From: Chloroflexota bacterium
GTDB taxonomy: Bacteria > Chloroflexota > Dormibacteria > Dormibacterales > Dormibacteraceae
Direction of reading: 5' to 3'
Length of the DNA: 61,224 nt
Assembly: GCA_005883575.1 (NCBI GenBank)
Contig: VBFH01000039.1
Coordinates: 1 to 61,224 of the forward strand
Positions within the stretch are counted from its first letter, which is position 1; every line of letters starts with the position of its first letter. Positions 1 through 61,224 of this stretch are shown piece by piece. A model generated the notes under the pieces. That model was not told the DNA's origin and searched no databases. It was given only the letters and a program-made list of their open reading frames with translations. The position numbers and the translations under genes are program-made.

Positions 1-1220
1 CGCTCGAAAAGGCGCGGCAGGCGCTCCTCTTCGATGCCGGGGCCATGATCGGCGACGGCGATCACCGGCCCGCCTGACCCGCGCTCCACGCTCAGCCTCA
101 CCTGAGCGCCCCGCGGGCTGAAGCGGACCGCGTTGTCGACGAGGTTGGCCACCGCCTCGCGAAGCAGGTCTTTGTCCGCGTTGATGCGGGCCGGCGCGCC
201 GACCTCGGCGACCAGGTCCACGCCAGACGACGCGGCCTGCGCCGTGTAGGCGCGTACGACGTCGGCCGTCAGCTCGGCGAGGTCGACCAGCTCGCGGCGC
301 AGCGGCACGTCCTCATCCGCGTGGGCGAGCGAGCGTAGGCGCGCCAGCATGCGCTTCATCCGCTCCGCCTCGGCGACGCTGTCCACGACCGCTTCCTCGG
401 CCGGCCTGCCGCGGTTGGCCCGGCTGAGGATCGAAAGGTTGGTCATGATCGTCGCCAGCGGCGTCGCCACCTGGTGGGAGACGTCGGTCAGGAACCGTCG
501 CTGCGAAGCCAGCACGCTTTGGAGCTGTTCGTTCGCTTTCGCCTGCGCCTCGATTGCGCGGTTCATGCGATAGATCATCGGCAGCACTACCAGGGGCAGC
601 AAAGCAGCGAGGGGTGCCTCGATGAGCAGCACCGACATCGTCACCGCGCAAGCTGCCAGCGTCACCGTCGCCGGCCATGTCGCCAGGGCGGCTGATCGCA
701 GGAGCGCCAGGTAGGGCCTGTGCATGTGGAGCGATGGCGGCAGGACCCCCAGGCCCAGGTTCACCGCGATGTAGACGAATGCCGCCAGCGTGGCGCGCGC
801 GTCTCGCGCCACGTCAGCGGTCGGACCAATCGCACCGACCAGCGCCGCCAGCGCTCCGGCCACCAGCACGTTGCCGGCGTTAAAAGCGCTCTCCGCCCAG
901 CTGCGGCGGATGAAGCGGTTGCCGGCAAGAACGCTGAGCGCGGCCGTCGCCGGTCCGAGACCAGTGGGCAGCAAGAGGACGGCAACCAGGCAGGGCAGCG
1001 CGCCGAGATTGATCTTCTGCTGGGGGCCGATCTTCACCGGGAACCGCTCCGCGAGTGCCACAGCGGCGAAGCACGCGAGGATCAGCAGCAGCCGCCACCC
1101 GGCGGCGACGTTGAAGCCTCCCACCACGGCGGCGATGACCGCCAGCACAATGCCCAAAGCAGGCACGCCGACCAGTGCGGCCTTCAGCGGTTTCGCGAAG
1201 GTCGAAGAGGAGGCGACCAT
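1..1220 (-). CDS. Membrane sensor histidine kinase (C-terminus cut by window edge)
   Basis: Inner-membrane sensor kinase, partner of the response regulator at 1624-2310. Read from ATG at 1220; about 406 codons are visible and the frame runs open off the window edge. The N-terminal ~210 residues are strongly hydrophobic with several predicted membrane helices and no obvious periplasmic domain, a MASE-like arrangement. The HisKA H-box reads VSHQVATPLATIMTNLSIL, with the phosphoacceptor His near residue 249. It is followed by an N-box (VANLVDNAVRFSPRG) and the start of a G1 box (ADHGPGI), so the HATPase domain is mostly present and only its end is missing. It lies 5 nt downstream of the small secreted-protein gene in the same operon. 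The family call is secure; the signal sensed is unknown. Confidence 0.9.
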   Translation of the reverse strand, partial: MVASSSTFAKPLKAALVGVPALGIVLAVIAAVVGGFNVAAGWRLLLILACFAAVALAERFPVKIGPQQKINLGALPCLVAVLLLPTGLGPATAALSVLAGNRFIRRSWAESAFNAGNVLVAGALAALVGAIGPTADVARDARATLAAFVYIAVNLGLGVLPPSLHMHRPYLALLRSAALATWPATVTLAACAVTMSVLLIEAPLAALLPLVVLPMIYRMNRAIEAQAKANEQLQSVLASQRRFLTDVSHQVATPLATIMTNLSILSRANRGRPAEEAVVDSVAEAERMKRMLARLRSLAHADEDVPLRRELVDLAELTADVVRAYTAQAASSGVDLVAEVGAPARINADKDLLREAVANLVDNAVRFSPRGAQVRLSVERGSGGPVIAVADHGPGIEEERLPRLFE

Positions 1221-1225
1221 CGGTC

Positions 1226-1609
1226 TCAGCTGGTGGGCACGTCCAGGTAGAGAGTCGTGGCGCCGCCGCCCGCGACCGTGGCCGAGGTGCTCACCTTGAA
1301 TTTCTTCACCGTGGCGGTGACGTTGGCAGTGGTGATGCTCGAGGGCACGGCGACTTGGATCGTGATCAGGGTTCCGCCCCTGCCATCGGGCGCTGTCCCT
1401 GCCTGAACCTCCACGGCGTTTATGTACCTGGCCTGCGACGCGGGCACGCTGACGCTGCTGTTCACGGTGAGGTTTGAGCCGCCCGGAGTCTGTACCAGGA
1501 CGGGCGGATCATACAGGCACCACGCGATGTTGGCCGAGGCCGAGCCGGCGCCCCCGATCACCATCACCCCCGCCGCCAGCACGCCGCCCACCACGCTCCT
1601 CGCCTTCAT
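1226..1609 (-). CDS. Small secreted protein of unknown function, between regulator and kinase
   Basis: 127 residues. The N-terminus (MKARSVVGGVLAAGVMVIGG followed by AGSASA) is a clear Sec signal peptide with an AxA cleavage site at about residue 26. The mature ~100 residues are Thr/Ser/Val-rich with alternating polar and hydrophobic stretches, which suggests a beta-sandwich, but I recognise no domain. It sits 14 nt after the response regulator stop and 5 nt before the histidine kinase start, so it is co-transcribed with both. This position suggests an extracytoplasmic accessory or ligand of the sensor kinase, or simply a secreted operon member; that role is inference from position only. Confidence 0.75.
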   Translation of the reverse strand: MKARSVVGGVLAAGVMVIGGAGSASANIAWCLYDPPVLVQTPGGSNLTVNSSVSVPASQARYINAVEVQAGTAPDGRGGTLITIQVAVPSSITTANVTATVKKFKVSTSATVAGGGATTLYLDVPTS

Positions 1610-1623
1610 GTTCCTGTTGCCCC

Positions 1624-2310
1624 CTAATCCGGACTGAATCTGTAACCGAGACCGCGAACCGTGTGAATCAACCTCGAAGCACCATCTTGCTCGAGCTTCT
1701 GCCGGATCCTCGACACGTGGACCTCGAGGGAGTTTGACTCCGGGCCGGTCGTGACCGCCCAGACCGCCTCCGCCAGCTGCGCGTACGTGACCAGCTGGCC
1801 GCTGCTGCGCATGAGGGCAGCGAGGATGCGGAACTCGATGCCGGTCAGGCCGAGCTGGCGCCCGGCGCGCGTTGCTCTGCCGTCGCTCAGGTCCACGACC
1901 ACGTCACTCGAGACCAACCGCGCGCCCCCCTTGCCCCGGTGGCGGCGGATGACCGCCTCGACCCGCGCCATCAGCTCTTCCAGGGCGAAAGGCTTGGAGA
2001 CGTAGTCGTCGGCGCCAAGCTTGAGGCCCGCGATCCGGTCGCTGACCGACGAGCGGGCGCTGATGCCGACGAGAGCCGCGTCCGTCTCGGCCCGGAAGGC
2101 CTCGAACAGCTCTGGACCGTCGTTGTCGGGGAGCATCAGGTCGAGGAGCACGACGTCGGGGTTCCATTCCCTAACGAGCTCCAACCCCCGGCCAGCCGAC
2201 TCGACCGCACGGACTGTGTAGCCTTCCTCACCGAGCCCGGTGGCGACCGCCCGCGCGAGGCGCCGGTCGTCCTCCACGAGGGCGACCTTCCACTTGATGG
2301 GCATGCGCAA
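1624..2310 (-). CDS. OmpR/PhoB-family response regulator
   Basis: 228 residues, the usual length for the family. An N-terminal receiver domain carries the acidic pair Asp14/Asp15, the phosphoacceptor Asp57 in VVLLDLMLPDNDGPE, and the conserved Lys in DDYVSKPF. A C-terminal winged-helix DNA-binding domain follows (LTGIEFRILAALMRS, then NSLEVHVSRIRQKLE and IHTVRGLGYRF). It is the first gene of a three-gene minus-strand operon: regulator, secreted protein, histidine kinase. It should be phosphorylated by that kinase and act as a transcription factor; the target genes are not visible. The divergent glycosyltransferase starting at 2399 is a plausible target because they share an 88-bp upstream region. 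Confidence 0.95.
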   Translation of the reverse strand: MRMPIKWKVALVEDDRRLARAVATGLGEEGYTVRAVESAGRGLELVREWNPDVVLLDLMLPDNDGPELFEAFRAETDAALVGISARSSVSDRIAGLKLGADDYVSKPFALEELMARVEAVIRRHRGKGGARLVSSDVVVDLSDGRATRAGRQLGLTGIEFRILAALMRSSGQLVTYAQLAEAVWAVTTGPESNSLEVHVSRIRQKLEQDGASRLIHTVRGLGYRFSPD

Positions 2311-2398
2311 TTCTCACATGGAATCGCGGGCTCTTAAGCGGTAACCGCGTAACGGCTGAATTGGGAGGCTCGTTCGAACCCAGCGTGGGCGAAGAGGG

Positions 2399-3124
2399 AT
2401 GAGGAGGGTGCCGGCGCCCTTGCGCCGGCTGGCGCTGGCCGTCTCGGTGGTCGTCGCTCTGCTCGCGCCCAGCGCCGCCACGCTCTGGATCTGGACCCCG
2501 AGCGGAGATGACGTCCAGGCTCGGGTCGAGGCCCTGGCCCGCTCCCACGGCGTGGACGTGCTGGGCGAAAACCAGGTGCCGCGTCAGCTTGCCGAAGCCG
2601 TGGTCGCGATCGAGGACGAGCGCTTCTACGCGCACCACGGGATCGATTCCATCGGCCTCGCCCGCGCGGCGCTCTACGACGTGAGCAACCTCTGTCTATG
2701 CCAGGGGGGCTCGACGATCACGGAGCAGCTGGTCAAGGACGTCTACCTCGGGGGTTCCGACCGCGGCTACAACAAAATCCAGGACCTGGTCCTGGCGCTG
2801 AAAGTGGAGCGCATCCTCAACAAGAGGCAGATCCTGGCCGACTACTTGAGCGAGATCACGACCGGGTTCGGCCGGTACGGGGTCACCGAGGCGGCGTGTG
2901 CGTACTTTCGCGCGCCTCTAGAAAGATTGACCCTCGGGCAGTACGCGCTCCTGGCCGGCGTGACGCAGGCGCCGTCGGTCTACGACCCGACGGTGAACCC
3001 GGACGCAGCTCGGGCCAGACGCGCCCAGGTGCTGGCGCAGATGGTGGTGGAGCACTACATCTCGGCCGCGCAGGCGCAGGCGGCCGGAGCGGAGCCGGTG
3101 CTCGGGAATGGGCCCGGCTGCTGA
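2399..3124 (+). CDS. Monofunctional peptidoglycan glycosyltransferase (GT51)
   Basis: 241 residues with one N-terminal membrane anchor (about residues 8-32), then a GT51 domain that polymerises lipid II into glycan strands outside the membrane. The family motifs are present: AIEDERFYAHHGID with the catalytic Glu, GGSTITEQLVKDVYL, and KVERILNKRQILADYLSEI, followed by the helix GVTEAACAYF and the ALLAGVTQAPSVYDP motif. No transpeptidase domain follows, and the length matches stand-alone MtgA-type enzymes rather than class A PBPs. One oddity is a short insertion, SNLCLCQ, just before the GGSTITEQ motif. The gene stands alone on the plus strand, divergent from the two-component operon. Confidence 0.9.
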   Translation: MRRVPAPLRRLALAVSVVVALLAPSAATLWIWTPSGDDVQARVEALARSHGVDVLGENQVPRQLAEAVVAIEDERFYAHHGIDSIGLARAALYDVSNLCLCQGGSTITEQLVKDVYLGGSDRGYNKIQDLVLALKVERILNKRQILADYLSEITTGFGRYGVTEAACAYFRAPLERLTLGQYALLAGVTQAPSVYDPTVNPDAARARRAQVLAQMVVEHYISAAQAQAAGAEPVLGNGPGC

Positions 3125-3179
3125 GCCCCTCTTCTTCCTCATTCATGAGGAAGTACCCGCCGAAGGCGGGGATGGGGCT
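3124..3179. terminator. Nested double hairpin between convergent genes
   Basis: Between the convergent glycosyltransferase and beta-propeller genes. Three perfect inverted repeats nest: an outer 6-bp stem (AGCCCC at 3124-3129 with GGGGCT at 3174-3179), a 9-bp hairpin at 3134-3153 (CTTCCTCAT/ATGAGGAAG) and a 6-bp hairpin at 3156-3170 (CCCGCC, loop GAA, GGCGGG). Together they can fold as a three-way junction. The position suits a bidirectional terminator, but no U-tract is seen. Confidence 0.5.
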
Positions 3180-3191
3180 GACCAGACTTGC

Positions 3192-4307
3192 TTAGCCTCG
3201 CCAGGCCGGCGGCGAGGTCGCGTCGAAGCCGTTGTTTGTCGTCATTTGGATCGGTCTGATCACGACGGCGGGCGCGGCCGAGGGACTCGGGAGCGGACCG
3301 TTGTGCGGGCCGCCCGGGGTCGGCGTGGGCGCCGGAGTCGGAACCGGCGCGTAGGCCGCTCGGGGCAGCCACCACAGCTGAAACGGCCCCGCGGCCACAC
3401 CCGGCGCGAGGTACGCGATCCCCGATCCGTCCGGTGCCCAGGTCGGCTGCGCGACCAGCTGATTGGTGATGATGTTCTTGCGGGCGCCCAGTGTCGAACC
3501 GTTCCACGAGGCCACGGTCAGGTAGGACAGCTGCTTCTCGTAAGTGCAGATCATCGCGATCTGGGTTCCATCCGGCGAGACCGCCGGGTTGCGGCAGTCT
3601 TCCCCCGGAGTGGTCAGCGCCTTGCCCGGAGCGTAGGCGCGGTTGGTAAACCACAGCCTGCCGACCAGCTTCTCGTCGGGCCCGTAATCGTACTTGGTGT
3701 AGATGACCCCGCCCGAGACCGGGACCGGCTGAACGTCGCCGCCGGTGTAGTCCGCGGCGTTGGTCCACAGCTTGCCCTGCGTGATCGTGCCCCCGAATGG
3801 CATCGCCCAGATCGACAGCACCACGTCGTAGTCGAACTTCGGCTTGTCGTACGCCATCCACAGCGTCTTGCCGTCGGCGCTGAGGCGCGGATAGAACGAC
3901 CAATGGTTCTGGCCTGTGTCGTAGGCAAGCCGCGGCGGCGCCGCGTTGCTCGTCACCTTGCGCACCACCGTGCCGAACCGGTTGAGGACGTAGACGTCCG
4001 AGTACAGCGCCGCCTGCTTGACCGCGATGATCGAGCTGCCGTCCGATGACAGGGACGGTTGCGTCCACCCCGCCTCGGGCGTGAGCTGGTGGAAGCGCCC
4101 CGCGGCGAGGCTGTAGATCGCTCCGGACTGGGCGAGGTAAAGCGTGCCCGGAAGGGTCAGCGCCTGCGCCCGCGGCGACGCGGAGGTCGGTTTTGCGGGC
4201 GGCACCGAAATCTTAGATGTCTTGGTCCCGAGATAGACGAAGGTCAGCGGACCGCAGACCAGCATCAGCAGGGCAAGCGCAGCGCCAAGGACGAAGCGCG
4301 AGATCAT
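3192..4307 (-). CDS. Membrane-anchored beta-propeller protein (TolB/PD40-like repeats)
   Basis: 371 residues. An N-terminal hydrophobic segment (residues ~4-27) acts as a signal anchor; a Cys at residue 18 lies within it, but the lipobox is poor. The body contains repeated blades with TolB/WD40-like D-G-x-x-I/L signatures: LSSDGSSIIAV, LSADGKTLWMA, VSPDGTQIAMI, WAPDGSGIAYL. The C-terminal ~50 residues are Pro/Ala/Thr-rich and look disordered. The start overlaps the stop of the LCP gene by 4 nt (ATGA), so the two are translationally coupled, which suggests a cell-envelope role together. LpqB-like propellers are a possible comparison. The substrate is unknown. Confidence 0.75.
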   Translation of the reverse strand: MISRFVLGAALALLMLVCGPLTFVYLGTKTSKISVPPAKPTSASPRAQALTLPGTLYLAQSGAIYSLAAGRFHQLTPEAGWTQPSLSSDGSSIIAVKQAALYSDVYVLNRFGTVVRKVTSNAAPPRLAYDTGQNHWSFYPRLSADGKTLWMAYDKPKFDYDVVLSIWAMPFGGTITQGKLWTNAADYTGGDVQPVPVSGGVIYTKYDYGPDEKLVGRLWFTNRAYAPGKALTTPGEDCRNPAVSPDGTQIAMICTYEKQLSYLTVASWNGSTLGARKNIITNQLVAQPTWAPDGSGIAYLAPGVAAGPFQLWWLPRAAYAPVPTPAPTPTPGGPHNGPLPSPSAAPAVVIRPIQMTTNNGFDATSPPAWRG

Positions 4308-5329
4308 GGGAAGTACTGGTGCACCAGCGGCAGGATCAGGCCCCAGTTGGCTCTGATGCTGCCGCCAGGACCGTCTCCGTGCGTGTACGGCGGTAGCAGG
4401 ATGATCTGGCGGATCTGGTCGGGGTTGTCGAAGCTCGCCGCGAGCGGCAGGAGCGCCGCGACGCGCGAGAGGCCGATGCTGGTCTTGAGCTCGCCGCCGA
4501 TCGCCTTGGTGAGGCCCGGAAGGTCCTCGGGCGAGAGCTGGGTCGCCTTCTGGCGGATCGCCATCAGCACCTGCTGCTGTCTCTGGGAACGGCCGAAGTC
4601 GCTCTGCAGGTCGCCGTGACGCGAGCGCACGTACTGCATGGCGTGGAGGCCATCCAGATGCTGCGGCCCGCCGAGTACGGCGACTCGCTCGTAGTCGTAC
4701 GGCCAGCTGCTGTAGATGTCCGCGGGGTAGTAGTCGTCCATCACCGGATGACTCGTGACCACGTCGATGCCGCCGATGGCGTCGATCAACTTCACGAGCC
4801 CAAGCAGGCCTACCCAGATGTAGTCGTTGATGTGGACGCCGAAGTCCTGCTGCACGGTCGCGATCGCGGCGCCGGCGCCGCCATAGGAGTAGGCGCCGTC
4901 GATCTTGCCGAAGCCGCCGGTCGACAGCGGCACGTATAGGTCGCGCGGAATCGAGAGCATCGTCACCTGCTTGGTCGACGGAACGACGCGGACCAGGATC
5001 ATCGACTGCGTGAGCACGTGGTCGCCGATGAACTTGGAGTCGTCGTCGGAGCCGAGCAGCAGCACCGTGAAGGCGCCCGTGATCGGGCTGGACGAGGGCG
5101 ATTGCGAGGGTGCGGGCGACGTGAGCAGGTCGGTGGGCGAAGGCGTCGGCACGCGGATCACCTGGCCCGTGGAATCGAGCGCGAGCTGAGCTGCGGGCAG
5201 GAAATAGGCGAGGCCACCCGCCACCGACGAAAGCACGATGGCAAGCAGGACAAGGAAGCTGGTGCGTAGTGGGCTAAGCCGCCGGCGAGATGCTCTGACG
5301 CGGTGCCCCGGTCTGAGGCCAAGGAGCAC
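4304..5329 (-). CDS. LytR-CpsA-Psr (LCP) family cell-wall glycopolymer ligase
   Basis: 341 residues from a GTG start. The short cytoplasmic N-terminus is Arg-rich and is followed by one membrane helix (~24-45), a Ser/Pro-rich linker and the extracellular LCP domain. Family motifs are visible: VLLLGSDDD, ILVRVVPSTKQVTMLSIPRD (arginines and aspartate that bind pyrophosphate), IDAIGGIDVV, and YVRSRHGDLQSDFGRSQRQQ. LCP proteins transfer undecaprenyl-linked glycopolymers to peptidoglycan. The gene precedes the propeller gene with an ATGA overlap. The exact start is uncertain because the N-terminus offers few alternatives, but the domain assignment is firm. Confidence 0.93.
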   Translation of the reverse strand: MLLGLRPGHRVRASRRRLSPLRTSFLVLLAIVLSSVAGGLAYFLPAAQLALDSTGQVIRVPTPSPTDLLTSPAPSQSPSSSPITGAFTVLLLGSDDDSKFIGDHVLTQSMILVRVVPSTKQVTMLSIPRDLYVPLSTGGFGKIDGAYSYGGAGAAIATVQQDFGVHINDYIWVGLLGLVKLIDAIGGIDVVTSHPVMDDYYPADIYSSWPYDYERVAVLGGPQHLDGLHAMQYVRSRHGDLQSDFGRSQRQQQVLMAIRQKATQLSPEDLPGLTKAIGGELKTSIGLSRVAALLPLAASFDNPDQIRQIILLPPYTHGDGPGGSIRANWGLILPLVHQYFP

Positions 5330-5408
5330 GGGTGAGCATTCTAGACCTTGACGCGGTATGCCTTTGTAAGCGAGCTGTTAACGGTGCTGAAGTTTTGCAG
5401 GTGCGCCC

Positions 5409-5421
5409 GCCCCGCCGGGGC
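5409..5421. terminator. Short GC hairpin after the metal-transport operon
   Basis: GCCCC-GCC-GGGGC, a perfect 5-bp stem with a 3-nt loop, lies 9 nt downstream of the NRAMP stop codon. It could terminate the minus-strand metal operon. There is no T-run on the expected side, so this is tentative. Confidence 0.3.
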
Positions 5422-5430
5422 CAGGTTCGC

Positions 5431-7077
5431 CTACCTGTGGACCGCCAGCTGGACCGCCTTGACCGCGAGGAGCACGATCGAGAGCACGAGGTAGCCGCTC
5501 AGTGCCCCGATCGCCGCGCGGCGGGCAAGCGACCACGTCGGACGTTCCAGGAGAGCCAGGGCGGGCATGCGCCAGTTCTCGCGCTCCCGGCGTGAGATCT
5601 CGGGCTCGCGGGGCCGGCCACGCGAGATGAGCCAGCTCCAGGCGCTCCCCGCCGCCAGGATGAGAGCCGCCGCGGAACCGAGGACGATGAGCAGCATGGT
5701 GACGTCGATTGACGGAATCACAGTCGAGACGACCAGGATCAGTGACAGCACGAGCATCGCCCCGACGATGACTCCGGCGACCGTATTCAGCCAGGGCTTG
5801 TTCACCCAGGGGCCGAGCACCTGGCGGTCGTTGCACAGCAGGACGGCGAACACGGTTGCACTCGGAAGCATGATGCCTGCGAGAGCTTGGACCGCGGTGG
5901 TGATGAGCCCCAACGGCGCGTAAGGGATGAGGACGATGGCGGCCGCGACCGCGACCATCGCCGTGTACGAGGAGTAGAAGAGCTTGGCCTCGCGCACGCC
6001 GCGGTGCAGCGAGTGGCGGAGGCCGAAGACGTCACCGAATGCATACGACGTCGCCAGCGTCACCGCTGACGCGCCGACGATCGATGCGTCGAAGAGCAGC
6101 AGCGCGAAGATCGCGCCCGCCGCGGGCGAGATGTGCATGTGCAGGCCGCGCGCGACGTGCAGGGCGTCCTGGTAGTGACCGAACTCGGCCGTGCCCGAAA
6201 ACGCGGATGCGGTCGCCATCATGATCGCCGCCGCGCCGATCACGACGACGAAGGCGCCGATCACCGTGTCCGCTTTCTCGTACTCGAGCCAGCGCGGCGT
6301 GATGCGCTTGTCGATGACGTTCGACTGCTGGAAGAAGAGCTGCCAGGGCGCGACGGTCGTGCCGATCACGGCCACGATCAGCAGTGCCGAGTTGGACGTG
6401 AGACCACCGTCGACGCCAGGAATGACGAACCCCTTCAGCGCGGCGCCGGGATCGGGATGGCTGAGAAGGACCAGCGGCAGGACGAGAAGGCTGGCAAACA
6501 GGAAGACGAACATCGCGCGCTCCCAGCGGCGGAAGTTGCCGCTGATCGTGATGCCTATCAGAATCGCGGCCGCGACCGGGACGACGATCACGGGATGCAG
6601 GCCGAAGTACTGGCCGGCGAGGCTGATGCCCATGAACTCCGTGCTGATGGTCAGAAAGTTCAGAAGGAATATGCCCGCGACCGAGTACACTCCCCAGAAC
6701 CGGCCGAAGCGCTCGCTGATGAGCCGCGCGTAGCCGACGCCGGTCACCGCGCCCAGCCGGACGACCATCTCCTGGTTGACGATCAAAACCGGAATCAGCA
6801 GGACCAGCGTCCAGAGCAGCGAGTAGCCGAAGTCCTGGCCGGCCTGGGCGTACGTGGAGACGCCGCCGGCGTCGTTGTCGCCGACCATGACGATGAGCCC
6901 CGGACCGACGATCGCGGCGAGCGTGAGGAGGCGGCGCCGCCAGGTCCGGCGCGGCGTGACGTCGCTGACGCGGATGGTGCCGAACGCGCCCTGGATGTCG
7001 CCCTGGTTCAGCTCGTCGAGAAGGGCTGACGTTGGTTTCAAGCGCGAGTCCTTGCGGTTTGGCTCGCGCTCGCCCAT
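5431..7077 (-). CDS. NRAMP-superfamily divalent-metal transporter, Mg-transporter-like (NRMT) site residues
   Basis: 548 residues, about 11-12 membrane helices, with ~65-residue cytoplasmic N-terminal and C-terminal tails. The helix-1 motif that is DPGN in Mn/Fe NRAMPs is DAGG here (in MVGDNDAGGVSTYAQAG), and the helix-6 MPH motif is APW (in GTTVAPWQLFFQQ). From memory of the family literature, loss of the helix-1 Asn and helix-6 Met (to Gly and Ala) is the mark of NRAMP-related magnesium transporters. The N-terminus (ELNQGDIQGAFGTIRVSD) is shared with proteins of this subgroup. It lies 6 nt downstream of a soluble MgtE-type sensor gene, which also points to Mg2+. The metal preference is inference; the superfamily call is secure. 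Confidence 0.88.
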   Translation of the reverse strand: MGEREPNRKDSRLKPTSALLDELNQGDIQGAFGTIRVSDVTPRRTWRRRLLTLAAIVGPGLIVMVGDNDAGGVSTYAQAGQDFGYSLLWTLVLLIPVLIVNQEMVVRLGAVTGVGYARLISERFGRFWGVYSVAGIFLLNFLTISTEFMGISLAGQYFGLHPVIVVPVAAAILIGITISGNFRRWERAMFVFLFASLLVLPLVLLSHPDPGAALKGFVIPGVDGGLTSNSALLIVAVIGTTVAPWQLFFQQSNVIDKRITPRWLEYEKADTVIGAFVVVIGAAAIMMATASAFSGTAEFGHYQDALHVARGLHMHISPAAGAIFALLLFDASIVGASAVTLATSYAFGDVFGLRHSLHRGVREAKLFYSSYTAMVAVAAAIVLIPYAPLGLITTAVQALAGIMLPSATVFAVLLCNDRQVLGPWVNKPWLNTVAGVIVGAMLVLSLILVVSTVIPSIDVTMLLIVLGSAAALILAAGSAWSWLISRGRPREPEISRRERENWRMPALALLERPTWSLARRAAIGALSGYLVLSIVLLAVKAVQLAVHR

Positions 7078-7083
7078 GAGGGT

Positions 7084-8388
7084 CTAAACGCCCGTGCTTG
7101 CTTCGGCGCGGTCGCGCCACTGGTCCGGGATCAACTCCGCAATGACATCGTCGGAGGAGATCGCGCCGATCAGGTTTCCGGCCGCGTCGACCACGCCGAG
7201 CGCGGTGAGGTTGTAGTCGGCCATCATCAGCGCCACGTCGGCGAAATCCGCGTTGCCGTGCACCGACACCCGGGTGAGCTCGAGCTCGTCGAGCTTGCGC
7301 GTGTGCTCGCTGCGAAGGAGCTCGACGAGGCCGATGCTTCCGACGTATCTACCGTCCTGCTCGGTGATGAAGACCGTCGCCAGCAGCTGGTGCGGCGTCT
7401 TGTCGTCCGTGCGTACGGCTTCGAGGGCCATGTCGACGGTAGCTCCGCGAACGACCCACACGTAATCGGGGCTCATCATTCCGCCCGCGGTCGTCGGGTG
7501 GTACTGGAGCAGCTTGCGCAGCTTGAGCTGTTGGCTGGTCGACATCATCTCGAAGACCGGTTTGCGCCTTTCCTGGTCGAGCTCGCCGAGCAGGTCCGCG
7601 GCGTCGTCGGGCGCCATCCGCTCGAGGATGCGTGCCGCCTCTTCGTTGGATTTCGAGTTCAGGAACTCGACCTGGTGCTCGGCATCCAGCTCTTCGAAGA
7701 TGTCGGCCGTGAGCGCGGGGTCGCTCTCGACCGCCTCGATGATCTCCTGTCCCTCCTCGTGTGAGGCGCCCTCGATGATGTCGGCGATCTGGGCCGGATG
7801 CAGCCGGCGCAGGCGCTGGAGCGGCATCAAAAGCTTGGCGGTCGGCACCTGGCCTACGAATGGCTGGATGTCCTTCCAGTCGAGGATGGCGTGGCGGCGC
7901 AGGTCCGGGCGTCCGCGTCGCGGCAGCAGCCGGCGGAGCATAGCCTGCGGGCTGCGGTCGATTCCGGAGAGGTACCAACCGTCATCGCTCGGCGACAGGA
8001 CCAGGTCGTGGGCCTGGACGATCCGGCCTTTGACCACATCGACGAGATGCCGGCCAAGCACGTCGGTGGCAAGCAAGACCTCACCGGGACGGCGCTGGAA
8101 GGCCTCGGTGCGGATCGTGTGCGTGTTGAGTCGCACACCGCCGGGCTCGAGCGAGTCGATCAGGCCTTTGCCGATGAACACGTCTTGCGCGCCGACTCGC
8201 ACCTTGAGCCCGGTCACCGGCGGATACGCGCCGTCCGAGAGCTTGACGATGAAGTCTTCGACCCGGCCGACCTCCGTTCCTGCCGGGTTGAGGACCGGGC
8301 TGCGCAGTAGCTGCGTCAGCATCACCCGGCGCTTGTCGCGATGCGCCCTCGGTGCGTCCATGCTGCCGTCGTCGTCTCGATCACTCAT
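7084..8388 (-). CDS. Cytosolic PRC-barrel + MgtE N-domain + CBS-pair protein (no membrane domain)
   Basis: 434 residues. The N-terminal ~170 residues look like two PRC-barrel-type beta domains (QLLRSPVLNPAGTEVGRVED; EVLLATDVLGRHLVDVVKGR). Residues ~185-300 form the MgtE_N superhelix (LHPAQIADIIEG, LDAEHQVEFL, MAPDDAADLLGEL). A CBS pair follows, with the MgtE-like linker YHPTTAGGMMSPDY. In MgtE channels these modules sense cytosolic Mg2+ and gate the pore, but here the protein ends after the CBS pair and has no transmembrane domain. It is encoded directly before the NRAMP-like transporter (6-nt gap) and overlaps the upstream CDF-like gene by 8 nt. A regulatory subunit for that transporter is the natural inference. 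Confidence 0.9.
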   Translation of the reverse strand: MSDRDDDGSMDAPRAHRDKRRVMLTQLLRSPVLNPAGTEVGRVEDFIVKLSDGAYPPVTGLKVRVGAQDVFIGKGLIDSLEPGGVRLNTHTIRTEAFQRRPGEVLLATDVLGRHLVDVVKGRIVQAHDLVLSPSDDGWYLSGIDRSPQAMLRRLLPRRGRPDLRRHAILDWKDIQPFVGQVPTAKLLMPLQRLRRLHPAQIADIIEGASHEEGQEIIEAVESDPALTADIFEELDAEHQVEFLNSKSNEEAARILERMAPDDAADLLGELDQERRKPVFEMMSTSQQLKLRKLLQYHPTTAGGMMSPDYVWVVRGATVDMALEAVRTDDKTPHQLLATVFITEQDGRYVGSIGLVELLRSEHTRKLDELELTRVSVHGNADFADVALMMADYNLTALGVVDAAGNLIGAISSDDVIAELIPDQWRDRAEASTGV

Positions 8389-9031
8389 GCTTGTCCCCTT
8401 TTCCCCTCAACCGGCCAATTATCTGCCCTTCGGCAAGGGCCTCCCGAGCCTCGGGGACGAGCCAGATCAACAGGCCCAGCGCCGCCAGGTACTGCACCCA
8501 CCACCACCCGGTCAGCATGCTCACGAGCAGTCCGGCGAGCGTCACCCCGGCGAGGTACGCGCAGCTGACCGACTCCGCGATGTCGGCGCGCAGCGAGGGG
8601 CTGCCCAGGACGCGGTTGACGCGGCGCTTGAGGTGCGCCAGCAGCGGCATCGCCGCGACGGCGACGGCGCTGATCACGATGCCGGCGATCGAGCCCTCGG
8701 GCGTGAGCCGCAACGCCAGCCCGACGAGCGATGAAATCAAGACATAGGCGCAGAGCAGCACCAGCAGCAGCGCTGAGATCCGGGTGGTCGTCGTCTCGAG
8801 ATCTTCAACCTCGTCTGTGGCGGCGCCCTTCGCCTCGAGCGACAGGCGGCGGAAGACGACGATCCCGCTCAGCAGCTCGATCACAGAGTCGATACCGAAA
8901 GCGGTCAGCAGGACGCTGCGCGCCGCAACTCCCGCGCCGATGCTGATCACCGCCTCGATCAGCATCCATGCGATGGTCGCGACCTCGAGCTGCTTGCCGA
9001 ATCTGAGCGCATTTGCGCGCGTGATCTCCAC
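8381..9031 (-). CDS. CDF-like cation transporter/membrane protein
   Basis: 216 residues, about six membrane helices. The order of motifs resembles cation diffusion facilitators: LTAFGIDSVIELLSGIVV in helix 2, an EV-EDLE charged loop, and a later LRADIAESVSCAYLAGV segment in the place of the usual ADxxHxxxD of helix 5. Several canonical metal ligands are changed (AES in place of the His/Asp site), and there is no C-terminal cytosolic domain, so transport activity is uncertain. It is the first gene of the minus-strand metal operon and overlaps the MgtE/CBS gene by 8 nt. The subfamily is not resolved. Confidence 0.7.
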   Translation of the reverse strand: MEITRANALRFGKQLEVATIAWMLIEAVISIGAGVAARSVLLTAFGIDSVIELLSGIVVFRRLSLEAKGAATDEVEDLETTTTRISALLLVLLCAYVLISSLVGLALRLTPEGSIAGIVISAVAVAAMPLLAHLKRRVNRVLGSPSLRADIAESVSCAYLAGVTLAGLLVSMLTGWWWVQYLAALGLLIWLVPEAREALAEGQIIGRLRGKGDKHE

Positions 9032-9066
9032 GGCAGCATTGTCTGTTAGCTAGGATCGCTTCGGCA

Positions 9067-9822
9067 GTGGCTCTCCGGTCTGAGGCTTATCGCGTGGAAC
9101 TGAGGGGACTCGAAGAGTGGGAGCCCTACCTGAAGAAGCACTCTGGGTTGCCAGGCCCGCGGGCCAACCTCGAGCTCGTCGCTGCGGTCGCCGAGGAAGC
9201 GGATCCCGACCGCTTGTGGCGGTTTTCGGCCTCGAGCGACGAGTTTCTCGCGCTGTGCGGCACCGCGGGGCTCGGCCGGATCGCGCTGCTCGAGCCGGAG
9301 ACGGTGATGACCTGGCTTCGCGAGCTTGCTTCCGACTCGCGCTGGCGCGTGCGCGAAGGTGTCGCGTTGGCGCTGCAGCGTCTGGGTCGCGAGAACATGC
9401 CGAAGCTGCTGGCGGAGATGACTGTGTGGGCGCGCGGTGACGCATTCGTGCAGCGCGCGGCGGTAGCGGGACTGTGCGAGCCGGCGCTGCTGAATAACAA
9501 CGCCGACACGGTCGCCGTGCTCGCGATCCTGGATGGGATCACGAGGTCGTTGGCGTCGACGACCGACCGGCGCGGTGAGGGATTTCGGGTCCTGCGCCGG
9601 GCGCTCGGCTACGGCTGGAGCGTTGCCGGGGCAGGCGCGCCATCCAACGCCAAGCCGTACCTCGAGAAGTGGATCCGCTCAACCGATAAAGATGTGGCAT
9701 GGGTCATGAAGACAAACTTGAGCAAAGCTCGCATGGCCGGCGTTCGCGCGAATCTGGTTGCTTCACGTCCCCACCCAGCGGGGAGGTCGGCGGCGAAGTC
9801 GCCGGGAGGCGGCAAACGTTAA
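9067..9822 (+). CDS. HEAT-repeat-like alpha-helical protein
   Basis: 251 residues from a GTG start. It is all helical, with repeats resembling HEAT/DNA-alkylation-repeat folds, for example MTWLRELASDSRWRVREGVA (~81-100), LQRLGRENMPKLLAEMTVWA and FVQRAAVAGLCEP. The last ~25 residues (SRPHPAGRSAAKSPGGGKR) look like translated intergenic sequence: the DNA there is a GC-rich imperfect inverted repeat. The gene is divergent from the metal operon (36 nt between starts). No catalytic residues are recognised; a protein- or nucleic-acid-binding scaffold is possible. Its 3' end overlaps the next gene if that gene uses its only ATG. Confidence 0.7.
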   Translation: MALRSEAYRVELRGLEEWEPYLKKHSGLPGPRANLELVAAVAEEADPDRLWRFSASSDEFLALCGTAGLGRIALLEPETVMTWLRELASDSRWRVREGVALALQRLGRENMPKLLAEMTVWARGDAFVQRAAVAGLCEPALLNNNADTVAVLAILDGITRSLASTTDRRGEGFRVLRRALGYGWSVAGAGAPSNAKPYLEKWIRSTDKDVAWVMKTNLSKARMAGVRANLVASRPHPAGRSAAKSPGGGKR

Positions 9823-10235
9823 GGATTCCCGACACTGCATTTGAAGTTCTCGGGTCAGGCCGGCTTGCCCACATCGTCACGCTCAACCCCGACGGCAGCC
9901 CGCAGATGTCGTGTGTGTGGGTCGGCGTCGACGACGGCGAAATCGTGCTGGCGTCGCTTCCCCGAAACCGCAAGGTCCGAAACATCGAGCGCGATCCGCG
10001 CGTGATTCTTTCCATCGAAACGGGACGCAAAGGCCGCAACGGGCTGGATGAATATCTCGTCGTCGCAGGCCGCGGGCGCGTGGTGCAGGGCGGAGCGCCG
10101 GAGGTGCTGCAGCGCCTGGCTCACGTCTACATGGGACCGACGGCCAAGTTTCCGCCCATGCCCAACCCTCCGCCTGGCTTTGTGATCCGCATCGAGCCGC
10201 AAAGGTTCAGCGGCAACGGGCCCTGGAACGATTAG
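9699..10235 (+). CDS. PPOX-class F420-dependent oxidoreductase
   Basis: The split-barrel flavin/F420-binding domain starts near 9825 (IPDTAFEVLGSGRLAHIVTL) and continues with NPDGSPQMSCVWVGVDDGEI and LPRNRKVRNIERDPRVILSI, typical of the PPOX/F420 family, ending GNGPWND. The only in-frame ATG is at 9699, which adds ~42 residues of non-domain sequence and overlaps the HEAT gene by 124 nt. No ATG, GTG or TTG lies between 9822 and the domain, so the true start is unresolved (a rare ATT at 9825, or an indel). Such enzymes use F420H2 or FMN to reduce small organic substrates. The gene is convergent with the F420-type gene that ends at 10236. Confidence 0.8.
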   Translation: MGHEDKLEQSSHGRRSRESGCFTSPPSGEVGGEVAGRRQTLRIPDTAFEVLGSGRLAHIVTLNPDGSPQMSCVWVGVDDGEIVLASLPRNRKVRNIERDPRVILSIETGRKGRNGLDEYLVVAGRGRVVQGGAPEVLQRLAHVYMGPTAKFPPMPNPPPGFVIRIEPQRFSGNGPWND

Positions 10236-10667
10236 CTAGATTTTTTCCAGGACGACGATCGGGATCTCACGTGAGGTGAGCTTCTGCTGCTGGTCGAGGT
10301 ACTCGATGAGCTTCGCAAGCTCAGTTCGCTCGGCCGGATCGGCAACCCGCGCTTTGACCTGAAAGTTCTCGGCTCCGACCTCGACATTCGCCACGGGATT
10401 GGCCTGCAGGTTGGCGAACCAATGCGGTGATTTCGGCGCTCCATTGTCCGAGGCTATGATCGCGTAGCGATCGCCGTAAGAGCGATAGCCGACCACGACT
10501 GTGCGTGGCGCGAACGATTTCGAGCCGGTCGTGGTCAGGAGGAGAAGCTGCCTGCCCTCCATCGGGCCGCTGAGCTTGCCACCGGTTGCGCGGAACTCCT
10601 GAATGAGCTTCGCATTGAACGCCTTCATGTCCGGCGGGATCTGCGGTCGCTGCGGCTGGCTCGACAT
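10236..10667 (-). CDS. Nitroreductase/deazaflavin (F420)-dependent oxidoreductase, Ddn family
   Basis: 143 residues, the compact split-barrel family that includes mycobacterial Ddn. Characteristic stretches are IQEFRATGGKLSG, LLLLTTTGSKSFAPRTV, RYAIIASDNGAPKSPHWFAN and LQANPVANVEVGAENFQV. The function in the family is F420H2-dependent reduction of quinones or nitro compounds, often at the membrane. Its stop codon begins one base after the stop of the convergent PPOX gene, so the two share a zero-length intergenic junction. Together with the Ddn-like gene at 21845 this indicates that the host makes coenzyme F420. Confidence 0.88.
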   Translation of the reverse strand: MSSQPQRPQIPPDMKAFNAKLIQEFRATGGKLSGPMEGRQLLLLTTTGSKSFAPRTVVVGYRSYGDRYAIIASDNGAPKSPHWFANLQANPVANVEVGAENFQVKARVADPAERTELAKLIEYLDQQQKLTSREIPIVVLEKI

Positions 10668-10734
10668 GTCTTTACATCACCACGCACAACAAGTATGGCC
10701 TGGCCCGGTCCCGTTCCCTACATAGGAGGTTCTA

Positions 10735-11160
10735 ATGACTCAGAGCACAGTGGTTCTGTTGGTGGTCGGCGTAGTGATCGTGCTCATCGTGGTCGGGCTG
10801 ATCGTCGCGCTGACCAAGCGCGGATCACGATTGCGCCCACTGCCGGATGAGTCGCGCGACCGGTTTGCGCGATCGTGGCACGCGATCGAGGGTCGGTTCA
10901 TCGAAGATCCGCGAGCGGCCGTTCAGGAGGCTGACAAGATCGTGGTCATGATCTTGAGCGAACGCGGAGCGAAACTCGACGATAACAAGCGACTACCGGA
11001 CGACATGCGCCTCGCGAGGGAGGCCGCCGCCAGCGACGAGGGGCGGCAGGGCACCGAAGGAATGCGCCGCGCGATGGTGCAATACAAGCGCATCGTCGAT
11101 GACGCCGTCGGCCCTTCGCGACTGAAGAGAGAGGACTACCGCAGGGAGGTTGCTTCATGA
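10735..11160 (+). CDS. Single-pass membrane protein, paralogous to the next gene
   Basis: 141 residues with a strong ribosome site (AGGAGG 7 nt before the ATG). Residues 5-28 are a membrane anchor (VVLLVVGVVIVLIVVGLIVA). The cytosolic part carries RFARSWHAIEGRFIEDPRAAVQEADKI, a helical module seen in many actinobacterial-type hypothetical proteins, followed by a charged helical tail. The same module (RFEQIQSEFIDDPKSAVKKAE) occurs in the downstream gene, which overlaps by 4 nt (ATGA). The two are therefore a tandem, translationally coupled paralogous pair. The function is unknown. Confidence 0.75.
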   Translation: MTQSTVVLLVVGVVIVLIVVGLIVALTKRGSRLRPLPDESRDRFARSWHAIEGRFIEDPRAAVQEADKIVVMILSERGAKLDDNKRLPDDMRLAREAAASDEGRQGTEGMRRAMVQYKRIVDDAVGPSRLKREDYRREVAS

Positions 11161-11639
11161 GCGACACGCGTGACATGCGGACTGAACGAGACATGCGCAG
11201 CGACCGGGACATGCGCAGCGACACGATGGAAAGAGACATGCCGGTCGAGCGCGAGCGGCCGCGCGAGGAGCGGCGGCCCATGCCGCAAACGACGACCGAA
11301 CCGATGCGGACCAATCCCGAAGCCACGCCCAAAACGCGTGTGGCCGAAGGCAAACCCGCGATGGGCACTCAGATGGACATGTGGCCTGACATGGACGATT
11401 TTCGCCAGCGTTTCGAGCAGATTCAGTCGGAGTTCATCGACGACCCGAAGTCGGCCGTGAAGAAGGCCGAGCACCTGATTGAAGAGGCCGTCGAGCGCAT
11501 CACCAAGACGATGCGCGAGCGGATGCAAGCGATGCACCGCGACGTGGACGAAAAGGACGGCGACACCGAGCAGCTCAGGCTGACGATGCGGAGCTATCGA
11601 ATGTTCATCGAGTCGATGGGGAGCCGCCGAGCGGCCTAG
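11157..11639 (+). CDS. Soluble paralogue with RDMRSD-type N-terminal repeats
   Basis: 160 residues. The N-terminus has degenerate short repeats (RDMRTE, RDMRSD, RDMRSD, then MERDMPVERE), highly charged and probably disordered. From ~79 onward comes DDFRQRFEQIQSEFIDDPKS and a helical domain (AEHLIEEAVERI) paralogous to the upstream membrane protein, but without a membrane anchor. Translation is coupled to the upstream gene by an ATGA overlap. The pair may form a heteromer through the shared domain; that is inference. Confidence 0.72.
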   Translation: MSDTRDMRTERDMRSDRDMRSDTMERDMPVERERPREERRPMPQTTTEPMRTNPEATPKTRVAEGKPAMGTQMDMWPDMDDFRQRFEQIQSEFIDDPKSAVKKAEHLIEEAVERITKTMRERMQAMHRDVDEKDGDTEQLRLTMRSYRMFIESMGSRRAA

Positions 11640-11664
11640 CGCTCAGTGCAGTAGGACCTGTCAC

Positions 11665-11703
11665 CGCTGGTCAGTCGCGACCGCTTGGTTGCGATGACCA
11701 GCG
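11665..11703. terminator. Long hairpin between convergent genes
   Basis: A 39-nt inverted repeat: CGCTGGTCA (11665-11673) pairs with TGACCAGCG (11695-11703), and inside it TCGC/GCGA and GACC/GGTT close a GCTT loop with one bulged G. It lies 26 nt after the stop of the paralogue pair and 11 nt before the stop of the convergent small gene, so it can terminate both. Confidence 0.6.
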
Positions 11704-11713
11704 TAAGCCAGGC

Positions 11714-11995
11714 CTACAGGCCGGTCGCTGCGGTGACCAGGACCTGCGCGCCGCGGCGGTCGATGCTGATTCGGAGTTGCGCGCCGGCAGGTTCATCACC
11801 GCCGTTTCGCATCACAGGCTGCAGCTCGACGTAGTCGAAGCCCGCATCCTGAGCCCATCGCGCCAACTCACTCAGCTTCCGTCCGAGTTCTCGCTCGCGT
11901 TCCGCGACTACCGTTTCGTTGACGACTGTTTTTGTTTCGCTCAATTTCAACCCCGGCCCGTGCCGTAGCCCGTACAACGCGCAGCCTACGCGCAA
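11714..11995 (-). CDS. Small hypothetical protein
   Basis: At most 93 residues. Translation may start further in, at one of the two TTG codons around KLSETK, which would give about 75-77 residues. The sequence is helical and charged in the middle (VVAERERELGRKLSELARWA) and then strand-like (LRISIDRRGAQVLVTAATGL). No family is recognised. It is a lone minus-strand gene behind a long bidirectional hairpin and 165 nt downstream of tRNA-Arg, with AT-rich upstream DNA (11995-12060) that could hold a promoter. The evidence that it is expressed is only the intact frame and the composition. Confidence 0.45.
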   Translation of the reverse strand: MRVGCALYGLRHGPGLKLSETKTVVNETVVAERERELGRKLSELARWAQDAGFDYVELQPVMRNGGDEPAGAQLRISIDRRGAQVLVTAATGL

Positions 11996-12160
11996 AATTG
12001 CGCGCGGGCAATTTATTTAATTCAATTCGGCCGAGAGGTGTTGATTTCGCCCGAGAATTTCGGACCACTCAGTCCACTCTGCCGGAAGAGCGCAAATCAT
12101 GAAGGTAGATGGCCTACTAATCGCGGCAGTCGAGCGAAATCGCACAACGTGGCAAAAAAG

Positions 12161-12233
12161 TGCCCCGCGAGGGATTCGAACCCCCGACCCTCTGTTTAGA
12201 AGACAGATGCTCTATCCACTGAGCTAGCGGGGC
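12161..12233 (-). tRNA. tRNA-Arg (anticodon UCU)
   Basis: On the minus strand a full cloverleaf folds: acceptor GCCCCGC/GCGGGGC, D arm TAGCTCAGTGGATAGAGCA, anticodon arm CTGT-CTTCTAA-ACAG giving anticodon TCT, and T arm GGGGGTTCGAATCCC. No CCA is encoded. It reads AGA codons, which are rare in this GC-rich DNA. Confidence 0.95.
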
Positions 12234-12265
12234 GGCACGGCTATTCGGGAGAATACCCGCAGGGG

Positions 12266-13801
12266 GTGGCGGGCAACACGAGCGAAAAGCTCCAGCAGTT
12301 GAGGCAGATCCTGGCCGAGGTCACCGACCTCAACCGCGCCGCGATGCTGCTCGAGTGGGACCAGGAAACCTACATGCCGGCGGGCGGCGTGCAAGGTCGG
12401 GCCGACCAGCTGTCCACTCTCCTGCGACTGTCCCACGTGCGATTCATCTCCGACGAGGTCGGCCGGCTGCTCGAGTCACTGGAGGACGAGGTCGCGGGAC
12501 TTGCTTTCGAGTCCGACGAGGCCAGCATCGTGCGCGTCACCCGGCGCGACTACGACCAGGCTTGCAAGCTTCCCCCCGACCTGGTCGCCGAGATCGCGCG
12601 CGCGGGTTCGGTGGCCAGGCCCGTGTGGGAGAAGGCCCGGCACGACGAGAACTTCACCCTGTTCGCGCCCTATCTCGAGAAGAACGTCGAGCTCAACCGC
12701 CGCATAGCCGACGCACTCGGCTACAAGGACAAGCCGTATGACGCCCTCATCGACCGCAGCGAGCCCGGTATGACTACCGCCGAGCTCGCGGCCATATTCG
12801 CTGAGCTCAAGCAAGCGATCGTGCCTCTGGTCGCGGACATCGCCCGCCATAGCGAGGCGGTCGATGACAGCGTCCTGTATCGCGGATTCGACCCGGACCT
12901 GCAGCTTTCGTATGCGCTCGATGTCGTCAAAAGGCTCGGCTATGACCTGGTGCGCGGACGCCAGGACATTTCCACGCATCCCTTCTCGACCGGCTTCGGC
13001 CCCGGCGACGTGCGCATCACCACCCGTGTCTCCCGCGACTTCTTCAACGAGTGTCTCTTCGGATCGATTCATGAGTCCGGACACGCCATGTACAACCAGG
13101 GCATGAGCACCGAGATCGACCGCACGCCGCTGTGGGACGGCGCCTCGCCCGGCGTGCACGAGTCGCAGTCAAGGTTGTGGGAAAACGTGGTCGGCCGCAG
13201 CCTGCCGTTCTGGCGCCACTTTTACCCAAGCCTTCAGGCGGTCTTTCCCGAACCCCTTCGGGGTGTGGACGTGACGGCGTTCTACCGCGCGGTCAACAAA
13301 TCGCAGCCCTCGTTCATCCGCGTCGAGGCCGACGAGGTCACGTACAACATGCATGTCCTGCTCCGCTTCGAGCTGGAGAACGAGCTGCTGGAAGGGACGC
13401 TCAAGGTCAAAGACGTACCTGAGGCATGGAACACGCGCTTCAAGTCTTACCTTGGTCTCGACGTCCCCAACGACCGCGAAGGCGCGCTGCAGGACATTCA
13501 CTGGTCATTCGTGAGCTTCGGCATTTTTCCCGGTTACACGATCGGCAACCTGATCAGCGCGCAGCTCATGGAGAAGATCCGGGCAGACATGCCCGATCTC
13601 GACGCGCAGATCGAGCAGGGTCAGTTCGCCACTCTCCTGAGCTGGCTACGCAAGTACGTGCATCGGCACGGGCGCAAGTTCACACCCAACGAGCTGCTGG
13701 AACGCGTGACGGGCAAGCCGCTTACCGCGGCGCCCTGGATCGCTTACGTGCAGAAGAAGTTCGGGGCGCTGTACGGACTCCAGGCTGCGCACCGTTCGTA
13801 A
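12266..13801 (+). CDS. M32 family metallocarboxypeptidase (Taq type)
   Basis: 511 residues, the normal length for the family, from a GTG start (12266) preceded by a GGGGG stretch. The zinc motif HESGH is at residues 269-273 (HExxH, metal ligands His269 and His273 and catalytic Glu270). It is followed by the family signatures GVHESQSRLWEN and, in the C-terminal half, IRVEADEVTYNMHVLLRFELE. The enzyme removes C-terminal amino acids from peptides in the cytosol. The gene is free-standing. Its last 80 nt overlap the convergent nitrilase gene on the other strand. Confidence 0.95.
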   Translation: MAGNTSEKLQQLRQILAEVTDLNRAAMLLEWDQETYMPAGGVQGRADQLSTLLRLSHVRFISDEVGRLLESLEDEVAGLAFESDEASIVRVTRRDYDQACKLPPDLVAEIARAGSVARPVWEKARHDENFTLFAPYLEKNVELNRRIADALGYKDKPYDALIDRSEPGMTTAELAAIFAELKQAIVPLVADIARHSEAVDDSVLYRGFDPDLQLSYALDVVKRLGYDLVRGRQDISTHPFSTGFGPGDVRITTRVSRDFFNECLFGSIHESGHAMYNQGMSTEIDRTPLWDGASPGVHESQSRLWENVVGRSLPFWRHFYPSLQAVFPEPLRGVDVTAFYRAVNKSQPSFIRVEADEVTYNMHVLLRFELENELLEGTLKVKDVPEAWNTRFKSYLGLDVPNDREGALQDIHWSFVSFGIFPGYTIGNLISAQLMEKIRADMPDLDAQIEQGQFATLLSWLRKYVHRHGRKFTPNELLERVTGKPLTAAPWIAYVQKKFGALYGLQAAHRS

Positions 13802-14759
13802 GGTCCGAGCCGAAGTCGATCGGCGTCCGCGCTTCGCGGTTCACCTCGAGCCTGAAGATGTCCGGCCGGCCGTAATGCCCCGCCACGTCCAGCGTCCGCT
13901 TGGCGGCTGACGACGTCGCGGGGTCGCAATCGGCGTAGATGATGCCGTGCTGCGCGTGCAGCGGACCGGCGACGATGTTGCCTCGAGGATCGACGACCAC
14001 CGAGTCGCCGGGGTTGTACCAGTCCGCCAGGTCCGGAAAGATCTGGGCCCGTTTCGGAAAGTCGGTCGGGATGTCCTTGCCGCGCATCGCGCAGCCGTTG
14101 CCGAGCACCCAGCACCGACCCTCGGCCGCGATGTGGCGCATCGACGAGATCCACGTCTCGCCCTCATCCCATGTGGGCGCGATGTATATCTCGCATCCCT
14201 GCGCGAACAGCGCAAACCTGGGGAGCGGCATGTAGTTCTCCCAGCAGATCAATCCACCCACGCGCCCCATCGGCGTCTCGACCACGCGCAGCCCGCTCGC
14301 GTCGCCCTGCCCCCAAACCATGCGCTCCGGGTTGGTGGGGACGAGCTTGCGATGCCGGTTCAGGATCGTGCCGTCCGGCCCGATCAGAACGACGGTGTTG
14401 TAGAGCGTTCCCCGGCTGAACTCACCGTCGCGCTCGTGAAGGCCGACCGATACGGTCAGCTTCAGCCGCCGCGCCGCCGTCTGCAGAGGCTCGAGGTCAC
14501 CGGCCTTGAGGTCGACCGCGTTCTCGATCAGCCGCCGGTGGATCTCCGCGGTCAGGCTGTAATCGCCACCCGGGCGCAGCCTCCAAAGCCACTCGGGATA
14601 TCCGGGTAGCCAGGTCTCGGGAAACGACACCAGCCTCGCTCCCTTGGCCGCGGCCTCCTCGAGCAGCGCAACGCCACGTTCAAGAGTTTTCTGCCGGTGC
14701 AACGTGACCGGCGGATGCTGGACGACCGCAACTTTGTGCGAGCCGGCGCGATCAGGCAC
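13722..14759 (-). CDS. Nitrilase-type carbon-nitrogen hydrolase
   Basis: 345 residues. The catalytic triad of the CN-hydrolase fold is visible: Glu48 (FPETWLPGYPEW), Lys138 (HRKLVPT) and Cys172 (LICWENYMPL). The WENY context and the LPGYP motif match true nitrilases (branch 1) rather than amidases. It would convert a nitrile to the acid and ammonia. The start overlaps the stop of the upstream HMG-CoA-lyase-like gene by 8 nt, so the two form an operon. The last ~28 residues, encoded antisense to the peptidase gene, are Arg/Ser-rich and probably an extension without a fold. Confidence 0.9.
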   Translation of the reverse strand: MPDRAGSHKVAVVQHPPVTLHRQKTLERGVALLEEAAAKGARLVSFPETWLPGYPEWLWRLRPGGDYSLTAEIHRRLIENAVDLKAGDLEPLQTAARRLKLTVSVGLHERDGEFSRGTLYNTVVLIGPDGTILNRHRKLVPTNPERMVWGQGDASGLRVVETPMGRVGGLICWENYMPLPRFALFAQGCEIYIAPTWDEGETWISSMRHIAAEGRCWVLGNGCAMRGKDIPTDFPKRAQIFPDLADWYNPGDSVVVDPRGNIVAGPLHAQHGIIYADCDPATSSAAKRTLDVAGHYGRPDIFRLEVNREARTPIDFGSDLTNGAQPGVRTAPRTSSARKRSRAPR

Positions 14760-15639
14760 TGCTCACAGGGTAGTCGCCGGCGCGAGCAAGCATGCCAGGC
14801 AGGCCCTTGCCCAGCTGCGTACCCAGCCAGCGGGACGTTTCGATCACGGCGTCCAGGTTGATGCCGGTGTCGACGCCGAGGCCGCGCATGAGGTAGATCA
14901 GATCCTCGGTGGCGATGTTGCCGGTCGCATTGGGAGCGAAAGGGCAGCCGCCGGTCCCGCCGACCGACGCGTCGAGCGAAACGACGCCTTCTTCCACCGC
15001 GACCGCGGCGTTCGCGTAACCCGTATTGCGGGTGTTGTGAAAATGGGCGCCGACCGCTGCGCCCAGGCCTCGCGCGCCGCGTACCAGCCCGTGCACCTGG
15101 GGCGGCACGCCCACCCCGATGGTGTCGGCAAGGCAGACCTCGTCCGGCGGTACGGCCATCAGGTGCTCCACGATCTTCAGGACACGCTCCGGCGGTACTG
15201 GGCCCTCGAACGGGCAACCGAAGGCGACGCTGATCGTCACAGTGATCGGCATGCGGTCGCTCCGCGCCCGCGCGACCAGGGCGAGCGCCGTCTTCAATCC
15301 CTCAGCGGTGGTGGCGTTCTGGTTGCGTCGACCGAACTCGTCCGTGGCGGCAAACGCGTAGTGCGCCTCGTCCACGCCCGCGGCAACCGCCCGCTCGTAC
15401 CCCTTTTCATTGAGCACGAGGCCCGCGTAAACCGTGTCCGACCGGCGGTGAAGCGCCGCCATCACCTCTTCGGCGCCGGCCATCTGGGGCACGAGCTTGG
15501 GGTTGACGAAGCTCGCTGCCTCCATCCGCTTCACGCCCGCCGCCGCGAGGCGGTCGCAGAGCTCGGCGCGGACCGATGGCTGGAGCGTCTTGGCCTCGTT
15601 CTGCAAGCCATCACGAGGCCCGACGTCGCAGACGATCAC
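14752..15639 (-). CDS. Hydroxymethylglutaryl-CoA lyase-like enzyme (DRE-TIM family)
   Basis: 295 residues from a GTG start. It is a TIM-barrel acyl-CoA lyase with the opening motif CDVGPRDGLQNE, the metal-binding HFHNTRNTGYAN, and the Cys-containing active-site loop GGTGGCPFAPNATGNIATED, all of HMG-CoA lyase type. The family cleaves HMG-CoA to acetoacetate and acetyl-CoA at the end of leucine breakdown; related members act on other hydroxyacyl-CoAs. No other leucine-degradation genes are in the window, and its only operon partner is the nitrilase, so the true substrate may differ. Confidence 0.85.
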   Translation of the reverse strand: MIVCDVGPRDGLQNEAKTLQPSVRAELCDRLAAAGVKRMEAASFVNPKLVPQMAGAEEVMAALHRRSDTVYAGLVLNEKGYERAVAAGVDEAHYAFAATDEFGRRNQNATTAEGLKTALALVARARSDRMPITVTISVAFGCPFEGPVPPERVLKIVEHLMAVPPDEVCLADTIGVGVPPQVHGLVRGARGLGAAVGAHFHNTRNTGYANAAVAVEEGVVSLDASVGGTGGCPFAPNATGNIATEDLIYLMRGLGVDTGINLDAVIETSRWLGTQLGKGLPGMLARAGDYPVSSA

Positions 15640-15674
15640 ATTAGATAAGGTAGAGGCCCGTCCCCGACCGCGCG

Positions 15675-16490
15675 CTACCCCTGGATCAGGTCCGACATCG
15701 GAGTCGCCTTCGCCGTCTGACCCAACCGTTTGACCCCGAGCAGGTCCTCGATCGTGGCCAGCAGCGAGTAATGCGTGTAGGCGCGGGTGCTCGAGCGGTG
15801 GCTCATCCCCGGGGCGATCACCAGTGTCAGCACGCGATTGTCACCGTTCGAGTCGTCTTCGTCCCAGGTGATGAACAGCACGCCACCGGATTTCCACGCG
15901 TCCGAGGCGGTGATCTGATCCACCTGCTGGCGAAGCCAGGCGTCGCCCACAGAGACATCGCAGTCGTGCGTGTCGTGGCAGCGGTCAGGAGTGATCCAGG
16001 AGAAGCGCGGGGTCTTGCCCCCAAGATCGCCCGCCAACTCGCTTATCGGTACCACGTTCGATGGGCACGCGCCCCCGTAAAAGGCAAAGGGATTGTGACC
16101 TGGGTCGTACGGTAGCGGGCTGTCCAGGCACCCCGCGTCTGTCATGCCATCCATGTAGGCGCGCCAGCTGATCCCCGCCCGGGTCAGCTCGCTGCCGATG
16201 TCCTGTCGCGGGAGGGCGCGGTAGCTGTCGTCGTCTATCCCCCATGTCGAGCCTGACGTGAGTGCCAGATAGTTCGGCACGCTGGGGTGCGATACGGCGT
16301 GGTAGTTGTCGGCCACTCGGTACTTCGCCGCGACCGACGCGATAAAGGTTCCGCTCAGCGCCTGTTGGGCCGAGTGATTCTCCATGACGATCAGGAACAC
16401 ATGGCGCGGCTGGGAGGAAGGCGTCGATGTCGACTGCGCGCACGCCGCGAACAGGACGGCAGGAAGCGCAAGCAAGGCGCGGCGCCGCAT
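15675..16490 (-). CDS. Secreted lipoprotein phosphoesterase (acid phosphatase-like, PF04185 type)
   Basis: 271 residues. The N-terminus LLALPAVLFAAC is a lipobox, with Cys at residue 17 as the lipid site. The phosphoesterase core shows VFLIVMENHSAQQAL (family nucleophile region), HAVSHPSVPNYLALTSGSTW, and the metal-binding ITWDEDDSNGDNRVLTLVIA near the C-terminus. The family includes phospholipase C-like and acid phosphatases of the alkaline-phosphatase superfamily. It is anchored outside the membrane and would release phosphate from organic esters. It follows the GH42 gene region by only 11 nt but is probably an independent unit. Confidence 0.85.
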   Translation of the reverse strand: MRRRALLALPAVLFAACAQSTSTPSSQPRHVFLIVMENHSAQQALSGTFIASVAAKYRVADNYHAVSHPSVPNYLALTSGSTWGIDDDSYRALPRQDIGSELTRAGISWRAYMDGMTDAGCLDSPLPYDPGHNPFAFYGGACPSNVVPISELAGDLGGKTPRFSWITPDRCHDTHDCDVSVGDAWLRQQVDQITASDAWKSGGVLFITWDEDDSNGDNRVLTLVIAPGMSHRSSTRAYTHYSLLATIEDLLGVKRLGQTAKATPMSDLIQG

Positions 16491-16501
16491 TGATATCGAG
16501 G

Positions 16502-18511
16502 TTACGCCGAGGTTTGCTCAGGAATCTCTAAGCCGACGATGGCGACGTCCCGCGCACCGACCTGGATCGTGCCGCCTTTCTCCGGGCCAAGCTCAACGTT
16601 CGCCGCCGAGTCACCGTGGTTCAGCAGGAACGTGAACTCCCCGCGGCTCACAGCCTCGACTCCGGGTGGCGCCTCGATCACTGGGTTCACGCCCGCCGCG
16701 CCGCAAACCAAGCGCAGCAGGCGTGACATCGTGCCCCGGTCGAGGCGCGTGCCGAGGTAGGTGGCGGTCCCCTTGCCGAAGTGGTTGCGGGTCACGGCGG
16801 GGCGAGCCGCGAGGCTGCCGGCGGCGAACGTGGCCAGCACCTCTGCGCCGGCCGGCTCGATCAGCTCACTCCAGAGCTCGCCTTCGGCCGGCGATCCATC
16901 CTCGAAGCGAACCGCCAGGCGTGTGTCCGCCGGCAGGGGGAACCAGTCGATCACCCGGACGCCGAGCAGATCGGCCAGCGGCGCCGGGTAGCCGCCTAGC
17001 AATATGTGCTCTTCCGCGTCGACGATGCCGCTGAAGAACGACATCGCGAGGTGACCGCCATCCTGCACGTAATCGCGAAGGTTGGCGGCGGCCTGGTCAG
17101 TGACCAAATAGAGGTTGGGAGCGACAACCAGACGATAAGCGCGCAGATCATCGACAGGCCGCGCGAAGTCCGCGGTGACGTTGGTGTCGAACATGGCGGC
17201 GTAGTAAGACTCGACCTGATCGAGCAGCCGCAGCCGGCCGGATGGCTTCGAGGGAAGCTCGAGTGCCCACCACGACTCCCAGTCGAACACGATCGCCACG
17301 TGCGCCTTGACACGCGAGCCGGCCAGGCGATCCAGGCCGCGGATCTCTCGCCCAAGGGCCTTGACCTCGTGCCATACAGGCGACGTGTCGACCGGGCCGT
17401 GGGAAACCATCGCGCCGTGAAATTTCTCCGCGCCGGCTGGCGATTGCCGCCATTGAAAAAACATGATCCCGTCCGCGCCACGGGCCATCGCCTGGTAGCT
17501 CCACAAACGCATCTGGCCGGGCGTTTTCGCCACGTTGACCTCGCGCCAGTTGACGCGGCTGGTCGTCTGCTCCATCAGGATCCACGGCTTGCCGCGACCC
17601 AGCGAGCGCATGAGATCGCCCGCCATCGCCGCCCGCATACCTGACTGGGGATCCGACGGATCGGGGTAGGAGTCATTGCTCACGACCTCTTCGCGTTCGG
17701 CCCATCTCCAGTAGTCGAGCGGCTTGAAAAAGCTCATGAAGTTGGTGGTGATCGGAATCTCCGGCGTGTGCCGCTGCAGCGCCTCACGCTCCAGCTCGTA
17801 GCACTCGAGCAGCTCGTCTGAGGAGAACCGCATGAAGTCCAGCTGCTGCGATGGGTTCGGCCACGTCGGCGTCCTTCGCGGCGGCAGGATCTCCCCCCAG
17901 CTCGAGTATCGCTGCGACCAGAAATCGGTGCCCCAGGCGCGATTGAGCTCGGCGATCGTGCCGTGTCTTCGCTTCAGCCACTCGCGAAACGCCTGGGCTG
18001 ACACGTCGCAGTAGCACGCGGGCACGTGGCACCCGTACTCGTTGCCGACGTGCCACATCGTGAGCGCCGGGTGGCCGGCGTAGTGCTCCGCCATGGTTTC
18101 CGCCAGCCGATGCGCCGCGTGCCGGTAGACCGGGCTGCTCGGGCAGTAATGCTGGCGGGCGCCAGGCCACAGGCGCACGCCGTCCGCCAGCACGGGCAGC
18201 ATCTCGGGATGCGCGTGTGCCAGCCACGGTGGGGGCGATGCGGTCGCCGTTGCAAGGTCGACGCGGATCCCGCCCTCGTGCAGCAGATCCATGACGCGGT
18301 CGAGCCACTCGAAGCTCCATTCACGCTCGGACGGCTGGATGCGCGACCAGGAGAAGATGGCCAGGTTGACCAGGTTGACGCCGGCTTCCTGCATCAGGCG
18401 CACGTCTTCCCTCCAGACGTCCTCCGTCCACTGGTCGGGGTTGTAGTCCCCGCCGTAGATCAGCGGCGGGATCAGCCCGTTAACCTTTGGTGGCGCCGAG
18501 GGTGAGTCCAC
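16502..18511 (-). CDS. Beta-galactosidase, GH42 family
   Basis: About 669 residues. The GH42 barrel begins at LIYGGDYNPDQWTEDVW; the acid/base Glu is in WHVGNEYGCHVPACYC and the nucleophile Glu in WILMEQTTSRVNW. The C-terminal trimerisation and beta domains are intact. The start is uncertain: the only ATG (18583) would place 35 residues of out-of-frame permease sequence in front, so the GTG at 18511, which overlaps the permease end by 32 nt, is preferred; a CTG nearer the domain is possible. No signal peptide is present, so it cleaves imported beta-galactosides in the cytosol. It is the last gene of the ABC sugar-uptake operon upstream. Confidence 0.88.
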   Translation of the reverse strand: MDSPSAPPKVNGLIPPLIYGGDYNPDQWTEDVWREDVRLMQEAGVNLVNLAIFSWSRIQPSEREWSFEWLDRVMDLLHEGGIRVDLATATASPPPWLAHAHPEMLPVLADGVRLWPGARQHYCPSSPVYRHAAHRLAETMAEHYAGHPALTMWHVGNEYGCHVPACYCDVSAQAFREWLKRRHGTIAELNRAWGTDFWSQRYSSWGEILPPRRTPTWPNPSQQLDFMRFSSDELLECYELEREALQRHTPEIPITTNFMSFFKPLDYWRWAEREEVVSNDSYPDPSDPQSGMRAAMAGDLMRSLGRGKPWILMEQTTSRVNWREVNVAKTPGQMRLWSYQAMARGADGIMFFQWRQSPAGAEKFHGAMVSHGPVDTSPVWHEVKALGREIRGLDRLAGSRVKAHVAIVFDWESWWALELPSKPSGRLRLLDQVESYYAAMFDTNVTADFARPVDDLRAYRLVVAPNLYLVTDQAAANLRDYVQDGGHLAMSFFSGIVDAEEHILLGGYPAPLADLLGVRVIDWFPLPADTRLAVRFEDGSPAEGELWSELIEPAGAEVLATFAAGSLAARPAVTRNHFGKGTATYLGTRLDRGTMSRLLRLVCGAAGVNPVIEAPPGVEAVSRGEFTFLLNHGDSAANVELGPEKGGTIQVGARDVAIVGLEIPEQTSA

Positions 18512-19406
18512 GCACGAACTGCTTTTGCAGAAGGATGAAGACGAGGATCGGCGGGATCGCCGCCAACACGGCTCCGGCAGCAAGCATGTTGTAGTTGGTG
18601 AAGAACTGCCCCTGCATGTTGTTCAGCGCGCTGGTGATCGGGCGTTTGTCGCCGTGGAACATGAGGATCAGAGCCCAGAAGAAGTCGTTGTACATCCACG
18701 TGAACTCGAGCGTCGCCAATGCCGCAAGAGCCGGACGGCAGAGAGGAAGGATCACCCGCCACCAGATGTGAAACACGTTCGCGCCGTCGACCAGCGCGGA
18801 CTCGGTCAACTCCCTTGAGATCGTCTTCATGTAGTTGCTCAGGACGAACGTGCAGAACCCCGTCTGGAAGACGACATGGATCAGGATGATGCCGATGTAC
18901 TGGTCATAGAGCAGGTCGTTGTCGCTGAAGATCGCGAACGAGAATGTGCCGATGTCGATCGAGCCGAGCGAGGGGATCGGCGTGTGAAGGTACAGCCAGT
19001 AGAGCGGGATGATGATGACCTGCGGCGGTAGCAGGTTTCCTGCCGTGAACAGCATCAGCACGATGAGGTTGAAGCGCCAGCTGAACTGCGTGACGGCGAA
19101 AGCGATCACCGACGCGAGGATCAGGGCCAGCGCGACCCCAGGGATGACGACGACCAGAGTGTTCAAGTAGTAGTAAGGCAGCTCAGCGTCGTTCCAGACG
19201 GTGATGTAGTTGCTCAAGTCGAGCGTTCCCGGTAGCGATACAGATCCGCTGTGGATCGTCTCCGAGAACGGTCGGAGTGAGGAGTAGACGGCCCAGGCGA
19301 GCGGAAAGAGCCAGAGCCCGCACATCGCGATCAGGAATCCATGCAGGAGCACGCGCCGCGGCGACAGGGGCGCCGACACGATCCCGCCGGGTAGGGCGAC
19401 CGTCAT
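18480..19406 (-). CDS. Carbohydrate ABC transporter permease (MalG-like)
   Basis: 308 residues, six membrane helices. The ATG at 19406 overlaps the stop of the first permease (ATGA), which fixes the start. The EAA loop reads ELTESALVDGANVFHIWWRV, the contact with the shared ATPase. It ends in VRGLTLGATKG, the usual MalG-type tail. It imports a glycoside together with the permease at 19403 and the binding protein at 20394. The downstream gene is GH42 beta-galactosidase, so a galactoside is the likely cargo. No ATPase gene is in the operon; a multi-use MsiK-type ATPase elsewhere is expected. Confidence 0.93.
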   Translation of the reverse strand: MTVALPGGIVSAPLSPRRVLLHGFLIAMCGLWLFPLAWAVYSSLRPFSETIHSGSVSLPGTLDLSNYITVWNDAELPYYYLNTLVVVIPGVALALILASVIAFAVTQFSWRFNLIVLMLFTAGNLLPPQVIIIPLYWLYLHTPIPSLGSIDIGTFSFAIFSDNDLLYDQYIGIILIHVVFQTGFCTFVLSNYMKTISRELTESALVDGANVFHIWWRVILPLCRPALAALATLEFTWMYNDFFWALILMFHGDKRPITSALNNMQGQFFTNYNMLAAGAVLAAIPPILVFILLQKQFVRGLTLGATKG

Positions 19407-20374
19407 GACCTCTCCGGACGCATGACGCGCGAGAGGTAGATCACGATCGGTACGAGAGATATCAGCAGCAGGACGACCGCGATGGCGCTCCCGAAGCCGA
19501 CCAGGCTCGCCTCGCTGATGCTGTTGTTGGTGATCAGCGTCGACAGCAGCTCGAGGCCGTTCTTGCCGTGGTTGATGATGTACGCGATGTCGAAGGCACG
19601 CAGCGATTCGATCGCGGTGACAACCACGATGATCACGTTGATCGGCGCCAGCACGGGGAACACGATCCGGAAGAAGATCTGACGTTCGGTCGCTCCGTCG
19701 ATGGCGGCCGCCTCGCGCAGCGCCGGGTCGACGCTCTTGAGCCCCGCCAGGTACAGAACCATGATGTAGCCGACGTGCCGCCAGCTCGCTGCGACGAGGA
19801 CAGCGAGCAGGTTGATGTTCGGATCGCCCAGCCAATCGATCATGTGACCGGTGCGGTTCAGCGGGAAGAAGTTGTTGATGAATCCTTCGGTCGGTGCGTA
19901 TTGCAGCTCCCAGATGAATCCGACCACCGCGAGCGACAGCACGACGGGCAGAAAGAAGATGCTCTGGTAAATCCGGGTGCCTCGGATCTCCCGGTCGAGC
20001 AGGACGGCAAGCAGCATCCCAAGGGGCGTCGCGACGAGCCCGAAGAACGCCAGCCAGATGAGGTTGTGGCGGACTGCAGGCCAGAAGAACAGGTACTGCG
20101 TGAACAGGACCTGGTAGTTCTTGATCCCGTTGACGTTGGCGGCGGTGATCTGACCGTAGCCGTTCCAGTTGGTGAAAGAGATAAAGACCGAGGCCACAGT
20201 TGGGCCCCAGATCAAGATCAGGTCGAGGGCGAGCGGAATCCCGACCATCAAGAACAGCTGCCACTTGTCGACGCCGGTCAGAACGCTGTAGCGCTTGCGG
20301 CCACGAGAGGCCGCGGCCCCCGCACCGGAGGCTTCCTGCTTCCGAGCGGGGGCCGCCGTCGTGGAGTTCCCCAC
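19403..20374 (-). CDS. Carbohydrate ABC transporter permease (MalF-like)
   Basis: 323 residues with a ~35-residue Ala/Arg-rich cytosolic N-terminus and six membrane helices. The motifs WGPTVASVFISFTNWNGYG and LREAAAIDGATERQIFFRIV (EAA loop) identify the sugar-permease family. It lies 19 nt downstream of the binding-protein gene and overlaps the second permease by 4 nt. Confidence 0.93.
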   Translation of the reverse strand: MGNSTTAAPARKQEASGAGAAASRGRKRYSVLTGVDKWQLFLMVGIPLALDLILIWGPTVASVFISFTNWNGYGQITAANVNGIKNYQVLFTQYLFFWPAVRHNLIWLAFFGLVATPLGMLLAVLLDREIRGTRIYQSIFFLPVVLSLAVVGFIWELQYAPTEGFINNFFPLNRTGHMIDWLGDPNINLLAVLVAASWRHVGYIMVLYLAGLKSVDPALREAAAIDGATERQIFFRIVFPVLAPINVIIVVVTAIESLRAFDIAYIINHGKNGLELLSTLITNNSISEASLVGFGSAIAVVLLLISLVPIVIYLSRVMRPERS

Positions 20375-20393
20375 GACCTGATTATTCCGTGTG

Positions 20394-21746
20394 TCAGGCC
20401 TCCTGGGGAAGCTGGTCCCAGAACTGCTGCATCTTGCCCTGGAGCTGCGTTGGATCCGCCTGCGGTTGCCGGAGGAACGTGAGCAGGAAGCTCTGCATAC
20501 CGTTTGCGCCGGCGAAGTCAGGCCGCGAGTCGCGGTCGAAGAATTGTGTGATGCGCTTGGCGTTGCTGATGATCTGTGCCGCTTTGGTCTGCAGCGGGCT
20601 GAAGGACGACTTGTCGGTGTCCGTTGCCGTCGGGATGAAGCCCGGCGCGTTCTTGAACAGCAGCAGCTGACTCGAACCCTTGGCGTAGAACTCGAGGAAA
20701 GACTTCGCCGCGGATAGGTCTTTGCTCAGATTGGGCGACTTCTTGCTCATCATCACGACGTCGATCGGCGCGTCGAGCGCCTTCTCCGCGTCGTACTGCG
20801 TGCCGAGGTCCGGGAAGGGGAAGAAGTCCAGGTCGTCGAGGTCGCCCGGACCGCTGAACTCCTGGGAGAGGAACAGGCCGAAAACGATCATGCCGGCCTT
20901 CTTCTGGACGACCGTGTCGGCGCCCTGCTGCCAGGTCGTGCCAGCGAAGCCGGACGGGTAGTACGGCGTGAGCTCGGCCCACTTCTTGTACGTGGCCGTC
21001 ACCCGTGGATCGGTCCACTTCTGCTTGCCGGTGAGCAGCTCGATGTGGAAGTCATAGCCGTTGAGCCGCAGATTGATGATGTCGAAGGTGCCCTGCGCCG
21101 GCCAACCATCCTTGTCACCCAGCGCGATCGGCGTCAGGCCGTCCTTCTTCATCTGCTGACAGAGCTTGATCAGGTCGTCCCAGCTGGTCGGAACCTTGTA
21201 GCTGTGGGCCTGGAATACGCTCTTCCGGTAGAAGACCGCCCACGGGTAATAGTCGACGGGAATGCCGTAGACGTGTCCATCGTTGCCCTTGACTGCGGTG
21301 CTGAAGGCTTCGGTGTAGTTGCCCTTGACCTTGTCCCACACATCGTCGATCGGCGTCGCCAATCCCTTGTCGGCGAAGAAGCGCATGCGGTGCCCGGAAA
21401 ACCAGGTGAAGACGTCATCCGGCGTGCCCTGCAAGTACGAGCTGATCTGATCCTGGAACGTGTTGTGGTCGACCGTGTTCAGCTTCAGGGTGTTGCCGGT
21501 GGATGACTTGAACGCGGCCGCGATGGCGTCCATGCCCCGTTTTTCGGCGGCGTCGGAGTGGTTGCTGCCCATCGTCACGGTGCCTCCGGCGGGGGTCGCG
21601 CTGCCGCCGCAGGCGGCGATGAACGCAGCCAGGCTCATCGCGCCTCCGATCTTGAGCATGTCGCGCCGGGACACCGCAAGGTCGAATGGCAGCGTGGTGT
21701 CCAGGAAGGGCAGGTCGACTCGGCGACCGTTGTTCGAATCAGCCAT
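20394..21746 (-). CDS. Sugar ABC transporter substrate-binding lipoprotein
   Basis: 450 residues. The ATG at 21746 has a strong ribosome site (GAGGAGG, 6 nt spacing). A longer frame upstream exists but is not coding-like. The N-terminus has a twin-arginine-like VSRRDMLKIGGAMSLAAF ahead of the lipobox IAAC, so export may use Tat followed by lipidation. The body is a cluster-1 solute-binding protein (AAAFKSSTGNTLKLNTVDHN; PIDVVMMSKKSPNLSKDLSA; LLFKNAPGFIPT). It is the first gene of the operon with two permeases and GH42. Confidence 0.93.
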   Translation of the reverse strand: MADSNNGRRVDLPFLDTTLPFDLAVSRRDMLKIGGAMSLAAFIAACGGSATPAGGTVTMGSNHSDAAEKRGMDAIAAAFKSSTGNTLKLNTVDHNTFQDQISSYLQGTPDDVFTWFSGHRMRFFADKGLATPIDDVWDKVKGNYTEAFSTAVKGNDGHVYGIPVDYYPWAVFYRKSVFQAHSYKVPTSWDDLIKLCQQMKKDGLTPIALGDKDGWPAQGTFDIINLRLNGYDFHIELLTGKQKWTDPRVTATYKKWAELTPYYPSGFAGTTWQQGADTVVQKKAGMIVFGLFLSQEFSGPGDLDDLDFFPFPDLGTQYDAEKALDAPIDVVMMSKKSPNLSKDLSAAKSFLEFYAKGSSQLLLFKNAPGFIPTATDTDKSSFSPLQTKAAQIISNAKRITQFFDRDSRPDFAGANGMQSFLLTFLRQPQADPTQLQGKMQQFWDQLPQEA

Positions 21747-21844
21747 GGTTGCCTCCTCAGCGCGCGCCCGGGGCGCAGTGGACCGGATCGCTCTCTGACG
21801 CGAAAGATACTCAACCCGGTCCGAATTGGCCAGGCTGGCGAGGT

Positions 21845-22339
21845 CTACGAGATCGGAGTCAGCCTGACGATCGGAATCTCGCGGTCGGTTTTGGTCCGGT
21901 AGCCACCATACCGCGGCGCGGTCTCGACCACTTTCGCGTACGCGGCCTCCAGCTCGGCGCCTTTGAGCACGGTCGGGCGGACGTGGAACTTCCGGTTCCC
22001 CACCTCGAGCCAGACCTTGTCGGGGTTCTTGGCCAGGTTGATCAGCCACGCCGGGTGGGTCGAAGCTCCACCCTTGGAGGCGATGACCAGCCACACGTCA
22101 CCGTTTTCGTTGAAGCCGCCGAGGACTTGCGTGCGCTCTTGGCCGGTCTTGGCCCCGACGGTCGTCAGCAGCACGAGTGGGAAGGGTCCCATCTTCGGAG
22201 GCTCGGGCCCGGCGTTCTTGCGGTAGCGCGCGATCTGTCCCTTGATGAGCGGCCGTACGTAGCGCACCAGACCCCAGGGTGCGCGGGAGCCTCGAGTGCC
22301 GCGGGCGGGGAGCTCCAGCGGCTGCTTGTGATCGGCCAT
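21845..22339 (-). CDS. Nitroreductase/deazaflavin-dependent oxidoreductase, Ddn family
   Basis: 164 residues. It is the second Ddn-like gene of the window, with LVLLTTVGAKTGQERTQVLG, VWLVIASKGGASTHPAWLIN and LAKNPDKVWLEVGNRKFHVR. It is longer at the N-terminus (a basic helix, VRYVRPLIKGQIARYRKN) than the copy at 10236, as in the membrane-associated Ddn branch. The product would use F420H2 to reduce quinone-like or nitro substrates. It is a single gene between two divergently unrelated units. Confidence 0.88.
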   Translation of the reverse strand: MADHKQPLELPARGTRGSRAPWGLVRYVRPLIKGQIARYRKNAGPEPPKMGPFPLVLLTTVGAKTGQERTQVLGGFNENGDVWLVIASKGGASTHPAWLINLAKNPDKVWLEVGNRKFHVRPTVLKGAELEAAYAKVVETAPRYGGYRTKTDREIPIVRLTPIS

Positions 22340-22381
22340 GGCCAGAGCTTAGAACGTACGGGACGCGACCGGAATCCCCGG

Positions 22382-23359
22382 TCAGCCGCGACCGGGGTTG
22401 TCCGCCGAGGCGGTGACCACCGCCGCATTCGTCGCCTGGGCGGCGATCGTGCATGAGACCGTGGTCGTCGAGTTGTAGCCGACGTCAGGCTGCACGGTCG
22501 CCTGGCATGTGCCAAGAGTCTGCTTGGAGACGGCGTCGACCATCGTGAAAGTGACCGTCGACGGCGCGCGCGCGCCAGAGATGCCCCCGATGTTCTTCAG
22601 CTTCGCCGCCACCACGCAGCGCGAACCGCAGGCCGAGGCGTCGACCGACACCACGGTGTAGACGGGCGGCAGCGTCGACAGGTTGGCGAAGTCGATCACG
22701 TCTGCCGGCGCGGTGATGCCGAAGTCGCGGTCGACGTTGCTGTAGCGCAGGTCGGCGTCCTGGATCGAGTCCACGGTGACTCCCTTCTTCAGGTGGATGC
22801 GAAGCAGCCGGTAGGGAGCTGTCGTGGCGATGAAGACGTCGGCCCTCGTCCCCGACAGCTCGACAGCATCGGCGCCACCGACGTTCTGGTCATCGGTGCG
22901 CTGGGTGACCGCCGAGCCTAGGAAGGCCGTCCGGAACAGGTCGCCTTCGGTAAGGTCGGACAGGGCGGGCACAAGGCTCACGCTGTCCTTCCACCACGCG
23001 TTGCCGGCCGCCATGGCCAGGCTCTGCGAGAGCGCGTCGCTGCCCAGGTGCTTGGCCAGGAACTCCTGTCCTCGAAAGTACGCCTGCGGACCAACGATGA
23101 TCGCCTCGACCTTTTCGGTCGCCGAGCTGACGACGACGTGCCGGGAGCTGGGCCGGGTCACCTGGAGGTCGATCGTCCACGCGGTTCCAGCCGACGTATA
23201 GGTGCCCGCGATCTCGAAGCTCTTGGCCGATGTGAGCATGCCGGCGACGCCGTTTTCGAGGGCCCGGGTCGCCGGCAGCCCGAACGGGTTGCAGGCCGCG
23301 AGCACAGCCACAGCCACGGCGGCGGCGATCGAGCTTGCGACGGAACCTGGTGCGCTCAC
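22382..23359 (-). CDS. Lipoprotein of unknown function (LppX/LprG-like N-terminal domain)
   Basis: About 325 residues from the GTG at 23359. The lipobox is VAVLAAC at about residues 16-22. The first half (LENGVAGMLTSAKSFEIAGT, then RPSSRHVVVSSATEKVEAII and YFRGQEFLAKHLG) resembles the LppX/LprG lipoprotein fold used in envelope lipid trafficking; the resemblance is by pattern only. The second half ends in an Ig-like or FxLYD-like beta domain with a Cys pair (ACGSRCVVAAKLKNIGG). The long open frame upstream of this start is antisense to the next gene and is not coding. It is divergent from that gene. Confidence 0.68.
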   Translation of the reverse strand: MSAPGSVASSIAAAVAVAVLAACNPFGLPATRALENGVAGMLTSAKSFEIAGTYTSAGTAWTIDLQVTRPSSRHVVVSSATEKVEAIIVGPQAYFRGQEFLAKHLGSDALSQSLAMAAGNAWWKDSVSLVPALSDLTEGDLFRTAFLGSAVTQRTDDQNVGGADAVELSGTRADVFIATTAPYRLLRIHLKKGVTVDSIQDADLRYSNVDRDFGITAPADVIDFANLSTLPPVYTVVSVDASACGSRCVVAAKLKNIGGISGARAPSTVTFTMVDAVSKQTLGTCQATVQPDVGYNSTTTVSCTIAAQATNAAVVTASADNPGRG

Positions 23360-23407
23360 GGCGACTAATTCCAGTAACGGGTGGAGTTGAATACGCGTTA
23401 CCCGACC

Positions 23408-25087
23408 ATGGCGCCAAATCGGCGGACCGTGAATATCCGCGGCCGCGAGTATCCGGTCCTGCTCCCGAGCCTCCGCGACCCGCGTCTTCACGTGGCGGCT
23501 GTCCTCCTCACGCTCCAGGTGCTCGGCCAGACCGTCCTCGATTTCCGTCTTTCCGTTGCGCAGATCTTGATCTGCCTCGCCACCGGCGCCCTGATCGAGT
23601 TCGGGTATGGATTCTTCAAGGACAAAGTGATCATGTGGCCCGCGAGCGGACTGCTCACGGGCAACAGCGCCGCGTTCATCCTGCGAGTGCCGGGCACGTT
23701 CCATGGCCAATGGTGGAGCACGCGAGGCTACTGGATCTTCATCGGAGTGGTAGCGGTCTCGATGGCCTCCAAGTATCTGATCCGGTGGCGGGGCCGGCAC
23801 ATCTTCAACCCGTCGAACCTGGGCCTGGTGCTGGCGTTCGTCGCCCTCGGGCCCCAGTACACGGAACCGCAGGATCTGTGGTGGATTCCCATGGGGCCCT
23901 GGATGATCGTGACCTACGCGATCCTGATCGGCGGCGGCCTGGCGATCGGATGGGAGCTCAAGCTGCTCGGCCTCGAGCTCGGCTACATGGTCGCGTTCGC
24001 GATCTTCGTCGCGCTTGCCCTGGCTCCAGTTCCAGACCACTGCATGATCGCGAGCTGGCACGCGACGCCGATATGCGGTCGCGAGCTGTGGCAGATCCTG
24101 GTCACCTCGCCGGAGCTCCTGATCTTCGCCTTCTTCATGGTTCCCGACCCGCGGACCGTGCCCGACGGCCAGCTCGGCAGGTTGGTCTTCGGTGTCCTGG
24201 TCGCCTTCGCCTCCGTGCTGCTGATCGGTCCGACGACGCTGGAGTTCTGGACCAAGACAGCGATCCTCGCCAGTCTGGTCTTCCTTTGCGCCGGCCGGTT
24301 CGCCCTGGCCCGGCTCCTGGAGCCGATCGAGGAAGCAGGCGGGGTGCGGGAAGGCATCCGCCGCATGGGCTGGGCGGCGCCGGGCGCGGTCGGCGTCTCC
24401 TTGCTGCTCATGGCCGTCCTGCCCCTGTCGGCTGAGGCTTCGCTGCACAGCCCCGAGCCGGCGCCGGAGTTGCCGGACGGCTCGACGCCGAAGCTTTCCC
24501 TGACGGTGGGGGCGGCGGGCCAGGACATCGGGTCGTGGACTTTCCAGAGAGCGGGCAACGCGCTGCCGCCCGCTGGCGGCACCTCGCCGACGTCGGCGTC
24601 GGGGCGGGTCTGGATCCTCCCTCCGATCCCCAAGGTGACGATTCCTGACAACGTGCACGCCTTCGATCCTTCTCTCGATCAGGCGACGGCCAATTCCTGG
24701 GCACACGACGCCGTCCTCGACCTGATGATCGAGTCGGAGGCGCGCCGCGCTCACGACATGACCATGGCGGGGCAAGGCGCCACCGGCGACGACGCCTTGA
24801 AGGAGTTCACCGACGTCGTCCGTCAGGACATCAGCGCCGGCAAGTACGTGCAGAAGACCTACAGCTTCGACCGCGTGCAGCTGACGCTGTTCCTGCCGAA
24901 GTTCAGCACGCAGGCGCGCCGGTTGGTCGGCGTGACGCTGCACGGGACGACGACGCTAGTGACCAGGGACGCGTCCGGGAAGGTGCTGTCGCAGCAGACG
25001 CTGTCCTACGCGAAAAGCTGGGGTCTAGCCGGCGACACCGACCACCTGGTCCTGGTCAACGACTACACCGACCTCACCCTGGCTTAG
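23408..25087 (+). CDS. RnfD/NqrB/UnbU-like membrane protein with extracytoplasmic C-terminal domain
   Basis: About 559 residues from the ATG at 23408; a GTG at 23381 is possible. The first ~350 residues are 9-10 membrane helices with RnfD/NqrB/UnbU family marks: MWPASGLLTGNSAAFILRVP and the RHIFNPSNLGLVLAF motif, which in RnfD/NqrB lies at the covalent FMN site. Some family members lack the FMN Thr, and I cannot assign it here. From ~residue 355 a soluble domain of ~200 residues follows (LSLTVGAAGQDIGSWTFQRA), not part of classical RnfD. No other Rnf or Nqr genes are nearby. An electron-transport or enediyne-type accessory role cannot be settled from sequence. Confidence 0.75.
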   Translation: MAPNRRTVNIRGREYPVLLPSLRDPRLHVAAVLLTLQVLGQTVLDFRLSVAQILICLATGALIEFGYGFFKDKVIMWPASGLLTGNSAAFILRVPGTFHGQWWSTRGYWIFIGVVAVSMASKYLIRWRGRHIFNPSNLGLVLAFVALGPQYTEPQDLWWIPMGPWMIVTYAILIGGGLAIGWELKLLGLELGYMVAFAIFVALALAPVPDHCMIASWHATPICGRELWQILVTSPELLIFAFFMVPDPRTVPDGQLGRLVFGVLVAFASVLLIGPTTLEFWTKTAILASLVFLCAGRFALARLLEPIEEAGGVREGIRRMGWAAPGAVGVSLLLMAVLPLSAEASLHSPEPAPELPDGSTPKLSLTVGAAGQDIGSWTFQRAGNALPPAGGTSPTSASGRVWILPPIPKVTIPDNVHAFDPSLDQATANSWAHDAVLDLMIESEARRAHDMTMAGQGATGDDALKEFTDVVRQDISAGKYVQKTYSFDRVQLTLFLPKFSTQARRLVGVTLHGTTTLVTRDASGKVLSQQTLSYAKSWGLAGDTDHLVLVNDYTDLTLA

Positions 25088-25658
25088 CTGCCGGCGGGAT
25101 CCCGTTCGGCTCGTAGATCGCCGGAGGCTCGATGCCGAAGGTGTCGGCGAGACGGACGAAGAGGTTGAACAGAGCCGCATCGTAGGCAGCCTCGGCGATC
25201 TGCTCGTCGGTCCAGCCTGATTCGCGCAGGGCCTGCACCTGCTCATCGGTCACGCGGTATGCGTGTTTTGTGATGGTTTCGACGAAATCGAGCAGCAGCC
25301 TATGGGGCTGGTCAAGCCCGGCGGCGTCGAGGTCGCCGCTGCGCAGTGCCTCCGCGACCTGCCCGAACGTCTCGCCCTGCAACTGCAGGAACCAGCTGTG
25401 CGAGCTGAGTCAATACCGGCACTTGTTGAGAGCCGAGACGTACGAGGCGATCATCTCGTGCTGCGCCCTGGTCAGCGCGCCGTCGGTGAAGTGGAGGCCC
25501 GAGGCGGCGTTGATCGCGGCCAGGAAGTCGGGACGAAGGCTCATGGTGCGGAGGATGTCGGGCACGACCTTGGCCACACTGCGAGCTTTGCTCTGGGTGT
25601 AGACGTTGGCCAGTGGCCCTTCGGCGTCGGCCTCCTCGATCATCTTGATCCGAGCCAT
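25074..25658 (-). CDS. AhpD-like peroxidase-family protein with in-frame TGA (probable selenocysteine)
   Basis: One continuous frame of 194 codons if the TGA at 25412-25410 is read as Sec. The N-terminal part (MARIKMIEEADAEGPLANVY, then MIASYVSALNKCRY) matches the CMD/AhpD peroxidase-related family. The next codon is TGA, exactly where the second Cys of the CxxC redox motif belongs, and the frame continues LSSHSWFLQLQGE with the catalytic His, then a normal C-terminal half (RVTDEQVQALRESGWTDEQI). So the motif is C-R-Y-U-x-S-S-H. A bSECIS-like hairpin follows the TGA. The family reduces hydroperoxides by thiol chemistry. The alternative is a nonsense mutation or sequencing error. The start is ATG 25658 (GTG 25682 is also possible). 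It lies 33 nt after a truncated globin gene, probably co-transcribed. The stop overlaps the 3' end of the preceding plus-strand gene by 14 nt. Confidence 0.82.
25371..25404 (-). promoter_or_regulatory. bSECIS-like hairpin downstream of the in-frame TGA
   Basis: On the minus strand, immediately after the TGA (25412-25410) and a 5-nt spacer, CTCGC (25404-25400) pairs with GCGAG (25375-25371). Inside, CCTGC (25389-25385) pairs with GCAGG (25380-25376), closing the 4-nt loop AGTT, with a 10-nt bulge on the 5' side. The apical loop starts 25 nt after the TGA and has G in its second position. Both properties fit bacterial SECIS elements as I know them (loop about 16-37 nt from the UGA, G among the first loop bases). 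Confidence 0.6.
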
Positions 25659-25691
25659 ATGAGGCCGATAACGGGCGGTCACCGCCGAGCG

Positions 25692-26147
25692 TTACGCCGT
25701 GACCAGGCCGTCCCAGGTCCAGCGCGGCATCGGCTGATGAGGCTCGACGTGGGTGCCGGCCGGCGCATACGAGTTGACCTCGCGCGTCGCCCAGTGGATG
25801 TAGTCGCAAAGTGCTCGCCGGAAAGCGGTGTCCTTTGGCAGCTCGGCGTCATCCATCGCCTGGATGAAGCAGGCTTCGAACCGATCGCCCATCTCCTCGG
25901 GCGCGCCCTCGCCGGCGTGGATCGTGAGCATCCCGGAGTGGCCGCCGAGGTTGGTCGAATAGCTGGGCGGCCCACCGAAAACCTCGGCCCAGTAGGCGGC
26001 CAGGTTTTCGATGTGACGGGGGCTGACGTGGTGCGAGAAGGGATGGTTGAGCTCGGGGTCGGCGAGGCAGCGCTCGTGCGTGGCCGCCGCGAGCGCGAGG
26101 AACCCCTGCTCGCCCCCGGCGAACTCATAGATGGATGGCCGTGACAT
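25692..26147 (-). CDS. Truncated hemoglobin (globin) family protein
   Basis: 151 residues. The trHb pattern is clear: IYEFAGGEQGFLALAAATHE, PELNHPFSHHVSPRHIENLA with the cluster of histidines (proximal His and neighbours), and YWAEVFGGPPSYS, then HSGMLTIHAG. It resembles group II truncated globins, which bind O2 or NO and often protect against oxidative or nitrosative stress. It ends 9 nt before the possible GTG start (33 nt before the ATG) of the AhpD-like gene on the same strand, so an oxidative-stress pair is likely. No heme-binding residue can be proven without alignment. Confidence 0.88.
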   Translation of the reverse strand: MSRPSIYEFAGGEQGFLALAAATHERCLADPELNHPFSHHVSPRHIENLAAYWAEVFGGPPSYSTNLGGHSGMLTIHAGEGAPEEMGDRFEACFIQAMDDAELPKDTAFRRALCDYIHWATREVNSYAPAGTHVEPHQPMPRWTWDGLVTA

Positions 26148-26191
26148 TCAGCAAAGCTTATGCATGATGCGGAATGGAGGTGAAAGCGACG

Positions 26192-26272
26192 ATGAGCGAG
26201 GATGAGGTCAGCCGCCTCCGCACCGAGAACGCGGAGCTAAGGCGCCTGCTGACAATCAGGGGTCAGGCTTGA
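26192..26272 (+). CDS. Possible 26-residue leucine-zipper-like peptide
   Basis: A short frame, MSEDEVSRLRTENAELRRLL plus six residues, with heptad leucines, preceded by GGAGG at 26177-26181. It lies in the 386-nt stretch between the globin gene and the DUF2510-like gene. It could be a remnant of the N-terminus of a DNA-binding or transposase-type protein. Nothing else convincing is seen in 26273-26533. Confidence 0.25.
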   Translation: MSEDEVSRLRTENAELRRLLTIRGQA

Positions 26273-26533
26273 CGCCGGTCGGTTCGACCGGGGCGTGCCC
26301 CGAAGGTGCGGGCTCGGCGCCGCCGTCCGGGCTTGGGGCAAGTCCGCTGCGCGGGTAGGTCAGTCTGCTTGAGAGCGCCCTGGACAAGCCCTGGTCCCAG
26401 ACTTCGCCCAGAAGGCCTACTCCTTTGTCGTCATCCGTCGGAGTGAAGACTCCGAAGTCGGTCAAAGCGCAGTCTCGCCGCGGCCTGACGGCCCGCGCCG
26501 ACCAGGCCGCATTTCGCGAGTACGCTGTCGCGC

Positions 26534-27106
26534 ATGAGCGTGCGAGCCGGAAAGGCTGTCGGCCAGATCTCGGCCGATGGCCAGTTCCGCTGGGACGGGA
26601 CTCAGTGGGTGCCGATTCCGCCCGCATATCGAGAGCCGACGTCATGGTCGCGGCCCATGCAGCTGATTACGGCGGGGTTGTTTCTGATCTCGGCCATCAC
26701 ATCTGTGGTCGTCGCGTTCGTCTTCATCAACCACGACTCGATGCTGAAGGCAATCCAGGCGTCGGGGCCTCCGTCCGGAACCGACGTGGAGACGGCCGCC
26801 AACTTTGGGATCGCGGTCGCCTACGGGGTCGTCATCTTTTTTGCGATCCTCCAGGTCGTGGCAGCGATTGGGAGTTACCTCGGCTGGCGCTGGATGTTCT
26901 GGGGAGCGCTCGTGCTCTTTGGCTTGAACTCGATAGGTGCCTTTACCAACCTCGGCCCGATCAGCAATCCCAAGACCTCGGCCATCCCTTTCAGCGGTCT
27001 GCTGATAAGCGAGCTGTTCGCCTTGCTGAGTCTGGCGATGTTCGTATGGATGCTCATCGCGGCGGTCAGGTTCGGGCCCTGGGCGATGAAGAAACCCGGC
27101 CGCTAG
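26534..27106 (+). CDS. DUF2510-type four-helix membrane protein
   Basis: 190 residues. The N-terminal ~30 residues (ISADGQFRWDGTQWVPIPP) match the DUF2510 pattern of Trp-rich cytosolic tags on membrane proteins. Four membrane helices follow, with a soluble loop (INHDSMLKAIQASGPPSGTD) between the first and second. It ends WAMKKPGR. The gene has an ATG start and no clear ribosome site. Another small membrane-protein gene follows 27 nt later. The function is unknown. Confidence 0.72.
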   Translation: MSVRAGKAVGQISADGQFRWDGTQWVPIPPAYREPTSWSRPMQLITAGLFLISAITSVVVAFVFINHDSMLKAIQASGPPSGTDVETAANFGIAVAYGVVIFFAILQVVAAIGSYLGWRWMFWGALVLFGLNSIGAFTNLGPISNPKTSAIPFSGLLISELFALLSLAMFVWMLIAAVRFGPWAMKKPGR

Positions 27107-27133
27107 GAGGCTCTGGGCATCCCGAGGCGCGGT

Positions 27134-27325
27134 GTGGTCGTGCCGCCCATGGTCTCGCGGAAAAGACGGATGTCCCGGCTGGTCAATGGTGGCGCAGGAA
27201 TCCTCATCTTCCTGCTCGTCTTGCTCATGAGCTACGCGCTGTGGACGGTGTATGAGAACACGCTGACCCTTGCCGCCCTGGATCAGGGCTCGGCGACCAC
27301 CACCAAGCCTGCACACCCCAGGTGA
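27134..27325 (+). CDS. Small single-pass membrane protein
   Basis: 63 residues. A basic N-terminus (SRKRRMSRLVNGG) is followed by one membrane helix (AGILIFLLVLLMSYALWTVY) and a short polar tail. It is probably a cytoplasm-in anchor. The start is a GTG or ATG within the first few codons. No family is recognised; the frame is short, but the helix and the position just after another membrane protein support it weakly. Confidence 0.4.
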   Translation: MVVPPMVSRKRRMSRLVNGGAGILIFLLVLLMSYALWTVYENTLTLAALDQGSATTTKPAHPR

Positions 27326-27339
27326 GCTCTCCCGGACCG

Positions 27340-27715
27340 CGGCTCGGGCGCTCAAGGCCTACGGCGGCGAGGCGGTCTGAAAGGCGCCACCGCGGTCGAG
27401 AGCAAGGTGACTGTGTTGGGACTCTTGTTTCAACTCAAGGGCATCAACATCCCGCCTCACGCGAGGATCACAGTCGACGTTCAGCGTCCTCATACCGTCA
27501 TCGAACCCGTACGAGGCTCGTGACATTGGTGTCCTCGACGCCTTCACTTTGATGATCGTGGCGCCCGGTGGCGGGATCCTCGAGCAGCGCGGCGACGCCA
27601 GGGAGCATCTCCAGAACGCAACCATCACCACCAAATGGGACCGATTAAATCTCGTCTACTTCTTGGGCTATGCCTTCTGGGGCTAATACACGCTCCCCTA
27701 CCAGCTAAACTGCGA
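27340..27715 (+). pseudogene. Decayed gene, frameshifted and interrupted
   Basis: Coding-like sequence is visible but broken. One frame (about 27379-27520) reads KGATAVESKVTVLGLLFQLK and then GINIPPHARITVDVQRPHT and stops at a TGA; a second frame continues with MIVAPGGGILEQRGDAREHL and WDRLNLVYFLGYAFWG, then a TAA, followed by YTLPYQL. The ending W-D-x-L-x-L-x-Y-F-x-G-Y-A-x-W recalls a conserved family of actinobacterial secreted hypothetical proteins. A start and the N-terminal part are missing. At least one frameshift and two stops mean it is not functional. Confidence 0.55.
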
Positions 27716-28245
27716 TCGCGCGTGGCGGGTGGATACGACGTCGCAATATCGGGGTCGGGACCCGCGGCACGTATTGAGCTGATTGTTCAGGTGCTGGCTC
27801 CTGGCGCTCGCGCGCTCTCGACCGGCGAGGTCGTCAGCTCCGCCGATCTCATCGTCCTCGCGGTACCGATGCACCGCTTCCGAGAGCTTGGACGTGAGCT
27901 GTTCGCCGGCAAGATTCTCGCGACCGCACCGGCCGGCACGAGCGTGCTCGTGCAGGAGTGGTTCTCATCCGCGCGAGTCGTGAAAGCCTCAACCACCTCG
28001 GCGACTTGAAGTTCGATAAGAGCAGGCGCCAACGGGGCAGTCGGGCCGCATCGCCATCGCAGCGGCCGGCGATGACCGCGGCGCAGTTGCTGTGGTGCTC
28101 CAGCTGATCGACATCCTCGGATTCGACGCCACCGATGCCGGGACGCTCAAAGGGGGGCTTGCGCTGCAGCCGGGTGGCCGGATGTTCGGAGCGGGGCATA
28201 GCGCCAAGGAGTTGTCGAACCTATTTCGCGCGAGGTCTTCGAACT
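27716..28245 (+). pseudogene. Remnant of an F420:NADP oxidoreductase-like (NADPH-dependent F420 reductase) gene
   Basis: Segments in different frames reconstruct the Rossmann protein: GGYDVAISGSGPAARIELIV, then ADLIVLAVPMHRFRELG and AGKILATAP in one frame; then, after a shift, NHLGDLKFDK; then GRIAIAAAGDDRGAVAVVLQ, LIDILGFDATDAGTLKGGLA and LQPGGRMFGAG in another. The N-terminal dinucleotide-binding segment is missing and the central NxWW region is gone. The family order is otherwise right (DVAISGSG, ILAVP, KAxNHLG, IAxAGDD, GFDxxDAGxL). It is a clear pseudogene with two or more frameshifts. Confidence 0.7.
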
Positions 28246-28284
28246 CGCGGGTTAAGAAGAACCTCCGATCAAAATCAGTGCGAC

Positions 28285-29781
28285 TCAGGCCGACTTCAGA
28301 TGCGGCAACGCGTCCGCCAGGCCCGCTGCCGGCAGCGCCGAAGGACGCTTGATGACAATGAGCGCGACTATCGCCGCAACGAAACTGACGGCGGCGCCGA
28401 TCAAAAATGCCTCGTGGTACCCGGCGACAAGGGCACCGGCTCCTCGAGAATGGGACAGCCTGGCGACCGACCCAGCGATGTTGACCAGAATCGCCAGTCC
28501 CACCGCCATTCCGAGCTGCTGGGCGGTGCCGATGAGACCGGATGCGATTCCCTGATCCCGATCAGGGACGCCGGCTGTGGCGGCCATGGTGGCGCTCACG
28601 AAGGCTAGTCCTACGCCGCCCCCAGTAACCAGCATGGCGGGGAGAAGCACGCTGACGTAGTCGCTTTCGAGGTCGGTTCGCAGGAACAGGAGCATCCCCG
28701 CCCCCAGCACCAGCGTTCCGAATGCGATCAAGGTCCTGGCCCCCAGCTTGGTGCCGATCTGGGCCCCGAGGTTGGAGACGACCATGATCAATACCGTCTG
28801 GGGCAGCCAGGCAAGACCTGCCTGGATCGGTGAGTATCCGAGGATCTCCTGCAGATATAGCGAGTTGAAGAACACGGCTCCGATCATCACGACCGACACG
28901 AGCGCCGCCACCGAGTTGCCCGCCACCACGGATCTCAGCCTCAGCATCCGACCCGGCAGAAGGGGTTGGCTGCTCCTCTTCTCCACCATGACGAATGCAA
29001 GCAAGAGCGCGGCAGAGCCAGCCAGGGCGATCAGCACTTTCGTCGAAGCAAAGCCTTGCCCGGTCGCCAGGGTCACGCCGTACGCGAGGGCGAGAACGCC
29101 GCCCGTCAGGCTCACCGCCCCAGGGACGTCCAGGCTGACCTTCATGCCACGGCCAGCGACGTCTGCCGGCAGCAACGGAGATAACAAAATCGCGATGAGC
29201 CCCAGGGGTACGTTGATGAAGAGCGTGAAGCGCCAGCTCAATTCCTGGGTGAGCACGCCTCCTAGAATCAACCCGGCCGATGCTCCGCCGGCAGCCATGG
29301 CACTCCACATCCCAAGCGCACGATTACGCTCCCGGCCTTCCTTGAATGTCGTTGTCAAAAGCGACAGTGCGGCGGGTGAAACCAGGGCGCCGGCAAAGCC
29401 CTGGATCAAGCGAGCGGCGATCAGCATTCCGCCGGACTGGCTGAACCCGCCCAGCATCGATGCCCCGACGAAGAGGACCAAACCCGTTAAGAACATGCGT
29501 CGCCGGCCGACGATGTCAGCCAGCCGACCGCCCAGCATCAGAAGGCCGCCAAAGGTGACCGCATAGCCTCCGACCACCCATTGGATGTTCTCAGCCGACA
29601 AACCCAGAGTTCGCTGCATCGAGGGCAGGGCTACATTGACGATCGCGAGGTCCAGGATCAGCATGAACTGCGCAGCGCAAAGCAGCGCGAGTATCAGATT
29701 CGACGAATGAGTCTTGATGTCAACAACCAGTGTTGTCATTGGCCCATCCAGATCAGAGACCGTTGGCGAAGGTCGAGACAT
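28285..29781 (-). CDS. MFS drug-efflux-type transporter (DHA2, 14 helices)
   Basis: 498 residues, ~14 membrane helices. The motif-A loop reads GGRLADIVGRRRMFLTG, with the DHA2 motif LDLAIVNVALPSMQRTLG in helix 1 and RLIQGFAGALVSPAALSLL in helix 4. It is a proton-driven exporter of the EmrB/QacA type. It is the last gene of a minus-strand operon (LUD protein, Gfo/Idh enzyme, MFS), 13 nt after the oxidoreductase. The operon is divergent from a MarR regulator with two palindromic sites, a usual arrangement for substrate-induced efflux. Confidence 0.93.
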   Translation of the reverse strand: MSRPSPTVSDLDGPMTTLVVDIKTHSSNLILALLCAAQFMLILDLAIVNVALPSMQRTLGLSAENIQWVVGGYAVTFGGLLMLGGRLADIVGRRRMFLTGLVLFVGASMLGGFSQSGGMLIAARLIQGFAGALVSPAALSLLTTTFKEGRERNRALGMWSAMAAGGASAGLILGGVLTQELSWRFTLFINVPLGLIAILLSPLLPADVAGRGMKVSLDVPGAVSLTGGVLALAYGVTLATGQGFASTKVLIALAGSAALLLAFVMVEKRSSQPLLPGRMLRLRSVVAGNSVAALVSVVMIGAVFFNSLYLQEILGYSPIQAGLAWLPQTVLIMVVSNLGAQIGTKLGARTLIAFGTLVLGAGMLLFLRTDLESDYVSVLLPAMLVTGGGVGLAFVSATMAATAGVPDRDQGIASGLIGTAQQLGMAVGLAILVNIAGSVARLSHSRGAGALVAGYHEAFLIGAAVSFVAAIVALIVIKRPSALPAAGLADALPHLKSA

Positions 29782-29794
29782 GACCCCTGGGACC

Positions 29795-30943
29795 TCACGC
29801 CTTCACTCGTTTCCCTGATGCCGCGGACCTCTGGATGGCGGCGATGACCTCGTGGCGCCGCACGGCGTCGGCGAAGTCGGGCACGGTGTGGGTCCCGTTG
29901 TCGATGTCTGCCGCGAAGGCGGCGTAGGCCCGAGCGACGTTGAAGGCAGGCGCTCCTTCCAGGTTGGTGAGCTTGGGCCATCTCTGTGTCAGCGCCGTAG
30001 GGACCGCAAGCTGGGCGGGGTCGTTCCGCCCCTGGGCTCCCGCGACGGTCAGGGGAAAGATTTCAGGGAGCGCGGCGGCAGCGGTGATCCGGAGCGTTCC
30101 GTCGCTTCCGTTAATCTCCCATAGGAATCCGGTACCGCCGGCCACCGCCTCACGGATGTGGATGCTGGCAGTCGCCCCGGACGTCAGGGTGCCAACCACA
30201 GCGATCTGGTCGGCCGCCGTCTTCACGATCTGCTCCCCGGTCTCTTCGATGGTGATCAGCGGTCTCCGAACATCCGACACGGCCGAGAGGTCGGCGAACT
30301 CGCCCAGTACGTAATTCAGGATGTCGAGGCTATGGCCGAAGGGGACTGTGAGCAGGTTGGCCCCGTTCGTCTTGTCGAGCATGTAGGCATTGGGCTGGCC
30401 TACGACGTCGCCCGGGATCGACAGTCCGACCATGGTCGTTGACAGAACCTCGCCCACGTATCCATCTCGGAGCAGCTCTTGGACGAACTCGATCGCCGGG
30501 GCCTGGCGTGCCTGCAACCCGACGACCGTGCGCACTCCATGCTTGGCGGCGAGCGCCGCCATCGCTCGCGCGTCGTCGAGGTCGCGGCCGAGCGGCCACT
30601 CGCAGTAGACGGCCTTCCCTGCAGCAAGTGCGGCGGAGACGAGCTCTCGATGGTGTGGGACCTTGACCGTAACGGCGACCACGTCGACATCGGGTTGGGT
30701 CACCAGCTGCTCGTGGTCTGAGAACACCGCGCTGACCCCGAACACTTGGCCTGCTGCGCGCGCTGATTCCGCGCTATGCGCGCTGAGCGCGGCGATCTCG
30801 TAGTTCGGCAGCGCCCGCAATGCCGGGATGTGGGCGGTGGTGGCCCAGCCCCGAACAGGGCTGACCCCGATGATCCCGACACCCAGCGTTGATTTAGGGA
30901 TTGCCACGGCTGATGTGGTCTCGCCTGCTCTTGTCTGGTGCAT
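29795..30943 (-). CDS. Gfo/Idh/MocA-family NAD(P)-dependent oxidoreductase
   Basis: 382 residues. The Rossmann start is GVGIIGVSPVRGWATTAHIP, and the motif YCEWPLGRDLDDARAM holds the family EKP-type position, here EWP, with Lys replaced by Trp. That Lys is catalytic in many members, so this protein may belong to a variant subfamily. The C-terminal Gfo/Idh domain follows (GDVVGQPNAYMLDKTNGANL; FGHSLDILNYVLGEF). The ATG directly follows the stop of the LUD gene (TGAATG). It oxidises or reduces a sugar or cyclitol-like substrate in the family; the substrate here is unknown. Confidence 0.88.
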   Translation of the reverse strand: MHQTRAGETTSAVAIPKSTLGVGIIGVSPVRGWATTAHIPALRALPNYEIAALSAHSAESARAAGQVFGVSAVFSDHEQLVTQPDVDVVAVTVKVPHHRELVSAALAAGKAVYCEWPLGRDLDDARAMAALAAKHGVRTVVGLQARQAPAIEFVQELLRDGYVGEVLSTTMVGLSIPGDVVGQPNAYMLDKTNGANLLTVPFGHSLDILNYVLGEFADLSAVSDVRRPLITIEETGEQIVKTAADQIAVVGTLTSGATASIHIREAVAGGTGFLWEINGSDGTLRITAAAALPEIFPLTVAGAQGRNDPAQLAVPTALTQRWPKLTNLEGAPAFNVARAYAAFAADIDNGTHTVPDFADAVRRHEVIAAIQRSAASGKRVKA

Positions 30944-31594
30944 TCAAAAACCGAGCGCCTCGTCGACCAACACCACTGTGATCCGCCCCGGGGTGATCTC
31001 CCGGTTGATCACGACAACCTTGTTCACGGCGCTGTGTATGCCATACGCAGCCTGGGCGCGAGCGTCTTCAAGCCGATACGCGTATTCGTTGATGCGGAGG
31101 AGACCTTCCTCGATGTCACGCACGATCTTCTGCGTTCCGACGACGAGAATGACTCGTCCAGCGCCGCTGACATAAGGTCCGAGCTGGCTGCCGCTCATGG
31201 AAGCCGCGAGCAGCGACCCGGTCTCAGTGACCGCGTGGACGCTCCCGAGCATGACATCTGGCGCCGCGCCCAGGCGGCGAATCTCATTGGCCTCGGTCTC
31301 GCGATCCATGCTCCAGATCCGCGGACGGAGCGCCGCGTAGCGACCGGACTTTTCGATCTCGTATGTGATACCCAGCACGTCGAGCGTTTGCGATGCCCCC
31401 TCGTGCACCTGGGAGGCATCGGGGATGAGGTCGAGGACAATCCGCTTTGCCTCAGCGGCGTCCGACGCCCGGATGACCGTCATTCCATTCGCTTCGAGGG
31501 CGGCCATGGTTGTTTTCACTCCGACGTCGTCCGCCTTGGTGCCCCACCGCCGGGTCAGCGATCCATCCGGGTCGACTTCGACTTCTGTGATCAT
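30944..31594 (-). CDS. LUD-domain protein (LutC/YkgG-like)
   Basis: 216 residues from the ATG at 31594, with the ribosome site CAGGAGA 7 nt upstream. The LUD fold shows VHEGASQTLDVLGI (the family S-x-T-L-x-x-x-G position), RLGAAPDVMLGSVHAVTETG, LLAASMSGSQLGPYVSGAGR and VILVVGTQKIVRDIEEGL. LUD proteins are linked to lactate use (LutC) and other redox roles. It heads the three-gene operon divergent from marR; the first palindromic operator lies 26 nt upstream of its start. LutA/LutB partners are absent, so a lactate role is not supported here. Confidence 0.85.
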   Translation of the reverse strand: MITEVEVDPDGSLTRRWGTKADDVGVKTTMAALEANGMTVIRASDAAEAKRIVLDLIPDASQVHEGASQTLDVLGITYEIEKSGRYAALRPRIWSMDRETEANEIRRLGAAPDVMLGSVHAVTETGSLLAASMSGSQLGPYVSGAGRVILVVGTQKIVRDIEEGLLRINEYAYRLEDARAQAAYGIHSAVNKVVVINREITPGRITVVLVDEALGF

Positions 31595-31619
31595 CTGCAA
31601 TCTCCTGCTGGTAAGCGAT

Positions 31620-31639
31620 ATACTTGCGTTTGCAAGTAT
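31620..31639. promoter_or_regulatory. Palindromic operator 1 (MarR site)
   Basis: A perfect 8-bp inverted repeat, ATACTTGC-GTTT-GCAAGTAT, in the divergent region between the LUD gene and marR. It is placed to block the LUD promoter and probably the marR promoter. Confidence 0.7.
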
Positions 31640-31654
31640 GTTACCTCCTGGTGA

Positions 31655-31666
31655 TTGCATATGCAA
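31655..31666. promoter_or_regulatory. Palindromic operator 2 over the marR start
   Basis: TTGCATATGCAA is a perfect 12-bp palindrome that contains the marR ATG (31661). With its flank it matches operator 1 at 12 of 16 positions (TTGC-N4-GCAAGTA). The two centres are about 31 bp apart, close to three helical turns, so two dimers would bind the same face. This would give autoregulation of marR. Confidence 0.65.
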
Positions 31667-32161
31667 GTAGTTTCGAAGCCGGACCCGGCGACCCGGTTCG
31701 AGCGGATCGTCGCGAGGGTGGTGCCGGGCAGACGCGGCTTGCAGGCATGGGACGCATTACTCCGCGCCCACGCCACGCTCCTGCGCCAGCTTGAGACCGA
31801 TCTCGAAAACCAAACCGGTTTGGCCCTGGCTGACTTCGACGTGCTGGCTCAACTGGCCATCGCTGGCGGCTCGCTGCGGATGACAGAGCTGGCCGACCGG
31901 GCCCTCATCTCACGCTCCGGTATGACTCGGCGCGTCGCCCGGCTGGTTCACGAGGGACTGGTGCGTCGTGCCCACGCCGATGGCGACGCGCGGGGGATCG
32001 TGGTCCAGCTGACAAAGTCCGGATTGGACCGTCTGACCGTCGCAGCTCCGGTCCACCTGCGTGGAGTGTCAGATCTATTCCTCGCGAAGCTGGACAACCA
32101 GGAGCTCGCCGTTCTCGAGAGCGCCCTCGCCAAGGTCATCCTCGACTGCACCTTTGGCTAG
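31661..32161 (+). CDS. MarR-family transcriptional regulator
   Basis: About 166 residues from the ATG at 31661 (a TTG lies 6 nt earlier). The winged helix carries LADFDVLAQLAIAGGSLRMT, ELADRALISRSGMTRRVARL (recognition helix) and RRAHADGDARGIVVQLTKSG (wing). The N- and C-terminal helices form the dimer. It is divergent from the LUD/Gfo-Idh/MFS operon and very likely controls it through the two palindromes between them. The inducer is unknown. Confidence 0.92.
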   Translation: MQVVSKPDPATRFERIVARVVPGRRGLQAWDALLRAHATLLRQLETDLENQTGLALADFDVLAQLAIAGGSLRMTELADRALISRSGMTRRVARLVHEGLVRRAHADGDARGIVVQLTKSGLDRLTVAAPVHLRGVSDLFLAKLDNQELAVLESALAKVILDCTFG

Positions 32162-32289
32162 TGTGGGAAGGCGCCGGCCTGGAAGAAGTCCAAGCATCCG
32201 TCGGGCAGATCTCGATGCACAGGAACCGGACAGCCAGTCGTGCGTCAGGTTCGGAGCTCCAACACTCAAGCGCTCAGGGGAGACGACTC

Positions 32290-32500
32290 AGCAGGCGATG
32301 CGGCCTGGGAGCACCGAATGGCAGCACGCAGGGCGGGAATGGCCGGCATCGTCGAGCGAATGGTTGAGGAAGGGCGGCTCGCGGACGGATGGACTCGGCG
32401 AGAGGCAATCTTCATGGTCGCTCTCACGTCGGTTGACACTTATGAGGACCACAAAGCCCCTGTTTGTGTTTCCCATATGGGTCTACCTCCTCGAGCCTGG
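32290..32500 (+). pseudogene. C-terminal remnant of a TetR-type regulator
   Basis: The frame from about 32310 reads EHRMAARRAGMAGIVERMVE, EGRLADGWTRREAIFMVALT and SVDTYEDHKAP, the helix pair found near the C-terminus of many TetR regulators (EGRL-x-x-G-W-T-x-x-x-A, L-T-S-x-x-T-x-E-D). No HTH domain is present upstream and no proper start exists; the frame then runs into unrelated sequence. This fills the stretch between marR and the toxin gene. It is probably a gene fragment. Confidence 0.5.
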
Positions 32501-32974
32501 CCCGACCCGGCGAACTCCGGTCAGCCTGTCGTAGTCAGGATCAGAGCTGACGATCACGGGACAGCCGGAATCGAGGGCATGAGCCGCGTGAAACGCATCC
32601 CGCGGAGATAGACCCGGGTCAGACATTAGGTCCCTCGCTCGACTGGTGACCGAGCGGTCTGTCACGGCAATTTCAAAATCCATTGCGTCGACGGCCTTCC
32701 ACAGGCGGCGAAGTCGGCCTCGCATGCGTCGCATGACGGACGGCGCTGACTTCCGAAACGTCGACATTGGACTTGTGTCACCTGCGTCTCGAAGCCACGC
32801 AAGCGCCGCCCGGTAAGCCAGCTCGTCGAGAACGAGCCCGCTGATTACGCCAGGGTCGTTCCCGAGCTCTTCATCGACAAGCCTGCGCCAGCCATCGAGT
32901 CGTGGGTCTGGATCGGTGCTTGTTCTTCGACTGTAGGCGAATAGAAAATTGGTGTCGACATAACAACGCGTCAC
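32483..32974 (-). CDS. PIN-domain ribonuclease toxin (VapC-like)
   Basis: 163 residues from a GTG start that overlaps the antitoxin stop (GTGA). The PIN acidic residues are all visible: Asp7 in CYVDTNFLFAY, Glu in LVLDELAYRAAL, Asp in GLSPRDAFHAAHA and Asp in VIVSSDPDYDRL. PIN toxins cleave RNA, often tRNA. The upstream partner is an XRE-fold protein rather than the more usual AbrB, RHH or Phd antitoxin. The pair lies just inside tRNA-His. Confidence 0.88.
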   Translation of the reverse strand: MTRCYVDTNFLFAYSRRTSTDPDPRLDGWRRLVDEELGNDPGVISGLVLDELAYRAALAWLRDAGDTSPMSTFRKSAPSVMRRMRGRLRRLWKAVDAMDFEIAVTDRSVTSRARDLMSDPGLSPRDAFHAAHALDSGCPVIVSSDPDYDRLTGVRRVGPGSRR

Positions 32975-33312
32975 AAGTCGCGGTTCGCTCTTTCCAATCC
33001 AGGGTCCGTGGTTTCGTCCCAGTCCCCTCGAAGGATGCTATCTATCTCCTCTTTTGTCGCCTTGCCAGCGACTCCCGCAAGTGGGGCCCACCGATCCTTG
33101 TGCGATGTACCGCTGGCGCGCCGCCATAACGAGCCCGGCTCGACCCCTAGCGCGTCAGCCAACCTCCCAATCGTCTCGAGATCGACCCGTGTGGCTTGGC
33201 CCGTCAGTATGTTTCGGGCGGTCTTGATATCGACACCGGCCTTCTCGGCCAAGCGCCGAGCATTCCAGCCTTTCCTCTCAGCCAGCTCGTCTACACGCCA
33301 TTTGACGGCCAC
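32971..33312 (-). CDS. XRE-family (Cro/CI-type) antitoxin/regulator
   Basis: About 113 residues. The HTH is WNARRLAEKAGVDIKTARNI followed by LETIGRLADALGVEPGSLWR, standard XRE. The C-terminal ~45 residues (PLAGVAGKATKEEIDSILRG) would bind the toxin. The GTG at 33312 is preferred because the longer frame runs into tRNA-His; AGGAAAGG lies upstream. The stop is fused to the toxin start. It would neutralise the PIN toxin and repress its own promoter, which must lie in the 33 nt before the tRNA gene. Confidence 0.82.
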   Translation of the reverse strand: MAVKWRVDELAERKGWNARRLAEKAGVDIKTARNILTGQATRVDLETIGRLADALGVEPGSLWRRASGTSHKDRWAPLAGVAGKATKEEIDSILRGDWDETTDPGLERANRDL

Positions 33313-33345
33313 GGGAACATCATACCTTTCCTGGGAGGATGTTGG

Positions 33346-33419
33346 GGTGGCTAGCGGGACTTGAACCCGCGACACCCAGATCCACAATCTGGTGCTCTGC
33401 CTACTGAGCTATAGCCACC
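33346..33419 (-). tRNA. tRNA-His (anticodon GUG)
   Basis: Minus-strand cloverleaf: acceptor GTGGCTA/TAGCCAC with the extra G at position -1 and discriminator C that mark tRNA-His, D arm TAGCTCAGTAGGCAGAGCA, anticodon arm CCAGA-TTGTGGA-TCTGG (anticodon GTG), and T arm CGGGTTCAAGTCCCG. It borders the toxin-antitoxin pair, at one edge of the accessory block. Confidence 0.95.
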
Positions 33420-33491
33420 GCGGCGCGGCCGAACGAGGCGGCCTGGGGAAGGAGACGATTCTACCGGGCCTGATGTACCAGAATTGAATTG

Positions 33492-34436
33492 ATGCCGAGC
33501 TCCGCCGAATTCGACCAGATGATCAAGTCGGGCGAATTGATCGAGTCGACCAAGGAGATGACGCCCGAATATCTGCGGGAGCTCAAGCACACCCTGATCG
33601 TCTCGGGCGACACGGAGCTGATCTCCGCCCCCGCCTACTACCTGGCCGCCAAGCGCGCCCCCTCGATCAATGCCTTCATGACGGGCATCGCCATCATCCA
33701 GGACGAGCTCGCGCACGCCCACATCGCCTACCACATCCTCGAGGAGCTGGGCGAAGACCAGGAGAAGCTCATCTTCAGTCGCGACCCCAAGAGCTTCCGC
33801 TATCCGTACGCCTTCGACGTCCCGCTCGACAGCTGGACCGAGCTGGTCGTCGCGAACGGCTTCTACGACCAGGCCGGCTTCTGCCTCCTTGGCGACATCC
33901 ACGACAAGTGCTCGTACGGTCCGTGGAAGCGCGGCTTGAACAAGGTGATGCTCGAGGAGAACTTCCACCTGCGCAATGGCCGCACATGGATGAAGCGGAT
34001 CAGCGCCGCGGGCGGCGCGGCCAAGGATGAGCTGCAGCGCGCCGTCGACTGGATGTTTCCGCTCAGCGTCGAGTGGTTCGGCCTGCCTGACTCGAAGAAG
34101 ATGCACTCCACCCAGCTCGAATACCGGCTGAAAGGCCTGACCAACGATCAGCTCCGCCAGTGGTGGCTGTCGACGGTGGTTCCCTACTGCGAGCAGATCG
34201 GCGTCAAGGTCCCCGCGCACAAGGAGACGCACGACGGCAAAGACGTTTGGAAGCTCGACTACCCGTTTCCTTGCGAGTTCGATGCGGAGAGCAAGCGCTG
34301 GGACTTCAAGCAGCCCATCAGCTGGGACGACGTGCTCGCCCGCTGGCGCGCCCGTGGCCCGCGCAACGTCGAGATGGTCGCGCTATTCCAGGAAGAGTTC
34401 CACAACTTTCGCAAGACACACAAGCGCGACTCATGA
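33492..34436 (+). CDS. paaA: Phenylacetyl-CoA epoxidase catalytic subunit-like protein
   Basis: 314 residues. A ferritin-like diiron fold is shown by two ExxH pairs, in IIQDELAHAHIAYHILEELG and in MLEENFHLRNGRTWMKRI, plus the PaaA-type context GDIHDKCSYGPWKRGL. The family epoxidises the aromatic ring of phenylacetyl-CoA with O2. The downstream MIP18-domain gene overlaps by ATGA. The operon order here is A-D-B-C, with no reductase gene (PaaE) in the window. The exact substrate could differ from phenylacetyl-CoA. Confidence 0.87.
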   Translation: MPSSAEFDQMIKSGELIESTKEMTPEYLRELKHTLIVSGDTELISAPAYYLAAKRAPSINAFMTGIAIIQDELAHAHIAYHILEELGEDQEKLIFSRDPKSFRYPYAFDVPLDSWTELVVANGFYDQAGFCLLGDIHDKCSYGPWKRGLNKVMLEENFHLRNGRTWMKRISAAGGAAKDELQRAVDWMFPLSVEWFGLPDSKKMHSTQLEYRLKGLTNDQLRQWWLSTVVPYCEQIGVKVPAHKETHDGKDVWKLDYPFPCEFDAESKRWDFKQPISWDDVLARWRARGPRNVEMVALFQEEFHNFRKTHKRDS

Positions 34437-34738
34437 CCCAGCGGTACTGGGCTGCACTTGCGGAGGTCGAAGACCCCGAGATGCCGGTGAACCTCGTCGA
34501 CCTGGGAGTGATCTACGGCATCGCCGAACGCAATGGAGTGGTCGAAGTCGACCTCACATTTACCGCGATGGGCTGTCCCGCGTCTGAGTTCATCGTCGAC
34601 GACGTGCGTGATCGCCTTCTCAAGGAGCCGGGGGTGCGCGAGGTGCGCGTCAACGTGGTGTGGGATCCGCCCTGGACGACGGCGCGGATGACCGAGGCCG
34701 GGCGCGACGCGCTCGAAGCCTGGGGCCTCGCGGTTTGA
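34433..34738 (+). CDS. paaD: PaaD-like MIP18/DUF59 Fe-S assembly factor lacking its zinc ribbon
   Basis: 101 residues. The MIP18 domain has VEDPEMPVNLVDLGVIYGIA, the Cys motif LTFTAMGCPASEF and WDPPWTTARMTEAGRDALEA. In full-length PaaD a C-terminal zinc ribbon follows this point (CPxCG...CxxC); here translation stops at GLAV. The expected ribbon is found instead at 35692-35811, after paaC. The ATG overlaps the paaA stop. It probably helps mature the oxygenase metal centre. Confidence 0.83.
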   Translation: MTQRYWAALAEVEDPEMPVNLVDLGVIYGIAERNGVVEVDLTFTAMGCPASEFIVDDVRDRLLKEPGVREVRVNVVWDPPWTTARMTEAGRDALEAWGLAV

Positions 34739-34959
34739 GCACCGGATACAAGCGAGTCAGTGGGGACGCCGTCGAATACGAGGTCTTTGCCCGCAAGACG
34801 CGGGTCGAGCCACTGCACCAGGTCGGCAGCGTCGTCGCTCCCGACGATGACCTTGCCATGGCCTATGCGCGGGCCACCTATGACGAGGAACGCTGGTGCG
34901 AGATGGCGATCGTGCGCAAGGACCACGTGATCGAGCTCTGGCAACCAGGCGAAGCTTGA
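34735..34959 (+). CDS. paaB: PaaB-like structural subunit of the epoxidase
   Basis: 74 residues from a TTG that overlaps the paaD stop (TTGA). The pattern YEVFARKTRVEPLHQVGSVV and MAYARATYDEERWCEMAIVR matches PaaB, a small subunit that bridges the A-C pairs. It is shorter at the N-terminus than typical PaaB (~95 residues). A longer frame upstream would be antisense-like overlap with paaD and is not favoured. Confidence 0.78.
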   Translation: MSTGYKRVSGDAVEYEVFARKTRVEPLHQVGSVVAPDDDLAMAYARATYDEERWCEMAIVRKDHVIELWQPGEA

Positions 34960-35684
34960 GTCTCTCCGACCTGGTACTTAGCATCGCCGACAACAAGCAG
35001 ATGCTCGGTCTTCGCTACGCCGAGTGGGCCACGCGCGCGCCTTCGCTCGAGGCCGACATCGCCGCGGCGGCGATGGGACTCGACGACCTCGGCCACAGCC
35101 GCGTTCTCTACGGGTGCCTGGAACCTTTGGGCGCCGACCCGCGTGGCGCCGATCGGGAGTCGAACGCCGCCAGCCTCCGCAACCTCGCCTATTTCGACGA
35201 ACCGTGGAGCGAATGGAGCCACTTCGTCGCCGCCAACGCGATCCTGGACAGCGCGTTCACGGTCATGATCGAGGCCTGCGTCAACGGCTCTGTCGAGGTG
35301 CTGCAGCACCGGCTGCGGAAGATGCTGATGGAGGAGCGCTATCACTTCCTCCACGGACGGAGCTGGCTGCGCTCGGGCATCGACAAGGGCCCGCTCGACC
35401 GCGCGTGGCGGGAAGCGATCGAGTGGTTTGGGCCGCCAGACGGAGAGACCGCCTTACTACACCGCGAAGGCAAGCTCGCGATGGGCCCGGCTGAGCTGCG
35501 AGCGCGCCTCGAGCAGCAGCTCGAGATGAAGGCGCCGCGGGTCGAGATCGATTGGCAGGCGTGGGACCCCGTGCGCCGCCGCGGCAAGCCCGGCGCGATC
35601 GACGAGCACACCTTCGGCATGCTGCGGGGCCTCGAGGAGAAGAAGTACGCGCCGCCCACAGCCGCGAAACAAGCCTCGAGCTGA
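34956..35684 (+). CDS. paaC: PaaC-like structural subunit of the epoxidase
   Basis: 242 residues from a TTG overlapping the paaB stop (TTGA). It has the ferritin-like four-helix fold of PaaC, with ADNKQMLGLRYAEWATRAPS, GLDDLGHSRVLYG, and LMEERYHFLHGRSWLRSGID. The length matches PaaC (about 248). It forms the structural partner of PaaA. After its TGA stop, a +1 frame continues as a zinc-ribbon segment without a start codon. Confidence 0.85.
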   Translation: MSLSDLVLSIADNKQMLGLRYAEWATRAPSLEADIAAAAMGLDDLGHSRVLYGCLEPLGADPRGADRESNAASLRNLAYFDEPWSEWSHFVAANAILDSAFTVMIEACVNGSVEVLQHRLRKMLMEERYHFLHGRSWLRSGIDKGPLDRAWREAIEWFGPPDGETALLHREGKLAMGPAELRARLEQQLEMKAPRVEIDWQAWDPVRRRGKPGAIDEHTFGMLRGLEEKKYAPPTAAKQASS

Positions 35685-35811
35685 CCCCCGCTGTCCGCAC
35701 TGCGGCAAGAGAGACGCGGAGGTCATCTCGCTCTTCGGCACCCAGGCGATGACGCTCCAGTACCGATGCCGCAAGTGCGGCACCGTGTTCGAAGCGATCA
35801 AATACGACTGA
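35683..35811 (+). CDS. Detached PaaD-type zinc ribbon, no start codon in frame
   Basis: The frame following the paaC stop in +1 register encodes CPHCGKRDAEVISLFGTQAM, then TLQYRCRKCGTVFEAIKYD and TGA. The four zinc Cys and the F-G-T/S-x-A and C-x-x-x-F-x-x-x-K pattern are those of the PaaD C-terminus. No ATG, GTG or TTG occurs in this frame for at least 140 nt upstream. Possible explanations are +1 frameshifting at AGC-TGA-C (similar in shape to RF2-type sites), a sequencing indel, or decay. Its stop ends one base before the stop of the convergent gene. Confidence 0.5.
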   Translation, partial: DPRCPHCGKRDAEVISLFGTQAMTLQYRCRKCGTVFEAIKYD

Positions 35812-36516
35812 TCAGTCCTCGCGATCCCCAGACTGGCGGCGCCGCATGATCGCCAGAGGCAGGCCCGCGAGCACCACGACCACGATGAGCACCGCGACGA
35901 GGATCGGCAGGATCTGCCCGCCGCCCACCGTCACCGACCCAGGCGGAGGTGAGCTCGATTTGTATCCTGCCGCGAAATAGCCGAACGTCGCCGTGCCCTG
36001 CTTTGTCACGATGGTGAACGGCTGGCCTGGCTGCGAAGGGAGCGCCGTCCAGGGCCCTCCCGGATCCGACGCCTGGTAGATCTCGGCGGGGTCCGGCTCG
36101 AGGTTGGAGTAACGCAGCACCAGATTGGCGGGCTTGCTGGGGTTCAAGGCGGCGCTCGCGGTGACGTGGTACGCGTTGGTGACGAGCCGCAGGCCGGCCG
36201 GCTGCGGACAGGTGTCGAGCGGCTTGATTTCGACCGTGATCGTGGTCTTGCCGCCCACCACGAACGCCCCGGGGAGAAAACCCATCACGAGCTGGCCGTC
36301 GTCGGTGAACGCCGAGTCGGCTTCGCTGACACCCACTCTGACGGGGATGTCTGCATGTCCCGAGCTCGGCTTGATGTTGGCGCCTGCCTGAGGGGGTGGG
36401 CAGGTGAAGTTGTAAGGCTGAGGCGGCCCGAAACCGTCATAGAAACCGGGCGCGACCATCCACGCCGCCAGTGAGTACGCGATGACCGCGATAGCCAACG
36501 CCGCTGCCCGCTTCAC
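35812..36516 (-). CDS. Membrane-anchored hypothetical protein with N- and C-terminal helices
   Basis: 234 residues from the GTG at 36516, overlapping the CPBP gene stop (GTGA). The N-terminal helix (VVKRAAALAIAVIAYSLAAW) is a signal anchor, and the C-terminal helix (ILPILVAVLIVVVVLAGLPL) is followed by a basic tail. The extracytoplasmic part in between is beta-rich, with Pro/Gly patches and three Cys. No family is recognised. It is the last gene of the fdhD-containing operon. Confidence 0.7.
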   Translation of the reverse strand: MKRAAALAIAVIAYSLAAWMVAPGFYDGFGPPQPYNFTCPPPQAGANIKPSSGHADIPVRVGVSEADSAFTDDGQLVMGFLPGAFVVGGKTTITVEIKPLDTCPQPAGLRLVTNAYHVTASAALNPSKPANLVLRYSNLEPDPAEIYQASDPGGPWTALPSQPGQPFTIVTKQGTATFGYFAAGYKSSSPPPGSVTVGGGQILPILVAVLIVVVVLAGLPLAIMRRRQSGDRED

Positions 36517-37073
36517 AACGCGAGGTCCGCGATCGCGTGGCCGATGACCGGGGCCACCAGGTCTTTGCACGCCCACCGCCAGAGCGCCAGCAGCAGGCCG
36601 GCGGCCGCGACGGCGCCGAGAAACTGCGTCGGATGCGACAGCACATGCGCCGCGGTCCACAGGGAGGTGCTGCCTATGATCGCCAGCGGCGCGCCGCCGA
36701 GGTCATCGAGCGCGGCGTACAGGGCGCCGCGGAATGCGAGCTCCTCGCCGATCGACACCGCGATCGCCGCCCAAGCCAATCCCGCGGGCAGCAAGGGCGC
36801 GACGCCTGGCCGGACGGCGGCGGGGAGCAGCAGGACGGCACCCAGCGCCAACCCGCCGAGCAGACGAAGACCAAATTTCGAGGTGCCCAGCCCTAGGCGC
36901 TCGGGCGGCCATCCGAGCGCGAACGCCGTCAGCGCTGCCCCACCAAGCGCCAAGGCCGCGACCGTGAGACCCGGCTGCTGAGCCATCAACGCTCGCGCCC
37001 ATTCCACGAGGAGGACCAATAAGGCGATGAGGCCCGCGCGGAGCGCAGACCGAGCGCCGACCGCTGCCGTCAA
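36513..37073 (-). CDS. CPBP-family intramembrane metalloprotease (Rce1-like)
   Basis: 186 residues from a TTG start overlapping the fdhD stop (TTGA). Several membrane helices carry the family motifs: SIGEELAFRGALYAAL (EExxxR), LWTAAHVLSHPTQFLG (second motif His) and IGHAIADLAL (third motif His). The family cleaves prenylated or other membrane substrates in some organisms; in bacteria the substrates are mostly unknown. Confidence 0.85.
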   Translation of the reverse strand: MTAAVGARSALRAGLIALLVLLVEWARALMAQQPGLTVAALALGGAALTAFALGWPPERLGLGTSKFGLRLLGGLALGAVLLLPAAVRPGVAPLLPAGLAWAAIAVSIGEELAFRGALYAALDDLGGAPLAIIGSTSLWTAAHVLSHPTQFLGAVAAAGLLLALWRWACKDLVAPVIGHAIADLAL

Positions 37074-37933
37074 TCGGTGGGCGCCGGCTCTGCCGGCGTG
37101 GTAGTGAGCCTTTCGGGTGCTGAGTACACGTTGAAACGCTCGCCGCGCAGGAATCCCACAAGCGTCTGGTTGAACTCTCGGGACAGCGCTACGGCGAGAC
37201 TCGAGGGGGCGCCGACCGCGGCCACGATCGGGATGCCCGCGGTGATCGATTTCTGCACGATCTCGTAACCGGCGCGGCCACTGACGACCAGGATGGAGTC
37301 GCGGGCGGGCAGCCGGTCGTCAAGGAGCATGCGACCGACTACCTTGTCCACAGCGTTGTGCCGGCCGACGTCTTCGCGCATGCAAACGACGTCTCCCTGC
37401 TTCGTGAAGAGGCCCGCCGCATGCAGACCGCCGGTGCGCTCGAACACGCCCTGGCCTGAGCGCAGCCGCTCCACCAGCATCGGCAGCAGCTTGGGATCGA
37501 TTGCAGGTCCCGCGGGCAACGAGGCCAGGTCGCGCCGCAAGTCTTCGATCAGGACCGCACCGCACACACCGCACGCGGAGCTCGACAACATCGAGCGTTC
37601 CGGCCGGCGGCGCGGAGCACGAGCCATGTGAATGTCGACCTGGTTCGAATCCATGATCGACGCGTCGAGGCGAATGCCCGCTTCGGTTTCGCCCGACTCC
37701 GCGCTGATCCTGATCGTCTGGATCTCGGTCAGTGACCGCGCGATGCCTTCGGCGTAGAAGAGCCCGAGCGCAAGCTCGACGTCCTGGCCCGGGGTACGCA
37801 TCACGACCGACAGTGCATTTCCGTCCAGCACCAGCTGCAGCGGCTCCTCGGTGACGACCGCGTCCGGTGAATCGGTCCACTTGCCTGCGTTCCACCTGCG
37901 GACGTGAAGGCCTGGGGCTGCGGGTTTGGCCAT
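37070..37933 (-). CDS. fdhD: FdhD sulfurtransferase (formate dehydrogenase accessory protein)
   Basis: 287 residues. The cysteine loop LSSSACGVCGAVLIEDL carries the CxxC that takes sulfur from IscS-type desulfurase and gives it to the Mo/W-bis-MGD cofactor. Other family marks are GGLHAAGLFTKQGDVVCMRE, DVGRHNAVDKVVGRMLL and VSGRAGYEIVQKSI. FdhD activates molybdoenzymes, chiefly formate dehydrogenase, but none is in this window. The start overlaps the PPOX-like gene by one base (TGATG). Confidence 0.95.
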   Translation of the reverse strand: MAKPAAPGLHVRRWNAGKWTDSPDAVVTEEPLQLVLDGNALSVVMRTPGQDVELALGLFYAEGIARSLTEIQTIRISAESGETEAGIRLDASIMDSNQVDIHMARAPRRRPERSMLSSSACGVCGAVLIEDLRRDLASLPAGPAIDPKLLPMLVERLRSGQGVFERTGGLHAAGLFTKQGDVVCMREDVGRHNAVDKVVGRMLLDDRLPARDSILVVSGRAGYEIVQKSITAGIPIVAAVGAPSSLAVALSREFNQTLVGFLRGERFNVYSAPERLTTTPAEPAPTD

Positions 37934-38817
37934 CAGCCTTCAGCCACCCGCAGCTGACGAGCCGGGCGCGGCACTGCGGTCGTGATGGAAAAGCCACGCC
38001 AGGAGGTAACGCGTTCCGGCTTCAGATCCATCACCGGTGGGACCTCGGCAACCTCGATGCCGTAGCGCTCAGCGATCGCCGCTCCATCGTTCGACGCCGC
38101 AAAAGATCCCCGGACGCACGCACCCACCATCCTCGAGGGCCGGAAGCGGTGATGCGACTCCACCACCAGAGCTCCCGGTGCGCCGGAGCGCGGCCGCCCG
38201 CTGGTCGGAGCAACGCTCACCTGACCGTGGTCGACCTCCCAGAACGCCGGCCGGACGACGGGAAGACCTCCTTCGATCCAGCACGCGTAGCCTCGCGAGA
38301 CGCCCGCGAGGCGGCGGCTGACTTCGGCCGGCACCGCGGGCACGCGCGCGGCTTGCGCCGAAGGGAATGGCGCCCCCTTAACGATGTCGGCGTCGCCAAG
38401 ACGCATGCGTAGCACGACGCGGTTGTACGGCATCCACTCGCGCGGAAGGCGCGCGAGGTCCAGGGCATAGCCGGCGACAAACGGCGCATTGCGAAGCGCG
38501 TAACCGGCCATGCCCAGAAAGAAGGACGGGCCTTCGAGCACCGCGCGGATGTCATTGGAGACCTTGAGAGGGTCGAACACCTCGAGCCCGCCGCGAAGCA
38601 GCACCGCCCGCTCGCCGCCGTCGACGAGAAACGCGGCGCGTGGGTCGCGCTTGGCGATGATGGTCTTCGCTGCGTAGCGAGAGGTCGTCATCCACAGCGA
38701 GCCGCCGGCAAAGCTGAACACCGCCGGGTTCACGAGCGGAAGCCGGCCGGACCGCAGCGCGAGCATGCCGATCGAGGTTCGGCCGAGGATTGCGTTCGCT
38801 TCCCGCGTCAGCTTCAT
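37933..38817 (-). CDS. PPOX-fold (FMN/F420-binding split-barrel) protein
   Basis: 294 residues from the ATG at 38817. The N-terminal ~100 residues form a pyridoxamine-oxidase-like split barrel (GMLALRSGRLPLVNPAVFSF, LWMTTSRYAAKTIIAKRDPR, AAFLVDGGERAVLLRGGLEV). The rest is an unusual ~170-residue extension that I do not recognise. The gene lies between an SRPBCC gene (10 nt upstream) and fdhD (1-nt overlap). An earlier start overlapping the SRPBCC gene is possible but unlikely. Confidence 0.72.
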   Translation of the reverse strand: MKLTREANAILGRTSIGMLALRSGRLPLVNPAVFSFAGGSLWMTTSRYAAKTIIAKRDPRAAFLVDGGERAVLLRGGLEVFDPLKVSNDIRAVLEGPSFFLGMAGYALRNAPFVAGYALDLARLPREWMPYNRVVLRMRLGDADIVKGAPFPSAQAARVPAVPAEVSRRLAGVSRGYACWIEGGLPVVRPAFWEVDHGQVSVAPTSGRPRSGAPGALVVESHHRFRPSRMVGACVRGSFAASNDGAAIAERYGIEVAEVPPVMDLKPERVTSWRGFSITTAVPRPARQLRVAEG

Positions 38818-38827
38818 GCCACAGACT

Positions 38828-39286
38828 TTAGAGACTGGATCGGGAAGCCTCGAGGACTTGCCGAATTCGCTCCAGAGCCCGCTCGAGCCGCCGCCGGACC
38901 ATTCCGTCCAGCCGGTGCGCCAGCGCTGCTCCCACCACCGACCCGGGTGGTTCGTAAGCGATCCTGAGCCCGATCCGCACCCCACCGTCGATCCGCTTGA
39001 ACCGGAATCCTCCCTCCTGTTTGATCAGGCCCGATTCCGAGATCCAGCCGATCGTCTCTGGCCTGCGCCAGCGGTTCAGCCGAAGGATGTTCTTGAGCGG
39101 TACGCCCATGGTGACGATCTCGACGTTGTAGCGAGCCCCTACACCACCGGTTTTGGCGCCGATCGGCTGCCAGCGGCTGACCCCCTCCAGCACCTCCGCG
39201 ACGTGGTGATAATCGGCGAAGTAATCGAAGGCCTGCTCGGGCGTCGCCTTGACATCGACCGCCGCTTCGAACTCCAGCCGAGCCAT
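38828..39286 (-). CDS. SRPBCC/START-fold protein
   Basis: 152 residues. It shows the SRPBCC pattern LEFEAAVDVKATPEQAFDYF, then ADYHHVAEVLEGVSRWQPIG, WRRPETIGWISESGLIKQEG and a long C-terminal helix (DGMVRRRLERALERIRQVLE). The fold binds hydrophobic ligands. It is the first gene of a five-gene minus-strand operon that includes fdhD. The ATG at 39286 is preferred over a GTG one codon upstream. Confidence 0.82.
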   Translation of the reverse strand: MARLEFEAAVDVKATPEQAFDYFADYHHVAEVLEGVSRWQPIGAKTGGVGARYNVEIVTMGVPLKNILRLNRWRRPETIGWISESGLIKQEGGFRFKRIDGGVRIGLRIAYEPPGSVVGAALAHRLDGMVRRRLERALERIRQVLEASRSSL

Positions 39287-39297
39287 CACACCAAGAT

Positions 39298-40059
39298 ATG
39301 TACGTGGTCACCGGCGGCGCACGCGTAGGGCGCATCACTTGGGAGGCGGGCAGGGTGTCGACGCAAGCCTCGGTCGCGATCCGTAAGCCTCAAACCGGCG
39401 CACGATTGCGCGACAGCTACCTCGAATCGATAAGCGTCCTCACGCTGGGCATCATCGGAGTCCGTGGCAGCTCGCTCGTGATCGGCCCCGTGGAACTGCT
39501 CCGTTTCGGCCGGCCGACCGTCACGCGCAACTCGGTCGATTGGCCGATCCTTCGCGGGCTGCTCGCCGGAGCGCCCGGCGGACACTGGCGCATCCACTCC
39601 ACGGCTGGCCACGTCGAGGCGATCCTGAAGGGCTACCTTCCGAGGCTGCCGCGGCCCATCTACATGGTCAGCCACCTCCACGTCCACCAGCTGTTCACGC
39701 GGCTCTACCTACTGCGGCTTCGCGGACGAGAGCCCGCACCCGGCACTGTGGCGGACCAGCCGGATCGGGTTCACGCGGCGACGATCGACGCCGCGTTCTG
39801 CCTGATGCTTGCGGGTTTAACCGGGCGGCGCAGGTGGCGAATAACGCTGTTGATCGCGGCCGCCTATCACGCCGTCTGCTGGAGTACTTCGGGCAAAACG
39901 CTCGGCGGCCTTGTGATGAGGCAGCGCGTCGTCGCAGTCGACGGATCGAGGCTCACGCCCACGCAATCAATGCTGAGGTTCGCGCTTCTTCCGCTGTCGT
40001 GGTTCGCGCGACGTCCTGTGCAAGACGAGATTGCCCAGACGACAGTCATAGTCAATTAA
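39298..40059 (+). CDS. RDD-family membrane protein with an N-terminal sensor-like domain
   Basis: 253 residues. The C-terminal ~120 residues are the RDD domain: HAATIDAAFCLMLAGLTG, then WSTSGKTLGGLVMRQRVVAV, DGSRLTPTQSMLRFALLPLS (the R-D-D motif is partly altered: the final D is in PVQDEIAQT). The N-terminal ~130 residues hold soluble sequence (SVLTLGIIGVRGSSLVIGPV; HWRIHSTAGHVEAILKGYLP). The role is unknown; some RDD proteins transport Na+ or other solutes. It is divergent from the SRPBCC operon. Confidence 0.75.
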   Translation: MYVVTGGARVGRITWEAGRVSTQASVAIRKPQTGARLRDSYLESISVLTLGIIGVRGSSLVIGPVELLRFGRPTVTRNSVDWPILRGLLAGAPGGHWRIHSTAGHVEAILKGYLPRLPRPIYMVSHLHVHQLFTRLYLLRLRGREPAPGTVADQPDRVHAATIDAAFCLMLAGLTGRRRWRITLLIAAAYHAVCWSTSGKTLGGLVMRQRVVAVDGSRLTPTQSMLRFALLPLSWFARRPVQDEIAQTTVIVN

Positions 40060-40091
40060 GCCCCTCTCCCCGATGGGGAAAGGGCAAGAAA

Positions 40092-40115
40092 AAGGGGCGG
40101 CATCTGCCGCCCCTT
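40092..40115. terminator. Strong perfect hairpin terminator
   Basis: AAGGGGCGGCA-TC-TGCCGCCCCTT: a perfect 11-bp stem with a 2-nt centre in the 77-nt gap between the convergent RDD gene and the membrane-protein gene. An A-rich run lies on its left flank (T-rich for minus-strand transcripts). It is placed to terminate both genes. Confidence 0.75.
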
Positions 40116-40136
40116 GCCGCATTGAAGGGTCGAAGC

Positions 40137-40526
40137 TTACGCGCGCGCCCCCGAGGCGCCGCCCTGCATCCACAGAGCCGGCTTGTTCGGGTAGAGCACG
40201 AGCACGAGCACCGCGACCAGGATCGCGATGATGAAGGCGATGATGTCGAAGCGTCCGATTGTGATCTGGGTGAAGATCTGGTAGACGACTTCCAGGATCG
40301 CGTAGAGAACCAGCGCGCGGACCCAGCTGATGTTGCCGATCGGGTCGAACCCAGCGATCATGACGCCCGCGCCGAATGCGATTCCGGCCACCGGCGCCGT
40401 CACGCCCGCTCCCGCGCCGAAGTTGAACACCGCATCGCCCACGAAGCTAGCCGCGGAGCCGACGACGAGCAGGACTCCCACTAACCACATGAGAATCTTG
40501 AGCGCCAAAGGATTCCACTTTGCCAT
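40137..40526 (-). CDS. Small four-helix membrane protein
   Basis: 129 residues from the ATG at 40526. Four hydrophobic helices (LALKILMWLVGVLLVVGSAA; VTAPVAGIAFGAGVMIAGF; VRALVLYAILEVVYQIFTQI; FDIIAFIIAILVAVLVLVLY), then a short tail. No family is recognised. It is monocistronic between a strong bidirectional terminator and the hut operon. Confidence 0.7.
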   Translation of the reverse strand: MAKWNPLALKILMWLVGVLLVVGSAASFVGDAVFNFGAGAGVTAPVAGIAFGAGVMIAGFDPIGNISWVRALVLYAILEVVYQIFTQITIGRFDIIAFIIAILVAVLVLVLYPNKPALWMQGGASGARA

Positions 40527-40637
40527 TGCTTGCACTTACCTGCGTTCCTCCATTTCGACCGCGGTGGATTCGAATTCGCTGAGCGGGCGGCCGTTCAGGT
40601 GCAACTTATAAACGGAGTGCACGCAATAAGCAACCTT

Positions 40638-41834
40638 TTATCCGGCAAAAACTTGCGTACCCCTGAGCCACACGGTGCGTGGCTTGAGTCCATAGGCCCA
40701 GGCAAAAGCACCTTCGTGCTCAGCTTCCCAGAGCACGAGGTCAGCCAGCTTGTGCGGGGCGACAACGCCCCGATCAGAGCGCGAGAGCGAAAAGGCGCCG
40801 CCCGCGGTGGCAGCCAGCAGGGCCCGCTCGACCGACATCTTGAACACGGCGACCGCGAGCGCGACCACGACGCTCATGCTTGTGAGTCCGCTCGTGCCTG
40901 GATTGTGGTCGGTGCCGAGCGCGATCACTGCGCCCGCTTCCGTCAGCTCCTTCACCGGAGGGAGCTTGCCGATCGAGAGCGCGGTACTCGGGGCCAGGGT
41001 CGCCACGACCCCGGCGCGGGCAAGCGCGACCGCGTCGCCGCGGTTCGCGCGCAGCAGGTGATCCGCCGAAACCGCATGCAGCTCTGCCGCGAGGCGTGAG
41101 CCGCCAGTTCGATTCAGCTCGTCGGCGTGGATGCGCGGAATCAGCCTGGCCCTGATCGCCGCGCTCAAGATGCTTCGCGACTGGGGCACGCTGAAATATC
41201 CGCGGTCGCAAAACACGTCGCAGAATCGCGCCCCCGCCGCGTGAGCGTCATCGCACCAATCGGCGACCTGCATCGAGTAGGCGGCCATTCGTGCCCATCG
41301 GTCGGGTGGAACTGCGTGCGCGGCGAGAAACGTGACCTCGATCCGCGGCAGGTCCTTGCGCGCGCTCAGCCGAGCGAGCAGGCGCGTGTCTTCGAGCTCG
41401 CCGTCGCGCTGCAGGTGATACCCCGTCTTCGCCTCGACTGTGGTCGCGCCACCTGCGAGCCAGGACTGAAGCCTGCGCGCGGTCGCCTCCTCGAGAGCGG
41501 CCGTCGGTTGTTTGCGCGTGGCGGTAACAGTCGCGCGGATGCCACCGCCGGCTTTCGCCACCTCGGCGTAAGACGCGCCCGCCGTCCGCATCGCGACCTC
41601 GGCCATGCGATTCCCCGCGTACACGGGGTGCGTGTGAGCGTCGATGAGGCCGGCGGTGACAAGTCCTCCCTCGCAGTCGTGCTCATCGGTCACGGAATCC
41701 GCAAGCTCGCGCGGCTCGCCCCTTTGCTCGCCGCACCAGGCGATCTCTTCGCCATCGAGGATCACGGCGGCGCCCTCTATCACGCCGATCGGCGTGCCCG
41801 TGAAGAGGCGCCCGATGTTGCGGAGGCGCTTCAT
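40638..41834 (-). CDS. hutI: Imidazolonepropionase
   Basis: 398 residues. Amidohydrolase motifs: LIDAHTHPVYAGNRMAEVAM (metal His pair), AKTGYHLQRDGE, FLAAHAVPPD, IPRIHADELNRTGGSRLAAE, and GTDHNPGTSGLTSMSVVVAL. It opens the imidazolone ring to N-formiminoglutamate, the third step of histidine degradation. The ATG overlaps the hutF stop (ATGA). It is the last gene of the operon hutH-U-F-I. Confidence 0.95.
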   Translation of the reverse strand: MKRLRNIGRLFTGTPIGVIEGAAVILDGEEIAWCGEQRGEPRELADSVTDEHDCEGGLVTAGLIDAHTHPVYAGNRMAEVAMRTAGASYAEVAKAGGGIRATVTATRKQPTAALEEATARRLQSWLAGGATTVEAKTGYHLQRDGELEDTRLLARLSARKDLPRIEVTFLAAHAVPPDRWARMAAYSMQVADWCDDAHAAGARFCDVFCDRGYFSVPQSRSILSAAIRARLIPRIHADELNRTGGSRLAAELHAVSADHLLRANRGDAVALARAGVVATLAPSTALSIGKLPPVKELTEAGAVIALGTDHNPGTSGLTSMSVVVALAVAVFKMSVERALLAATAGGAFSLSRSDRGVVAPHKLADLVLWEAEHEGAFAWAYGLKPRTVWLRGTQVFAG

Positions 41835-43056
41835 CTCTGCACCACTGTCTGGCCGCCCACCACGACGCTCGTGACATCGCGTCCCGACAGGCCGTAAACG
41901 ACGTACGCGGGTGTCATCTCCCGCCACAGGTCGCGTGATTGATCCAGCGTGATGAAGTCCGCCAGCCTGCCGGCCTTGAGCTCGCCGGCGTCCCACCCCA
42001 GGGCCCGCATTCCGTTGACGGTCGCCGCCTCGAGCAGCTCGGAGGGCTGATGGAGCACGCGCCGTCCGAGGGCGCGGCGCTGGTCGAGGTCGATGGCCCG
42101 CGCCTCCTCGAGCACGTCGACGACCGCGTTGGAGTCGCTGCCGACGCTCAACCGGCAACCGGCCTGGCTCAACGCCTGCAGGGGCCCGACGGCGTCGCCC
42201 AGGTCGCGCTCGGTGGTAGGGCAGGCGCAGATGGAGACATGGTTTTGGCCAAGCAACGTGACGTCATGCGGGTCGATGTGGATGGCATGAACCGCCGTGA
42301 GGTCCGGGCCGAGGATTCCCTCTCGTTCCAGCAGCGCAACGGGACTGCATCCCTCGATCTCCATGCACTCGTCGACCTCGGCAGCCTGCTCGGCAAGGTG
42401 GATATGCAGGGGAACCCGGCGCTCGCGGGCGTATGTGGCGACGACACGCATCGATTCCGGGTCCACCGCGCGCACGCTGTGGATCGCGGCCGCGATGCGA
42501 ACCCCGTCCGTGTCCACGAGATCATCGACGCGCCGCACCCAGCTGTCGGCGTCGCCGTCGCTGAACGTCATCTGCTCGAGATCCAGCGGCCGGCCATCGA
42601 GCCCGCCGCGCAGGTAGCAGGCGTCGATCAGCGTGATTCGGATCCCCTCTTCGGCCGCAGCGTCGATCAGCGTCTCGCCCAATTCGTTGCCGTGGCCGTG
42701 CAGGTAGTGGAACTCGCCGACTGCTGTGATGCCCGCCTCCAGCATCTCCCGGAACACGAGCCGCGCATGTTTGAAGTAATCGGCCGGCTCCCACTGCGTG
42801 AACCGGTACATTCGCTCGCGCCACTCCCAGAAGTCGCCGCCGCCCGATTCAATCTCAGCCCGCAGCAAACGTTGGAACGCGTGGCTGTGAACGTTGGCGA
42901 GGCCGGGCATCGTCCAGCCTTTCAGGACCACGGCGTCGGGCGGCGCAAACGTGTCCTCCTCAATCGTCTTGATGCGCCCGCCCTCGACCTCGATCAGGAC
43001 GTTCTCGGCGCGGTGGCCGAGCCAGGCCTGCTCGGCGTGCCACTTGCCCGAACCGT

Positions 43057-43060
<4 letters not shown>
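41831..43060 (-). CDS. hutF: Formimidoylglutamate deiminase
   Basis: 409 residues from a TTG overlapping the hutU stop (TTGA). Amidohydrolase fold with [20 protein letters not shown] (the HxH pair and HutF-type sequence), [29 protein letters not shown] (His-x-His-x-x-Glu) and [20 protein letters not shown]. HutF turns formiminoglutamate into formylglutamate plus ammonia. The final enzyme (HutG, N-formylglutamate deformylase) is not in the window. Confidence 0.93.
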
Positions 43061-44699
<1,639 letters not shown>

Positions 44700-44703
<4 letters not shown>

Positions 44704-46232
44704 TTGAGCTCGCCGATTACAGCTTCGGCGGTTTCGATCACGGCGCCGGACCGGATCAGCGCCGCAGCGGCCGCCAGCTCCGGCGCCACCACGCGGTCAG
44801 GGCCCACCCCCTGGACGTGCATGCGCAGAGCCGCGCGCACAGCTGCGGTGGCTGGCGCCGCCTCGAGCGGCTGCCGAAGGTCCTGCGCCCGGGCGGCTGC
44901 GCACAGCTCGACGGCGAGGATGCTCGTCAGGTTGTCGATCACGGTGCGCAGCTTCAAGGCCGCCCCCCAACCCATCGAGACGTGGTCCTCCTGCATGCCC
45001 GAGGTCGGAACCGAGTCGACGCTCGCGGGCGCCGCCAGGCGGCGGTTCTCGGCGACCAGCGCGGCGGCTGTGTACTGGGCGACCATCAGGCCCGAGTTCA
45101 CGCCCGGCTCCTCGGCGAGGAACGGCGGCAGGCCCTGTGAGCGATGCGGATCGAGGAGGCGGTCGACACGCCGTTCCGCGATCGAACCGACCTCGGCCGC
45201 GGCGATCGCGAGAAAGTCGGCAGCAAAAGCGAGCGGTTCGCCATGGAAGTTGCCATTGGACTCGACCTCACCGTTCTCGAGCACGATCGGGTTGTCGATC
45301 GCCGACGAAAGCTCCACCTCCGTGGTTCGGCGCGCGAAGTCGAGCGTGTCGCGCGCGGCGCCGGCGACCTGCGGGCTGCAGCGCACCGAGTAGGAGTCCT
45401 GGACTGCGTGCTGCGAGTGGCGATGCGAGGAGACGATCTGCGACCCGCTCATTAGGCGCGCGAGGTTGCTTGCGCTGGCGGCCTGCCCGGCATGCGGGCG
45501 GACCTCATGCAGGTGAGCCTGAAACGCGCGGTCTGTGCCCAGGAGCGCTTCGGCCGACATCGCGGCAGTGACGTCCGCAGTGCGAAAGAGACGCTCTGCG
45601 TCGGTGCACGCAAGAAGCAGCATGCCGAGCATGCCGTCGGTGCCGTTGATGAGCGAGAGGCCTTCCTTGGTCTCGAGCCTGACCGGCTTGAGCTTTGCGG
45701 ACCTGAGCGCGTGCGCTGCCTCTTTGGTCGCGCCGCTTGGGTCGACGACGTCGCCCTCGCCCACCAGCGCCAGGCCGATGTGCGCGAGCGGCGCGAGGTC
45801 GCCGCTGCAGCCGACGGAGCCGTGGCGCGGAACCACGGGCGTGATGCCTTCGTTGAGCATCGCCAGCAGCGCCTCGGCGAGCAGCGGCCGCACACCGGAC
45901 ATGCCCATCGCCAGCGTGCGGGCGCGCAGGAGCATGGTCGCACGCACGACCTCGATGTCGATTGGCGGCCCGACGCCCGCGGCGTGGGAGCGGATGAGTG
46001 CCAGCTGAAGTTCGGGTTGGCGGAGAGGCGCGACGCGCGTGCCGGCTAGGGCGCCGAAGCCAGTGGAGACACCGTACACCGGGTCGCGCGAACTGGCCGC
46101 ACGTTCGACGCGCGCCCGGCTGCGCTCCATCTTCGTCCGCGCCGCCGCTGCCAGCGCCACCTTCTCCCCATGACGCGCCACGGCCACGACCTGATCCTCG
46201 GTCAGGCCCGGGCCGCGCAGCGTCACGGTCAT
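44700..46232 (-). CDS. hutH: Histidine ammonia-lyase with a Cys-Ser-Gly MIO triad
   Basis: 510 residues. The family motif reads [20 protein letters not shown]: the three residues that cyclise to the MIO group are Cys142-Ser143-Gly144 instead of the usual Ala-Ser-Gly, at the same numbering as in the Pseudomonas enzyme. The rest is normal ([26 protein letters not shown]-like segment [59 protein letters not shown]). It deaminates histidine to urocanate, the first step of the operon. The changed residue should still allow ring closure because only its backbone takes part. Confidence 0.94.
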
Positions 46233-46243
46233 CGGCTCAAAGG

Positions 46244-46570
46244 CTAACCGATGTTTTTAAGTGCTTCCCGGCGGCTCAAACCACTGAGCTGCTTTTTGTG
46301 CTCGCGGACGTAGCGGGCGACCTCCGACGGGTCCGTCCACGCGTACTGGCGCAGCGCCCAACCGATCGCTTTGCGGATGAAGAACTCCTTGTCCACCAGG
46401 TTGGGCTCGATGTTCGCGTACAACAGCTCGAGGTCGTGTCCCGCTTGAACCGCAGCTGGCAGATGATCGCGACGCGTCGCTTCCACATGTTTCTTCATGC
46501 ACGCCTGCATCCCCGGCGCCTTTTCGGCATTCGAGGCCGCCGCCGTCTCGGCGCGCAGCTTTCGGATCAC
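46244..46570 (-). pseudogene. Internally deleted, frameshifted DNA-alkylation-repeat (AlkD-like) gene
   Basis: The 108-codon frame is a join of both ends of an AlkD protein. Its start (EKAPGMQACMK) matches the AlkD N-terminus (K-A-x-G-M-Q-A-Y-M-K), and its end (NLVDKEFFIRKAIGWALRQY, then LSGLSRREALKNIG) matches the C-terminus. The ~130 residues between are gone. Right at the junction a second frame reads MWKRRVAIICQLRFKRDT, which is the natural lead-in to DLELLYANIEPN, so a 1-nt deletion near 46430 adds a frameshift. The GTG start overlaps the phosphatase stop (GTGA). It is almost certainly non-functional as a glycosylase. Confidence 0.72.
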
Positions 46571-47094
46571 GGCGCCGGCAGGTAGCGCGCCTTAACCGGC
46601 ACGCCATTCTGGACACCCACGACCCAGGTCGAGCCCTTTTCAAAGCCGCCGTCGCCGGCTCTGATGACGTGACGGGCGACCAGATCCTCGATCAGCTCCC
46701 AGACAATGTCGCCGTGTGTGCTCAGAACAGCGTGGTCGAGCTTTGAGTTGATCAGGAATGTGTTCAAACCTTCGAGGCCGTGTCCTTCTGCAAGCTCGAT
46801 CGCTGACTTGACGTTGAGGCGCCGGACACGCCCCAGTGGTTCGACCGTCTGCACGCACCGCAGATATGGGCTCGAGAAGATCGCTTTGATCGAAAGAGCT
46901 TTTAACGCGGACACCAGATCCTGCGCCTGCTTCTGACCTTTCTTGGAGAGCGGCCGGACACGGTCATCCCCAGTCCAGTGGCCGCGACTGCCGGCCTTGG
47001 CGTGGCGGACTACATAAAAGGTGCGCAGATCACGACATCCAGTCGCGAAGACGTTTGCGGTCGAGCGAGCTCCAGACGCGCGGCCACTCGGCAC
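46567..47094 (-). CDS. SixA-type histidine phosphatase
   Basis: The phosphatase domain begins at LRTFYVVRHAKAGSRGHWTG (RHG-type motif RHAKAG) and continues with VRPLSKKGQKQAQDLVSALK, IFSSPYLRCVQTVEPLG and VLSTHGDIVWELI with the second His. About 150 residues belong to the domain. The only ATG is 47094, which overlaps the CYTH-CHAD gene by 65 nt; a start nearer the domain would have to be a rare CTG. Together with ppk1 and CHAD genes this forms a polyphosphate-linked cluster seen in many actinobacterial-type genomes. Confidence 0.82.
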   Translation of the reverse strand: MPSGRASGARSTANVFATGCRDLRTFYVVRHAKAGSRGHWTGDDRVRPLSKKGQKQAQDLVSALKALSIKAIFSSPYLRCVQTVEPLGRVRRLNVKSAIELAEGHGLEGLNTFLINSKLDHAVLSTHGDIVWELIEDLVARHVIRAGDGGFEKGSTWVVGVQNGVPVKARYLPAP

Positions 47095-48529
47095 GAGCGT
47101 TGGCGGCGGCGATGCGCTCGAGTGCGATCAGCTCCCCAGCGACAAACGCGCGGCGGCCGCTCACCTTCGCTGCGCGCAGCCAGGCTTGGGCCGTAACGCT
47201 GTCCTGGTGCTCGCCGAGCACGGTCTGCAGCTTGGCCGCCGCTCGGGCGAAGGCGGTGGCGTCCGGTCCCGCGACCGGCGCGACAGCCTCGGCCGCGTAT
47301 CGCGCCCGCTTGGCGAGAATGCGGATGCGGTGCAGCTCCGGGTCGGCCGGCGATTCCGGCAGGTGGCGGACGGCCGAGCGCAGGCGGCGCCATGGGGCGG
47401 TGGCGAACGCCGGGAGCATTCCCGCCGCCGCCTGATCCGCGTCTGGCAGGGTCGGCGGGGAATGAGCCGCCGCGACCAACAGTTCGAGCAGCTCGACATA
47501 GCGCTGCGATTCGAGGTCCTCGGCCAGCTTGTTGCGCAGCGAGTCGATCTCGGCCTCGAGAAGATGCAGCAATGACGCGGCCGAGCGGACGTCGTTGGCC
47601 GGAAGTGCCTTCGCGCTCGCGCGCAATCGCCCAAGCAGCACCTCACGATCTCTTACCGCGCCGAGGCTCAACGACAGCCAGCCGAGCTCCGAGCGCAGCG
47701 GCTCCACCCACTCCATATCGAGAAGCAGGCCGAACGTGCGCAGGTTGGAGCGCAGCTTGCGCGTGGCCACGCGCGCCTGATGCACCGCTTCCGGATCGCG
47801 TCCGGTGCGCACCAGGGGGTCATGGTGCAGGAGGTTCGCGATCGACTCCGCGAGCGCGTGCTTGATGACCTCGCGGGCGGCGGCGCCGGCCGGTACCGGA
47901 TCCGCTGACACCTCGGGCGGCTCGATCGCGCGGGGGCCGAGCGCACGGATGTGCTTGGGCGTGAGATCCGGGGCGCCCGCGCCGGCGCCGCGCAGGCGGG
48001 TGACGAGCGGAGTGATGATCCCGTCAGCCCCGTTGCCGGCGGCCACCTCGACCTCGATCTCACGGAACCGTGCGGCGACCCGCCGGCCGTCGCGCACCGA
48101 GACTTCGTCGTCGACCACCTCAGCCACGCGAGCACCTGCCTCGTCGAGCAGGCGGACACGCTTGCGTACCGTCGAGAGCCGAGCCACAGGGATCAGCTCC
48201 GACTTGCGTACGTATGCGCGCACCACCTCGAGCGCCGCCCGGGGCGGCTTTGTCGCGCTGCCCTCGAACGCAAGCTCATCGCGCTCGAGGATCGCGGCTG
48301 GTTTCCCCGGCGCCGACGGCGGCCCGGACAGCTTCAGCGTCCATCCCTCGCCTGCGCGCCGGCGCAGTGACACTCCCCAGCGGGCCAGGCGCAGGTCCGG
48401 GGTGTCGTAATAGACCGTTTCCAGCCGAATGGTCTCGGGGGCGGCGACCACGATGCCCTCGACGACTCCGGCCAGGTCGGGGAGGTGGAACGCGGGGCCC
48501 GCCCCGAGCTTGACCTCGCGCTCTAGCAC
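47030..48529 (-). CDS. CYTH-CHAD protein (polyphosphate-associated)
   Basis: 499 residues. The N-terminal ~200 residues are CYTH (triphosphate tunnel) with LEREVKLGAG (ExExK), ETVYYDTPDLRLARWGVSLR and FREIEVEVAAG. The C-terminal ~280 residues are CHAD, with VHQARVATRKLRSNLRTFG and HRIRILAKRARYAAEAVAPV, conserved His and basic residues that bind polyphosphate. It lies 3 nt after ppk1 and overlaps the phosphatase gene. CHAD proteins localise to polyphosphate granules; the CYTH part may hydrolyse triphosphate. Confidence 0.93.
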   Translation of the reverse strand: MLEREVKLGAGPAFHLPDLAGVVEGIVVAAPETIRLETVYYDTPDLRLARWGVSLRRRAGEGWTLKLSGPPSAPGKPAAILERDELAFEGSATKPPRAALEVVRAYVRKSELIPVARLSTVRKRVRLLDEAGARVAEVVDDEVSVRDGRRVAARFREIEVEVAAGNGADGIITPLVTRLRGAGAGAPDLTPKHIRALGPRAIEPPEVSADPVPAGAAAREVIKHALAESIANLLHHDPLVRTGRDPEAVHQARVATRKLRSNLRTFGLLLDMEWVEPLRSELGWLSLSLGAVRDREVLLGRLRASAKALPANDVRSAASLLHLLEAEIDSLRNKLAEDLESQRYVELLELLVAAAHSPPTLPDADQAAAGMLPAFATAPWRRLRSAVRHLPESPADPELHRIRILAKRARYAAEAVAPVAGPDATAFARAAAKLQTVLGEHQDSVTAQAWLRAAKVSGRRAFVAGELIALERIAAANARAEWPRVWSSLDRKRLRDWMS

Positions 48530-48532
48530 TGA

Positions 48533-50635
48533 CTAAGCGTGCGCTACGCCGTTGCCGTGCGCGCTCTCGATCGCGAGCTCTTTGAACCGGTTGTGAGAGT
48601 TGATGCCTCGCACGGTGGACACGCGACGCCACGACCCGTCGGGTCCGAGCTCCCACGCGAGGATATCGTCCGCGAGAGCGGTGTCGAGGATCTGCTGCAG
48701 GCGGTGCCGAAGCCTGGAGTCGCTCACGGGGACCACCGCCTCGACGCGCCGGTCGAGGTTGCGCGGCATCAGGTCCGACGAGCCCAGGTAGTACTCGGGC
48801 CGGCCTCCGTTGCCGAAGCTGAAGATGCGCGAGTGCTCCAGGAACTGGCCGACGATCGAGCGGACGCGAATGCGCTCCGAAAGTCCGGGCACGCCGGGCC
48901 GCAGCGAGCACATGCTGCGCACGAGAAGGTCGACTTGGGCCCCGGATTGCGACGCAGCGTAGAGCGCGTCGATGATCTCCTGGTCGATCAGGTTGTTGAC
49001 CTTGATGATGATCCGGCCGCCCACCACGCCTTCGCGCTCGATGAGCTGGGTGATTCCGGCGCGCAGGTTGGTCGGAGCCACGAGCAGCTTGCGGTAGCGG
49101 CTTTGCCGGCTGTAACCGGTCAGCAGGTTGAACAGCTCGGTCACGTCCGCACCGAGGTCCGAGTCGGCGGACAGAAGGCTCACATCCTCGTAACCACGAG
49201 CGGTGTTGGGGTTGTAGTTGCCGGTCCCCACGTGCAGGTAATGCTGGATATGCCCGCCCTCGCGGCGGACGACGAGGGTCACCTTCGCGTGCGTCTTGAG
49301 TCCGAGCAATCCATAGACGACGTGCACGTTCGCTTCCTCGAGCGCGCGCGCCCAGCCGATGTTCGCCTGCTCGTCCCCGCGGGCTTTGATCTCGACGAGG
49401 GCGACGACCTGCTTGCCGCGCTCTGCGGCGCGGATGAGCGCGCGGACGATGGGGCTGGCGGGACCGGAGGTGCGGTAGAGCGTCTGCTTGATCGCGAGCA
49501 CGTCGGGATCGCTGGCGGCCTGGTCGACGAGAGCCTCGACCGATGTGGCAAACGAGTCATACGGATGGTGCGCGAGAACGTCGCCGCTGCGCAGCACCGC
49601 GAACAGGTCCGGTGCCTCCGCGCCGATGCCGCGCAGGCGCGGCTGCGTCGTGGGGGTCCATGTCTCTTCTTTGAGGTCCGGCCGGTCGAGCTGGGTGAGT
49701 ACAGAGAGGCTGCCCATGTCGAGCAAACCGTCGATCTGGTAGACGTCGGCGGGCTGCAGCTCGAGCTCCCGTGTCAGCAGGTCGAGCACCTCCGCCGACA
49801 TTCCGGGATCGACCTCGAGCCGGACGACACGTGCGTGGCGACGCCGGCGCCGCAGCTCGGTCTGGATCGCGGCGAGGAGATCCTCAGCGTCGCTGTCCAC
49901 ATCGTCGAGGTCGCCGTCCCGTGTCACCCGGAAAGGATGGTGAGCGACGATCTCCATGCCGGGAAAAAGCGCGTGGAGGTGAAGCGCGATCACATCTTCG
50001 AGCGGGACGTATCGCTCTCCCTCGACCAGCGCAATGAACCTCGGCAGCACGGGCGGGACCTTGACGCGCGCGAATCGGGGCTGCCTTCGCTGCGGGTCGC
50101 GAACCCTCACGGCGAGGTTCAGCGACAGGTGCGAGATGTAGGGAAACGGGTGGCCCGGATCGACCGCGAGCGGGGTCAGCACCGGAAAGATCTGCTCGCG
50201 AAACACGGTGTGCAGCTGGGTGAGCTCACGCTTGCCGACTTCCTCGCCGCGCACAAGCTCGATGCCCGATTGGGCCAGCGCGGGCACGAGGTCGCGGTTG
50301 AAGAGTCCAACCTGCCGGCGGATCAGGCCTTCGACGCGGGTGCGGATCGCCTTCAGCTGCTCGGGCGGCGACATCCCGTCGGGTGACGCGACCGCGACCG
50401 CCGCGAGGACCTGCTCTTTCAGGCCGGCGACGCGGACCTGGAAAAAGTCGTCGAGGTTCTGGCTGAAGATCGAGAGGAATCGCACGCGCTCCAGCAGCGG
50501 CAGCTTCGGATCCTCGGCCATCGCCAGCACGCGCTCATCGAAGTCGAGCCGGGAAAGCTCGCGGTTGATGTAGCGGGAGCTGACGGGCGCGAGGACGGGC
50601 AAACGCTCCGGCTCGGGGTGGGCTCCGACGGCCAC
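48533..50635 (-). CDS. ppk1: Polyphosphate kinase 1
   Basis: 700 residues, the typical length. N domain RYINRELSRLDFDERVLAMA; head domain; catalytic PLD-like regions with VYGLLGLKTHAKVTLVVRRE (autophosphorylated His) and HYLHVGTGNYNPNTARGYED; then MCSLRPGVPGLSERIRVRSI and RVEAVVPVSDSRLRHRLQQI. It makes polyphosphate from ATP reversibly. First gene of the cluster ppk1, CYTH-CHAD, SixA-type phosphatase. Confidence 0.97.
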   Translation of the reverse strand: MAVGAHPEPERLPVLAPVSSRYINRELSRLDFDERVLAMAEDPKLPLLERVRFLSIFSQNLDDFFQVRVAGLKEQVLAAVAVASPDGMSPPEQLKAIRTRVEGLIRRQVGLFNRDLVPALAQSGIELVRGEEVGKRELTQLHTVFREQIFPVLTPLAVDPGHPFPYISHLSLNLAVRVRDPQRRQPRFARVKVPPVLPRFIALVEGERYVPLEDVIALHLHALFPGMEIVAHHPFRVTRDGDLDDVDSDAEDLLAAIQTELRRRRRHARVVRLEVDPGMSAEVLDLLTRELELQPADVYQIDGLLDMGSLSVLTQLDRPDLKEETWTPTTQPRLRGIGAEAPDLFAVLRSGDVLAHHPYDSFATSVEALVDQAASDPDVLAIKQTLYRTSGPASPIVRALIRAAERGKQVVALVEIKARGDEQANIGWARALEEANVHVVYGLLGLKTHAKVTLVVRREGGHIQHYLHVGTGNYNPNTARGYEDVSLLSADSDLGADVTELFNLLTGYSRQSRYRKLLVAPTNLRAGITQLIEREGVVGGRIIIKVNNLIDQEIIDALYAASQSGAQVDLLVRSMCSLRPGVPGLSERIRVRSIVGQFLEHSRIFSFGNGGRPEYYLGSSDLMPRNLDRRVEAVVPVSDSRLRHRLQQILDTALADDILAWELGPDGSWRRVSTVRGINSHNRFKELAIESAHGNGVAHA

Positions 50636-50779
50636 GAGGGAACTGTACCGCCTGCCTCGGCGGCCCAGGTTAGGCCTTGTTTAAGGGCTTCCTTGAGTTC
50701 GGAGTCGTCGCCAGGCGACAAGATGTAGCCAGACTCCAATCACGCGCAAACCCCTGGTGGGCGAGTCGACGGGTCGCCG

Positions 50780-50808
50780 GGTTGGGGCCGCCTGGCGCGG
50801 CCCCAACC
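50780..50808. terminator. 12-bp hairpin after the pilin gene
   Basis: GGTTGGGGCCGC (50780-50791), loop CTGGC, GCGGCCCCAACC (50797-50808): a perfect 12-bp stem starting 10 nt downstream of the pilin stop on the minus strand. It likely terminates the pilin transcript before the ppk1 promoter region; the rest of 50636-50779 has no convincing gene. Confidence 0.6.
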
Positions 50809-50818
50809 GGCGTGCGTT

Positions 50819-50977
50819 TCAGGCCCCTAGGGCCGCCACGACGTTCGAAAAGACGTTCTGAATCTGGTTGCCCATGGTCAAAAGAATCACGATAACGACA
50901 ATCGAGACCAGGACGAGGATCAGGGCATATTCGACCATGCCCTGGCCGCTTTGCGGGCGCCGAAGCCAGTTTCTCAT
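50819..50977 (-). CDS. Flp/Fap-type pilin subunit (orphan)
   Basis: 52 residues from the ATG at 50977, with a strong ribosome site (GGAGG, 10 nt spacing). It has the class IVb Flp signature: a short polar leader ending in QSGQGMVEYALILVLVSIVV, where prepilin peptidase would cut before the hydrophobic stretch, with the E-Y pair. No tad/cpa secretion genes lie nearby; they must be elsewhere if the pilin is assembled. An AT-rich promoter region separates it from the divergent LysR gene. Confidence 0.88.
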   Translation of the reverse strand: MRNWLRRPQSGQGMVEYALILVLVSIVVIVILLTMGNQIQNVFSNVVAALGA

Positions 50978-51068
50978 TGGACCTTGCTCACCTCCTTTCT
51001 GTGGATAACCCGATTGTGGAAACGTAGCGGTACAACGACCCGATTCAGCATTCATTAACCATTTATGT

Positions 51069-51114
51069 ATCAACAATTCGTGATGTTTTTCATAAGCCAG
51101 GCTAATATGTCGCC
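51069..51114 (+). promoter_or_regulatory. LysR promoter and candidate operator; possibly leaderless transcript
   Basis: ATCA-N8-TGAT (51069-51084) is a dyad of the type bound by LysR regulators. A -10-like TAATAT at 51103-51108 lies only 6 nt before the GTG start of the regulator (51115), with no ribosome site, so the mRNA probably begins at or next to the start codon. The region 50978-51114 is shared with the divergent pilin gene. Confidence 0.45.
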
Positions 51115-52041
51115 GTGCGCAAGCCGACGTTCACTCTGGAGCAGATTCGATCCTTTGTCGAGGTGGCCGAAACCGAGCATATTTCGCGCGCCGCCGCCGC
51201 CCTCTACCTGACCCAGGCGGCGGTCACCCAGCAGGTCCGGCACTTCGAGCAGGCGGTCGGTCTGCAGCTCCTGGAGCGCGACGGGCGGGGTGTCCGGCTC
51301 ACGGACGCGGGACGCTCGCTGGCCGAAGCCTGCCGCGGTGCGCTGCGGGCCGTGCAGGTCATGGACGACACGGCCAAGGCGATCAAGCAGCTCGAGGCCG
51401 GCTCCCTCCATGTGGGCGCAAGTCCGACCTGCGCGACGTACTACCTGCCTCCGCATCTCGCCGAGTTCACCCGCCGTTTCCCGTCGATCAAGCTCGACGT
51501 GGCGGTGGCGCCCACCAACGAGCTCAACCGCCGGGTCCTCGCGGGCTCGCTGGATTGCGCCCTGATCGAAGGCGACGCCGCCCCCGGCCTGACCAGCGTC
51601 GAGCTGACCCCAGACGAGCTCATCCTGGTGGCCCACCCAGACCATCCCCTCTCACACCTCCGGCGGGTGACCCCGACGCACCTCGCGAAGTACCGGTACA
51701 TGAGGCGCGGGCCCGAATTCTCGGCCGAGCGCCACGTCCGCAAGATGATCGGTGACACCTACGACCGATTCGAGGTTCTCAACCTCGGACACCACGAATA
51801 CGTGCGCGCGGCGACGATCGCCGGCCTTGGCTTTGCCGCACTACCCAAGCGCGCCGTCGTCTCCGACATCCGCAGCGGACTCCTGAAGACCCTGCCCGTG
51901 CCTCCGATGGTCCGCGTCATCTGCGCAGTCCGGCGCCCAGCTCGCGGAGGCCCGGCCCAGGAATCCTTCTGGAGCCTGCTCACCGGCGGCCACGCCTCGG
52001 CTTCCGGGAAAATCTCCTCCGATGGAAGGGACCGACTCTGA
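51115..52041 (+). CDS. LysR-family transcriptional regulator
   Basis: 308 residues from a GTG start. The winged HTH is SFVEVAETEHISRAAAALYL plus TQAAVTQQVRHFEQAVGLQL; the effector domain (GSLHVGASPTCATYYLPPHL; LDCALIEGDAAPG; ILVAHPDHPLSHL) follows. It resembles the CysB/CbbR-type branch by its core, but the inducer is unknown. It is divergent from the pilin gene and its last 20 nt overlap the ABC ATPase gene, so it may control either. Confidence 0.92.
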   Translation: MRKPTFTLEQIRSFVEVAETEHISRAAAALYLTQAAVTQQVRHFEQAVGLQLLERDGRGVRLTDAGRSLAEACRGALRAVQVMDDTAKAIKQLEAGSLHVGASPTCATYYLPPHLAEFTRRFPSIKLDVAVAPTNELNRRVLAGSLDCALIEGDAAPGLTSVELTPDELILVAHPDHPLSHLRRVTPTHLAKYRYMRRGPEFSAERHVRKMIGDTYDRFEVLNLGHHEYVRAATIAGLGFAALPKRAVVSDIRSGLLKTLPVPPMVRVICAVRRPARGGPAQESFWSLLTGGHASASGKISSDGRDRL

Positions 52042-52993
52042 GGCGGTAATCGAAACACGCGGGTTGCGCCGCGTGTTCAAGACGCGTAAGCGGCAGGTCG
52101 AAGCGGTTGCAGGTGTCGACCTTCGTGTCCAGCGCGGCGAGATCTTCGGCTTTCTCGGGCCGAACGGCGCCGGCAAGACGACCACGCTGCGCATGCTCGC
52201 CACCCTGCTGCCGCCGAGCGGCGGAACGGCACGGGTCGCAGGTTGTGAGCTCTCGTCCGAACCCGGCAAGATCCGGGAGCGGATCGGCTACGTCGGCCAG
52301 GCCGGTGGCGCGGACCGGGAGATCACGGGACGCGCGGAGCTGGTGTTTCAAGGCCGCCTGTACGGAATGCCGACTTCAGCGGCACAGAAGCGCGCGGCGG
52401 AGCTGATCGAGATGCTCGAGCTGGAGGGCGCCGCCGACCGGAAGGTGGCGACCTACTCCGGCGGGCAGAAGCGCCGGCTCGACATCGGCCTCGGCCTGGT
52501 CCACGACCCCGAGCTGCTTTTCCTGGACGAGCCGACGACCGGGCTCGACCCGCAGAGCCGAGCCCGCGTGTGGGATGAGGTGCGAAGCATGCACGAGCGC
52601 GGCACGACGGTCTTTCTGACCACGCACTACCTGGATGAAGCCGATGCGCTATGCGACCGCGTCGCCATCATCGACTACGGCAAGATCGTGGCCGAGGGCA
52701 CGCCGGAAGAGCTCAAACGTGCGATCGCGGGCGACGTCGTGAGCTTCAGCATCGCCGGCGAGCAGCAGCGCGCGCTTGACCTGGTCAAGGACCAGGAATT
52801 CGTGCGTGAGGCGCGGCTGGAGAACGGCTCCGTCCATCTATATGTGGATCGGGGCGAGGTAGCGATGCCCGCGATCTTGCGCCTGCTCGACGGCGCGAGA
52901 CTTCAGCTGATGACCGTCGAGCTCCACCGGCCGAGCCTGGACGACGTTTTCTTGCGCCAGACGGGACGTTCGCTGCGGGAGACCGCGGCATGA
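52022..52993 (+). CDS. ABC-2 exporter ATPase (DrrA-like)
   Basis: 323 residues. Walker A GPNGAGKTTTLRML, signature YSGGQKRRLDIGLGLVHDPE, Walker B LLFLDEPTTGLDPQSRARVW and the H-loop FLTTHYLDEADALCDRV. A C-terminal extension (EEQ-rich regulatory domain) matches drug-export ATPases of the DrrA type. It overlaps the permease gene by ATGA. Confidence 0.95.
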   Translation: MEGTDSEAVIETRGLRRVFKTRKRQVEAVAGVDLRVQRGEIFGFLGPNGAGKTTTLRMLATLLPPSGGTARVAGCELSSEPGKIRERIGYVGQAGGADREITGRAELVFQGRLYGMPTSAAQKRAAELIEMLELEGAADRKVATYSGGQKRRLDIGLGLVHDPELLFLDEPTTGLDPQSRARVWDEVRSMHERGTTVFLTTHYLDEADALCDRVAIIDYGKIVAEGTPEELKRAIAGDVVSFSIAGEQQRALDLVKDQEFVREARLENGSVHLYVDRGEVAMPAILRLLDGARLQLMTVELHRPSLDDVFLRQTGRSLRETAA

Positions 52994-53751
52994 AGCTGGT
53001 CCGCGACACGTGGCTCGTCTTCGGACGCTATTTCGGGCTCTTCATCCACAATCCGGTGTGGGTCGCGCTGGGCGTACTTCAGCCCCTGCTGTACCTGATC
53101 CTCTTCGCGCCGCTGCTCAAACCGATCGCCGCCATGCGCGGATTTCCGCCGGGAGGGGCCTACAACGTCTTCGTACCGGGCCTTCTCGTTCAACTGGGAA
53201 TGTTCGGTGCGGCGGGGGTCGGCTTCAGCCTGATTGCCGAGCTGCGGATGGGAGTCATCGAACGGCTGCGCGTAACGCCGGTCAGCCGCGTGGCGCTGCT
53301 GTTCGGCCGCGCCCTCCGCGACATGTTCTCGATCATCCTCCAGTCGCTCATCTTGATCCTGATCGCGCTGCCGTTCGGCCTCAGCATCCACCCGATCGGC
53401 ATCGTCGTCGTCCTGGCATTGATCGGACTCATCGGATTGCTCACGGCGTCCATCGGCTACGCGGTCGCGTTGGCCGTGAAGAGCGAGGACAGTTACGCGC
53501 CGATCGTGTTCACCTCCACACTTCCGATCCTGCTGCTGTCAGGAGTTCTCCTGCCCATGAGCATTGCTCCCCAGTGGCTCCAGAACATCGCCGCCATCAA
53601 CCCACTGCTCTATGCGGTTGACGCCGCGCGGCACATCTTCAACGACAACATCGGTGATCCAAGCGTTGCGAAAGGGGTTGTGATCCTGTTGGTGCTGTCG
53701 GTGGTCGCGGTGGTGGTCGGAGCGCGGCAGTTCGGCCGGGCAGTTTCCTAG
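52990..53751 (+). CDS. ABC-2 type exporter permease (DrrB-like)
   Basis: 253 residues, six membrane helices, ABC-2 pattern (LVRDTWLVFGRYFGLFIHNP; PGLLVQLGMFGAAGVGFSLI; SGVLLPMSIAPQWLQNIAAI; NPLLYAVDAARHIFND). It forms the exporter with the ATPase upstream. Substrate: a lipid, drug or polymer, not determinable here. Its stop overlaps the convergent GH4 stop. Confidence 0.93.
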   Translation: MKLVRDTWLVFGRYFGLFIHNPVWVALGVLQPLLYLILFAPLLKPIAAMRGFPPGGAYNVFVPGLLVQLGMFGAAGVGFSLIAELRMGVIERLRVTPVSRVALLFGRALRDMFSIILQSLILILIALPFGLSIHPIGIVVVLALIGLIGLLTASIGYAVALAVKSEDSYAPIVFTSTLPILLLSGVLLPMSIAPQWLQNIAAINPLLYAVDAARHIFNDNIGDPSVAKGVVILLVLSVVAVVVGARQFGRAVS

Positions 53752-55055
53752 GGGAAAGCGCCCAAACTCTCTTTTTCGGCCGCCCACATCTCATCGAATA
53801 GGCGGTCGATCTCTTCGGGGGAGCACACGGCCGCGGTCAGCGGATCCAGCATGAGCGCGTACTTCGCCTTGGAGGGGTCGCGCTTGATCAGCGCCTCGAC
53901 CACCAGGTCATGCACCGTCATGTGCGCGCGGTTGAGCGCTGCCAGCTGCGGCGGCAGGGCGCCGAAATGGCGGGGATGGATCCCGTTTCGATCGACGTCA
54001 CATTCGACTTCCACGCAGCCATCGGGCAGGTTGTCGATCCAGCCCTGGTTGCGGACGTTGCCGTGGATGGACGCGCGACGTCCGAGCTCGATGGCCTCGA
54101 TGATGAACGAGGCGTACTCGTGTCCCCGTTCCCGCGGCAATGGGGTCTGGCCGCGCAGCATCGACGCGATGAGCTCGTCGTTGGCGCGACGCCACTCGGG
54201 CCAGTGGTTGGCGTAGAAGCCGCTCTCGCCTAGATAACCGGATCGTGTGTACCTGGCGATCAGGTCGGGCCGCTTGCGGAAGTAGGGGACGTACTCCGAC
54301 AAGTGGCCACTCGACTCGGTGACAAATGCGCCGAGATGAAGCATCACCTCAAACCGGATCGGATCTTGCTCGTAGATCTCCGGGACTCGCGCGCGCTCCC
54401 TCAGCAGCGGGTACAGGTCTTTCCCGTCACGCTCCAGTTTCGTGAACCACGCGTTGTGGTTGAGACCCCCGCAGCTCCATGCCATCTCCGCGTACGGCAC
54501 GCCGAGGTACTGCGCAAGCTGGCGCGAAGTCCCCTGCACGCTGTGGCAAAGACCGACGATTTGCAGGTTGCTGGTTCGGAGCGCGGCGAGGGTCAGGATC
54601 GACATCGGGTTGGTGTAGTTCATGACCACGGCGTCGGGCGCGACGCGCTGGGTGTCGGCGACGATCTCGAGCCATTCGGGTCCGGTGCGAAGCGCCTTGA
54701 AGATGCCGCCGGGCCCAATCGTGTCGCCGATGCACTGGTCCACGCCGTAACGCTTGGGGATCTCGTAGTCGTGGCGGACGTTCTGCAGGCCGGCGACCTC
54801 GATCGAGTTGATGACGTAGTCGCTCCCTTCGAGCACATCGAGCCGCTCGGTCGCCGGCTCGACGGTCCACTTCTTTCCAGACAGGTCGACCAGGCGGGCC
54901 GCGATGCGTTTTGCCAGGTCGAGGCGCCCCGCATCGACGTCGACCAGCGCGAACACCCCTTGGTCGAGACCATCCACGGCCAGGATGTCGGTGATGAGCT
55001 GGCGGGCGAAGACGGCGCTCCCGGCGCCGACGAACGTCACCTTCGGCATCGCCAT
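53748..55055 (-). CDS. GH4 family alpha-galactosidase/glucosidase (NAD- and metal-dependent)
   Basis: 435 residues from the ATG at 55055. The NAD-binding start is KVTFVGAGSAVFARQLITDI; the metal-binding Cys and His lie in VVMNYTNPMSILTLA/IVGLCHSVQGTSRQ and GGLNHNAWFTKLERDG. GH4 enzymes use an oxidation-elimination mechanism needing NAD+ and Mn2+. The MelA-type pattern favours alpha-galactosides, but GH4 specificities vary. The longer upstream frame overlaps tRNA-Pro and is not coding. Confidence 0.93.
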   Translation of the reverse strand: MAMPKVTFVGAGSAVFARQLITDILAVDGLDQGVFALVDVDAGRLDLAKRIAARLVDLSGKKWTVEPATERLDVLEGSDYVINSIEVAGLQNVRHDYEIPKRYGVDQCIGDTIGPGGIFKALRTGPEWLEIVADTQRVAPDAVVMNYTNPMSILTLAALRTSNLQIVGLCHSVQGTSRQLAQYLGVPYAEMAWSCGGLNHNAWFTKLERDGKDLYPLLRERARVPEIYEQDPIRFEVMLHLGAFVTESSGHLSEYVPYFRKRPDLIARYTRSGYLGESGFYANHWPEWRRANDELIASMLRGQTPLPRERGHEYASFIIEAIELGRRASIHGNVRNQGWIDNLPDGCVEVECDVDRNGIHPRHFGALPPQLAALNRAHMTVHDLVVEALIKRDPSKAKYALMLDPLTAAVCSPEEIDRLFDEMWAAEKESLGAFP

Positions 55056-55108
55056 AGTGGAACACGCTTCCCCGAGGTGATTTGAGGCTGAACGGCAGAC
55101 TCCGCTGG

Positions 55109-55182
55109 TCGGGGAGGCGGGATTTGAACCCGCGACCACTTGACCCCCAGTCAAGTGCGCTACCGGGCTGCGCTACTCCCCG
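55109..55182 (-). tRNA. tRNA-Pro (anticodon GGG)
   Basis: Minus-strand cloverleaf: acceptor CGGGGAG/CTCCCCG, D arm TAGCGCAGCCCGGTAGCGCA, anticodon arm CTTGA-CTGGGGG-TCAAG (anticodon GGG), and T arm GCGGGTTCAAATCCCGC. Discriminator A; no encoded CCA. Confidence 0.95.
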
Positions 55183-55241
55183 ACGGAGCAGTAATCGTAC
55201 CGATGGCCTGACCGGGGGACTGTGGTCGCGGGCTCTCGGAT

Positions 55242-55667
55242 CTACCGGCTGGTCGTGGTGCTTCCTCGCGACGAAGACGCCGACGCCGATGGCACCCTCT
55301 CCATCACTGCGATCAGGTTCCCTTCGGTGTCTTTGAACCAGAATCCTTTGCCGTCGCCCATCTGGACGATGCCGTTCTCGGTCTTGAGGTCCGGCGTGTC
55401 GTATTCCTCGAGCTCGACGCCCTTGTTTCGCACCTCGTTCGCCGCAGCGACCGCGTCGTCAACCTCCAATCCGATCTGCGTGTGGTTGCCGGACGCCTTT
55501 CCGGCGCTGGGAAAGACAAAGAACATCGTCTCGCCGGTCGCATAAAAGACGCTGCCGTCCGGCTGTGCCTCGCCCGGTTTGAGCCCAAGCTTCTGCTCGT
55601 AGAACTGGCGGGCGCGCTTGATGTCCTGCGCGGGAATCGCCGCGGCCGACCTGAGGATCTTCAGCAT
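55242..55667 (-). CDS. VOC-family (glyoxalase-like) protein
   Basis: 141 residues from the ATG at 55667, with ribosome site AGGAGG 6 nt upstream. The VOC beta-alpha-beta repeats are visible ([65 protein letters not shown]). The C-terminal Ser-rich tail is odd. VOC proteins include glyoxalases, dioxygenases and resistance proteins; the substrate is unknown. Confidence 0.88.
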
Positions 55668-55723
55668 GGTTGCCTCCTGTTGCCCCATACCAGCTGACGG
55701 AACTCTTTCGATTATGCGCCGGT

Positions 55724-58700
55724 CTAGCTTCGGGCTCCGTAAGCGATCAAGCTGCGGTGAGTTTGCGAGAAGCCGGCCTCGCGCAGCGCGTTCTTGAGCG
55801 GCGAGTCCATCACCGAAATCCCATCGACCCTTTGAACCTCGACGCGACCCGAGCTGGTTGCGATCGCGACCAGCGCTTGCAGGTGGGCGGGCTGCACGTC
55901 GCCGTTGGTGAGCAGCGAGCGGCCGCCGCGCTCGAGGTAAAGCATCAACCTGCCGTCATCGATCACGCAGTAGGCGCCCGCCGCGCGAGCCATCCTTCCG
56001 TCCGCTTCCGGCCACGAGAGGATCGTTCCATACGCGTTGCCCGGGTCCGTCGCGGCCAGGGCGACGATCCCGCCGCCGGACTCGCGCAGCGAGCGCAGCC
56101 TGTCGACCGCACCCGGTAAGGCGAACTGCGAGCCGCCCAGTCCCTCGACGAAGTAGCCGCGCCGGATGCGGCCCGACTCTTCCATCGCCCGCAGCACCGG
56201 ATACAGGCTCGCGAAACCCCCAGGCCATGCCTCACCAACCACAGCCTCACGGGTCAGCACGCCGTGGCGCTGGAGGAGCACACCCGCCTCTGAGTGCAGA
56301 CGCTCCGTCGGATTGGCACCTGCTCCGATGAGGTCGGCGACAAGCGACCATCGGCCGGTGGCGCGAGGTTGGATGAGTCGCGGCAGGCGGGGCTTGCGAG
56401 AAGGCCGGCGTGCCGTCGGCCCCAGAAGTCGCAGGGGCGCAAAGGTATCGTTGGTCACCTCCCCGGACCAGACCAGGTCCCACAAGGCGTCGAGCATCAC
56501 GTCCTCGTCGCCGCCGCCGCACACGTTGTAGACGTCGCGGAAGAAGCTCGCGCCCCGTGACCCCAGGTGGGCGCGAATCCGCTCGTGAAGCTCTGAGTGC
56601 GGTGGATCGGCCGGGGAACCGAGCAGGCGGGGAGCGTCGCCCCGCAGGTAGAGCGCGACGCGACCATCGCTCGTGCCAAGTGATCCGCGGCCGACCCAGA
56701 CCACCTCGCCCATCGAGACCAGCTCGTCGAGCAGGCGCGGCGTGTAATTGGCGACCCGGCCGGCGATCACGTCGCGCTCGATCACCGACGCTGGGAGAGC
56801 CAAGCCCTGCAGCTGGAACACAACCTCGAGCAGACGGTCCATCCCACCGGCGCGAACGCCGATGCCGTGCCACGCGGGAAGGAAGCGCGCCAGGGCTTCC
56901 TGAGGAACCGATTCGACCTCGCGGCGCAGGGCGGCAAGCGAGCGCCGGCGCAGCGTGCGCAAGACCTCGGGATGGCAGTACTCGCGGCCGTCCGCGGCCT
57001 TGCGAAACTCACCCGCGATCACGTCGCCGCGCGCCGCGAGACGGGAAAGGTCGGCCTCGACCGCCTGTGCGGGCAAGCCCCAGCGTTTGGCCGGATCGGC
57101 TGTGACAAACGGCACGTGTGTACGCGAGTAGCGGCGCAGGAGCGATTCGAGCGGATCAGGTCCCGCCTCCAGAAAGACGTCGGGCAGTCCCACAGGGAGG
57201 CTGGCGCCCAGCGTTTCGCGATAGCGGCCGGCATCCTCGGCCGCGATCCAGCGCGCCTGGCCGGCGATCCGAGTGGCGACGGCGCGACGTTCCTTTTCTA
57301 GCACCTCCAGCCATTCCTCGCCCAGGCCCCGTGCCTTCGCCTCGTCGAGCGACAGGTCGCCAAGTCGCACCAGCAGGTCGTGTGCTTCGTCCGGGTCACG
57401 CGGGAAACGCTCAGGAAGGAGACCCTGAAGCTCGAGCTCAACTGCCGCGATCGCCTCAGGGTCGAGCAGCTCGCGCAGGTCCTCGCTGCCCAGCAGCTCG
57501 GCAAGCAGGTCGCGGTCGAGGGTCAACGCCTGGGCGCGGCGCTCGGCGAGCGGCTGGTCGCCCTCGTACATGTACTCGGCGACGTAGGAAAACAGGAGCG
57601 AGGACGCGAATGGCGACGCACGCTCGGTGTCGACCAAGACCACGCGGATCTCGCGCGATCGGATCGATCGCAGCAGCGACGTCAGCGCGGGCATGTCGAA
57701 GTGATCGCTCATCACCTCGCGCCACGTCTCGGCGAGGATCGGAAAATCGGGATACTGACCTGCCACCTGCAGGAGACCGGCGCTGCGCATTCGCTGCTGC
57801 CACAGCGGCGTGCGCTGGCCGGGCCGGCGTTTGGGCAGGAGCAGGGAGCGGGCCGCGTTGTCGCGAAATCGGGCCGCGAACAGAGCGGAAGCCGGGAGCT
57901 GTGAGGCGACGAGCGACTGCACCTCTTCGGGGTCGAGGATGAGCTGGTCGAGCGAGGGAGGCGACTCGACCTCGGGGAGGTGCATGGCGATTCCGTCATC
58001 GGTCCATAGGGCACGCGCGTCGACTCCCAAAGTTTCCCGAAGGCGCGCCTCGAGGGCCAGGGCTAGCGGCGCGTGCACGCGACCCCCGAAGGGGGTATGC
58101 AGACACACGCGCCAGTCGCCCACCTCGTCGCGGAAGCGCTCCACCACGACGGTGCGGTCGTCGGGCACGGCGCCGGTCGCGGCAGCCTGGTCGTCGAGAT
58201 ACGTGAGCAGGTTCTTGACAGCGAGGTCGTCGAAGCCCGCGCGGTCGTGCAGCCTAGTGGCCGCCGCCTCAGGTGCGAGACCGCGCAGCTCCCGGACCAT
58301 CTTGCCCAGAGCGGCGCCGAGCTCGACCGGACGGCTCGGTGCGTCCGCCTTCCAGAACGCGATCTTGCCGGGTTCACCGGGAGCCGGGGTGACGATGACC
58401 TGCGACGGCGTGATATCGACGATGCGCCACGTCGAGGCGCCGAGGACGAACGTCTCGCCCACGCGTGTCTCGTAGACCATCTCCTCATCCAGCTCACCGA
58501 CCCGGCGCCCGTCTTCGGCGAGGTTGACCGTGTAGAGGCCCCGGTCGGGGATCGTGCCTGGGTTGGTGACTGCAAGTCGCTGCGCGCCGGCGCGGCCGCG
58601 AAGCTTGCCGGCCACACGGTCCCAGACGATCCGCGGCCGCAGCTCGGCGAACTGGTCCGACGGATAGCGCCCGCTGAGCATGTCGAGCACGGATTCGAAA

Positions 58701-60055
58701 GCGCGCGGGCCGAGGTCGCTGTACGGATAAGCGCGCCGGACGACGCGCCCCAGCGCCTCCACCTCCCACTCGTCGAGCGCGCACATGGCGACGATGTGCT
58801 GGGCGAGCACATCGAGCGGCTTACGCGGCACGACCGTGGACTCGATACGACCTTCGAGCATGCCCTCGACCACCGCCGCCGACTCGAGCAGGTCGCCGCG
58901 AAACTTGGGAATGACCACGCCGCGCGAGATCTCCCCGACCGAGTGGCCGGCGCGACCGACACGCTGAATGCCCGCGGCGACGCTGGGCGGCGCCTCGATC
59001 TGCAGCACGAGGTCGACCGCACCCATGTCGATGCCCAGCTCTAGCGTCGAGGTGGCGACCAGTCCGCGCAGCCGGCCGCTCTTCAGCTCGTCCTCGATGA
59101 GGAGCCGCTGCTCGCGGGCAATCGACCCGTGGTGCGCGCGCACCAGATCCTCCTCCGCGAGCTCGTTTATCCGGGCGGCGATGCGCTCGGCGAGGCGTCG
59201 TGAGTTGACGAAGACGATGGTCGAGCGGTGCGCGCGGATGAGCTCCAGCAGCCGCGGGTAGATCGCCGGCCAGATGCTGTTCTGGCCCTTTGCGCTGTCT
59301 TCGTCCTGGTCCGACAGCCGGGTCATGTCCTCGACCGGGACTTGGACCTTGACCTCCATGGTTTTCAGCCGCCCGGCGTCGACGATCGAGACCTCGCGGT
59401 CGGCGCCGCCGAGAAAGCGTCCGACCTCCTCGAGCGGCCGCTGCGTGGCCGAGAGCCCAATGCGCTGCGGCTCGACCCGGGTCAGCTGGCAGAGGCGTTC
59501 GAGGCTCAGGGCAAGGTGGCTGCCGCGCTTGGTCGAGGCGACGGAGTGGATCTCATCCACGATCAGCCAGCGGACGGAGGCAAGGATCTTCCGCGCCGCG
59601 CTGGTGAGCAGGAGGAACAGCGATTCCGGCGTCGTGATCAGGATGTCCGGCGGGTGCCGCTCCATCGACCGGCGGACGTCGGTGGGCGTGTCGCCTGTGC
59701 GAATGGCGACCCTGATGTCCGGTGGCTGCAGCCGCTGAGTCTCCATCTGCCGGCGCAGGCCCACGAGCGGAGAGCGGAGGTTGCGGTCGACGTCGTGAGC
59801 AAGCGCCTTCAGCGGCGACACGTAGAGGACGCGACATCGCTCGGCTTCGGACGGCATCGGCTCTACGGTCAGGCGGTCGAGGCACCAGAGAAAGGCGGCG
59901 AGCGTCTTGCCGCTCCCCGTCGGCGCGGCCATGAGGACGTGCTTCCCCGCAGCCACCTCCCGCCAGCCTTGTTCCTGGACGGCGGTCGGCTCGGCGAAGG
60001 AAGCACGGAACCAGTCGCGCGCCGGCGGCGAGAAGAGGTCGAGAACCGGTACCAC
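55724..60055 (-). CDS. lhr: Lhr-type large ATP-dependent DNA helicase
   Basis: 1443 residues from a GTG start. Core motifs: I, MAAPTGSGKTLAAFLWCLD; II, IVDEIHSVASTKRGSHLALS; then GLSATQRPLEEVGRFL, VFVNSRRLAERIAARI, ATSTLELGIDMGAVDLVLQI and RVGRAGHSVG. After the winged-helix/Lhr core (~850 residues) comes the long C-terminal region of full-length Lhr (E. coli 1538), with repeated helical and winged-helix-like segments. Lhr acts in DNA repair and uses 3'-5' translocation. It is a single gene; the IS110 element sits just upstream of its start. Confidence 0.96.
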   Translation of the reverse strand: MVPVLDLFSPPARDWFRASFAEPTAVQEQGWREVAAGKHVLMAAPTGSGKTLAAFLWCLDRLTVEPMPSEAERCRVLYVSPLKALAHDVDRNLRSPLVGLRRQMETQRLQPPDIRVAIRTGDTPTDVRRSMERHPPDILITTPESLFLLLTSAARKILASVRWLIVDEIHSVASTKRGSHLALSLERLCQLTRVEPQRIGLSATQRPLEEVGRFLGGADREVSIVDAGRLKTMEVKVQVPVEDMTRLSDQDEDSAKGQNSIWPAIYPRLLELIRAHRSTIVFVNSRRLAERIAARINELAEEDLVRAHHGSIAREQRLLIEDELKSGRLRGLVATSTLELGIDMGAVDLVLQIEAPPSVAAGIQRVGRAGHSVGEISRGVVIPKFRGDLLESAAVVEGMLEGRIESTVVPRKPLDVLAQHIVAMCALDEWEVEALGRVVRRAYPYSDLGPRAFESVLDMLSGRYPSDQFAELRPRIVWDRVAGKLRGRAGAQRLAVTNPGTIPDRGLYTVNLAEDGRRVGELDEEMVYETRVGETFVLGASTWRIVDITPSQVIVTPAPGEPGKIAFWKADAPSRPVELGAALGKMVRELRGLAPEAAATRLHDRAGFDDLAVKNLLTYLDDQAAATGAVPDDRTVVVERFRDEVGDWRVCLHTPFGGRVHAPLALALEARLRETLGVDARALWTDDGIAMHLPEVESPPSLDQLILDPEEVQSLVASQLPASALFAARFRDNAARSLLLPKRRPGQRTPLWQQRMRSAGLLQVAGQYPDFPILAETWREVMSDHFDMPALTSLLRSIRSREIRVVLVDTERASPFASSLLFSYVAEYMYEGDQPLAERRAQALTLDRDLLAELLGSEDLRELLDPEAIAAVELELQGLLPERFPRDPDEAHDLLVRLGDLSLDEAKARGLGEEWLEVLEKERRAVATRIAGQARWIAAEDAGRYRETLGASLPVGLPDVFLEAGPDPLESLLRRYSRTHVPFVTADPAKRWGLPAQAVEADLSRLAARGDVIAGEFRKAADGREYCHPEVLRTLRRRSLAALRREVESVPQEALARFLPAWHGIGVRAGGMDRLLEVVFQLQGLALPASVIERDVIAGRVANYTPRLLDELVSMGEVVWVGRGSLGTSDGRVALYLRGDAPRLLGSPADPPHSELHERIRAHLGSRGASFFRDVYNVCGGGDEDVMLDALWDLVWSGEVTNDTFAPLRLLGPTARRPSRKPRLPRLIQPRATGRWSLVADLIGAGANPTERLHSEAGVLLQRHGVLTREAVVGEAWPGGFASLYPVLRAMEESGRIRRGYFVEGLGGSQFALPGAVDRLRSLRESGGGIVALAATDPGNAYGTILSWPEADGRMARAAGAYCVIDDGRLMLYLERGGRSLLTNGDVQPAHLQALVAIATSSGRVEVQRVDGISVMDSPLKNALREAGFSQTHRSLIAYGARS

Positions 60056-60141
60056 GCATCAAGTTTGACGAGTTCCGGGGATACAAACAAGTGTTCTTTA
60101 CAGGCTGCAACTACGATCCGCTGAGTGTCAGGATTCGTGGC

Positions 60142-60216
60142 GTCCGGCGAGTTGGCTCATACGATCCCTGCTCGTCGACGCGACGTGGCTTTCACGCGAA
60201 TTGTCGCCCGCCGGAC
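60142..60216 (+). ncRNA. Structured leader of the IS110 element, candidate bridge RNA domain
   Basis: GTCCGGCG (60142-60149) pairs perfectly with CGCCGGAC (60209-60216), enclosing ~59 nt with further pairings: GCGAC/GTCGC, and CGTG-GCTTT-CACG within it. It lies in the 262-nt non-coding stretch between the Lhr start and the transposase, where IS110-group elements encode the bridge RNA that guides recombination (established for the group). Loop sequences that pair with target and donor cannot be assigned from one copy. Confidence 0.4.
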
Positions 60217-60317
60217 GAAATGGGCCGGCCGGCGTGACTTCATAGGAGCGTGGATCCGCCCCAACTCAGGCGTGTCCGCCGACCGGTCCTGTATCCCCAG
60301 AACAAGGAGACAGGAAC

Positions 60318-61224
60318 ATGGTGACATTTGGCGGCGACAGTCACAAGCGGACTCACACCCTGGTGGCAGTAGACGGGAACGGGCGTCAGCTGGGAGAGCG
60401 CACGGTGGCAGCGACTTCCAGCGGTCACATGGAGGCCTTGGGCTGGGCCCACCAATGGCCGGAGCGACGATGGGCGCTGGAGAACTGCCGGCATCTGTCG
60501 CGGGTACTGGAGCGGGACCTATTGAGGGCCGGTGAGGCGGTCGTTCAGGTATCTCCCAAGCTGATGGGCAGCGCGCGCAGATCAGGCCGCGAGCTCGGCA
60601 AGTCGGATCCCATCGACGCCTTGGCGGTGGCACGGGCAGCATTGCGTGAGCCGCGCCTTCCAGTGGCGCAGCTGGAGGGTCGGAGCCGTGAGGTCAAGCT
60701 CTTGGTCGACCACCGTGAGGACCTGGTCGGAGAGCGAACTCGAATTCAGAATCGGCTGCTCTGGCATCTGCACGAACTGGAACCCGGCTATCAGATTGCG
60801 GCCAGTGGGCTGCTCCGAAACGTGGTTCTGGCCGAGGTCAGCATTCGCCTCGATGACCACACCGGAGTAGTCGCTGAAATCGCTCGCGAGCTGATTGACA
60901 GGCTGGCTGAGCTTAGCCAGTCGATAAAGCGATTGGAACGTCGCATTCAGGGACTGATGGGCGAGCTGTCACCAGCTTTGCTTAGCCTGGCCGGCTGCGC
61001 GGCGTTAAGCGCTGCCAAGCTGGTGGCGGAGACCGCCGATGTCAGTCGCTTCCGCTCGAGTGGAGCCTTTGCCATGCACAACGGCACGGCGCCGATTCCA
61101 GTTTGGTCGGGGAATCATGAACGTCATCGTCTCAACCGCGGCGGCAACCGCCAGCTCAACGTTGCGCTCCACCGAATCGCAATCACCCAGATGCGACTCG
61201 GTGGCGCTGCCACCGCTTACATTG
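60318..61224 (+). CDS. IS110-family transposase/recombinase (C-terminus outside window)
   Basis: About 302 codons visible. RuvC-like DEDD domain: Asp7 in FGGDSHKRTHTLVAVDG, Glu in RRWALENCRHLSRVLERDLL, and the Asp pair in LGKSDPIDALAVARAALREP. A coiled-coil helix (RELIDRLAELSQSIKRLERR) and the start of the transposase_20 domain follow (LLSLAGCAALSAAKLVAETA; FRSSGAFAMHNGTAPIPVWS; HRLNRGGNRQLNVALHRIAI) with the Ser of the C-terminal active site expected in GCxxxxA/SG-type sequence, here SSGAF. Ribosome site AAGGAGA upstream of the ATG at 60318. It is intact as far as it can be read. Confidence 0.95.
   Translation, partial: MVTFGGDSHKRTHTLVAVDGNGRQLGERTVAATSSGHMEALGWAHQWPERRWALENCRHLSRVLERDLLRAGEAVVQVSPKLMGSARRSGRELGKSDPIDALAVARAALREPRLPVAQLEGRSREVKLLVDHREDLVGERTRIQNRLLWHLHELEPGYQIAASGLLRNVVLAEVSIRLDDHTGVVAEIARELIDRLAELSQSIKRLERRIQGLMGELSPALLSLAGCAALSAAKLVAETADVSRFRSSGAFAMHNGTAPIPVWSGNHERHRLNRGGNRQLNVALHRIAITQMRLGGAATAYI

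Follow-up and report, generated by a model that had tools for sequence, protein, structure and literature searches.

Does a soil bacterium of the Chloroflexota/Dormibacterota group read an in-frame UGA as selenocysteine (Sec) in the active site of an AhpD-like protein? The question is raised by a minus-strand frame in the window (the whole stretch of DNA that was analysed, 61,224 nucleotides), which runs from an ATG at 25658 to 25074 and is open except for a single internal TGA at 25412-25410. The answer is almost certainly yes; the UGA, its conservation, the decoding machinery, the hairpin and the family are established by computation. The features concerned are:

25074..25658, minus strand: AhpD-like (peroxidase-related, TIGR01926) gene, almost certainly a selenoprotein gene, 194 aa, with an ATG start and a TGA stop at 25076-25074
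25410..25412, minus strand: in-frame UGA, almost certainly read as Sec83, the second position of C80-R-Y-U83 (homologue comparison)
25375..25390, minus strand: predicted bSECIS upper stem-loop UCCUGC-AGUU-GCAGGG, 6 bp, loop at 25384-25381 (RNAalifold, covariation)
25692..26147, minus strand: truncated (bacterial-like) globin gene, 151 aa (PF01152, 44.1 bits)

The product reads MARIKMIEE...SALNKCRY(UGA)LSSHSWFLQLQ...PPAAKPG and is followed by the TGA stop. This confirms the original prediction that an AhpD-family frame is cut by a UGA at the second Cys of a C-x-x-C motif (C-R-Y-UGA-L-S-S-H), and the coordinates first assigned to the gene are correct. The start is most likely ATG 25658 rather than GTG 25682, because the homologues start at the former. 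The product matches the CMD domain in Pfam (PF02627, 52.1 bits) and the NCBIfam model TIGR01926 ‘peroxidase-related enzyme’ (89.4 bits, cut-off 81.8). When gene calling ignores Sec, the same frame yields two ORFs, 25682-25410 and 25382-25074. On the plus strand, a membrane-protein ORF (23381-25087) is convergent with the gene and overlaps it by 14 bp at its end; the gene that occupies the position of this ORF at a related locus (L026) matches NQR2/RnfD/RnfE weakly.

The UGA is conserved. All 51 other close homologues (50-89% identity) have TGA as the Sec83 codon; their records are labelled Chloroflexota, Dormibacterota, Acidobacteria and Planctomycetota. With the window's own, these 52 close sequences comprise 42 distinct ones. 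Of the 37 loci obtained by scanning species genomes, 36 are relatives of 50-88% identity, all with TGA, and the remaining one (29% identity) has TGC. Fifteen further close homologues from 301 phylum genomes, which may partly repeat genomes of the species scan, also all have TGA. On both sides of the UGA, dN is about 0.06-0.23 and dS about 0.3-1.3, and this low and similar dN/dS indicates purifying selection on both halves, so that the half downstream of the UGA is translated in the AhpD frame. The two flanks are thus conserved as originally argued, unlike what decay after a nonsense mutation would leave. A point against the Sec reading is that two genomes of the same genus lack the AhpD-like gene, one of them in spite of having selA.

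The genome carries the complete Sec-decoding trait (selA, selB, selC and selD). The selA (510.6 bits) and selB (345.3 bits) genes adjoin on contig 39 of the genome, and contig 42 holds a tRNA-Sec with a UCA anticodon (71.4 bits) that both Rfam (RF01852) and ARAGORN identify as canonical; a second tRNA-Sec candidate (C62, 48.6 bits) proved to be a tRNA-Ser and was rejected. The absence of selB and tRNA-Sec, on which the original prediction would have fallen, is therefore not what the genome shows. The selD gene (L021, G000:C86:204596-205507; 336.9 bits) has its own UGA in SHGAG-U-ACKLSP, and two formate-dehydrogenase-like genes (L092 on G000:C103 and L093 on G000:C38) have theirs in RT-U-HAPSV and RV-U-HGPTV, all at canonical Sec sites; the suggestion that fdhD in the window fits Sec use in formate dehydrogenase was an apt one. 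Across the phylum, selA occurs in all 15 sampled genomes that have a close AhpD-like homologue, a co-occurrence that by itself argues only weakly, selA being present in 243 of 301 phylum genomes.

Behind the UGA, RNAalifold on 36 distinct sequences gave a single stem of 6 bp, in which columns 23-28 pair with 33-38; its AGUU loop sits 25 nt after the UGA. This upper stem is paired in 100% of cells in the alignment, one of its pairs swaps from C-G to U-A on both sides (a compensatory change) and the same U-A variant recurs in a Planctomycetota genome (L103). Exactly at the hairpin, synonymous sites do not vary: Leu101, in the loop, is TTG in 42/42 distinct sequences, although TTG makes up 14.8% of the gene's Leu codons overall, and Gln100 is likewise always CAG (42/42). 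Both residues are numbered from GTG 25682. The published bSECIS model specifies a loop of 3-9 nt, a stem of 4-16 bp, a G in loop positions 1-2 and a spacing of 16-37 nt (PMC13188914), and the hairpin agrees on all four counts (AGUU loop, 6 bp, loop G, 25 nt). The two-part, bSECIS-like hairpin first proposed consequently stands for its upper stem-loop, including the 25-nt distance and the loop G, but not for its lower stem (CUCGC/GCGAG). The window's sequence can form this lower stem, yet the relatives do not conserve it: it pairs in 51% of cells, no better than in shuffles.

In the comparison of homologues, the check proposed at the outset, this codon is TGA (Sec) or else encodes Cys, the latter in genomes that lack selA. 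Loci fetched from Planctomycetota and Acidobacteriota samples comprise 51 with TGA, 8 with TGC/TGT and 1 with GGG (L106). Close Cys versions (L104, L105, L132) are without the hairpin, and selA is absent from 6/6 tested genomes with Cys versions and present in 2/2 tested Sec genomes, which is the pattern expected of Sec/Cys exchange. On a tree of 110 rows, built by a quick method only, 4-5 changes of the Sec/Cys label are required, and every one of the 38 rows in the window's clade has Sec. The GGG locus (G348:C173:6087-6602, Planctomycetota), a further point against the Sec reading, has Gly at the Sec codon and keeps the CUGCAGUUGCAG hairpin in a genome with selA; its frame is longer at the N-terminus (420 aa open) and it represents either a recent Sec loss or an altered sequence record. 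Many distant AhpD-like relatives from Chloroflexota, Planctomycetota and Acidobacteriota (L137, L138, L079, L084 and others) also have a UGA, followed by a different sequence, GGAGAGUUUCUCC, that encodes HGEFLR and suggests another type of SECIS hairpin, unrelated to the first, within the AhpD-like family. Among the matches listed, no close homologue lies on a plasmid; the plasmid-borne ones are distant (<60% identity) and annotated as ordinary peroxidase-related or CMD proteins.

The predicted structure (pLDDT 89.4) has an AhpD-like helical fold that matches 6k40, 2prr and 3c1l, with residues 81-92 (H81-92) as the active-site helix. In PA0269, the AhpD proton relay consists of five residues, E36, C48, Y50, C51 and H55 (PMC3141380); in the alignment E68, C80, Y82, U83 and H87 stand at exactly this spacing, giving the AhpD-type series of Glu, Cys, Tyr/His, Cys/Sec and His.

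Could the UGA mean something other than Sec? One alternative is a pseudogene, with an AhpD-like gene of the usual CxxC type in which the TGA arose by nonsense mutation or by an error of sequencing. Cys versions in related genomes speak for it, but the recurrence of the TGA in the 51 homologues across several phyla refutes this idea, and similar selection up- and downstream and the lack of any further internal stop leave it next to no probability. Decoding of the UGA as another amino acid, such as Cys (through an opal tRNA of the tRNA-Cys type) or Trp (in a changed code), has slightly more to recommend it: homologues have Cys at the Sec83 position, and some bacteria have opal-decoding tRNA-Cys variants. 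It is nevertheless very improbable for a gene whose own stop is TGA, in a genome that has selA and selD together with a UCA tRNA of canonical tRNA-Sec type, and in which UGA occupies the canonical Sec places of SelD and formate dehydrogenase. The UGA could also normally terminate translation, with the downstream half separate or made by occasional readthrough, and with a two-part protein that does not need Sec. A Sec-unaware caller does split the frame in this way; yet such a split would cut the active-site helix, and the hairpin, with its conserved synonymous sites, agrees with a bSECIS, so that we give this possibility almost no credence.

The best explanation as a whole, to which we assign a probability of about 0.96, is a Sec-containing AhpD-like thiol oxidoreductase in which SelB and the hairpin direct Sec83 and the relay tunes its redox activity. 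The small hairpin, which follows closely on the inner UGA, would recruit SelB loaded with Sec-tRNA-Sec, so that the ribosome would insert Sec83 there but terminate at the UGA with which the gene ends. Sec83 would replace the second redox Cys of AhpD (M. tuberculosis Cys133); it would pair with Cys80 as a selenenyl-sulfide, and the proton relay of Glu68, Tyr82 and His87 would tune it. From the intact relay residues we infer a catalytic role, in which Sec83 may reduce peroxides or other small oxidants, or pass electrons to another peroxidase, and the protein would thus function in peroxide reduction or thiol transfer.

The truncated globin gene, correctly named as a neighbour from the start, lies directly upstream with a gap of 33 nt, probably in one operon with the AhpD-like gene. 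The two adjoin at 20 related loci, every one of them from the group of close relatives, and form a conserved gene pair there. Using tblastn, no globin was found at more distant relatives or at L026 and L028; outside the close relatives, no shared partner gene was found near the AhpD-like gene at L026, L052, L054 and L058. Functional coupling to the globin, and with it to the chemistry of NO or oxygen, is thus a guess and would apply to this lineage only. Our literature search found passing mentions of an AhpD and truncated-hemoglobin operon.

How does the gene relate to known families? As was pointed out originally, Sec-containing AhpD-like proteins are known from other bacteria: CxxU members were described from the Sargasso Sea and GOS data (‘AhpD-like 1’, COG2128; PMC1088965, PMC2398784), and ‘AhpD-like protein, TIGR01926, CxxU’ is listed among prokaryotic selenoproteins in reviews, including one of 2026 (PMC13188914). 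Since the family is already in reviews, the gene is not new in kind. It shares with the family the TIGR01926 match and an in-frame TGA at the second Cys position of CxxC with known Cys homologues, and is a well-supported new member, the comparison with published members being at the level of the family. NF041238 (AhpD_rel_CFYUT, alkylhydroperoxidase-related (seleno)protein) is likewise AhpD-related with Sec in CxxU, and 180 residues align; membership was rejected, as the score of 78.7 bits is far below the cut-off of 175 and the model is longer (357 positions). Cys-type peroxidase-related AhpD-like structures (6k40, 2prr, 3c1l, 2oyo) share the fold and catalytic motif but have Cys where the window's protein has Sec. 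M. tuberculosis AhpD (1gu9/1knc) has the five-residue relay, equally spaced, in its active-site helices, but overall similarity is low and the chain topology different.

The gene belongs to a clade centred on Chloroflexota that has a hairpin of its own and, among close relatives, a truncated globin as partner. This clade combines CRYU/CHYU-LSSHxWFLQLQ with the CUGCAGUUGCAG hairpin, whereas most other Sec members fetched are of H(A/G)EFLR or DLR types, and no curated model is specific to it. That it constitutes a distinct, unnamed Sec-AhpD subfamily centred on Chloroflexota/Dormibacterota, with a near-invariant SECIS of its own and the globin as partner in a two-gene peroxide/nitric-oxide defence unit of soil bacteria, is a tentative proposal that we consider rather unlikely as a whole. 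Our literature search found no paper treating both Dormibacterota and selenocysteine. Altogether, a little-studied soil lineage gains a clear selenoprotein, and one that is easily mis-annotated, since Sec-unaware callers break the gene at its active site into two. The hairpin, maintained over deep divergence, and the relaxed sequence that Cys versions have in genomes lacking selA provide a clean natural experiment on the requirements of a minimal bacterial SECIS.
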